Assembly (NCBI GenBank): GCA_035686305.1
Contig: DASRZP010000013.1
Coordinates: 1-35,942 of the forward strand
Origin: Thermodesulfovibrionales bacterium
GTDB lineage: Bacteria; Nitrospirota; Thermodesulfovibrionia; Thermodesulfovibrionales; UBA9159
Length of the DNA: 35,942 nucleotides
Direction of reading: 5' to 3'
A model generated the notes under the pieces. It did no database searches, was not told the origin of the DNA, and worked only from the letters and a program-made list of their open reading frames with translations. A program made the translations under genes and the position numbers. This document shows, one piece after another, positions 1 to 35,942 of the stretch. Numbering within the stretch: position 1 is the first letter of the stretch; each line of letters starts with the position of its first letter.

Positions 1-122
1 GACAGACACCTGAGGAACTCATCCTCTGCTGTGAAAGGGCCCTGGCACACGCGATCAGCAAAGGCGGCGACAGGGTGGAGGTCTATTCAAGAGATATGGA
101 TGAGACCGAAGCTCTGTCATAG
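1..122 (+). CDS. C-terminal end of a probable GGDEF-domain (diguanylate cyclase) protein, partial
   Basis: The third frame is open from the window edge to a TAG at 120-122 and gives a 39-residue tail. Its pattern, an aliphatic helix 'CERALAHAISKGGDRVEVYS', matches the last helix and strand of GGDEF domains (consensus roughly AD-x-ALYxAKxxGxNRV). The catalytic GGDEF motif would lie outside the window, so activity cannot be judged. It is the only gene fragment here pointing towards the plus strand before 6823. Identification rests on one short motif, so another alpha/beta protein remains possible. Confidence 0.55.
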   Translation, partial: QTPEELILCCERALAHAISKGGDRVEVYSRDMDETEALS

Positions 123-275
123 TCCTGATCTCTTCCTCGACACCTTCCCGAGCCCCTCGGAAAACCTTGTCACATCTTCCGGGGGATAAGGCAGGGATAG
201 AGTTCGAAAAACTGCCGAATGCCTTCAGACTGCGTACAAGCAGAGGCACCGGGATGAGCTTAACCTGGCAGGAAT

Positions 276-665
276 CTAAGGAGCCAGCCTGCGAAAGCAC
301 CGCCAAGCGCCTATAATGATGCCCAACTCCGTTGAGTTTGGGCCGGGGATGAGGTTGATTGCGCCGACAAGATCAAGAAAACATTTTCCCGTCATCCATC
401 GCCTGCGCTTCACTATCTCTTCCTCCATCATGGCAATATGAGCAGCAGGTCCCCCAAAGGCTATTATCCCCAGCTTGAAGAATACCGTTGCCAGCACGAC
501 AAGGCTGTCGTTTCTATTTTTCTGCTTGTCGCTATTCAATGACAGAGCCTCGTTACTCGCCACCAACCAAAGACAGGAAGTAATGGTTAAGGATGTACGC
601 CTTGGTAAATGCAATTTTATCACATTGCAATGAAGGATTTTAGTGAAACAGTACCCAAGCAACAT
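276..665 (-). pseudogene. chrA: chromate transporter (ChrA/CHR family), N-terminal remnant
   Basis: The minus-strand frame contains one recognisable block, roughly 312-509: a first membrane helix ending 'KLGIIAFGGPAAHIAMMEEE', then a basic 'KRRRW' and 'INLIPGPNSTELGIIIG'. This is the classic start of a CHR domain (FGGPAAHIA and LPGPNxTxL motifs). After GIIIG the homology stops and ten unrelated residues lead to a stop. A full CHR protein has about 190 residues per domain or about 400 in total, so more than two thirds is missing. The residues before the block (cysteine-rich, no good start or ribosome site) do not look like a ChrA N terminus. It is best read as a dead fragment of a chromate/sulfate-type exporter. 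Confidence 0.7.
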
Positions 666-793
666 ACGAGAGGGGTTTGGTGGAGAATGTATAGGTGCAA
701 AATGTTGAACAATCTTATGAGAATCGAGCCGCAGAGCTGTCGCTTTTAAGCGGCCTTTCTCATGTCCGGCCTAAAATGAATTGAGGATCGCCA

Positions 794-2401
794 TCACGCC
801 TGGCGCCAACAGTAAGGGTCCCGCGACGTGAACGGGTCAATGCCATGGCTATAGGCTACAGCGAGGCAACCGCCGCAAACGGGACGGATGGCACAGCCAT
901 CACAGGCACGACAACCCGATCGGTAGCGCTGCGCTATTGATGACTCATAAATGTCAACAAGCCCTTCGCAGGAGATATTACCAATGTTTGAAGGGAACTT
1001 GCGGCATGCGTGAACTTCTCCATCGGGCAGTACGGACAGAAAGTTGAATGCTGCTCCGCACCCGAATCCTGTACACCCTCCGCAGAGACCTGCCTCCTTC
1101 TCGCTGAGCACCAGGTTGAAGAGATTGTCCTTCAGCCCGATGACCGGATTGTTCCCTGCTGCTTTCAGGTATGCCCCAAGAAAGTCTTTATAGGCGTCTG
1201 GGGGGGGAAGACGGAGAGCACTTCCTTCGCCTACCGAGGAAAGGCGGTTGAAGGTGAAAAGGTCTGTCATGTCATGGACGATCTCTGCAAGAGGGATAAC
1301 CTGTTTCATGTTGTCTTCGGTAAGGGTGAGCATCACCATAGAGTAGATATCGAGTTCACGGAGTACCTTGAGAAACTCCATGGTGCGCCTGAAATGGCCT
1401 GAGCCCCGGATGTGGTCATTATGTTCTTCCAGTCCTTCGAGGCTCACCTGAAAAAATACGGGCTTCTGTATGTTGAGCAATGCCTCGATCTTTTCGCGGG
1501 GAGCGGGGTTACCGAGGACCGCCAGCATAAAGCCCCGCTCTGATGCAGCGCGGTAAAGCGTTTCGAAATAATGATACAATAACGGATTTCCCCCTGAGAA
1601 CGAGACTTGGCCTCGGACATGCATCTTATGGCAGAAATCGGAAAGGTCGTCGAGAATTTTGCTACCGAGCTCCGGGGTTAAAGAAGTCCGGTCACTCCGA
1701 TCATAGCAGTGCCTGCAATGCAGATCGCAGGCTTGGGTAATGTGCCATTGGAGTGTAAAGGTCTGGGATGAAAGAAAGTTCCCCTCAAAAGGGCTCTTGT
1801 CATCGAGAATGAAGTCACGGTTGATTCTTGAGAGAGGAGTCAAGATAATCCCCTCCCCCTTTGCTCTTTCTATTATGGTGTCGATTACCTCCACGGGAAT
1901 GTTTCCCTTCGCCGCAGCGTCTTTCGGCGAGATTCCCTCGACAAAGAGCTTGAGAACGAGAAGGTCTTCCTTTAATGCCTCTCGGACATGTAAGCGCAAG
2001 GTTCTTGGATCTTTCCATACCATGACCACCTCGTTCCCCGCAGTGGGGACAAGACGCCGACCATGATCCTTCGCGTTCAGCAACGTCGGAAGGTTCTTCC
2101 ACGGAACCTCTATCAGGGTAATCGTGGGGTTGATGCCGATATTTTCGGCAAGAGGCCCGATATCAGATGATGCTACCTCTGCGAGGACAGACTCCAGACG
2201 GGCGAGATCGGAAAGATAGCCGGGCAGCCCGAGATCACTCGCCCGGAGTCGTATGATTTCAGAGAGTCTTTCAGGCCCCCCAAGCTCATCGCATGAAGAG
2301 ACGATCGCTTTCCAGACTTCTGGATCGAGGACCGAGAAACACGACGGGTATGCCGCTGAGAGATTCTCTTCTCGGGATTGCTTCATCTGACGCTTATGCA
2401 C
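794..2401 (-). CDS. sbtM: radical SAM/SPASM maturase of the selenobiotic (SbtA-type) RiPP system
   Basis: A 535-residue protein. Residues 1-210 form an N-terminal region without a recognised catalytic motif, probably for peptide recognition. The radical SAM core follows with C225-x3-C229-x2-C232 ('ACDLHCRHCYD') binding the 4Fe-4S cluster that cleaves S-adenosylmethionine, and the 'SFSGGNPLL' segment fits the SAM-binding GGE-like motif. The last 120 residues are a cysteine-rich SPASM-like region (CGGC, FGCG, 'SGCRACDGCAIRPVCGGC') for auxiliary clusters. Architecture, length and position directly downstream of two UGA-containing precursor genes match SbtM maturases, predicted to form thio/seleno-oxazole-type modifications in SbtA peptides. 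The start shown is GTG at 2401; ATG at 2386 is an alternative. Neither has a clear Shine-Dalgarno, which fits translational coupling to sbtA 38 nt upstream. The chemistry is inferred from the family. Confidence 0.85.
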   Translation of the reverse strand: MHKRQMKQSREENLSAAYPSCFSVLDPEVWKAIVSSCDELGGPERLSEIIRLRASDLGLPGYLSDLARLESVLAEVASSDIGPLAENIGINPTITLIEVPWKNLPTLLNAKDHGRRLVPTAGNEVVMVWKDPRTLRLHVREALKEDLLVLKLFVEGISPKDAAAKGNIPVEVIDTIIERAKGEGIILTPLSRINRDFILDDKSPFEGNFLSSQTFTLQWHITQACDLHCRHCYDRSDRTSLTPELGSKILDDLSDFCHKMHVRGQVSFSGGNPLLYHYFETLYRAASERGFMLAVLGNPAPREKIEALLNIQKPVFFQVSLEGLEEHNDHIRGSGHFRRTMEFLKVLRELDIYSMVMLTLTEDNMKQVIPLAEIVHDMTDLFTFNRLSSVGEGSALRLPPPDAYKDFLGAYLKAAGNNPVIGLKDNLFNLVLSEKEAGLCGGCTGFGCGAAFNFLSVLPDGEVHACRKFPSNIGNISCEGLVDIYESSIAQRYRSGCRACDGCAIRPVCGGCLAVAYSHGIDPFTSRDPYCWRQA

Positions 2402-2426
2402 TTAGACCAAGAGGTAAATGGAAATC

Positions 2427-2441
2427 AGTGCGCACGGCACT
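2427..2441 (-). promoter_or_regulatory. putative bacterial SECIS hairpin for the second UGA of the downstream sbtA
   Basis: Exactly 16 nt after the UGA at 2458-2460 the minus strand reads AGTGC-CGTGC-GCACT, a 5-bp stem with G at loop position 2. Compared with the upstream copy, the second stem pair is G-C instead of A-T, with both partners changed, while the spacing to the UGA is the same. This is the pattern expected of selected RNA structure. Confidence 0.65.
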
Positions 2442-2730
2442 ATTCCTTTGATCCGCTTCAGCCACTCTTGCCGGGTTGCTGCTCTTGGCCGGCAGATCCC
2501 TTTGCTTTTTCTTTTTCAGTCTGGTCATCCTCCTTCTTGTCCTTTGCATCCTTGTCTTGCTTCGTGCCCTCCGTAATGGTCTTGGCTGGTTTCTTCTCGG
2601 TGTCACCTGCACCGGATGAGCCGCTTCAGGCTGCCCCGGCGAAATCAGGGGTGGAGACAATTGCGATGCCCGACAAGAGACCTGCGATGCCGAATCCAGC
2701 AAGGATTTTCTTCAAACGGTCTTTGTCCAT
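2440..2730 (-). CDS. sbtA: selenobiotic RiPP precursor SbtA, downstream copy, two in-frame UGA (Sec) codons
   Basis: Read with UGA as selenocysteine, the frame from ATG 2728-2730 to TAG 2440-2442 gives 96 residues. The leader starts 'MDKDRLKKILAGFGIAGLLS', a basic then hydrophobic stretch shared with the neighbouring copy. Sec residues would be U35 (codon 2626-2628, context AGAAUSGSSG) and U91 (codon 2458-2460, context GKSGUSGSKE, five residues from the end). Between them lies a Lys/Glu/Asp/Gln-rich linker of about 50 residues. A strong ribosome site (GAGGAGG) sits about 10 nt before the ATG. The next gene is sbtM. Read with the standard code the gene breaks into pieces of 34 and 55 codons, so gene finders drop it. 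That both UGAs fall in the same U-S-G-S motif, and that the other copy shows the same, argues against chance. Sec insertion itself is inferred; selABCD lie outside the window. Confidence 0.85.
2598..2614 (-). promoter_or_regulatory. possible SECIS hairpin for the first UGA of the downstream sbtA
   Basis: Eleven nucleotides after the UGA at 2626-2628 the minus strand forms CGGTG / loop CAGGTGA / CACCG, five perfect pairs. The G is at loop position 3 rather than 1 or 2, so it fits the usual SECIS description less well than the hairpins after the second UGAs. Confidence 0.4.
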
Positions 2731-2788
2731 GGTCTTTCTTCCTCCTCTGAAGAACTTTGTCACAACTGTGGACGATTACCTTTCTCTT

Positions 2789-2803
2789 AATGCCTACGGC
2801 ATT
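2789..2803 (-). promoter_or_regulatory. putative bacterial SECIS hairpin for the second UGA of the upstream sbtA
   Basis: Sixteen nucleotides after the UGA at 2820-2822 the minus strand folds as AATGCC-GTA-GGCATT, a perfect 6-bp stem with a G at the first loop position. Spacing and loop size fall in the range described for bacterial SECIS elements. The natural TAA overlaps the 5' edge of the stem. The equivalent hairpin in the other copy has a compensatory base-pair change. Confidence 0.65.
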
Positions 2804-2990
2804 ACTTCTTTGACCCGCTTCAGCCACTCTGACCCGGCTTCTGCTCAGTCTGCTCCTTTTGGGTGCTCCCGGCGCCCTCTTTCTTAGAGCCTGATCAGCT
2901 CGATGAACAGCCCGGAAGAGTAACAGAGGCACTGAGCAAAGCGGCGATGCTGAAACCTGCAAGAATCCGTCTCACGTCTGCCGGATCCAT
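2802..2990 (-). CDS. sbtA: selenobiotic RiPP precursor SbtA, upstream copy, two in-frame UGA (Sec) codons
   Basis: With UGA as Sec the frame runs from ATG 2988-2990 to TAA 2802-2804 and encodes 62 residues. The leader 'MDPADVRRILAGFSIAALLS' aligns without gaps to the other copy. U32 (codon 2895-2897, context CSSSUSGSKK) and U57 (codon 2820-2822, context QSGUSGSKK) are near repeats of each other and separated by only 24 residues. A lipobox-like 'TLPGC' places Cys28 four residues before the first Sec; the sister copy has no cysteine there. The ribosome site AAAGGAGG lies 7 nt before the ATG. This is the first gene of the cassette, about 70 nt upstream of the second precursor. The fit to the SbtA family (short, positively charged leader, glycine-rich Sec/Cys core, adjacent SbtM) is close. 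Confidence 0.85.
2861..2877 (-). promoter_or_regulatory. possible SECIS hairpin for the first UGA of the upstream sbtA
   Basis: Seventeen nucleotides after the UGA at 2895-2897 the minus strand can form GGG-C-GC / loop CGGGA / GC-A-CCC, a 5-bp GC-rich stem with one C/A mismatch and a G at loop position 2. A weaker competing CTCT/AGAG stem overlaps its 5' side. Confidence 0.4.
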
Positions 2991-3080
2991 CAAGAACCTC
3001 CTTTCTCGATAGTACAGAGCCCTTTCGGTCTCGGTTAAGAACGCCCGGCCAAAGACAAACCCGCCTACCTCTCTACTTGA

Positions 3081-3109
3081 ATGCTATCAGCATCTGGCGT
3101 GGACGTCAA
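3081..3109 (-). promoter_or_regulatory. sigma70-type promoter for the sbtA-sbtA-sbtM cassette
   Basis: On the minus strand TTGACG (3104-3109, five of six matches to the -35 box) is followed after 17 nt by TAGCAT (3081-3086, four of six to the -10 box). Transcription would start near 3074, leaving a leader of about 84 nt before the first sbtA ATG. It is the best such match in the 267-nt gap between copD and sbtA. Confidence 0.45.
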
Positions 3110-3257
3110 GCGAGTTACATGCAATTGGACGACTGTCTTCTCTGATGAGAAATGCCAATTTAGGCCATACTATGCATGATTGTTACAGATTTCAAATATG
3201 CAGGTTCCGGAAGGTTATTGAGTGGGGGTCCAATTCTCGGCGGGCTGAAGGTTCCCA

Positions 3258-4871
3258 TCATACTTCCCTGTAGAAGAGCAGTACGAAACCCAGCAGTATC
3301 AGGCAGGCTGTCCAGAGAAAACCCGGTATAGGGTTCTTGGGTTCAGGGAGCCGCAGGTCAAGCCACCGCCCGACCCCTATGCCGACTGCCAGAAGACCCA
3401 TGGCGTTATGAGAGACCTCGATGAGGAAAGCCGACTTGATCGCAAATACGGTGTGGGAATGGGTCAAAAGCAGTGCGCCACCCGTCAGACACATGATGGG
3501 AAAGGCAAAATGCCGGCGGGTAGGGGTGAGTTCGCCGGACAGAACGCGCCACTCGAAGAGCGCCAGACCCGCAACGAGAAGCGTCGCGACCCTGTGCTGG
3601 AGCACTTCCGGGATGACGAGCGTCTGCCAGAATCCTTCATTGCCAAGGGGCCAACCCTTCGGTTCGCCTAAGAGGATGAGAAAAACTGCCAGGAGGAGGA
3701 AGAAGAGAGGCCAGTGGCGTGCAAAGCGCACCCTTCCAACACGATCGAGCATGGCACAAATACCTGCGACCACTACGATCAGACCCGATACATTATGGTT
3801 AAAGTCACTTTGTATCCTGTCCAAGACACTCGGCAGGGCAAGGGGGTCGAAAGACGAGGAGGCCCTCATGAGCATCTCCTGATGCGGGGGAGGGACAAAT
3901 TGCGGAAACTTGGGCAAGAATACCTGCAGCACCTCGAGAGCTGATGCGCGCTCTGCAAGCACGTCGACTGCAGGCGGCTGCGAAGTGAGAGCCGCGGCAG
4001 CGAGGAGGATGATCATGGCAATCCACATTTCGCCTTCAATAAAGGCGGGAACCAGTTCTGAAATGTTCCTATCGTCTCCTCGCATCCACAAACGTACACT
4101 GAAGAAATTGAGCGAGCCCAAGCATAAGGCTAAGAGAAGGAGAGATGCTTTTGTGACGACCATCGCCCCATACGCCGTGCCGACCAATCCCGTCCAGTCC
4201 CCTACGTAACGGAGGCTAAGATAAAGTGCTGCCGCCGTGAGCGTGCCGATAGAAAGTATCGCTATACGGGAAAAACGTGCGACCATAGCAGGCCAAAGTC
4301 TGATCCCCCCAGGGGAGCTTCGCACAGGTCCTCCCAGCACTGCAAGATGAAGCAGACCTCCTGCCCACACCGAGGCGCTCAACTGGTGGAGAACCGTGAC
4401 TGCCATGAGCGGAGCGACATGATCAAGCTGACCTACCGCATGCACCAGCCAAGCACCACCTATTACAAGGATGACCGAAATGACCGTCATCGCCACCCAG
4501 CCAAAGATCGAAGCAGGTCGTTTGAGAAGCCAAATGGCCACAGTCATCAGGGAGAGGCCCATGGCGGCATGGAGCAAGCCGGCACGTGCAAAATGCGTCG
4601 CGAGAAACTCGTTGAGCGGCCAGCGCCCCATCTCATCGGCCAGGACCCAGGGCTCTATGGTCAGTACGATCACCTGCGCAAGAGCGACGAGGCCGCCGCC
4701 ACAGGCAATAAGGGCAAGGGAAGCCTTCAGTCCCCGCGCGATCTGAGGGTCACCCCTGTCCAACGGTCTGAGGACTGCAAGGCAGAAAAGGACTCCTCCG
4801 ACGGCCGATGCCAGACCGATGAGTACCAGTGATTTCAGAAGAACTTCGAGGAAGCCTGCAAGAAATATCAT
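3258..4871 (-). CDS. copD: CopD-family copper resistance/import membrane protein
   Basis: A 537-residue polytopic membrane protein from ATG 4871 (545 residues if GTG 4895 is used). The first 300 residues carry about eight hydrophobic helices with the layout of the CopD domain, including 'VTVLHQLSASVWAGGLLHL', where conserved His and Trp residues sit in CopD. A loop of about 80 residues, then five or six more helices with His-rich turns ('LLTHSHTVF', 'EVSHNAMGL') complete it. CopD works with periplasmic CopC in copper handling across the inner membrane. ATG 4871 starts 4 nt after the copC stop, and GTG 4895 would overlap copC by 20 nt, so either start implies coupling. Substrate direction (import or tolerance) cannot be decided from sequence. 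Confidence 0.8.
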   Translation of the reverse strand: MIFLAGFLEVLLKSLVLIGLASAVGGVLFCLAVLRPLDRGDPQIARGLKASLALIACGGGLVALAQVIVLTIEPWVLADEMGRWPLNEFLATHFARAGLLHAAMGLSLMTVAIWLLKRPASIFGWVAMTVISVILVIGGAWLVHAVGQLDHVAPLMAVTVLHQLSASVWAGGLLHLAVLGGPVRSSPGGIRLWPAMVARFSRIAILSIGTLTAAALYLSLRYVGDWTGLVGTAYGAMVVTKASLLLLALCLGSLNFFSVRLWMRGDDRNISELVPAFIEGEMWIAMIILLAAAALTSQPPAVDVLAERASALEVLQVFLPKFPQFVPPPHQEMLMRASSSFDPLALPSVLDRIQSDFNHNVSGLIVVVAGICAMLDRVGRVRFARHWPLFFLLLAVFLILLGEPKGWPLGNEGFWQTLVIPEVLQHRVATLLVAGLALFEWRVLSGELTPTRRHFAFPIMCLTGGALLLTHSHTVFAIKSAFLIEVSHNAMGLLAVGIGVGRWLDLRLPEPKNPIPGFLWTACLILLGFVLLFYREV

Positions 4872-4875
4872 AAAC

Positions 4876-5277
4876 TCATGGTGTGCCAACAACACGGAAG
4901 CGGAGAACTCCCGAGGTGGCGTGACCGTCTGTTGAAAGAATCTTATAACGGAGGATATAGTTGTCCGGTTCGAGATCGGGTAGTTGAATCACAAGACGCT
5001 CGGGAGCTTCACTGCCGTATTTCTTTGTTTGTTCTGGTAGCCGGATAATGCGGCCATTGCCCGTCGTGAGGCTAAATCTGGCAAGGGACTTCTCAATTTT
5101 TTCATTAAAGCGGAGCGCCACTTCTCTTGGAGCGCTCGTAAGGACTTCTCCATCCTTTGGGGAAGATTCAATCACCAGTGCGTGCGCATAGGCAAACCCG
5201 GTATCCGACCAAAGAGTCAGTAAGACGATAACCATTTGCCAGAGAACCTTGATAGTCATGGCACAGCCCGTTGACAT
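4876..5277 (-). CDS. copC: CopC-domain periplasmic copper-binding protein
   Basis: A 133-residue protein with a signal peptide (hydrophobic 'VLWQMVIVLLTLWS', cleavage probably at AYA before HALV). The mature protein begins with His, as in CopC, where the amino-terminal His is a copper ligand. It then has 'SSPKDGEVL', 'VALRFNEKIE' and a final 'STDGHATSGVLRFRV' block holding the second conserved histidine. The length of about 105 mature residues is typical. ATG at 5277 is chosen because GGGGAG lies 6 nt upstream; GTG at 5283 is in frame but has no such site. It forms a two-gene unit with copD. Confidence 0.85.
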   Translation of the reverse strand: MSTGCAMTIKVLWQMVIVLLTLWSDTGFAYAHALVIESSPKDGEVLTSAPREVALRFNEKIEKSLARFSLTTGNGRIIRLPEQTKKYGSEAPERLVIQLPDLEPDNYILRYKILSTDGHATSGVLRFRVVGTP

Positions 5278-5424
5278 GTTCACTCCCCAACGAAGATATG
5301 AAGAAGACCATTTTCAGATTTCACTTGCATTATAGCGTGCCTGAATATTCATTGCAAATAGAGAGGTGAATACTGAGAAAATTAGCGGCAGACACCTAAT
5401 CCGTGAAATATCGATAACGAAAGC

Positions 5425-6624
5425 TTAGAAGGAGGCGGACCCTTTCCCGAGGAGTTCCCTGGCGATGATGAGCCTCATGATGTTCTGTGCGCCTTCGGCG
5501 CCTGCAACGTAAGAGGCTACGCCTCTCACCCCGCGTTCAATTCCGGCCTCCTTCGTATATCCATATGCGCCCAACCAGGTCATCACGTTCTTCATAATAT
5601 CGAAGGCGACGGTGGGAGCGGTAAGTTTGGCAGCTGCAACGGCCTTGTTGATCTCCCCGTGGCCGAACCTGTTTTCCGAATACATCCTCTCGATCATCCA
5701 TGCAGCCTTATACACGAGAAGCCTCGCCGACTCGAGTCTCGCGTAATCCTCTGCAAGTTGAAACTGAATTCCCTCAAAAGATGCGAGAGGTGCTGAAAAG
5801 GCTTTTCGTCTCTTTACGTGTTCCATGCCGAGTTCCAGCGCCTTTTCAGCCGCGCCGATACAGGCCGCAGCTACAAGTGTCCGGCTGCAGTTGAACCCTT
5901 CCATGGCATAATAAAATCCACTGTTCCACTCACCAATGAGGTAATAATCCGGTATCTCAACATTCTTTATCTCTATGAAGCCGTTCGATATGCCTTCCCT
6001 TCCCATCTGTCTGCTCGTGGTCACGGTAATCCCCGGCATGTCCTTTATCGGGAGGTAGCAGAGCGAGAGCCCTTTGTGGCCGAGCTGCCGGTCTGTCTTT
6101 ACGACGGTAACATAGCCGCCTCCATACCGGGCCGCCTCTTTCACTCCGCTTATGTATGCCTTTGTGCCGTTTATGAGGAGTGTTCTGTCCCTCTTTTCCA
6201 TCCGTGTGGAGAGGGAAGCGATATCAGAGCCTCCCGTCGGTTCTGTCGAGGCTATCCCGAGGAATGTCTGTCCCTGTGTCACATGGGGCAGGATCTCTTC
6301 TTTCGCCTTCTTGCTGCCGTATCTCTCGAAGAGAAAACCCCATCCTGCCTCGACGAGATAATAGACGGCAACGGCCATGGTCATGTCGGCACGGGCGATC
6401 TCCTCTGCTGCGATAGATGCAGAGACCAAACCGGCCTCTGCCCCGCCATACTCCCTGGAAACCGTTATCCCGAGCAGCCCATGGGCAGCCATCCCCTCAA
6501 GGATCCCACGGGGGATCTTGCCTCGCTCGTCAATCTCGCGCGTCCTGGGGGCAATCTGTTCTTCGCAGAAATCCCTGATGGACCTTCTGAAACGTTCCTG
6601 TTCCGCGGTAAAAGAGAAATCCAT
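5425..6624 (-). CDS. acyl-CoA dehydrogenase
   Basis: A 399-residue FAD enzyme that oxidises an acyl-CoA to the 2-enoyl-CoA and passes electrons to ETF. The layout is standard: an alpha-helical N domain ('FTAEQERFRRSIRDFCEEQI'), a mid domain with 'GIASTEPTGGSD', and a C-terminal four-helix domain with 'RKAFSAPLASFEGIQFQLA' for FAD and dimer contacts. 'AGAEGAQNIMRLIIAREL' carries the glutamate at the usual catalytic position of the family (YEGT-type motif, here AEGA). The mid-domain loop with three glycines is not the common short-chain form, so chain-length specificity is open. It is transcribed divergently from the thiolase operon across a 200-nt region with a 21-bp palindrome. A ribosome site GGGAGG is 11 nt before the ATG. 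Confidence 0.85.
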   Translation of the reverse strand: MDFSFTAEQERFRRSIRDFCEEQIAPRTREIDERGKIPRGILEGMAAHGLLGITVSREYGGAEAGLVSASIAAEEIARADMTMAVAVYYLVEAGWGFLFERYGSKKAKEEILPHVTQGQTFLGIASTEPTGGSDIASLSTRMEKRDRTLLINGTKAYISGVKEAARYGGGYVTVVKTDRQLGHKGLSLCYLPIKDMPGITVTTSRQMGREGISNGFIEIKNVEIPDYYLIGEWNSGFYYAMEGFNCSRTLVAAACIGAAEKALELGMEHVKRRKAFSAPLASFEGIQFQLAEDYARLESARLLVYKAAWMIERMYSENRFGHGEINKAVAAAKLTAPTVAFDIMKNVMTWLGAYGYTKEAGIERGVRGVASYVAGAEGAQNIMRLIIARELLGKGSASF

Positions 6625-6668
6625 GAATTAAGGATCCTCCCATTGCTTCACATAATCTGAAATTGCTA

Positions 6669-6689
6669 TATAATGTTACTAACACTATA
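6669..6689. promoter_or_regulatory. 21-bp palindrome, probable operator for divergent beta-oxidation genes
   Basis: The core TGTTACTAACA (6674-6684) is a perfect palindrome around C6679. Flanking TATA on both sides (6669-6672 and 6686-6689) extends the symmetry to nine of ten pairs, the only mismatch being 6673/6685. It lies 45 bp before the acyl-CoA dehydrogenase start and overlaps AT-rich promoter-like sequence. TetR- and GntR-type regulators of fatty acid genes bind sites of this size; no regulator gene is in the window. Confidence 0.5.
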
Positions 6690-6822
6690 CCAAAGAAGAT
6701 TGTCGAGAGCCAGGAATATCCTCCGGAGCGAGGGGGGAAGAAATTCATGAGTCGTGACATGCATTCTCATTGTTCTGCAATCTCCTCAAGGATACTCTGC
6801 ATCGTTTCCAAGGTGACGGATC

Positions 6823-7989
6823 ATGCATGAAGAAGCGGTCATCATTAGCGCGGTAAGGACCCCAATCGGCAAGTATGGTCGTGCATTCAGGGACGTCCCG
6901 GCCCAGCGGCTCGGCACGATTGTGGTAAAGTCTGCGATTGAGAAGGCAGGCATAGACCCCATAGATGTAGGGGAAGTGATCATGGGAAACGTGATCTCAG
7001 CAGGGTTGGGCCAGAATCCTGCGCGCCAGGTAGCGATCCATGCGGGAATCCCCGCGGAAACAGGCGCATTCACGGTGAACAAAGTATGCGGCTCTGGCCT
7101 CAAGGCAGTAATGCTCGCTGCCCAGGCGATAAGAGCAGGTACTGCCGACATTGTCGTTGCCGGGGGGATGGAGAATATGAGTGCTGCGCCCCACCTGCTC
7201 AAAGGCCTGAGGTGGGGCATCAAGTTCGGAGACCTGTCCGTTACCGACGCCATGATCTACGACGGTTTATGGGAACTCTTCAACGGGTACCACATGGGAG
7301 TCACCGGGGAAAGGGTGGCCGAGAAATACGGCGTAACGAGACAGGAGGCGGATGAATACAGCCTGATGAGCCATCAAAGGGCCTTGGCCGCCACGAAGAG
7401 CGGAGCGTTCACCGAAGAGATAACCCCTGTCGAAGCAGCAGGCGCGATGATCTCGAAGGACGAGTGTATCAGGGAAGACACTACAATCGAGAAGCTCGGA
7501 ACACTCTCCCCTGTCTTCAAGAAGGACGGGGTCCTCACCGCCGGAAACAGCTCCCAGCTCAGCGACGGTGCAGCAGCGATTGTGGTGACTTCTCAGAAAA
7601 GAGCGGAAGGGCTCGGCATAAGGCCCCTTGCACGCATTGTCCACTCCACAGTCGGAGGTACGCTGCCGGCTGACGTGATGGAGGCCCCGATCCCAACGGT
7701 CAGGAAACTCCTCAGAGATAAGGGTTTCACCATAGACGACATGGACCTGATCGAATACAATGAGGCCTATGCCACCTCCTCGATCGTTGTCGCCAGGGAA
7801 TTGGGAATCGATCTCAGGAAGTTCAATGTAAACGGCGGGGCCGTTGGGCTCGGACATCCGATTGGGTGCAGCGGCGCGAGGATATTGGTGACGCTCCTCC
7901 ATGGCCTGAAGGAGAGGGGCCTCAGGAGAGGATTGGCTACCCTTTGCATGGGCGGAGGGAACGCGCTCGCGATGGTCGTCGAGCGGTAG
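6823..7989 (+). CDS. acetyl-CoA C-acyltransferase (thiolase)
   Basis: A 388-residue thiolase that cleaves 3-oxoacyl-CoA with CoA, or condenses two acetyl-CoA. The nucleophile is C89 in 'NKVCGSGLKAV', and the other catalytic residues are H345 in 'GGAVGLGHPIGCSG' and C375 in 'LCMGGGNA'. 'GGMENMSAAPHLL' and 'NEAYATSSIVV' are the usual family signatures. The length is typical of acetoacetyl-CoA thiolases. The start is supported by AAGGTGA 6 nt upstream. It is the first gene of a plus-strand operon leading through acyl-CoA dehydrogenase, 3-hydroxyacyl-CoA dehydrogenase, enoyl-CoA hydratase, aldehyde dehydrogenase and aminotransferase, so degradation is likelier than synthesis. Confidence 0.92.
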   Translation: MHEEAVIISAVRTPIGKYGRAFRDVPAQRLGTIVVKSAIEKAGIDPIDVGEVIMGNVISAGLGQNPARQVAIHAGIPAETGAFTVNKVCGSGLKAVMLAAQAIRAGTADIVVAGGMENMSAAPHLLKGLRWGIKFGDLSVTDAMIYDGLWELFNGYHMGVTGERVAEKYGVTRQEADEYSLMSHQRALAATKSGAFTEEITPVEAAGAMISKDECIREDTTIEKLGTLSPVFKKDGVLTAGNSSQLSDGAAAIVVTSQKRAEGLGIRPLARIVHSTVGGTLPADVMEAPIPTVRKLLRDKGFTIDDMDLIEYNEAYATSSIVVARELGIDLRKFNVNGGAVGLGHPIGCSGARILVTLLHGLKERGLRRGLATLCMGGGNALAMVVER

Positions 7990-8098
7990 TGAGATTAGAC
8001 CCGAGTTGTTCGAAAACAGGGAGAGCACGCGTAGGCAGCAAGAAGGATCACAAGGGTAAACAGTGTTCTATAGAAGGGAGCAGAGGAACATCATCGGG

Positions 8099-9232
8099 AT
8101 GCTTGTCCCTGAGGCTGACAAGTATCATCAGCTTCTCGAAGCGATCGGGGAGTTTGCAGAGAAAGAGTTGCTGCCAGGTGCGAAGAAAATAGACAGGGAG
8201 GGGATGTTTCCCAGGGAGAATCTCGAAAAGGTCGTCGAGCATGGGATCATGGCGCTCCCTTTTCCCGAGGAATATGATGGTTCCGGATTTCCCTTCCCTG
8301 TTTATGTCGCCGCCCTGGAGATGCTCTCAAAGGCATGTGCGAATACCGCCCTTCAGGTCTCTGTCCAGGGGATGATCTGCGAGGGTATCAGGCTCTTCGG
8401 CGATGAGTCCCAGAGGCAGAGGTTTCTCAGGGAAGAGGGGCTTGTGGAGGGAAGACGTCTCATTGCCTTCGCACTCACAGAGCCCTGCTGCGGCTCTGAT
8501 GCAAAGGCGATAGAGACCGAGGCCCTTCCTTCGGAAAAGGGGTATGTCCTGAACGGAACAAAGACTCTGATAACGAATCCCGGAGAAGCTGATTTCATCC
8601 TCGTCTTTGCAAGGACCGGACAGGGCATCTCATCGTTCATCGTGCCGAAAGAGACGAGCGGACTGAGGGTGATGAAGGACATCCCGAAACTCGGGTTCAG
8701 GGGCAATACCCTGTCCGCCCTTCACTTCGATGAATGCGAGGTGGAAAGGGAGAACCTTCTCGGGCAAGAGGGGAGGGGGCTTGAGTACTCAAAGCAGATC
8801 CTCAATTCCGGAAGAATGACGATCGCGGCGATCGGCGTCGGCATTGCGCAGGCTGCCTATGAAAAGGCCCTTTCCTACAGCAGGAAGAGGAAGACCTTTG
8901 GTTCGAGCATTTCTCATTTTCAACTCGTGCAGGAGAAGCTGTCGGACGTAGTTACCGATATCAACGCGGCGAGGCTCCTCACCTGCTATGCGGCTGTTCT
9001 GAAGGATAGAGGAAGAGATATTGCATCTGCGGCTTCCCAGGCAAAACTCTTCAGCTCGGAGATGGCAATACGGACATGCGATGCAGCCATACAGATTCAT
9101 GGCGGCTACGGATACATTGACGAGTTCGATGTGCACAGGCACTGGCGTGATGCGAGGCTCCTCACGATCGGGGAAGGGACCTCCGATATGTTGAGGCTGC
9201 TGATAGCGCATCTGGCATTGAAGGAGCTGTAG
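8099..9232 (+). CDS. acyl-CoA dehydrogenase
   Basis: A 377-residue acyl-CoA dehydrogenase from ATG 8099; a GTG at 8063 would add 12 residues that do not resemble the family N terminus. Motifs include 'FALTEPCCGSDA' (FAD/substrate signature, normally TEPxAGSD, with CC here), 'RKTFGSSISHFQLVQEKLSD', 'QIHGGYGYIDEFDVHRHWRD' and 'TIGEGTSDMLRLLIA'. The last of these contains the catalytic glutamate of short/medium-chain dehydrogenases. It is second in the thiolase operon, 109 nt after its stop. With the enoyl-CoA hydratase and hydroxyacyl dehydrogenase it would complete one turn of beta-oxidation. It differs clearly from the minus-strand acyl-CoA dehydrogenase at 5425-6624, so the two probably serve different acyl-CoAs. 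Confidence 0.88.
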   Translation: MLVPEADKYHQLLEAIGEFAEKELLPGAKKIDREGMFPRENLEKVVEHGIMALPFPEEYDGSGFPFPVYVAALEMLSKACANTALQVSVQGMICEGIRLFGDESQRQRFLREEGLVEGRRLIAFALTEPCCGSDAKAIETEALPSEKGYVLNGTKTLITNPGEADFILVFARTGQGISSFIVPKETSGLRVMKDIPKLGFRGNTLSALHFDECEVERENLLGQEGRGLEYSKQILNSGRMTIAAIGVGIAQAAYEKALSYSRKRKTFGSSISHFQLVQEKLSDVVTDINAARLLTCYAAVLKDRGRDIASAASQAKLFSSEMAIRTCDAAIQIHGGYGYIDEFDVHRHWRDARLLTIGEGTSDMLRLLIAHLALKEL

Positions 9233-9269
9233 ATGGCGAGGTTGAACCTGTAGAATGCGCGAGGTCGTT

Positions 9270-10118
9270 ATGGGTGTGCGAAGAATTGCGGTGATTGGGG
9301 CGGGGACGATGGGAGGCGGCATTTCCGAAGTTGCTGCACGGAGCGGGTACGAGGTGGTCCTTAAGGATATGAGTGAAGAATACGTGGGTGCAGGGCTCGC
9401 GAGGATAAGAGGCAGACTCGACAAGAGGGTAGCAGAACGGAAGATCGGGGCAGAAGAGAGAGAGAGGATCCTGGCGAACATAAGAACCACCACAGATCTC
9501 AAAGAGTGTGCGGAGGCAGATCTCGTCATCGAAGCGGTGATTGAACAAGAGGAGACAAAGAGGGAGATCTTTCAGGAGCTTGATGTCCTATGCCCGGAAG
9601 ACACCATCTTTTCGACGAACACCTCTGCGATTTCGATAACGAGGCTGGGAGGGGCGACGAAAAGGCCCGGCAGGTTCATTGGCATGCATTTCATGAACCC
9701 CGCCTATATCATGAAACTCGTAGAGGTCGTGAGGGGACTCCGCACATCGGAAGAGACGGTGAAGACGATCATTGGAGTCTCAGAAAAGATGGGGAAGACA
9801 GCGGTCGTGGTAAAGGACTTCCCTGCCTTTATCTCGAGCCGGCTTATCATGCATGTGGTGAATGAAGCGATCTTCGCTCTGCAAGAGGAAGTGGCCTCGC
9901 GCGACAGTATCGATACGATCATGAAACTCGGCGCACACCATCCGATGGGGCCCCTCGAACTCGCTGATCTCATGGGCCTTGACATATGCCTCGCGACGCT
10001 TGAACTCCTCCATGCCGAACTCGGGGAGAAATACCGGCCCTGTGTGCTGCTGCGGCAGATGGTTGCTGCGGGGAAACTGGGAAGAAAGAGCCGTGAAGGG
10101 TTCTATGAGTATCAATAA
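9270..10118 (+). CDS. 3-hydroxyacyl-CoA (3-hydroxybutyryl-CoA) dehydrogenase
   Basis: A 282-residue NAD-dependent dehydrogenase that oxidises 3-hydroxyacyl-CoA to 3-oxoacyl-CoA. The Rossmann motif 'IAVIGAGTMGGGIS' occupies residues 6-19, 'DLVIEAVIE' and 'SNTSAISIT' follow, and 'GMHFMNPAYIMKLVEVV' holds the catalytic His. The C-terminal domain has 'DFPAFISSRLIMHVVNEAI' and 'HPMGPLELADLMGLD'. ATG 9270 is preferred because GAGG sits 6 nt upstream and the Rossmann strand then starts at once; ATG 9255 would add five residues. Its last 14 nt overlap the start of the enoyl-CoA hydratase gene, which implies coupling. Confidence 0.92.
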   Translation: MGVRRIAVIGAGTMGGGISEVAARSGYEVVLKDMSEEYVGAGLARIRGRLDKRVAERKIGAEERERILANIRTTTDLKECAEADLVIEAVIEQEETKREIFQELDVLCPEDTIFSTNTSAISITRLGGATKRPGRFIGMHFMNPAYIMKLVEVVRGLRTSEETVKTIIGVSEKMGKTAVVVKDFPAFISSRLIMHVVNEAIFALQEEVASRDSIDTIMKLGAHHPMGPLELADLMGLDICLATLELLHAELGEKYRPCVLLRQMVAAGKLGRKSREGFYEYQ

Positions 10119-10878
10119 GAACGTGGGCATTGAGAAAAGAGACGGAATCGCGTTCATTATCATGAAAAGGTCTGAGACCCTGAATGTCCTCAGCACGGAG
10201 ATGCTTCAGGATCTTGGAGATTCATTTGTCGGAATCGAGAATGATGGTGAAACAAGAGTCGTTATCATAACCGGCGAGAAAAAATTCTCCGCAGGGGCTG
10301 ATATCAGAGAGCTGAAAGACAAGAGTCCTGAGGAAGCGGCAGCCTTTGCACGACTCGCCCACGGAGTCTTTAAGCAGATCGAAACCATGGGTAAACCGGT
10401 CATCGCTGCCGTCAATGGCTTCGCACTGGGAGGCGGATGCGAACTGGCTCTTGCGTGCGACATTCGGATGGCGGCTGAGAATGCAAAGTTCGGCCAGCCC
10501 GAGATCAACCTCGGACTCATACCCTGCTTCGGGGGAACACAGAGGCTTCCGCGACTCATAGGCATAGGAAGGGCAATGGAGTTAATCCTGACTGGCAGGA
10601 TGATTGATGGAAAGACTGCAGAGTCTGTCGGCCTCGTGAACAGGGCAGTGCGGGAGGAAGAACTGATGGGACAGGCAGAAGAGACGGCCCGGATCCTGGC
10701 CAGAAAGAGTCCCATAGCCCTGAGAATGGCAAAGAGGTTGATTAACAGGCATCTCGATATCGAGAGAGGGCTCGAGATGGAGATAGCTTCCATTGTCGAA
10801 TGCTATAGCTATCATGACTATGTGGAGGGTATTGCGGCCTTCCTCGAAAAGAGAGAGGCGAGATTTGAAGGCAGGTGA
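10105..10878 (+). CDS. enoyl-CoA hydratase (crotonase family)
   Basis: A 257-residue crotonase that adds water to 2-enoyl-CoA. The oxyanion-hole segment 'KKFSAGADIRELKD' and 'ALGGGCELALACDIR' are present. Both catalytic glutamates of true hydratases are found, one in GGCEL and one in 'GQPEINLGLIPCFGGTQRL'. This favours hydratase over isomerase or ligase activities of the family. The frame is open further upstream, but ATG 10105 (MSINKNVGIEK) gives the normal family length and overlaps the previous gene by 14 nt. Its product would feed the hydroxyacyl dehydrogenase encoded just before it. Confidence 0.92.
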   Translation: MSINKNVGIEKRDGIAFIIMKRSETLNVLSTEMLQDLGDSFVGIENDGETRVVIITGEKKFSAGADIRELKDKSPEEAAAFARLAHGVFKQIETMGKPVIAAVNGFALGGGCELALACDIRMAAENAKFGQPEINLGLIPCFGGTQRLPRLIGIGRAMELILTGRMIDGKTAESVGLVNRAVREEELMGQAEETARILARKSPIALRMAKRLINRHLDIERGLEMEIASIVECYSYHDYVEGIAAFLEKREARFEGR

Positions 10879-10896
10879 CACTGTGGAGGTTGCCAT

Positions 10897-12387
10897 ATGA
10901 CTGAGATCACAAGGAACTTCATAAACGGCGAGTGGCAGGAGGCATTTACAGGCCTCCATTTTGAGAACAGGAATCCTGCTGATACCGATGAGTTGGTCGG
11001 AGTTGTGACTAGGTCAGGGAAGGAAGATGTTGATAAGGCGGTGAAGGCAGCGCGTGAGTCATACGGGACATGGAGACTCATCCCTGCGCCACGGAGAGGC
11101 GAGATTCTCTTCAAGGCAGCCGAAATCCTGTCAAAGAGGAAAAGGGAACTGGGAGAGATCGAGACGCGGGAGATGGGCAAGACCCTTAAAGAAGGTTTGG
11201 GAGATGTCCAGGAAGCTATCGACATGGCCTACTATATGGCTGGCGAGGGGAGAAGACTTTCGGGGGAGACAATTCCCTCGGAACTCCCGAACAAGGAGTG
11301 CCGGTCAGTTCGCGTCCCTCTCGGCGTGTGTGGGCTTATCACTCCCTGGAATTTTCCGATAGCCATTCCTGCATGGAAGATCATGCCTGCCCTTGTCTCG
11401 GGAAATACGGTAGTCTTCAAGCCGAGCAGTTATACTTCGATATCGGCTGCCAGGCTTGTTGAGATCCTTGAGGAGGCGGGCCTGCCGAGGGGCATCGTTA
11501 ACCTCGTTCATGGGAGAGGTGAGGAGATCGGTGCGTACCTTGCTTCTCATCCTGATATGGATGCCCTTTCTTTCACGGGTTCCACGGCTGTGGGAGAGAG
11601 GCTTGCGGCAAGAGGCGTTGAATTCGGGAAAAAGGTCTCCTGTGAGATGGGAGGGAAGAACGCCATTATCGTTATGGATGACGCCGACATGGAACTGGCC
11701 ATGGAAGGCGCTGTGTGGGGCGGCTTTGGGACCACAGGACAGCGGTGCACTGCAGCAAGCAGGGTGGTTGTTCATGAGCATGTGTATGACCGGTTCCTTC
11801 AGATGTTCACGAGGGCTACATCAAGGTTAAGGCTCGGGAACGGCCTGTTCGAGGAGACCGATGTGGGTCCTCTGATCAACCGTGCCCAGATGGAGAAGAC
11901 CCTCAACTACATAGAGATAGGAAAGAGAGAAGGCGCAAAGCTCCTTACCGGAGGAAAGGCATACGAGGAAGGGGATTGTGCGAGGGGCTACTTTATCGAG
12001 CCCACCATATTCTCCGATGTACATCCTGAGATGAGAATCGCCCAGGAAGAGATATTCGGGCCCGTTGTGGCTGTGATGAAGGCGAGGGACCTGGAGGACG
12101 CAATAGCGATCGTGAACGCCACGAAGTACGGTCTCGTCTCTGCGATCTATACCAGCGATATTAACAGATCAGCTATCGCTGAAAGGGAACTTGATACGGG
12201 CATTGTCTATATCAATGCCTCGACCATCGGCGCAGAGATCCAGCTTCCCTTTGGCGGGACAAAGAAGAGTGGTATCGGGCAGAGAGAGGCAGGCGGCAGG
12301 GGCGGCGCCCTCGATATGTTTACCAAGTGGAAGGTCATCTACCGGGACTTTAGCGGCAGGCTCCAGAAGGCCCAGATAGACCGATAG
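10897..12387 (+). CDS. NAD(P)-dependent aldehyde dehydrogenase
   Basis: A 496-residue ALDH-superfamily enzyme that oxidises an aldehyde to the acid. The catalytic residues are visible: N152 in '[14 protein letters not shown]', E250 in 'SCEMGGKNA' and C284 in '[12 protein letters not shown]'. The glycine motif 'FTGSTAVGE' binds the cofactor. The [10 protein letters not shown] form resembles dehydrogenases for semialdehydes (succinate-, glutarate- or aminoadipate-semialdehyde type). That fits its place 11 nt before a class III aminotransferase, which would make such a semialdehyde from an omega-amino acid. GGAGGT lies close before the ATG. The precise substrate is inference. Confidence 0.88.
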
Positions 12388-12398
12388 GAGAGAAGACG

Positions 12399-13703
12399 TT
12401 GAAAGATGATCTCATGGGAAGGGCAAAAAAAGTCCTGACACCTGCACTAAGGATCCATACGGACTTCGTGGTCAGAAGGGCCAGGGGTGTTTACGTGGAA
12501 GACGAGACCGGGAAGAAGTATATGGATTTTTCCTCGGGGCTTGCGACCACCAATATCGGCCATAACCACCCGCAGGTTGTTGAGGCGATAAAGAGACAGG
12601 CTGATGCCCTCATCCATTCAGGCTGCATCTTCTACTATGAACCCCTAACCGTTCTCCCGGAGATGCTCAGGAGGGTGACACCTCAAGGTATTGATATGTT
12701 CTTCTTCGGCAACTCAGGGGCCGAGGCTGTGGAAGGATCGCTCAAACTCGCAAGATTCTTTACGGGACGTCAGGGGATCATCGCCTTTACCGGTTCTTTT
12801 CATGGGAGGACTTTCGGGGCGATGAGTCTCACCACATCGAGCATTCGTTACCGCCGGCAGTACCAGCCCTTTGTTCCCTCTATTTACCATTCACCGTACC
12901 CTTATTGCTATCGCTGTTTTTTCGGCCAGAGGCGGGAAACCTGTTCCCTCGACTGCTTCGAATATCTCGAAAGACTTTTGAAGCTCCTTATCCACCCCGA
13001 GGAGATCGCGTGCATCATCATCGAGCCTGTCCTCGGAGAAGGCGGGTATGTGGTCCCTCCAGAAGAGTTTCTCAGGAACCTCAGGGCCCTCTGTGACAGA
13101 TGGGGGATCCTCCTCATCCTCGATGAGGTCCAGTCAGGGATTGGGAGGACCGGAAGGTGGTTTGCCGCCGAGCACTTCGGAGTTGCTCCTGATATCATGA
13201 CGATTGCCAAAGGGATCGCTTCCGGCATGCCCTTAAGTGCGGTGGCCTCGAGAAGAAAGATTATGTCAACATGGCCAGCCGGCGCCCACGGAACAACCTT
13301 CGGCGGAAATCCTGTCTCCTGTGCCGCTTCCATTGCTACGCTCGAGGTCATCGAAAGAGAGGGCCTTCTTGAAAACGCCGAAAATGTGGGGAGATATGCG
13401 CTGGAACGATTGAAGACCATGAAAGAAACGTATCCCTGCATAGGAGACGTGAGGGGGCTCGGGCTCATGATCGGCATAGAGTTTGTGAAAGAGGACGGCA
13501 GCCCATTCACCGAAGGACTGAAGAAGGTTATCGATTACTGTCTGGGGAAGGGATTGATCCTGATAGAATGCGGAGTGGACAAGAACATCATAAGATTGGC
13601 ACCTCCCTTGATCATTAAGGAGGAGGAGATGGAGAAAGGGCTTGATATCTTGAAAGAGGCGATGAAGATGGAGATGAAGAGGCAGAGGAAGAAGAGAGGC
13701 TAA
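12399..13703 (+). CDS. class III (omega-amino acid / GABA-type) aminotransferase
   Basis: A 434-residue PLP enzyme. The internal aldimine lysine is K271 in 'IMTIAKGIASGMPLSAV', the aspartate contacting the pyridine nitrogen is D242 in 'LILDEVQSGIGRTG', and 'FFGNSGAEAVEGSLKLAR' binds phosphate. A cysteine-rich insert (C170, C173, C182, C186) occurs in related aminotransferases of anaerobes and archaea and may bind metal. The family covers 4-aminobutyrate, 5-aminovalerate and ornithine-like substrates. TTG 12399 is taken as start because AGGAG sits 8 nt upstream, immediately after the ALDH stop; ATG 12414 is the alternative. It is last in the operon that begins at 6823. Confidence 0.88.
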   Translation: MKDDLMGRAKKVLTPALRIHTDFVVRRARGVYVEDETGKKYMDFSSGLATTNIGHNHPQVVEAIKRQADALIHSGCIFYYEPLTVLPEMLRRVTPQGIDMFFFGNSGAEAVEGSLKLARFFTGRQGIIAFTGSFHGRTFGAMSLTTSSIRYRRQYQPFVPSIYHSPYPYCYRCFFGQRRETCSLDCFEYLERLLKLLIHPEEIACIIIEPVLGEGGYVVPPEEFLRNLRALCDRWGILLILDEVQSGIGRTGRWFAAEHFGVAPDIMTIAKGIASGMPLSAVASRRKIMSTWPAGAHGTTFGGNPVSCAASIATLEVIEREGLLENAENVGRYALERLKTMKETYPCIGDVRGLGLMIGIEFVKEDGSPFTEGLKKVIDYCLGKGLILIECGVDKNIIRLAPPLIIKEEEMEKGLDILKEAMKMEMKRQRKKRG

Positions 13704-14013
13704 GGTCTCCTGTTCTCAACCTCAGTCTCTTAACCTTAGTATGAAGTACAACTGTCAGGCAGGCACGGATCGAAGCCTTGTACATGCGATGAAGTTCCGA
13801 TAGCGAGATACTTGGGGGACTTCACCGAGAGTGACCTCCCGCATTGAGCATACAGCGGTAGTCGGCGACCATCAACGGTATCGCAATACAAGGCTTCTCA
13901 CCATGCCTGTCTGCCCGAAAAAGATAGCTCCGTGCAACGGGAAGTAAACTTCGGGGTCGACGTCCGACCCCTGAGAGGAGACCGATGAATAATCTCGGTT
14001 AAAGGCAGGGGAG
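13704..14013. other. 310-nt gene-free spacer between the aminotransferase and P-loop/carbamate kinase units
   Basis: No convincing gene is seen. The inverted repeat CTAAGGT/ACCTTAG just after the aminotransferase stop brackets a loop of about 27 nt and lacks a T tract, so it is a weak terminator candidate. A strong hairpin lies at 13953-13971 and is listed separately. No tRNA-like cloverleaf is seen. Confidence 0.5.
13953..13971 (+). promoter_or_regulatory. 7-bp perfect hairpin in the leader of the P-loop/carbamate kinase operon
   Basis: GGGGTCG-ACGTC-CGACCCC is a perfect 7-bp GC-rich stem with a 5-nt loop, ending 42 nt before the ATG at 14014. No T run follows, so it is not a simple terminator. 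It could act in the leader RNA or be a protein-binding palindrome. Confidence 0.4.
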
Positions 14014-15321
14014 ATGAAAAAAGAACGGGTTATCATCATGGGTGCGGGGGGAAGGGATTTCCATAATTTCAATTCCTTTTTCCGGGACAAGGAGTCATAT
14101 GAGGTGGTGGCCTTTACCGCTGCACAGATCCCCTTCATCGAAAACAGGACCTATCCTCATGAACTCGCGGGAGCACGTTATCCGAGGGGCATCCCCATTT
14201 ATCCGGAAGAAATCCTCGATACCCTTATCAGGGAACATGGGGCAACAACAGCCGTCTTTTCATACAGCGATGTCTCCTACGATGAAGTCATGCATCGGGC
14301 ATCGAGGGCACTCTCTCGTGGTGCTGACTTTCTCCTCCTCAGTCCTGAAAAGACGATGCTCGAATCAAAGGTGCCGGTCATCTCTGTCTGCGCAGTGAGG
14401 ACCGGCTGCGGCAAGTCTGTCATCACAAAGAAGCTCGCAGGCCTCTTCAAGGAAAAGGGGATCAACGTCTCCGTGCTGCGACATCCCATGGCCTACTGCG
14501 ATTTTGTCCCGACAAAAAAGTTCTCTGCAAGAGAGGATATCGACCGGCGGACCTGCACCATCGAAGAGAGGGAAGAGTTTGAGCCTCTCGTCGAGAAGGG
14601 TATCACCGTGTACGCCGGCATTGACTACAGAAGGGTCCTTGATGAGGCAGAAAAAGACTCCCGGGTCATCATATGGGACGGCGGGAACAATGACGTTCCT
14701 TTCATATCTCCTGACTTTGAGATCGTGCTCCTCGATGCATTGAGGCCGGGCCATGAAAGGCTCTTTTATCCCGGCGAGGTAAACCTCAGAAGGGGTAACC
14801 TCCTCATCATAACAAAAGTGAATGAAGCAAAGAAGGTTGATCTTGAACAGATACGAAGCGCTGTCATGAAGGAAAATCCAGATGCCGGAGTCCTTGAAGC
14901 GCCGTCGGTCTTTACCCTCAGTGACTACCGTCTGGTACAGAATAGAGAGGCCCTTGTTATTGAGGACGGGCCGACCATCACCCACGGAGGCATGCCTTAT
15001 GGAGCGGGAGTATCGTCATCAAGAGAATGGGTATCTGGGTTTATTGATCCCCGGCCCTATGCTGTCGGTTCGATCAGAGAGACCTATGCCAGGTATCCCC
15101 ACATAGGCCCCGTACTCCCTGCAATGGGGTATTCAGAAAGGCAGATAAGGGAGCTTGAAGAGACGATCGCCAGGGTCCCTTCCGCTGTTGTCATCATAGC
15201 GACCCCCGTTGATTTGCGGAGGTTCATGACGATAGAGAAACCGACGGTGAGGGTCTTTTATGATTTTGATATCAATTTGAACGGCGTGGTGGAGTCTTTC
15301 GTCAAAGATCATGCCCTTTAA
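14014..15321 (+). CDS. cyclic 2,3-diphosphoglycerate synthetase-like P-loop NTPase
   Basis: A 435-residue protein. The N-terminal 115 residues begin 'RVIIMGAGGRDFHNFNSFFR', a Rossmann-like half. A P-loop follows at 131-135 in 'SVCAVRTGCGKSVITKK', with 'VIIWDGGNNDVPF' as a later conserved block and 'IVLLDALRPGHE' and 'NLLIITKVNEA' as G-protein-like strands. This matches bacterial homologues annotated as cyclic 2,3-diphosphoglycerate synthetase or GTPase, but true cDPG is an archaeal thermolyte and the bacterial role is not known to me. It overlaps the carbamate kinase gene by 11 nt, so the two are made together. That pairing suggests a function around carbamoyl or acyl phosphate rather than cDPG. 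The ribosome site (AGGCAGGGGAG) lies just before ATG 14014. Confidence 0.75.
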   Translation: MKKERVIIMGAGGRDFHNFNSFFRDKESYEVVAFTAAQIPFIENRTYPHELAGARYPRGIPIYPEEILDTLIREHGATTAVFSYSDVSYDEVMHRASRALSRGADFLLLSPEKTMLESKVPVISVCAVRTGCGKSVITKKLAGLFKEKGINVSVLRHPMAYCDFVPTKKFSAREDIDRRTCTIEEREEFEPLVEKGITVYAGIDYRRVLDEAEKDSRVIIWDGGNNDVPFISPDFEIVLLDALRPGHERLFYPGEVNLRRGNLLIITKVNEAKKVDLEQIRSAVMKENPDAGVLEAPSVFTLSDYRLVQNREALVIEDGPTITHGGMPYGAGVSSSREWVSGFIDPRPYAVGSIRETYARYPHIGPVLPAMGYSERQIRELEETIARVPSAVVIIATPVDLRRFMTIEKPTVRVFYDFDINLNGVVESFVKDHAL

Positions 15322-16252
15322 CAGCACCGTGCTTATAGCCCTTGGTGGAAATGCCCTCATCCTTCCTGGCGAGAAAGGATACATCGAGCAACAATTCAGC
15401 CATACCAATGCCTGCATGAGGCCGATAGCGGCCTTGATTTCCCGTGGGGTGCGAATGGTCATCACCCACGGCAACGGCCCCATTGTCGGGAATATTTTGC
15501 TGAGGAATGAATGTGCGAAGGGCTACATACCTCCCATGCCCCTTTATATCTGCGTCGCCGACAGCCAGGGAGGAATAGGCGCGATGATGGCGGAGAGCTT
15601 GCAATCTGAACTGAAAAGACTCGGTATGAACAGGGCTGTTGCGGCAATTATTACCCATGTTCTCGTGGACGGGAATGATCCGGCCTTCAGAGAACCGACA
15701 AAACCTATAGGTCCTCACTACTCCGACGATGAGGCCCGTAAGCACGTTGAGCAGGGATGGGTGATGCGTAAGATACCGGGGAGAGGCTGGAGGAGGCTCG
15801 TCCCATCTCCAAGACCCGGGAGGATTATAGAGCTTGAGGCGATCAAGATCTCTTTTGAAAACGGCATTGTTCCCATCGCCTCAGGCGGCGGGGGAGTTCC
15901 CGTTGTAGAAGAAGATGGAAGAATAAAGGGCACAGATGCAGTCATAGACAAAGACCTCTCCGCGAGCCTCCTTGCCCGCGAGCTCTGTCTGGACAAGTTC
16001 ATAGTGCTTACCGATGTGGACGGCGTATATCTAAACTGGGAAGGTGAGCATAAACAAAGACTTGAAAATCTCAGCATGAAAGATGCAAAGAGACATCTTC
16101 TCGAAGGCCAGTTCCCCCGTGGGAGCATGGGGCCAAAGATAGAGGCTGCGATCCAGTTTCTCGAGTCAGGAGGAAAAGAGGTGATAATCGCGAGACCTGA
16201 AGAAATGGTGGAGGCCATGGAGGGCAAGGCCGGCACAAGGATTACAGCCTGA
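15311..16252 (+). CDS. arcC: carbamate kinase
   Basis: A 313-residue amino-acid-kinase-fold enzyme that interconverts carbamoyl phosphate plus ADP with carbamate plus ATP. Signatures are 'VLIALGGNAL' near the N terminus, 'VITHGNGPIVGN', 'VPIASGGGGVPVV', 'DAVIDKDLSASLLA' (the lysine and aspartate of the active site) and 'LTDVDGVYLNW'. The length is typical of ArcC. No arginine deiminase or ornithine carbamoyltransferase is nearby, so carbamoyl phosphate must come from another source. Its partner is the overlapping P-loop protein upstream. It ends 16 nt from the convergent glgP gene, with no clear terminator between. Confidence 0.92.
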   Translation: MPFNSTVLIALGGNALILPGEKGYIEQQFSHTNACMRPIAALISRGVRMVITHGNGPIVGNILLRNECAKGYIPPMPLYICVADSQGGIGAMMAESLQSELKRLGMNRAVAAIITHVLVDGNDPAFREPTKPIGPHYSDDEARKHVEQGWVMRKIPGRGWRRLVPSPRPGRIIELEAIKISFENGIVPIASGGGGVPVVEEDGRIKGTDAVIDKDLSASLLARELCLDKFIVLTDVDGVYLNWEGEHKQRLENLSMKDAKRHLLEGQFPRGSMGPKIEAAIQFLESGGKEVIIARPEEMVEAMEGKAGTRITA

Positions 16253-16268
16253 AGGATTCCGGCAGCTG

Positions 16269-17999
16269 TCAGCGTATGTAAGCGTCAGTCACGTATCTTC
16301 TCATCATCCTGTGGGAGTTGAAGTAGTATGCGTTCTTCCCGATGGCGTTCTGCATGATCCTTATCCATGTGGCCCTGTCATTGTAGTACGTCGGCAGAAT
16401 GGCATGTTCGAGTTTGTTATAGAGGTCTTCCGAGTCCTGGGCATTGTCGCCGCCGCCTTCTGAGACATGGCTTTCTGAAGGATAGGGGCCGATTGCCCAC
16501 CCGGTAAAGCCTTCGATGTGACCCTCTATCCACCAGCCATCGAGGACGCTGAAATTGGGTACGCCGTTATGGGTGGCCTTCATGCCGCTCGTGCCTGAGG
16601 CTTCGAGGGGTCTCATCGGCGTGTTCAGCCATACGTCAACCCCTGATACGAGTTTCAGCGCCATATCCATGTTGTAGTTAGGGAGATAGGCTATGGTGAT
16701 GCTTCCCCTGAGCTTCTCCTTGATAACGTAGATCTTTTCTATCAGCCACTTCCCTGTCTCGTCCCGGGGATGTGCCTTTCCGGCGTAGACGATCTGGAGC
16801 CTGCCCGAACCGATTCTCTGGAGCCTTTCGATATCTGTGAAGAGGAGGTCTGCCCTTTTGTATGCAGTCGCCCTTCGGGCGAACCCGAGGGTGAAGATGG
16901 CGGGATCGAGGATTGTTCCGGTTTCTGCCTTGACAAAATCTGCCAAATCCTTCTTCGCCTCCCTATGGGCCGCCCAGATCTCCTCATCAGGAATGCGGCC
17001 GATTCTCACAAAGAGTTCAGGTTCATTTGCCCAGCCCGGGAGATACTTGTCGTAGATCCTTTTGAAACTGTCACAGGTCCATGTATAGGAATGGACGCCA
17101 TTTGTTATGGAGTGTATCTCATATCCGGGGAACATGTTCTTGGATACCTCACCATGTTTCTTGGCGACTCCGTTGACGTATTCGCTCAAATTCAGTGCGA
17201 GGAGGGTCATATTCATATGGTCCCTGCCTGCGAGATCCTTCAGGACACTGATGGGAATAGGTTCACCGAGGACCCTCTCAACAAGATCATAGGGAAACTT
17301 GTCATGCCCTGCCTCGACAGGGGTATGGGTAGTGAAGACGCAGAGGTCCTTTACCCTTTCGACATCCCATACGAGGCGCTCGTCCCATACCTCTTCGATA
17401 TCCCTCTTGTGCTCCTTGAGGAGTTCAAGGGAGAGGAGGCTTGCATGGCCTTCGTTCATGTGATATTTCTTTATTACAAACCCTAGCCTGTTCAACATCC
17501 TCACCCCGCCGATGCCGAGGACGATCTCCTGCTTCAGCCTGTAGGCCTTATCACCACCATAGAGATGGGAGGTGATCTCCCTGTCGTCAGCTGCGTTGGC
17601 CGGGTCGTCGGTGTCGAGATAGAAGAGGGGCACGCTTCCGCCGGTGAGGCTCTTCACCTCGTAGAGCCACGTCCGTACTGTGACATCCCGTCCTTCTATC
17701 TCGACCGTTATCCGTTCAGGAAGGAGCTCCATGAATTTCGATATGTCCCATTCTTCGGACTCTTCCCTCTGCCTTCCTTTTTCATCGAGGACCTGTCTGA
17801 AATAACCCTTCTTGCTGATGAGCGTCACCCCGACCATAGGAAGCCTGAGGTCTGCCGCTGACTTGATGGTATCTCCTGCGAGCACTCCAAGTCCGCCGCT
17901 GTATGAGGGGATCTCTCTTCTGATGCCTATCTCCATCGAGAAGTAGGCGATCTTCGGGTCCTTGGTGAAATGCTCTAAACGATCACGATTGGGGTTCAT
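16269..17999 (-). CDS. glgP: alpha-glucan (glycogen/maltodextrin) phosphorylase, short form
   Basis: A 576-residue phosphorylase that releases glucose-1-phosphate from alpha-1,4-glucans. 'KIAYFSMEIGIRREIPSYSG' is the conserved N-terminal block, 'YHMNEGHASLLSLELL' follows, and the PLP lysine is K474 in 'EASGTSGMKATHNGVPNFS'. The length is well below the 800 or more residues of classical GlgP and fits the short alpha-glucan phosphorylase subfamily seen in thermophiles and anaerobes. It ends with 'NSHRMMRRYVTDAYIR', a usual end for that group. It stands alone on the minus strand and converges on arcC. AAGGGATGG precedes the ATG. Confidence 0.92.
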   Translation of the reverse strand: MNPNRDRLEHFTKDPKIAYFSMEIGIRREIPSYSGGLGVLAGDTIKSAADLRLPMVGVTLISKKGYFRQVLDEKGRQREESEEWDISKFMELLPERITVEIEGRDVTVRTWLYEVKSLTGGSVPLFYLDTDDPANAADDREITSHLYGGDKAYRLKQEIVLGIGGVRMLNRLGFVIKKYHMNEGHASLLSLELLKEHKRDIEEVWDERLVWDVERVKDLCVFTTHTPVEAGHDKFPYDLVERVLGEPIPISVLKDLAGRDHMNMTLLALNLSEYVNGVAKKHGEVSKNMFPGYEIHSITNGVHSYTWTCDSFKRIYDKYLPGWANEPELFVRIGRIPDEEIWAAHREAKKDLADFVKAETGTILDPAIFTLGFARRATAYKRADLLFTDIERLQRIGSGRLQIVYAGKAHPRDETGKWLIEKIYVIKEKLRGSITIAYLPNYNMDMALKLVSGVDVWLNTPMRPLEASGTSGMKATHNGVPNFSVLDGWWIEGHIEGFTGWAIGPYPSESHVSEGGGDNAQDSEDLYNKLEHAILPTYYNDRATWIRIMQNAIGKNAYYFNSHRMMRRYVTDAYIR

Positions 18000-18324
18000 A
18001 GCGCCATCCCTTGTTCAGCATCATCGTCTCCGTCCCATGAGACGGATCAGTCTGGAGAGAATATATAGCATATAGGACATTCTTCTGTCTATGCTTCGGG
18101 CATCTCGACGAAACATCTCCTATGATAACACTTCGACGTTCAACACTTCATCCGCGATCTCACGGTGCATGGAACAGATCTGCCGCTCCCGGGGTCACGC
18201 TTCTCGAAGGGATGGCGGAAGATAGGCCAAAAGAGAGGCCGCGGCTTTCACAACGGATCATCAAGCGACATGGTAGTTAAAGTTTTCTTTCGTCATGCCG
18301 ATGAGATACATAAGGAGTCACAGC
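18000..18324. other. 325-nt spacer between glgP and a small plus-strand gene
   Basis: This divergent region must hold the glgP promoter and that of the 41-residue gene at 18325. I see no confident promoter boxes, repeats or RNA structure. Open frames in it are short and lack ribosome sites. Confidence 0.5.
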
Positions 18325-18450
18325 ATGGACCCGGAGAGAATGAAAGAGATCGTCGAAATCCTCATGGAGAGTACGTTCTATTTTGATCTCAGCCTTGAGG
18401 AGCGACACTATCTTATCCGCCATATCCTCGCCATATCATTGACTCCGTAA
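18325..18450 (+). CDS. 41-residue small protein, unknown function
   Basis: ATG 18325 is preceded by AAGGAG with 8-nt spacing, a strong ribosome site, and the frame runs to TAA at 18448-18450. The peptide starts MDPERMKEIVEILMES and has a central YFDLSLEERHYLIRHI, so it reads as two amphipathic helices joined by an aromatic turn, without a signal peptide or cysteines. I do not recognise a named family. The composition is that of a real soluble helical protein. It lies 118 nt before the CobA-HemD gene on the same strand and could share its transcript. Confidence 0.55.
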   Translation: MDPERMKEIVEILMESTFYFDLSLEERHYLIRHILAISLTP

Positions 18451-18568
18451 GGAGTGACCTGGATTCTTTATCCCTGGACATCAGAATGATCTTCTTCCGT
18501 GGCCCCATGGTCCCTCCCTGCTTTCTTCCGGTCGTTGACCCAGACCTTCAAAAAATAATTATGGTAGA

Positions 18569-20119
18569 ATGGATAAAATGAAAAAGGGGAAGGGCAAAGT
18601 CTATCTTGTCGGGGCTGGTCCCGGCGATATCGGTCTTCTCACGGTGAAGGGTCTGAAGTGTCTCCAGAAGGCTGAGGTCGTTGTCTACGATCTGCATTTG
18701 AACGCACAGGTGCTCAATTATATCAATCACGATGCGGAATTTATCTATGCAGGCAAAAGCGGCGGCCATCACGCCATGACACAGGAAGAGATCAACAAGG
18801 TCCTTGTTGCGAAGGCCCTCGAAGGCAAGACCGTCTGCAGGCTGAAGGGCGGTGACCCTTTTGTCTTCGGCCGCGGCGGCGAGGAGGCGGTGGAACTCGT
18901 TCAAAAGGGCATTGAGTTCGAAGTAGTCCCCGGCGTCAGTTCATCGGTGGCTGCACCTGCCTATGCCGGCATCCCCCTGACGCACCGGCTCTATTCTTCC
19001 TCCTTTGCCGTGATCCCCGGGTACGAAGACACGACCAAGGAAGCATCATCGATAGACTGGACGAGACTCGCAACAGGCGTCGGGACCCTTGTGATCCTCA
19101 TGGCGGTAAAGAACCTCGATATGCTTGTCCGGAAGCTCATCGAGAACGGCAGGAACCCTGCGACACCCGTTGCAGTTGTGAGATGGGGGACACGACCTGA
19201 CCAGAAGACGATTGTGAGCACGTTGAAAGAGATCGTTTCCGAGGTGAAGGAGCGGGAGATAAAGCCCCCGGCCGTCGTTGTCATCGGCGAGGTTGTGCGG
19301 CTGCGGGAAACTCTTCAATGGTACGAGAAGAAGCCTCTCTTCGGCCATCGGGTCCTTGTGACAAGGGAACATTCCTCAGGGTTCGAACCTCTTGAAGAGT
19401 TGGGAGCCGAGATACTCGAATTCCCCACCATCGAGATCGTCCCTCCCCTGAGCTATGATGAACTCGATGCATCGATTGGAAAGATATCTTCCTATGACTG
19501 GCTGATATTCACGAGTGCAAATGGGGTCAAATATTTCCTCCGGAGGTTCTTTGAACTCGACAGGGACATACGGGACTTGAAGGGCATAAAGATATGCGCA
19601 ATCGGCACGAAGACGGCAGCAGAGATAAAGAGATACGGCATGAAGGTCGACCGTGTGCCGGAAGAATTCAGGGCAGAAGGGTTGATCGAGACCTTCGCGC
19701 TAGAAGACGGAAAGGAGAAGACAGAGAAGAGACTGGAGGGGATGAAGTTTCTCCTGCCTCGGGCAGAGACCGCGCGGGAGCTCTTTCCTGAAAAGGTAAG
19801 AGAACTGGGAGGGGAAATCGACGTCCCGCCTGTTTATCGGGCGGTGAAGCCCGAGCTTCACGGAAGAAGGCTGAAGAGGTTCCTGAAGGAGGGAAGAATA
19901 ACGATCGCGACCTTTACGAGTGCGGCCACCTTTACGAATTTTGTCGAGATCATCGGTGATGAGGCGCTCGACTTCTTAAAGGGCGTCACAGTCGCTGCCA
20001 TCGGGCCTGTTACGGCGAGGACCATAGAAAAGGCGGGGCTGAACGTTCATATCATGCCGAAGGAGGCGACCATTGAGGCCATGGTGGCAGAGATCATAAG
20101 AGAGAAAAGCAAGAGTTGA
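18569..20119 (+). CDS. cobA-hemD: uroporphyrinogen-III C-methyltransferase / uroporphyrinogen-III synthase fusion
   Basis: A 516-residue bifunctional enzyme. Residues 1-250 are the SAM-dependent methyltransferase: 'KVYLVGAGPGDIGLLTVKG', 'VCRLKGGDPFVFGRGGEE' and 'EVVPGVSSSVAAPAYAGIPL' are the standard SUMT motifs for making precorrin-2. From about residue 260 ('GHRVLVTREHSSGFEPLEE') to the end is HemD, which closes and inverts ring D of hydroxymethylbilane. 'FTSANGVKYFL' and 'TFTSAATFTNFVE' are its two hinge-domain signatures. The fusion couples two successive steps at the branch to sirohaem, cobalamin and haem d1, and is common in Gram-positive and several anaerobic lineages. The start ATG 18569 has only a weak ribosome site; ATG 18578 follows three codons later. 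Confidence 0.93.
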   Translation: MDKMKKGKGKVYLVGAGPGDIGLLTVKGLKCLQKAEVVVYDLHLNAQVLNYINHDAEFIYAGKSGGHHAMTQEEINKVLVAKALEGKTVCRLKGGDPFVFGRGGEEAVELVQKGIEFEVVPGVSSSVAAPAYAGIPLTHRLYSSSFAVIPGYEDTTKEASSIDWTRLATGVGTLVILMAVKNLDMLVRKLIENGRNPATPVAVVRWGTRPDQKTIVSTLKEIVSEVKEREIKPPAVVVIGEVVRLRETLQWYEKKPLFGHRVLVTREHSSGFEPLEELGAEILEFPTIEIVPPLSYDELDASIGKISSYDWLIFTSANGVKYFLRRFFELDRDIRDLKGIKICAIGTKTAAEIKRYGMKVDRVPEEFRAEGLIETFALEDGKEKTEKRLEGMKFLLPRAETARELFPEKVRELGGEIDVPPVYRAVKPELHGRRLKRFLKEGRITIATFTSAATFTNFVEIIGDEALDFLKGVTVAAIGPVTARTIEKAGLNVHIMPKEATIEAMVAEIIREKSKS

Positions 20120-20425
20120 GGTGAAGAGGAACGCCCCTGCGTAACCTTACTTCACTGGAAGCACCGTCCGAAGTCGATTATTTGTAGTTGCCACTACTTG
20201 ACCTCCCTGACAATGTCCGAAACAGTTGGGCCGTGGAGTACACCGAGACTGGTGCAATTTTGGTACAGGATCGCTTTCCGAAAGAGACCTTCTCTCCTCG
20301 GAAGATCACGGTTGGATGGCACATGTCTTATTTACATATCGAGGGAATGAGAGGGGAGCTCTTCAAATATGAAAGAAAAAGAACGGATGCCGGCATCCCC
20401 GCCGACATCCGCAGTTACCATGGCC
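20120..20425. other. 306-nt spacer between cobA-hemD and the YHS-domain gene (convergent)
   Basis: Apart from a minus-strand terminator at 20372-20411, nothing is certain. A plus-strand frame from ATG near 20214 would give about 45 residues with basic and aromatic content, but it lacks a ribosome site and I recognise no family. It may be a remnant. Confidence 0.4.
20372..20411 (-). terminator. rho-independent terminator after the YHS-domain gene
   Basis: On the minus strand CGGATG-T-CGGC, loop GGGGAT, GCCG-G-CATCCG makes an 11-bp stem counting one T-G wobble (20384-20411). It is followed by TTCTTTTTCTTT (20372-20383). It starts 15 nt after the YHS stop codon. Confidence 0.85.
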
Positions 20426-20878
20426 TTATTTTGCGTATTTGTCAGGGTTCTTTCTGAAGTCATCGATACAGGACATACAGCAGAAGTAGTAACTCTTGCC
20501 TTTGTAATCAATAACCGGCGTGTCCGCTGCTACCTGAAATTTAGAGTTGCTGACAGGACACATCTCGGACTTTCCGATCTCGTCTTTTGTCGGCTGACGA
20601 AGAGGCAGCTCTCCTGATGCAGCATATTTGGTGGGATTCTTCTTAAAATCTCCCACGCAATGGGGGCAGCAGAAGTAATAACTCTTGCCTTTGTAATCGA
20701 TTACCGGCGTGTCCTTTCTGACTTCAAATTTCACGTTCATAACAGGACAATTGACCATCCTGCCGATCTCATCTTTAGTCGCCTTACGTTCCTTCATGTC
20801 ATCGGCCTGAATCGTTCCTGCAAGGCCGAAAATGAAGAGCAACGCAACGATCAAAGTAATCTGTCTGGCTATTTTCAT
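20426..20878 (-). CDS. exported protein with two YHS-type metal-binding domains
   Basis: A 150-residue protein with a signal peptide (residues 1-25, ending TIQA). It then has two copies of the same 45-residue module, about 42-87 and 105-149. Each has the pattern CPV-x-N-x-KF, DTPVIDYKGKSYYFCC, C, DF-KNP-KYA. The cysteines are C44, C70, C71, C74 and C107, C133, C134, C137, as expected of YHS/TRASH-like modules that bind copper or other soft metals. At DNA level the two halves are almost identical over about 48 nt (20475-20524 and 20667-20714), a recent duplication with a period near 192 nt. The ribosome site AAGGAGGTGA is very strong. The location suggests a periplasmic metal buffer. Confidence 0.85.
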   Translation of the reverse strand: MKIARQITLIVALLFIFGLAGTIQADDMKERKATKDEIGRMVNCPVMNVKFEVRKDTPVIDYKGKSYYFCCPHCVGDFKKNPTKYAASGELPLRQPTKDEIGKSEMCPVSNSKFQVAADTPVIDYKGKSYYFCCMSCIDDFRKNPDKYAK

Positions 20879-21016
20879 TCTCTTTCACCTCCTTTCTCGC
20901 AAGACTACACATCAAAAAACAGGGAACGTTAACAACGCTAACCCATGCCTAAAGGCTTTAGTAATGCTTCGCCAAGTCAGTTTAAGTGTATGTGAGAACC
21001 TCGCCAAAACGTTTGT

Positions 21017-21382
21017 TTAATGGAATATAGTCGCTCCCATGCCGAGATTATCCCAGCCATTTGCAGAGCCGTCACCGTTTGATCCAAGGTGGATATACGC
21101 TTCATGAAAGTCCAGCCCGAAAGTCGGCAGGATGCGCTTGGAATAGTCGATATCGATTTGCGTTAACTTGTTCGGTTCATCCCCAGACAATTTGGCTGCG
21201 TGTACCAGTATCGAGAACTCATCACCAATGAAGGGATCGTCAACCTGAAATATGGTCGGGAAAAACCTCTTTCCGGCAAGCCCGTGAGCCAAAATTGCGG
21301 CAGGCATGAGAAGAACAATCACCAGACCAAAGCCGAAGACACGGTATATCCTTGCCAGTATTGAAAGTATTGAATGTCTCAT
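21017..21382 (-). pseudogene. truncated exported protein (N-terminal part of a longer outer-membrane-like family)
   Basis: The frame encodes 121 residues: a signal peptide (hydrophobic 'VFGFGLVIVLLMPAAILA', cleavage near AHG), then 'HGLAGKRFFPTIFQVDDPF' and 'SKRILPTFGLDFHEAYIHLG', ending abruptly at 'WDNLGMGATIFH'. I know this block as the start of uncharacterised proteins of about 290 residues in metal-handling regions of Geobacter-like bacteria, with a beta-barrel-like C-terminal part. That part is missing. The 138 nt between this stop and the YHS start show no continuation in another frame. It could still be expressed, since start and signal are intact. Confidence 0.5.
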
Positions 21383-21530
21383 GTTTCTCTCTCCATAGTA
21401 TCTTCGTTCATTCTATCAGCGAGATTCATCAGTGTCAATATATTTCTGGCGACGTATGAAGTCTCTGTCAAACAATGTCTCGTCATGATAATCAATAGTA
21501 TTTAGGCTCTAAGATATGCAAAGAGCTTCG

Positions 21531-22083
21531 TCACCTGACCCCGGCTGAGTCCATCCTCTCCTCTTTCCTTCTCAAAGCGTTGACAATAACCCGATTAAGA
21601 TTTGTCGCATAGACAACACAAAGTGAAAAAGTGATGCCCACAAAGCTTCAAGACGTATTGACAGAAAAGAAAAACCAGAATAGCGGCTGTTGATCCCACG
21701 GCAACAGCACCAATCTCAACATTTTGGTCGCTAATCGAGTCCTCATTGATTACATTTGCTCTCTGTAAAAGTGCCTGCAGTGATACCGCTCACCGCATGA
21801 AGAATAACTGCAAAAAAAATCATCAAAAACTTTTCAACAACCGTCTTGCGTCTTCTTATAAAGGCATGGAAAAAGGAAAGAATCCATCCGACAAAGAGGA
21901 AAGCCAAGAAAGCCAAGAGAAGAAAAGGACTCCCTTCCCCCTTGGATAGAGAAAAGTTTGCCTCTCGAATAAAATCCATGTTAGCAACGAAAATGAGAAT
22001 GCATGTCAAGCTCATCACAAAAAGGGTTAGAACCACGCACAATTATAGCTTGGGCAAGATATGCAGTATTCAGGAAGAGCAAT
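21531..22083 (-). pseudogene. decayed polytopic membrane-protein gene with several frame shifts
   Basis: Hydrophobic segments run on across three minus-strand frames. About 22015-22070 reads 'IALLFLNTAYLAQAIIV'. The longest open piece (21743-22042) reads 'LTLFVMSLTCILIFVANMDF' and later 'FLLLAFLAFLFVGWILSFF'. About 21610-21770 reads 'VEIGAVAVGSTAAILVFLF', and 21531-21640 ends in 'VYATNLNRVIVNALRRKEE'. Each change of frame occurs where hydrophobicity would otherwise break, as in a frame-shifted gene. The longest piece has only a TTG directly after a stop as start. I do not recognise the family. Confidence 0.4.
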
Positions 22084-22084
22084 G

Positions 22085-22675
22085 CTATGGGCCATAGAAC
22101 CACCTTTTCCAATTCCAGAAGTGAATAAGCTTTTGCGTGAAGGCTGTATCGCTCAGTTTTTCCGCTAGGTCTGCAAGTTCAGCCTTGTTTTTCTCTATCT
22201 CCTTGAACTGTTCTTTCTCGATCCCTCCGTCAAGGATAAACTGTCTAATCTTTTCTAGTTCCCCATTATCGAGCCAAATGCCGTGTCTTCCACATTCATC
22301 TATGATCAAGCCTGATATATGAGCATAATTCTTTCGCACCATGAGTTTCCCACACCTTGCACAGGGGAGATATTCGATTGTGTCCGGCAGAGGAGGACGA
22401 CTATATTCTTTCTTGAGCTGTTCTTCCCTATAGACTGTCGACTCGGCCGTGAGGACATCAAACTCTCCAGGATCAAGCCAAAGGCCGTTACATCGCGGAC
22501 AGGCGTATATATCTACCACATCCTCTCTCTTACGCTCAAGATGGATTTTGCACCTGGGGCATATGGGACTTTTAAGACTTTTCGCATCGCCAACCCTTCC
22601 CCCGCAAAAAGGGCAGAGGACACTTTTAGGATTTACATCCTTTCCGCACTGGGGGCATTTGACAAGTTCCACCAT
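22085..22675 (-). CDS. zinc-ribbon protein with two TFIIB-type (zf-TFIIB) domains
   Basis: A 196-residue soluble protein. It opens with a rubredoxin-like ribbon ('VKCPQCGKDVNPKSVLCPFCGGRVG'-type, two CxxC pairs). Two zf-TFIIB modules follow: CPRC-x14-'YACPRCNGLWLDPGEF' around residues 39-72, then CARC with 'DECGRHGIWLDNGELEKI' around 104-145. In the second module the last ribbon has C-G-R-H in place of CxxC, so histidine probably replaces one zinc ligand. The C-terminal 50 residues are helical and charged. The family is widespread and poorly understood. A -10-like TATAAT lies at 22730-22735 on the same strand. Confidence 0.8.
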   Translation of the reverse strand: MVELVKCPQCGKDVNPKSVLCPFCGGRVGDAKSLKSPICPRCKIHLERKREDVVDIYACPRCNGLWLDPGEFDVLTAESTVYREEQLKKEYSRPPLPDTIEYLPCARCGKLMVRKNYAHISGLIIDECGRHGIWLDNGELEKIRQFILDGGIEKEQFKEIEKNKAELADLAEKLSDTAFTQKLIHFWNWKRWFYGP

Positions 22676-22729
22676 TTCCCTTTCATTGACGACACTCGCA
22701 GATGTCGCTTTCGAGTTATAATTTGCACC

Positions 22730-22735
22730 ATTATA
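22730..22735 (-). promoter_or_regulatory. -10 box (TATAAT) upstream of the zf-TFIIB gene
   Basis: A perfect TATAAT on the minus strand, 55 nt before the zf-TFIIB start at 22675. No good -35 box is found at 16-18 nt, so it may need an activator or be of extended type. The rest of the 22676-22940 gap shows nothing else. Confidence 0.35.
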
Positions 22736-22940
22736 ACAAATCAGAAATATGAGGACTACGGAAGGACCTTTGCCACGAGAGGGACAAGATCACCTAGTTG
22801 CATCTTCACTTCGTCACTATCAACTATCGGAGAGTATTCAGCTACTTACTCGCAACTCCCCGCGTCGGGTTGACGTTTTCCTTCATGCCTTCTCTCAGCA
22901 AGCCTCATCTCTCTTCTGGTCCTGCCTTCCCGATTTTAGA

Positions 22941-24191
22941 TTATTCCACCCTTACCCTATAGAACCTTTTCTTGCCGACCCTTATGATATGTTCACCTTC
23001 CGTGAGCACGGTGTCGGGATCTGTTATCAGCCTCTCGTCTATCTTTACGCCACCCTGTTTGATGAGCCTCATCGCCTCGCTCGTACTCTTTGCGAGCCCC
23101 GTTGTCTTCATGATCTGGGGGAGCCATGTCCCTTTCTCGCCGCCCGAAGCTGAGATCGTAAGTGAAGGCAAGGTCGATTCGATGGTCGAGATGTCCTTTC
23201 TTTCGAAGATCATCTCGTATTCCTTCCGTGCCGTTTCCGCCTCTCCAGGACCGTGATACTTCGTGACAAGCTCCATTGCGAGTTCTTTCTTCGCCTCCCT
23301 CGGGTCTCTCTCTCCCTTCTTCAGCTTCTCCCTGAGCGTGTTGAACTCGTCGAGGGATATACGGCTCAGGAGCTCATAGTAGCGTTCTATGAGGCCGTCG
23401 GGCAGGCTCATGACCTTCTTGAATATCCCGGTCAGTTCACCGTTGACATATTCGAAGGCAGGCTCGTCGATACCGATGTAGTTTCCGAGGCTCTTTGACA
23501 TCTTGTTTACGCCGTCAAGGCCTTCGAGGAGGGGCATCATGAGAACGACCTGCTCTTCCACATCCATCTTCCTCTGGATGGTCCTTCCCATGAGGAGGTT
23601 GAATTTTTGATCTGTGCCCCCGAGTTCCACATCTGCCTTCAGGGCCACGGAATCGTATGCCTGGAACAGGGGATAGTAGAATTCGAGGATGCTGATGTCC
23701 TGCTGATTCTTGAACCTCTTCTTAAAGTCTTCCCGTTCGAGCATTCTCGCGACAGTCTGCATGGCCCCGAGCCTCACGAGCTCCATGTTCCCCATGGTGC
23801 TGAGCCATTCGCTGTTGAATGTTATTCTGGTTTTTTGGGGGTCGAGGATCTTGAAGACCTGTGTCCTGTACGTCTCGGCATTCTTCAGGACCTCTTCTCT
23901 CGTGAGCGGCTTGCGCATCTCGCTCTTTCCGGAGGGATCTCCGATCATGCCGGTAAAATCGCCGATCAGGAAAATCACCTCGTGCCCGAGGTCCTGAAAC
24001 TGACGCATCTTTTCGAGGAGGACCGTATGTCCGAGATGGATATCGGGCGCCGTCGGATCAAAGCCCGCCTTTACCCTTAGAGGTCTTTCTTCTCTATACG
24101 ATCTATCGAGCTTGCGGATGAGGTCGCTCTCGAGGATGATCTCGACGGTCCCTCTCTTGATGATCTCCAGCTGTCTCGATGGCTCCATCAT
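22941..24191 (-). CDS. tyrS: tyrosyl-tRNA synthetase
   Basis: A 416-residue class I aminoacyl-tRNA synthetase that charges tRNA-Tyr. The HIGH motif is 'HLGH' at 52-55 in '[20 protein letters not shown]', and KMSKS is at 230-234 in '[14 protein letters not shown]'. '[21 protein letters not shown]' recognises tyrosine and the adenylate. The C-terminal 60 residues are an S4 RNA-binding domain ('[14 protein letters not shown]'). Length and the HLGH variant indicate the TyrZ-like bacterial group. ATG 24191 is followed at once by a second ATG at 24188. The gene lies 102 nt after the FmdB gene on the same strand. Confidence 0.95.
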
Positions 24192-24293
24192 GGCTGATTA
24201 TGATAAAACGGAAGGACGAGCCGCGTCAAATCACTTCAAGTTCTCATGCCGACGAACCCTTGTTGGAGAAGTTGATGGTGGATTCCGGCGCTC

Positions 24294-24785
24294 TCATAAC
24301 TCGTAGAGGGTTTCGTCGACCCTGGGCTTGTGCCTCCTGCGACCCTTTGCCTTTGTGCCAAGGATAAAGGGATCTTCCTCATTCAGGACATCTCCCAACT
24401 CCTCTTCGACCCTGTCAGGATCTTCTCCCCGTTCGAGACGGTTCATTACTTCTTCCATTCCTGAGCCCATGGTCAGTCCTGTTGCTTCAGAGAGTTTTCT
24501 CATGAGCGCGGCTGCCTGACGAGGGTCATCTTCATTGATCTTGCCTTCTTCCTTCGCGAGCATTGCCATCGCCTTCTCGAGTTTTGTTTCGTCAAAGGAC
24601 GGCATCTCGGCATCTGGAGAGTTATCTTCTTTCCTTTCAGAGATTGCGGAGAACAATGATATCGCACGTTTGAGCTCAGGATTTTTACACCGTGGACAAA
24701 GGGGGGTCTTCTCCGTATTGACTGACCGTGAGAAGAAGTTATAGATAGTATCGCAATCCTTGCAGTAAAACTCATAGATCGGCAT
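24294..24785 (-). CDS. FmdB-family zinc-ribbon protein
   Basis: A 163-residue protein. The N-terminal 45 residues are a single zinc ribbon, 'MPIYEFYCKDCDTIYNF' then 'PLCPRCKNPELKRAIS', with two CxxC pairs exactly as in FmdB/putative regulatory proteins. The remaining 115 residues are acidic and helical ('GMEEVMNRLERGEDPDRVEEE'), longer than in the minimal family of 70-110 residues. A perfect AGGAGGG precedes the ATG by 6 nt. The function of the family is not established; despite the name, regulation of formamidase was shown only in one organism. Confidence 0.85.
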   Translation of the reverse strand: MPIYEFYCKDCDTIYNFFSRSVNTEKTPLCPRCKNPELKRAISLFSAISERKEDNSPDAEMPSFDETKLEKAMAMLAKEEGKINEDDPRQAAALMRKLSEATGLTMGSGMEEVMNRLERGEDPDRVEEELGDVLNEEDPFILGTKAKGRRRHKPRVDETLYEL

Positions 24786-24958
24786 GCAAACCCTCCTTCA
24801 AGAGTGTTTCTCGATTCCTCCGAGATGTTGCCCGTACTATGTACGATTATATCAGATGGCGAGACTTGGGATTCCGGTTGAAAAGTATGCCGCGATCATG
24901 GTAGTGTGGTTGAACGCCTGTGAGAACAGTCATGAAGAAGCGAAAGGAGGTGAACAGG

Positions 24959-25201
24959 ATGAAGAAGGTTTTGGCCCTTGTCATAGCCGTCCTTTTTTCT
25001 TTCTCAGCAACAGTGATAGCCTTTGCAGAGGAAAAACCGGCTGCAGGTGCGTCAACGATGAAGACCGAGGAGAAGAAGGCAGAGCCTGAAAAGTCGGCAG
25101 CGCAGAAGCCGAAGAAGAAAAAGTCAAAGAAGAAGTCGTCGAAGAAATCGAAGAAGACAAAGAAGGCAGCGGAGAAGCCCGCAGAAGAGCAAAAACCGTA
25201 G
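24959..25201 (+). CDS. small lysine-rich exported protein
   Basis: An 80-residue protein. Residues 1-23 form a clear signal peptide (MKK, hydrophobic 'VLALVIAVLFSFSATVIA', then AFA before EEKPA). The mature part is almost only Lys, Glu, Ala, Ser and Pro, with a central block of 'KPKKKKSKKKSSKKSKKTKK', so it should be disordered and strongly basic, flanked by acidic ends. ATG 24959 is chosen because AAGGAGGTGA, a full anti-16S match, ends 5 nt before it; the frame is open 13 codons further upstream without a site. Function unknown. A hairpin terminator follows 7 nt after the stop. Confidence 0.7.
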   Translation: MKKVLALVIAVLFSFSATVIAFAEEKPAAGASTMKTEEKKAEPEKSAAQKPKKKKSKKKSSKKSKKTKKAAEKPAEEQKP

Positions 25202-25209
25202 TCATGGCA

Positions 25210-25240
25210 GGGGCGGGTGGCTTGCGCCACCGCCCTTGCT
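25210..25240. terminator. hairpin terminator between the lysine-rich gene and hpnG
   Basis: GGGC-G-GGTGGC, loop TTGC, GCCACC-GCCC (25211-25235) forms ten pairs with a single bulged G. A modest T-rich tail follows on the plus strand. It lies between convergent genes and could serve both, although the minus-strand side lacks a T run. Confidence 0.6.
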
Positions 25241-25368
25241 GTTCCGGTTCAGATGGAGCCGTTCCTTCTCAAAAGGGCGCCCCTTCCACTCGGAGAAGAG
25301 CAGAAGACCTCTGAGCCACGTGTCCCTTTTCCCTTTCCATGCGGCGGAATAGTCAGAAGTGCAACCGA

Positions 25369-26100
25369 TTACAACGAATCGATAAGGCAACTCACTGCCT
25401 GCCAGAGACTTCTCCCGGCAATGTGAGCATGTATCCCCAGCTTTATGCTGCCCGGTATAAGTCTTGGCTTGAAGAGAAGCAGTTTGATGGCGCGACGAAG
25501 GGAATATCTGCCCGAGTCATCAGAGACATTCAGCAGATCCAGAGGAACCTCCTCGTCACTTCTGTCGGTAATCGAACGGACGGCAAAGAAGGGCAGGTTC
25601 TTCTCAAGCGAGAGCTTTGCGATACCGAACGTCTCCATATCGCACACAGGAAGAGGGAATTCCCCGGCGATAACCTTCCTGATCTCTGATTTCTGTTTCC
25701 ACTTCTCAATGGTCACAATGCTTCCCTCACGTACGGAAAGGTTCCTGGACAGTTTCTCTATCACATCTCCGTTCCGCAGCTCCAGAACATCCGCCGCGCG
25801 GTCATCCAAAGAAAGAACCTTGGAGGCTACTATGATCTCACCGATGCGAGCCCCGTCGTAGAGGGCGCCGCCGAATCCTGCGGAGAGGATGATCTCCGGG
25901 ACATACTTCTCGACCACATATGCGAGTGCTTTCTCCGCGCTGCGGCTGCCCATACCGGTCAGGATGAGCGTTATGTCGTGAGATGAGTACCGGGCATGAA
26001 AGACGTCGAACACGCACTCTTTCCGTTTTCTTGTTGCCCCGGTATTCCGGACTATCGCTCGTACTTCCTGAGGAAAAGCAGAAACTATCGCGACTCTCAT
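25369..26100 (-). CDS. hpnG: hopanoid-associated nucleoside phosphorylase (adenosylhopane nucleosidase) HpnG
   Basis: A 243-residue member of the purine nucleoside phosphorylase/MTA nucleosidase fold. It starts 'MRVAIVSAFPQEVRAIVRN' with 'LILTGMGSRSAEKAL' as the glycine-rich phosphate/ribose loop. 'PVCDMETFGIAKL' carries the ribose-binding glutamate and 'VRSITDRSDEEVPLD' the catalytic aspartate. In hopanoid producers HpnG removes adenine from adenosylhopane to give ribosylhopane, the step after HpnH, which is encoded 3.2 kb away. Identification as HpnG rather than another nucleosidase rests partly on this neighbourhood. It is divergent from hpnI across 150 nt. Confidence 0.75.
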   Translation of the reverse strand: MRVAIVSAFPQEVRAIVRNTGATRKRKECVFDVFHARYSSHDITLILTGMGSRSAEKALAYVVEKYVPEIILSAGFGGALYDGARIGEIIVASKVLSLDDRAADVLELRNGDVIEKLSRNLSVREGSIVTIEKWKQKSEIRKVIAGEFPLPVCDMETFGIAKLSLEKNLPFFAVRSITDRSDEEVPLDLLNVSDDSGRYSLRRAIKLLLFKPRLIPGSIKLGIHAHIAGRSLWQAVSCLIDSL

Positions 26101-26250
26101 CGTATCACCACATGAAACAAACCGGATCGGCTCATGGCGAGAACACTCGTCCGGCAGAGTCCCTCTTCCCTTTGCACCATTTTTTGAGTGATTTAGTATA
26201 ATTTATCCAGCACATTAATCTCAAAGCATACGAAAACAGTGGTTTACCCT

Positions 26251-27438
26251 ATGCAACTCTTTCTCTTCTTTTTGCGATGGACCTTCTTGATTCCGACCAT
26301 CGTGGGATCTCTTTACGTGATATTGTGCCTTTTCGCGGTATGGCGTTTTCGTGCTCCTTCAGCATATTGCTTTCAGGACGTTCTCCGGTGGCCTCCCGTC
26401 ACCATCCTGAAGCCCGTATGCGGCCCGGAGAAAGGTCTCAAGGAGAACCTCCGGAGCGCTTGTTTACAGGATTACCCCGAGTTCCAGGTCGTCTTCTCGG
26501 TTCAGGATCCCGCTGACCCCGCAATCCCCCTTCTCAGAGAAATTCATGAAGAGTTCGGACCTGACAGGGTGTCAGTGGCTGTTGAGAATGTTCTGGCAGG
26601 CCCCAACGGTAAAATCAATAATTTGCTCGGAGCTCTGCGCCATGCCAGGTATGACGTCCTCGTGATCAGTGACAGCGATGTGCGCCTGAGATCCGACTAT
26701 TTGAAGGCTGTCGTCGCCCCTCTGGCAGACCCGGGAGTGGGATTTGCGTGCACACTTTACAGGGCTACCTCAGCAGACCGGTGGTTCGAACGGATGGAGT
26801 TGTTGACCATGAATGCCGATTTCATACCCGGCGTGGTCTTTGCCTATCTGAGTGGAGCTTCACGGTTTTGTCTGGGATGTTCTGTGGCTTTGCGGCGCCA
26901 ATCCCTGAAAGAGATGGGAGGTCTGGAAAGCCTCGCAAATTATCTGGCCGAGGATTATGAAATGGGAAGACGCCTTTGGGTTTCTGGAAAGAGGATGGTC
27001 CTTGTTCCCTATCTTGTGGATATTGTGGTCGACCTCAAGAACCCTTCCCAGTGGTGGAATCATCAGGTCTGTTGGGACCAAAAAACGCGCTCGGCTCATG
27101 CCGCAGGTTTTTTAGCAAGCATCTTGACCCGTTCTGTTCCTTTTGCTCTCCTCCTTGCCCTGTCACGTATGGGAGATAGCCTGGGAATGACGATCCTGAC
27201 CTGTGTCCTCGGACTTCGCCTGTCAGCGGCGGCAGGGATATTGGGATTGGGACTGCGGGACCGAGAGGGTCTGAAGAGTCTTGCGCTTCTCCCTCTGAGG
27301 GATCTCGCCGCCATGGTCTCGTGGGTTCTCGCATTCATTAAAAAGACGGTGATCTGGAGGGGCTCGGAATTCGTGCTCACCCGGAATGGCCGTCTCCTGT
27401 TCCCCTCTTTCCGAAATCACGGGGAACACAGGGACTGA
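26251..27438 (+). CDS. hpnI: hopanoid glycosyltransferase HpnI (GlcNAc transfer to bacteriohopanetetrol)
   Basis: A 395-residue membrane-anchored family 2 glycosyltransferase of the ceramide glucosyltransferase type. An N-terminal helix ('LIPTIVGSLYVILCLFAVW') is followed by the catalytic domain: 'VTILKPVCGPEKGLKENL', 'QVVFSVQDPADPAIPLL', the metal-binding 'VISDSDVRLRSDYL', and 'LAEDYEMGRRLW' as the acceptor-side acidic motif. Three or four C-terminal helices close the protein. HpnI attaches N-acetylglucosamine to bacteriohopanetetrol and HpnK later deacetylates it. The usual RW of the last motif (family HQLRW) is HQVCW here. ATG 26251 is used; GTG 26239 is in frame. Neither has a good ribosome site. 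Confidence 0.82.
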   Translation: MQLFLFFLRWTFLIPTIVGSLYVILCLFAVWRFRAPSAYCFQDVLRWPPVTILKPVCGPEKGLKENLRSACLQDYPEFQVVFSVQDPADPAIPLLREIHEEFGPDRVSVAVENVLAGPNGKINNLLGALRHARYDVLVISDSDVRLRSDYLKAVVAPLADPGVGFACTLYRATSADRWFERMELLTMNADFIPGVVFAYLSGASRFCLGCSVALRRQSLKEMGGLESLANYLAEDYEMGRRLWVSGKRMVLVPYLVDIVVDLKNPSQWWNHQVCWDQKTRSAHAAGFLASILTRSVPFALLLALSRMGDSLGMTILTCVLGLRLSAAAGILGLGLRDREGLKSLALLPLRDLAAMVSWVLAFIKKTVIWRGSEFVLTRNGRLLFPSFRNHGEHRD

Positions 27439-27445
27439 GAGAGCG

Positions 27446-27814
27446 TTAAGGAAGAGCGGTCAGTGCAACGCCCAGACAGACAAAGAGGATACCGACCCAA
27501 CGCTCTAAGGTGACCGTTTCCTTCAGGATGAATTTCGCTCCGAAGGTGCCCGTGACGTAGACAAGCGACTTCGCAGGAAAAACGAGACTCAGGTCAGCCC
27601 AGGCGAGGACGACGAGAAAGGAGCAGAACGTGATGGCCATGCAAAGAATGGCGCAGAGGAAGTTCCTGTTGCCGATCACTCTTCGCCAAGTGGCAAGAAG
27701 GGCCGTAGGGCGGATAGTGGATATCTCCCCCACCTGTTTCATTCCCCTTGTGAGGAAGACATCTCCCGCGGAATCGGCCAAGACGATCACGGCGATGAGC
27801 ATTGCCGTCTTCAT
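27446..27814 (-). CDS. half-size EamA/SMR-like membrane transporter, second of a pair
   Basis: A 122-residue protein with four hydrophobic helices ('AMLIAVIVLADSAGDVFLT', 'FLCAILCMAITFCSFLVVL', 'LSLVFPAKSLVYVTGTFGA' and 'RWVGILFVCLGVALTAL'). This is half of the ten-helix EamA fold and similar to SMR-type or ArnE/ArnF-like subunits. The frame is open further upstream, but ATG 27814 overlaps the stop of the preceding gene by 4 nt (ATGA) and begins a proper membrane protein. Paired half-size genes of this kind often form heterodimers. The position inside the hopanoid region suggests export or flipping of a lipid or sugar-lipid, which is inference. It ends 7 nt from convergent hpnI. Confidence 0.75.
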   Translation of the reverse strand: MKTAMLIAVIVLADSAGDVFLTRGMKQVGEISTIRPTALLATWRRVIGNRNFLCAILCMAITFCSFLVVLAWADLSLVFPAKSLVYVTGTFGAKFILKETVTLERWVGILFVCLGVALTALP

Positions 27815-28221
27815 CGGCCGTCGCTCCGCAGGGCCTCTTCCTCCGCTCGCCGGGTCTTTTGCCTCTCCGAGCGCAAAACCAGGACGACACCAAGAGAGAT
27901 GAACAGAACCCCTGTCCATCGTGCGAGAGAGATTGCTTCTCTTAAGAAATGGCGGGCGAAGATCGCATTCACCATGACTTCTGCGGACACAGCGGGCACA
28001 ACAAAGCTCAAATCGGCCCATGAAAGGGCGGACGCAAAAAGGATAAAGGAAGCAGCCAGGAGCGCAGTTCCGAGCCAAACAGCGGGATTTTCAGCGACGT
28101 GAATAAGAAGAGGCAGCCAATCCTTGCTGATCCCTATTTCCTTCATACTCATACTCAGGAAGACGTTTCCCGTCGCCTGGGCGAGTATGGCCGGAATCAA
28201 TACAACAATGGTCTTCCTCAC
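27811..28221 (-). CDS. half-size EamA/SMR-like membrane transporter, first of a pair
   Basis: A 136-residue protein with four helices: 'IVVLIPAILAQATGNVFLS', 'AVWLGTALLAASFILFASA', 'LSFVVPAVSAEVMVNAIFA' and 'RWTGVLFISLGVVLVL'. It ends in a basic and acidic cytoplasmic tail. It aligns helix by helix with its downstream neighbour (WADLSFVVPA / WADLSLVFPA; RWTGVLFISLGV / RWVGILFVCLGV), so the pair arose by duplication. The GTG start at 28221 overlaps by GTGA the stop of the hpnJ stub, meaning that it is translated by coupling from a broken gene. Confidence 0.75.
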   Translation of the reverse strand: MRKTIVVLIPAILAQATGNVFLSMSMKEIGISKDWLPLLIHVAENPAVWLGTALLAASFILFASALSWADLSFVVPAVSAEVMVNAIFARHFLREAISLARWTGVLFISLGVVLVLRSERQKTRRAEEEALRSDGR

Positions 28222-28352
28222 CGGACTTCTCCGGGCCGCGAGAGCCAGGTCAAATACCAGAAGGAATGGATCTCTCGCCGTGCCGGATAACGCGAGCCGG
28301 CTCCGCCATCGAATTTCTCAAAAGAGGGAGGATTCAGGAGTAATGTTTTCAT
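28218..28352 (-). pseudogene. hpnJ: hpnJ stub: first 44 codons of the hopanoid radical SAM protein HpnJ
   Basis: From ATG 28352 the minus strand encodes 'MKTLLLNPPSFEKFDGGAGS' followed by 'RYPARREIHSFWYLTW', then LSRPGEVR and TGA. The first 37 or so residues are the N terminus typical of HpnJ (LNPPSF, FDGGAGSRY, ARREI, SFWYPTWL). Full HpnJ has about 470 residues with a B12-like and a radical SAM domain, all missing here. The break falls right at the start of the EamA gene, as from a deletion. GGTGA lies upstream, so the stub may still be translated and drive the downstream GTG. HpnJ is needed for the cyclitol ether head group of hopanoids. Confidence 0.75.
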
Positions 28353-28437
28353 CTGTTACTTTCACCGTTCCTTTTACAGGGTAACTGCATAATTCCCTGT
28401 TTGTCAATTTCCCGCGTGAACAGACACGTGGCATTCC

Positions 28438-29331
28438 TCACCAGCCACTGCCTTTGATCAACGAGTTTCCTGGCCGGCCTTCAGGAATTGCAGCCAGGGG
28501 AAAGTCTGCGAGATGGGTCCTCAGGGCATCATCTTCATCCGGCAAGGTACGCTTCTGTTTCAGCATGGATGAGAGCAGAAACAAGGGGAGCGTAACAATG
28601 AATACTCCTGTCCAAGCCAAGTGATGGTCACGAATGGCAAAGGCCATGCAGAGGTTGAATGCGAGCACGCCCAAATAGAGACCCGGACCTATGAGGTATC
28701 TCCAGGGATATCGGTAACCCGCATAATCCCTAATCCTCGAGCTGTCCAGATATGCATCAATGAGTTGGAGTGCGTAGATCATCAGGAATCCCACGATGAG
28801 CCATCCCGCAAAGTTCGATATGGGCACCCCGAAATAGGCGCCCTTCTGAGGGTACCCGTATATCTGGCCGAGAAACCATTCCTTTCCCCGCAACGCCAGG
28901 GGATCTATGATGATATCGAGATAGAGGAAGAAGACCGCCCCAAGAATCCGTGTGGAGAGCGACTTCCTGAGCATCTTCGTTTCCAGCAGATAAAGAGGCC
29001 CTCTTGAAAGGATAGGCGAAGTCACTGCCAGTGCCATCGCGTAGCTTGCATACGCCAGAAACACATAGCTCATAGAATCCATAAAGGGTATCCCGAGCAC
29101 CCACAGCTCTCTGCCTCTTGTTTGTTCGATGTAGTAATAGTATCCATAGGGAATGCCATTATGGATGGAAGAGTATTCAGATAGCCATGCGATGATGTAC
29201 CCTACGACGATGAAAAGTGCGGCCCTCTTGATTCCCAAATGCAATGAACAACCGAAAAAATACGCGAGGAAAAAAACAAAGACATAGGGCCTGAGAAGAA
29301 TGGTACTGAGGAGGAGAGAGAGCGGCTCCAT
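28438..29331 (-). CDS. CruF-like carotenoid/isoprenoid hydratase family (DUF422) membrane protein
   Basis: A 297-residue membrane protein with seven or eight helices. It carries the DUF422/CruF signatures: 'YLDIIIDPLALRGKEWFLG' (acidic pair next to a helix), 'YGYPQKGAYFGVPISNFAGW' (G-x-YFG-x-P-x-NF-x-GW) and an early 'WLSEYSSIHNGIPYGYYYY'. CruF enzymes add water to a terminal isoprenoid double bond of carotenoids. No carotenoid gene is near; this gene sits within the hopanoid operon directly after hpnH, ATGA-overlapping it at 29331. ATG 29331 is taken because the upstream extension overlaps hpnH out of frame and is not hydrophobic. Action on a hopanoid or polyprenyl side chain is possible but unproven. 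Confidence 0.78.
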   Translation of the reverse strand: MEPLSLLLSTILLRPYVFVFFLAYFFGCSLHLGIKRAALFIVVGYIIAWLSEYSSIHNGIPYGYYYYIEQTRGRELWVLGIPFMDSMSYVFLAYASYAMALAVTSPILSRGPLYLLETKMLRKSLSTRILGAVFFLYLDIIIDPLALRGKEWFLGQIYGYPQKGAYFGVPISNFAGWLIVGFLMIYALQLIDAYLDSSRIRDYAGYRYPWRYLIGPGLYLGVLAFNLCMAFAIRDHHLAWTGVFIVTLPLFLLSSMLKQKRTLPDEDDALRTHLADFPLAAIPEGRPGNSLIKGSGW

Positions 29332-30335
29332 CAGCTCTCTCTCAGATTCCAGATGACCAGCCTGAGGAGGTCTTTGGGATTTGAAAAGGCGTTCCTCATG
29401 ACCGTGGCTTCGTAACCGCTGTGGACCATGCAATTCCTGCACCTCGGGTCGCTGTCCGTACCGTACTTTTCCCACGGCGTTTTCTCCATCATCGCTCCGA
29501 AGGAAGGGTAGTAGGCATCCGTAACAAGATAGCAGGGGGATTTCCATCCAAGGGCGTTTCGCGTGGGATTACCCCACGGCGTGCACCGCATCTCTCTCTT
29601 TCCCTTCAGGAAATCCATGTACATGGGGGAGCTTATCAGGGGGAATCTGTCGAAGCAGCGAGCCGTCCCGCTGAACTTCTTCCTGATCTCACCCCTGTCG
29701 AGAAAGATACCGTCTTCTACACTTTCATAACTGAACGCGGGGGAGACGAGTATCCCGTCCACGCCGGCGCTCTTCAGTAACTCAAACAACCTTTCGAGTT
29801 CCTCCATGTCCGAGTTCCTGTACACGGAGGTATTGGTGCTCACCCTAAAACCCCTCTGCTTTGCCTTTCCTATGGTTTCGATGGTCTTTCTGAACGTCCC
29901 GGCTCTGTTCGTGACGCGGTCATGGGTCTCCTCCATCCCGTCAAGGTGAAAGTTCAGGGTAAGCCGGGAAGCGGGCTTAAATTCCTCGATAAAGGTTTCC
30001 GTGAGAAGTCCGTTCGTACAGAGATAGACATGTCTCTTCATTCCGAGAAGCGCCGCCACAAGAGGCTTTAACTCCGTATACAAAAGAGGCTCCCCGCCCG
30101 TGACTGTCACCACAGGGGCTCCTGACTCCACTGCAGCATCGATGCACTGATCGAGGGACAGATCATCTGTCTGTTCCCTGGCATGGAGCCGAATCCTGTC
30201 GCAGCCCGCACACGAGAGGTTGCACCGGTGCGTCGGCTCCAGCATAAGCACAAGCGGGAATGTCCTCTTACCCGTGAGGGCATTCTTAACAAAATACGAT
30301 GTTAACGATGTATAGAGACTAAGCGGAAAACGCAT
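29331..30335 (-). CDS. hpnH: adenosylhopane synthase, radical SAM protein HpnH
   Basis: A 334-residue radical SAM enzyme. It opens with the family signature 'MRFPLSLYTSLTSYFVKN' and 'FPLVLMLEPTHRCNLSCAGC', with cluster cysteines C38, C42 and C45. 'VVTVTGGEPLLY' is the SAM-binding GGEP motif, and 'TLNFHLDGMEETHDRV' and 'CTPWGNPTRNALGWKSPCYL' are conserved downstream blocks. 'DPRCRNCMVHSGYEATVM' is the C-terminal cysteine region. HpnH adds a 5'-deoxyadenosyl radical to diploptene to form adenosylhopane, the first side-chain extension step. AGGAGG is 14 nt from the ATG, rather far, but the N terminus matches the family exactly. Within the operon it is between DUF116 and the CruF-like gene. Confidence 0.93.
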   Translation of the reverse strand: MRFPLSLYTSLTSYFVKNALTGKRTFPLVLMLEPTHRCNLSCAGCDRIRLHAREQTDDLSLDQCIDAAVESGAPVVTVTGGEPLLYTELKPLVAALLGMKRHVYLCTNGLLTETFIEEFKPASRLTLNFHLDGMEETHDRVTNRAGTFRKTIETIGKAKQRGFRVSTNTSVYRNSDMEELERLFELLKSAGVDGILVSPAFSYESVEDGIFLDRGEIRKKFSGTARCFDRFPLISSPMYMDFLKGKREMRCTPWGNPTRNALGWKSPCYLVTDAYYPSFGAMMEKTPWEKYGTDSDPRCRNCMVHSGYEATVMRNAFSNPKDLLRLVIWNLRES

Positions 30336-30355
30336 GGGTGGCGAAAGAACCTCCT

Positions 30356-31171
30356 TTAGGATACCTTCTTTTTCTTTCTTTCCGTAATGAACTTCAGTGT
30401 CTCTTCCAGCTCGACAAGAGAGACTTCGGTATTCTTGCAGGGGCCTTCAGGCCTCCTGTTCGGTATGGCAAGGACGGGTATCTTTTCTGCTACGTCCCTT
30501 ATCCCGCTCACGAGGTCCCGCTCGCAGGCAAAGGCGAGGATACACGTCGGCCGATACTGTTTGATCGCTTCCCTCGCCTCTTCTCCCCCACCGGCAGTAA
30601 GAACCTTGAAGCCTTCTTCGCCGGTCCTTTCGACGATCTGCCTCCTTGCTTCCCTCTTCAGACATCTCGGCAGCAGGATAAGGAGCCGTTCAAGGTCCAG
30701 CCTCTCTCCACGGCTCTTCGTCATGAAATTATGCACCTTGATAAAGGAGTTCCCCACTCTGTCCCTGCTGATCCCGAACTTTCTTCCAAGCCATATCGTT
30801 TTGGGAAGAAGGGTAAGAAGGAGTTTCTCTCTCCATTTGTGGGGGAGCAGGGATTTTCTGAATTTCACAAGAGATACCCCCTCCGCGATCATAAGGACGG
30901 AGAAAAGCCCTGCGAAACAGGCTACGATCCACTCTAGAATGATCGCAAGAGAGGGATCAAGCTGTTCGATTCTCGGTCTGATCAGGTACCAGGCCACCTG
31001 CACGACGAGGACCGCGAGAAGCATAATGCCGGCAGCCAGAAAGAAGAAGGTGGTCATCTTCTCGTTTATTTCCTGGTCCCGGGGATCCGCCTCACCCTTC
31101 CAGTCCGCCCACTCGTCACCGAGTTTTCGATCTTTCCGCTGAGCATCAGCCTCTGCTTCTTTTTCAGCCAT
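30356..31171 (-). CDS. DUF116-domain membrane protein
   Basis: A 271-residue protein. Residues 1-35 are charged, two membrane helices follow ('TTFFFLAAGIMLLAVLVVQV' and 'LEWIVACFAGLFSVLMIAEG'), and the C-terminal 150 residues form the DUF116 domain: 'RLLILLPRCLKREARRQIV', 'ILAFACERDLVSGI', and 'PNRRPEGPCKNTEVS'. The conserved cysteines (in LPRCL, ACERD and GPCKN) may bind a metal or cluster. It sits between hpnA and hpnH with gaps of about 20 nt, so it is translated as part of the hopanoid operon. The function of DUF116 is unknown to me. Confidence 0.8.
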   Translation of the reverse strand: MAEKEAEADAQRKDRKLGDEWADWKGEADPRDQEINEKMTTFFFLAAGIMLLAVLVVQVAWYLIRPRIEQLDPSLAIILEWIVACFAGLFSVLMIAEGVSLVKFRKSLLPHKWREKLLLTLLPKTIWLGRKFGISRDRVGNSFIKVHNFMTKSRGERLDLERLLILLPRCLKREARRQIVERTGEEGFKVLTAGGGEEAREAIKQYRPTCILAFACERDLVSGIRDVAEKIPVLAIPNRRPEGPCKNTEVSLVELEETLKFITERKKKKVS

Positions 31172-31189
31172 GCCGATTCTCCAGTTTGC

Positions 31190-32179
31190 TCATCTCTTTA
31201 TGTAGTCATTTGTCTCGAACCAATCGATCGCCCTCGCCATGGCTCCTTCAACGGAGTTCTGAGGCATATTCAATTCTCCCACCGCCTTTGAGCAGTCGAA
31301 AAACATATACTTTCGTGCCATCTTCACACCCGTTAAGGGTACCCTGGGGTGCCGGAGAGTCAATCGTGAAATCGCTTCGTCAGCATAGGCTGCCATCAAT
31401 ACCGGCAGATATGGAAGTCGCACCTTCGGCGGTTTCCGCCCGGTCATCCGGGCAAGAGTTCCAAAAAACTCCCGGAGAGTAAGGTTCGCGTTTCCCAGGA
31501 TATATCTTTCACCCGTCTTTCCCTTCAGCGAAGCGAGCCAATGACCGATAGCGACGTCCTCCACATCGACAAAATTGAGCCCTGTGTCAACATATGCGGG
31601 AATCTTCCCGTTAAGGAAATCTACGATTATCCTGCCGGTGGGTGTCGGCTTTCTGTCCATGGGGCCGATGGGGGTCGAGGGGTTTACGATCACCGCGGGC
31701 AGACCTCGTTCAATGAAAGCGCACACCTCTCTCTCCGCGAGAAATTTCGATCTCTTGTAGTGCCCAACCATCTCCCTTAAGCCGGCGGATGTCTCTTCGT
31801 GCGAGGGTTTCCCTTTTGAGCTTGCGGAGAGTGTCCCCACCGTGCTCGTGTAGACAACTCTCTCCACGCCCATTCTCAAAGCGGCTTCCATCACATTCCT
31901 TGTCCCACCGAGATTGATCGCGTACATTGTCTTAGGATCAGGAACCCAGAGACGGTAATCGGCAGCGACGTGATAAAGCTGGCTGCACCCCTTGAGTGAA
32001 CGGCAGATTGAGTCAAAATCTCTGACATCGCCCCTGATCAACTCCGCGTCGAGGGATGTGAGGACAGACGAATCACTTCCTTCCCGCACGAGCGCAACTA
32101 CATGGATGCCTCTCTCGCGCAATACTTTGGCCACATGAAATCCGACAAACCCCGTGGCGCCTGTGACAAGGGCTCTCAC
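31190..32179 (-). CDS. hpnA: hopanoid-associated sugar epimerase / NAD(P)-dependent reductase HpnA
   Basis: A 329-residue extended short-chain dehydrogenase. The cofactor motif 'VTGATGFVGFHVAKVL' starts at residue 5 and the active-site pair is Y141 and K145 (HYKRSKFLAE), with 'YTSTVGTLSAS' providing the catalytic serine or threonine. Dihydroflavonol-reductase-like enzymes of this type are found in hopanoid clusters as HpnA; the exact substrate is not settled. The GTG start at 32179 overlaps the cyclase stop by 4 nt (GTGA), strongly supporting coupling. The next gene, DUF116, begins 18 nt downstream. Confidence 0.88.
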   Translation of the reverse strand: MRALVTGATGFVGFHVAKVLRERGIHVVALVREGSDSSVLTSLDAELIRGDVRDFDSICRSLKGCSQLYHVAADYRLWVPDPKTMYAINLGGTRNVMEAALRMGVERVVYTSTVGTLSASSKGKPSHEETSAGLREMVGHYKRSKFLAEREVCAFIERGLPAVIVNPSTPIGPMDRKPTPTGRIIVDFLNGKIPAYVDTGLNFVDVEDVAIGHWLASLKGKTGERYILGNANLTLREFFGTLARMTGRKPPKVRLPYLPVLMAAYADEAISRLTLRHPRVPLTGVKMARKYMFFDCSKAVGELNMPQNSVEGAMARAIDWFETNDYIKR

Positions 32180-34194
32180 CGGTGTTTCCCGTTTCCCTCG
32201 GCCGTCGAGAGAAACTTGCCGAGGGCCATAAGGGGAAAACAGTTTCTGTAATTATGGTAATTTATTGCGAAATACTTCGGGAAACCCGTTCCGGTAAACT
32301 CAGGCTCGTCCCACGTTCCGTCGGCATTCTGGCTCTTGACAAGGTAGGAGATTCCCCGCCTCACTGCGTCGCCGTTACCCTCACCGGCTGCCATGAGCGC
32401 CATGATCGCCCACGCCGTCTGGGAGGGTGTAGTTTTTCCGCAGCTTTTCAATGCCATGTTTTCGTAGGACTCGCAGCATTCTCCCCATCCACCGTCATCG
32501 CGTTGTATGCTCTTTAACCAATTGACCGCTCTTCTGACGTAAGGCTTCTTCATGTCTTCCCCGATCGACCTGAGCCCTGTGATCACGGACCATGTGCCGT
32601 TAATGTAATTGACCGCCCATCTGCTCCACCACGAGCCGTCTTCCTCCTGCGTCTTCATCAAGAACGCGATGGCCCTCCGGACGGCCTCATGGGACAGGGG
32701 ATATCCAAGCAGTCCAAGAAGTTCGAGGGTCCTTCCCGTGAGATCAGGTGAACTTGGATCGATCATCGCCTCGAGGTCTCCGAAGGGAAGCTTGTTCAGT
32801 ATCTTCATGTTGTTATCGGCGTCAAAGGCTCCCCATCCGCCGTCCTTTCCCTGCATCCCGAGTATCCACTCAACCCCCCTCCCGAGATTGTCCGGGTCCA
32901 CGAATTCCATATCAGAATACCTGTGGAGAAGCATCAGGATCACCGCTGTGTCGTCGACGTCAGGATACCAGTTGTTTTCGAACTCAAAAGCCCAACCACC
33001 AGGTGCAAGGCGCGGTCTCTTCACACTCCAGTCACCTGCCCTGAAAATCTGCCTGGAAACCAGCCACCTGCACGCCATGACGAGGGAAGGATGTTCCTTG
33101 TCCATTCCCGAGTAAAGCAAGGCGAGTGAGGTGAGGGCGGTATCCCATACAGGAGAGACACAGGCCTGAAGGACAAGTTCCTCTTCGGTCTCGATGGTGA
33201 ACCTTTCGAGTGCTTCGAGACCCTTTCTTACAGACTCGGATGTCAGGTCGTGGCCCAGAGCGACAAGGGCCAGCACCGAATTCACCATCGCAGGCTGTAT
33301 CCCTCCCCAGTCCCCTCCCGGCTCCTGGTGCCTGAGTATCCACTGTTCCGTCTGTCTCATCGCCCGTTTCCTGAGAGGTCTCAGGGGAAGTCTTTCCATA
33401 ATTTTTGCTACGCTGTCGAGGACAACGAAGAACTGGCTCCATGACAAAACAGACATCTTTTTCGTTGTGAGGGGGGGTCTCCGGGATGGGTCTTTGTAAA
33501 GCTCACGGATCCCTGCACTCTTGTGCACCGGTCTTACCGGTTTGAGATCGACGATTATGGAAAGCGGCACGATGGTGGACCTCGCCCAGCTCGATAAATT
33601 GTATATATTGATGGGGAACCAGTGGGGAAGAAGGTTTATCTCCACAGGGATCGAAGGGATCGCCTTCCAGTCGAATTCTCCGAAGAGGGCGAGGAATATC
33701 TTGGTAAATACCCGTGAAGCTTCGACGCCTCCCTTTCTGAGGATGAACGCCCTTGCCCGCCGAAGAGGTTCATCATCGGCAGAATACCCTGCAAGTTTAA
33801 GGGCGAAGTATGCCTCGATTGTTGTGCTGAGATCCCCGTCGCCTCCCCAGTGGATCGACCACGTCCCGTCGTGCTTCTGGAGCCGGAGTATATGGCGAGC
33901 CATTTTCGCGTCCCTCTTTTCATCCCGTAATCCCAGGAAATGAAAAAGCATAAGGTATTCCGAGGTAATCGTCACATTTGATTCGAGCTCGTACCACCAA
34001 TATCCTTCCTCGTACTGTTCCTGAACATAGTACGACCGGGTTTTCTCTACCGCCTGGCGAACGCTGTCTACCAGACATGGGGATTCCGGGATGGCGAAGG
34101 ATTCCATTGGTTCCGTCGGGACACCAGGCGTCTTACCTCTGAAAGGCAGCCTGAAATATCCGCCATTTCCCTTTCTCAGTAATTTAACGAGCAT
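32176..34194 (-). CDS. shc: squalene-hopene cyclase
   Basis: A terpene cyclase of about 672 residues from ATG 34194. The frame is open to a TTG at 34293 (705 residues), and ATG 34107 is a third option. Protonation of squalene is done by the DxDD motif, here 'NWYPDVDDTAVILMLL'. Several QW repeats stabilise the alpha/alpha barrels, such as 'QGKDGGWGAFDADNN', 'QRDDGGWGECCESY', 'QNADGTWDEPEFTGTGFP' and 'EPGGDWGGIQPAMVNS'. The length is that of bacterial cyclases (630-720). It makes hopene and diplopterol at the cytoplasmic membrane, the entry point of all hopanoid steps encoded here. The extra N-terminal residues of the long form are hydrophobic and cysteine-rich and do not look like family sequence. 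Confidence 0.95.
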   Translation of the reverse strand: MLVKLLRKGNGGYFRLPFRGKTPGVPTEPMESFAIPESPCLVDSVRQAVEKTRSYYVQEQYEEGYWWYELESNVTITSEYLMLFHFLGLRDEKRDAKMARHILRLQKHDGTWSIHWGGDGDLSTTIEAYFALKLAGYSADDEPLRRARAFILRKGGVEASRVFTKIFLALFGEFDWKAIPSIPVEINLLPHWFPINIYNLSSWARSTIVPLSIIVDLKPVRPVHKSAGIRELYKDPSRRPPLTTKKMSVLSWSQFFVVLDSVAKIMERLPLRPLRKRAMRQTEQWILRHQEPGGDWGGIQPAMVNSVLALVALGHDLTSESVRKGLEALERFTIETEEELVLQACVSPVWDTALTSLALLYSGMDKEHPSLVMACRWLVSRQIFRAGDWSVKRPRLAPGGWAFEFENNWYPDVDDTAVILMLLHRYSDMEFVDPDNLGRGVEWILGMQGKDGGWGAFDADNNMKILNKLPFGDLEAMIDPSSPDLTGRTLELLGLLGYPLSHEAVRRAIAFLMKTQEEDGSWWSRWAVNYINGTWSVITGLRSIGEDMKKPYVRRAVNWLKSIQRDDGGWGECCESYENMALKSCGKTTPSQTAWAIMALMAAGEGNGDAVRRGISYLVKSQNADGTWDEPEFTGTGFPKYFAINYHNYRNCFPLMALGKFLSTAEGNGKHR

Positions 34195-34311
34195 ATTAAA
34201 GAAGTAGCAGAATCTCCTATTTTTGTCAAGGCAAAGGTTCTTGAAAAGGAAGCATAAGGCGTGGAACTGCAGCCTTCCGGAAAGAATTGTCAAGGCTCTT
34301 CCACCTCAGAG

Positions 34312-35187
34312 CTAAGAACCGATGACGCAGTCAGAAAGTCTCCGGTAATCCGTCAGTATGTAACCGAGGGACGCCAGCGTGCGGCGCACCTCGTCAGAGG
34401 TAAGGGCGTCGAGCTCCCGTTTGCCTGACTCTGTTGCCGTGTCAGGATGAAAGAATATCTCATTGAGCGTCCCGCCGGCGTTCTCTAAAAGAGACAGCAG
34501 GTGCTTCTGGTCAAGATTCCCTGTACACGAATTGCCATATACATAGTGTGCGGTGCGCAACCCGTACTTTCTCGCCAAATGCGTGTCGTATATCCCGAGC
34601 ATTCGAAAGGTTGCCCATTCAGCATAGGGCATGGCTCCGCGTTCGGTGGGAGTGAGATCAATGACCGCAGACAACGGTTCCTTCGGGACCCGGATCCAGG
34701 TCACCCCCCTCTGTGACGCCTCACGGCAGGCCACCTCAAAGATCAGGGGATGCAGATGGAGATGGTGATGTCCGTCAATATGGCTAGGCCGGATTCCTGC
34801 CTTTTCGATGCAATTAAACTGTGCCTTTATCTCGGCTTCGATCTGGGCAAGAAGCTCGCGACGCCCCTTCCAGTAACGTATCCCGGCAAGAGCCGGACTT
34901 TGCTCCAGCCAGCCGTCCTTATCCACAAGACCTGGTATTTGGGATGGAGGAAGGACGGCCCTGCCATCACATAGTGTTAGATGAAGCCCCACCGAGAGAC
35001 GACTGCGTCTCCGAGCCATCTCGATGGCCTCCTCAAATGCCTCTCCTCCTGTCATAAGACTGGCTGATGTGAGGATCCCTCTGTCATGGGCCTCGGCAAC
35101 GGCCTGATTTACTGACGCGGAGGAGCCAAGGTCATCTGCCACGATAACGAGATATCGCGAATTGTTTTGCAAACTCCCCCGTGTCAT
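34312..35187 (-). CDS. hpnK: hopanoid deacetylase HpnK (YdjC/ChbG-like)
   Basis: A 291-residue carbohydrate deacetylase. The metal-binding aspartates are in 'LVIVADDLGSSASVNQAV', the histidines in 'VGLHLTLCDGRAV' and 'SHIDGHHHLHLHPLIFEVA', and 'EIFFHPDTATE' near the end holds the last conserved His. In hopanoid producers HpnK removes acetate from N-acetylglucosaminyl bacteriohopanetetrol made by HpnI, giving the free glucosamine. The ATG at 35187 overlaps the TGA of a short upstream reading frame. It is 117 nt from the chosen cyclase start (18 nt from the TTG alternative). Confidence 0.88.
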   Translation of the reverse strand: MTRGSLQNNSRYLVIVADDLGSSASVNQAVAEAHDRGILTSASLMTGGEAFEEAIEMARRRSRLSVGLHLTLCDGRAVLPPSQIPGLVDKDGWLEQSPALAGIRYWKGRRELLAQIEAEIKAQFNCIEKAGIRPSHIDGHHHLHLHPLIFEVACREASQRGVTWIRVPKEPLSAVIDLTPTERGAMPYAEWATFRMLGIYDTHLARKYGLRTAHYVYGNSCTGNLDQKHLLSLLENAGGTLNEIFFHPDTATESGKRELDALTSDEVRRTLASLGYILTDYRRLSDCVIGS

Positions 35188-35358
35188 AAAGGTTCAGATC
35201 CTTTCGCAGTACTTCGCGTCATTCGCGCACAACGCCTGGTAAGTTCAAGCAGGGCAGAAAAAGGAACGAGCGTGCAGATCAAGAGGACCCAGGCAGAAAG
35301 CGAGGGGTACCATGGCAAGATGCCCTGGCTTTGGAAGCCGCTGAATACTTCAAGGAAA
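35186..35358 (-). pseudogene. possible C-terminal remnant of a membrane protein upstream of hpnK
   Basis: A minus-strand frame without ATG reads 'RNTTFFLEVFSGFQSQGILP', then a hydrophobic 'SLSAWVLLICTLVPFSALLE' and a basic tail, and stops with a TGA sharing bases with the hpnK ATG. One membrane helix followed by positive residues is typical of the end of a polytopic protein. No start with a ribosome site is seen and the family is not recognised. It may be a deletion remnant or chance. Confidence 0.3.
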
Positions 35359-35388
35359 AAAGTAGTATTCCTTTCTCAAAGGGGGCGT

Positions 35389-35913
35389 TCATATCAGCTG
35401 CTGCATATCCATACGTTTTACGGCCAGCCGCAACCACGGAGTATATCTGTTGTCGTCCTCTCTGATGTCATCCATCAGTTCACCGACGGTGATATGCCTG
35501 ATATCAGATATCTCGTCATTGTTCGGTAATGCTCCTCCCGTGTCTATCCCCCTCACCATCGTCACTGCGCATATCTCATTTTCTGTTCCAATATCCTTAT
35601 ATCTCACCGTATAGTGAAATTTGAACAAGCAGTCGATTTCAGAGATCATGAGTCCCATCTCCTGGAGCAGCCTTCTTCTCGATGCCTCCTTATAATCCTC
35701 TCCATGAAAGAGATGACTGGCAACCGTACCGTCCCAGAATCCAGGCCATAGGTTTTTCTTCTCGCTTCGCCGGGCAAGCAACAATTCTCCAGCACCGTTA
35801 AAGATCATGGCGAGAAAGCCCCTGTGCAGGATGCCGTCACCCTCATGACACTTGTCCTTTTCCTCCACTCCAATGAAATTGTCGTTATCATCCACGATGA
35901 CAATCCGTTCCAT
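35389..35913 (-). CDS. Nudix protein of the IPP isomerase (type I Idi) family lacking the catalytic cysteine
   Basis: A 174-residue protein. It has the Idi-like start 'DDNDNFIGVEEKDKCHEGDG' and then ILHRGF. The Nudix helix region is 'GEDYKEASRRRLLQEMGL', and the late acidic motif is 'TENEICAVTMV'. By comparison with E. coli Idi the metal ligands are all present (H23, H30, H67, E111, E113). The position of catalytic C67 is A65 in 'WDGTVASHLFHGE', where Idi has WTNSVCGHP. It is therefore either an isomerase with another acid/base or a Nudix hydrolase acting on a prenyl or other diphosphate. GAGGTGAG is directly before ATG 35913. It lies upstream of hpnK on the same strand, at the start of the hopanoid operon. 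Confidence 0.75.
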   Translation of the reverse strand: MERIVIVDDNDNFIGVEEKDKCHEGDGILHRGFLAMIFNGAGELLLARRSEKKNLWPGFWDGTVASHLFHGEDYKEASRRRLLQEMGLMISEIDCLFKFHYTVRYKDIGTENEICAVTMVRGIDTGGALPNNDEISDIRHITVGELMDDIREDDNRYTPWLRLAVKRMDMQQLI

Positions 35914-35942
35914 CTCACCTCACTATTTCGCGTATTCAGTGT

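Follow-up and report, generated by a model that had tools for sequence, protein, structure and literature searches.

A predicted SbtA–SbtM thio(seleno)oxazole locus with two tandem precursor genes, each with two in-frame UGA codons

We find that a 35,942-nt stretch of DNA from a Thermodesulfovibrionales bacterium (contig DASRZP010000013.1 of assembly GCA_035686305.1; hereafter the window) very probably carries an SbtA–SbtM locus with two precursor genes, in which four in-frame UGA codons would be decoded as selenocysteine (Sec) and both encoded peptides would be substrates of the radical SAM maturase SbtM. We strongly infer that SelB and tRNA-Sec insert Sec at the four UGAs, with a hairpin to assist at every one of them, its loop some 16–26 nt after the UGA. 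SbtM would bind the conserved leader of SbtA and turn the Sec of the motif S-[GSA]-U-[SG]-G into selenooxazoles with the loss of four hydrogens each, as seen in vitro for another SbtM. The leader may then act in export, an intermediate-strength part of the proposal that would leave SbtA-1 as a membrane-anchored lipopeptide and SbtA-2 as a soluble peptide.

Two short precursor genes and an SbtM gene

The two precursor genes lie on the minus strand, where ordinary annotation truncates SbtA genes at the first UGA. With TGA read as U, positions 2990..2802 encode SbtA-1 (P0002; 62 aa, MDPADVRRILAGFSIAALLSASVTLPGCSSSUSGSKKEGAGSTQKEQTEQKPGQSGUSGSKK, two in-frame UGAs, TAA stop), and positions 2730..2440 encode SbtA-2 (P0001; 96 aa, MDKDRLKKILAGFGIAGLLSGIAIVSTPDFAGAAUSGSSGAGDTEKKPAKTITEGTKQDKDAKDKKEDDQTEKEKAKGSAGQEQQPGKSGUSGSKE, two in-frame UGAs, TAG stop). 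Strong Shine-Dalgarno sequences precede both ATG codons (AAAGGAGG at 2997..3004 for SbtA-1, AGAGGAGG at 2741..2748 for SbtA-2, both on the minus strand). A small residue comes before each of the four UGAs, and S-G-S comes after it: Sec32 (2895..2897, SSS-U-SGS) and Sec57 (2820..2822, QSG-U-SGS) of SbtA-1, and Sec35 (2626..2628, GAA-U-SGS) and Sec91 (2458..2460, KSG-U-SGS) of SbtA-2, all on the minus strand. The S-[GSA]-U-[SG]-G core is found at all four sites, with Sec35 reading A-A-U, so that A stands at -2. The frames, their matching leaders, the ribosome sites and the UGA contexts are all as a preliminary description of this DNA had given them.

The SbtA-1 leader ends in LPGC, with a lipobox-like Cys28, and the SbtA-2 leader has no Cys and carries an AGA|A signal-peptidase-I-like site just before its first UGA. 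Against TIGR04081, the NCBIfam model of the SbtA leader, SbtA-2 scores 44.9 bits, over the cut-off of 30.5, and SbtA-1 scores 29.0 bits (E 6.6e-7), which is 1.5 bits under the cut-off; a leader profile trained on the family finds SbtA-1 at an E of about 4e-8. The existence of this model tempers the earlier remark that such genes are hidden from gene finders, which holds insofar as callers would stop at the UGA. Besides the two in the window, no SbtA copy was found in the same genome, and scanning for frames with the UGA motif that the leader profile had overlooked gave no convincing extra precursor. An Rfam search of the region returned a chance snoRNA match only, and a plasmid search gave no match.

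The SbtM gene (794..2401, minus strand, 535 aa) starts 39 bases past the stop of SbtA-2, directly after the two frames as the preliminary description had it. Its product is assigned as a thio(seleno)oxazole radical SAM/SPASM maturase from NCBIfam TIGR04082 (700 bits, cut-off 350, profile 2-515 of 516), from the Pfam domains Radical_SAM (PF04055) and SPASM (PF13186), and from its predicted fold. The radical SAM motif CxxxCxxC has the invariant C225, C229 and C232, and the SPASM-region cysteines lie between C443 and C531. The best fold matches of the AlphaFold model (mean pLDDT 84) are the leader-dependent RiPP maturases SuiB, CteB and SkfB, and in our reading of the model residues 95-183 appear as three strands followed by three helices, the order expected of a RiPP recognition element. 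The SbtM for which there are in vitro data is reportedly that of Geobacter lovleyi. As related in the ACS Catalysis review PMC11002830, peptides with Cys or Sec lost four hydrogens when modified by SbtM in vitro, and NMR identified the product from Cys as a thiooxazole (Lewis et al. 2021, Biochemistry 60:3347). On that account, the preliminary description named the right kind of chemistry, thio/selenooxazoles, and was too cautious in calling the products of SbtA/SbtM systems predicted.

The window holds other genes of note. Upstream of the SbtA pair, at 3258-5283, there are CopD-like and CopC-like copper genes, which were not seen to be conserved beside other SbtM genes. Positions 26239-35187 hold a hopanoid cluster with HpnI, HpnH, HpnA, squalene-hopene cyclase and HpnK, as well as a DUF116 gene and one that resembles carotenoid-synthesis genes. 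At 14014-15321, beside a carbamate kinase, there is a 435-aa P-loop protein that matches no Pfam or NCBIfam family above cut-off and that we take to be, perhaps, a cyclic 2,3-diphosphoglycerate synthetase-like GTPase.

UGA codons across the SbtA family

Of 396 genomes sampled from the phylum, 27 have an SbtM over the TIGR04082 cut-off. Scanning GTDB species genomes added 80 loci, most of them from Thermodesulfobacteriota ('Deltaproteobacteria') and Nitrospirota; the resulting survey has 107 SbtM loci, with some species present in both sets. Using a leader profile blind to what comes after the leader, we found SbtA at 93 of the 107 loci (88 distinct precursors), which together with the TIGR04081 and TIGR04082 scores bears out the identification of the precursors as SbtA and of SbtM as their partner. 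The first in-frame stop past the leader is TGA in 86 of the 88, and the recurrence of the same architecture at 93 loci with TGA as the first stop is far beyond chance. UGAs per precursor number 0 in 2, 1 in 6, 2 in 32, 3 in 33, 4 in 12 and 5 in 3 precursors (n=88), some of the higher counts being inflated in that ...GUSU frames (e.g. L052, L055) probably end at the last TGA as a real stop and long read-through tails add false UGAs in L030, L077 and L102. Several predicted Sec per peptide is the rule for SbtA and not an oddity, and the earlier suggestion that two in one peptide are unusual is contradicted by these counts, as it is by the two Sec given for this family in PMC13188914.

Over the family the UGA context is strong, with S at -2, G, S or A at -1, S or G at +1 and G at +2. 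UGA sites are conserved as UGA or Cys, the pattern for which the preliminary description had proposed to look: two precursors have Cys at all motifs (L048, L074) and three have Cys and UGA mixed (L042, L045, L021). The precursors of L052, L055, L075, L085, L086, L114 and L017 end in ...SGU-x-UGA, with a Sec UGA and, one codon further on, another UGA that seems to be the true stop; this would make these genes a natural test of context-dependent UGA decoding.

The 48 nt past the UGA fold more stably than shuffles at 225 sites (mean z -1.41), compared with -0.26 for leader segments and -0.29 for motif Cys codons. The pairing profile locates a stem locked at nt 17-22 with nt 28-33 (U of UGA = 0). 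In a non-redundant set (n=136) this register is 56% paired, against 32-43% for slid registers and 40% (sd 1.7%) for swapped arms, and the helix covaries, each of its positions showing several kinds of pair. A helix of 5 bp in this register follows 77% of internal UGAs (30% with swapped arms); the corresponding figures are 92% (41%) for C-terminal UGAs and 24% (15%) for Cys codons.

The window has a candidate SECIS hairpin for each UGA, all on the minus strand: 2861..2877 for UGA 2897 (GGGCGC-CGGGA-GCACCC, which contains a single mismatch, ranks as the weakest and is not above shuffles), 2788..2804 for UGA 2822 (TAATGCC-GTA-GGCATTA, 7 bp, overlapping the TAA stop, its loop beginning 22 nt after the UGA), 2598..2614 for UGA 2628 (CGGTG-CAGGTGA-CACCG) and 2426..2442 for UGA 2460 (TAGTGC-CGTGC-GCACTG, which also reads as terminator-like). 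Between the hairpins of the two C-terminal UGAs (2788-2804 and 2426-2442) the base pairs differ and the pairing is kept. Three of the four are regular and one is imperfect, and none stands much above shuffles individually (best z -1.75, for 2788..2804), so the argument for SECIS elements rests on the family.

The genome of the window (97.7% complete) encodes tRNA-Sec (70.6 bits), SelA (609.1 bits), SelB (378.8 bits) and SelD (360.2 bits), the full set that the preliminary description had listed for checking. Its SelD gene (L041, C57:7793-8716) has an in-frame TGA at the active-site motif, in the context TCGUAAKIGP, and so the genome has another probable selenoprotein. SelB was present in 59 of 61 genomes tested, with or without SbtM, and is therefore necessary but not discriminating; as a correlate of SbtM we set it aside as uninformative. 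One genome (G142, locus L012) has a UGA-bearing SbtA and a tRNA-Sec over the cut-off, and in its assembly, which is 99% complete, neither SelA nor SelB was found over the cut-off, owing either to an assembly gap or to real loss.

The reading of UGA as Sec in SbtA, which the preliminary description had put forward, is very well supported by family-wide sequence evidence because TGA is the first stop in 86 of 88 precursors, because homologues have Cys at these sites and because hairpins follow UGA but not Cys; the presence of the sel genes agrees with it. UGA is, to be sure, a normal stop in table 11, and gene callers would end both frames there, leaving leader-only peptides of 31 and 34 aa with the frame downstream a coincidence or a decayed gene. 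We consider this extremely improbable, given that the downstream frame, the motif context and the hairpins are conserved over 88 distinct precursors, that relatives have Cys in place of UGA, and that it is UGA codons and not Cys codons that the hairpins follow. It is also very unlikely, if a little less so, that the hairpins are transcription terminators or attenuators in place of SECIS elements: several do look like terminators by score, on either one of the strands, but internal UGAs that have 16 or more codons after them share the register-locked hairpin at the frequency given above, and Cys sites do not have it.

Leaders, twin precursors and the fate of the product

All 88 precursor leaders combine basic residues with a hydrophobic stretch (mean Kyte-Doolittle maximum 1.88). 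A lipobox-like Cys occurs at residues 23-29 in 53 of the 88, never with a UGA upstream of it (0 cases), and a small-x-A site, loosely defined, in 34, of which the strict form A-x-A is present in 17 precursors. Under the strict lipobox pattern PROSITE PS00013, 44 of the 88 family members pass and the LPGC of SbtA-1 fails (P at -2), which makes it lipobox-like only, so that export is something we infer. By reading, the SbtA-2 leader consists of a basic KDRLKK, a hydrophobic LAGFGIAGLLSGIAIV and AGA|A ahead of the first UGA. Automatic clustering of neighbouring ORFs gave SbtM as the sole general feature. Most of the clusters that come next consist of ORFs antisense to SbtM, and the others are present at about a third of the loci at most, in scattered positions. 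By this clustering of unannotated ORFs, no conserved transporter, exporter or protease stood out near SbtM.

Two precursors occur at nine loci, of which L011 and L070, and L015 and L082, have the same sequences, leaving seven (L011, L015, L016, L020, which is the window, L026, L060 and L087). A twin arrangement, flagged earlier as unusual, is indeed found at a minority of loci, and yet it recurs in these seven distinct ones. In all seven the order is the precursor with the lipobox-like Cys, then the precursor without Cys, then SbtM. Mapped on the SbtM tree, the twin state takes four changes, at least three of them forced by the starred branches. Given that 53 of the 88 precursors belong to the Cys type, a hand calculation puts the chance of the ordered pair at about 0.24 per independent case, or about 0.014 for three independent cases and 0.003 for four; one old duplication followed by losses would also give this pattern. 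Ordered lipobox-like and non-lipobox twin precursors on at least three branches of the SbtM tree may be the new part of this work; we found no statement on ordered twin precursors or on signal-peptide leaders in the literature searched, of which coverage was incomplete. Separately, SbtA lies downstream of SbtM in L022, L064, L076, L089, L094, L109 and L110, in every case with the leader type that lacks Cys.

The signal-peptide-like anatomy of the leaders, together with the lack of a transporter or protease nearby, favours a leader that doubles as a signal peptide, which would also explain the bare two-gene layout. We accordingly lean, by a modest degree, towards the hydrophobic leader being a Sec-pathway signal peptide as well, with SbtA-1 becoming a membrane-anchored lipopeptide and SbtA-2 a soluble exported peptide. 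A reading that we hold somewhat less probable, and quite conceivable, is that Sec and SbtM act as proposed and the leader is a recognition sequence only, the peptides being cytosolic or freed by unlinked general proteases or carriers. The leader is conserved well above what a plain signal peptide needs, and the N-terminal region of SbtM, whose strands and helices in the model follow the order of a RiPP recognition element, can be aligned with SuiB and CteB; against a leader for recognition only stand its signal-peptide anatomy, with a lipobox-like Cys or x-A site ahead of the first modified site, and the absence of a conserved transporter or protease nearby.

As to the role of the product, our best guess is an envelope-bound selenopeptide that handles redox or metals. 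A released, antibiotic-like natural product accords with the general habit of RiPPs and with the label 'selenobacteriocin' in a 2026 review (PMC13188914); we regard it as unlikely, though not negligibly so, as the loci share no recurrent immunity gene, exporter or protease and 53 of the 88 precursors have a lipobox-like Cys. If leaders serve both as RiPP leaders and as signal peptides, some bacteria might pair a lipid-anchored with a soluble selenooxazole peptide, made in that order and modified by one SbtM, as a two-component envelope system and not a classic bacteriocin, a proposal that we offer tentatively and with rather less confidence than that of the exported leader itself.

Comparison with known systems

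Bacterial SECIS elements of the E. coli fdhF type are likewise stem-loops directly 3' of the UGA, with a G on the 5' side of the loop. Compared with these, SbtA genes hold several candidate elements within a short frame, and the last of them extends beyond the true stop. SuiB, CteB and SkfB, the best fold matches to SbtM, align with it over about 400-450 columns at 16-20% identity; unlike SbtM, they make links of other kinds (C-C or thioether) and act without Sec.

Natural peptides with several Sec for one modifying enzyme are rare chemistry. With several Sec as the apparent rule for SbtA, a SECIS-like hairpin of its own for most UGAs and secretory-looking leaders, the survey makes the location and role of the products directly testable. 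The kind is already known and two Sec per precursor are on record, because PMC11002830 describes the former and PMC13188914, a review of the prokaryotic selenoproteome, lists 'Selenobacteriocin' (TIGR04081, SGUG, 2 Sec). The locus therefore belongs to the known SbtA–SbtM thio(seleno)oxazole kind of RiPP and is not a new kind. It shares with the SbtA/SbtM system (TIGR04081/TIGR04082) the same maturase and leader families, the UGA in S-G-U-S-G and a precursor that adjoins the maturase, and with the 'Selenobacteriocin' entry the motif and the two Sec per precursor. It differs from them in having two such genes in tandem, with four UGAs per locus (multiple UGAs being common to the family), the first precursor with a lipobox-like Cys and the second without.
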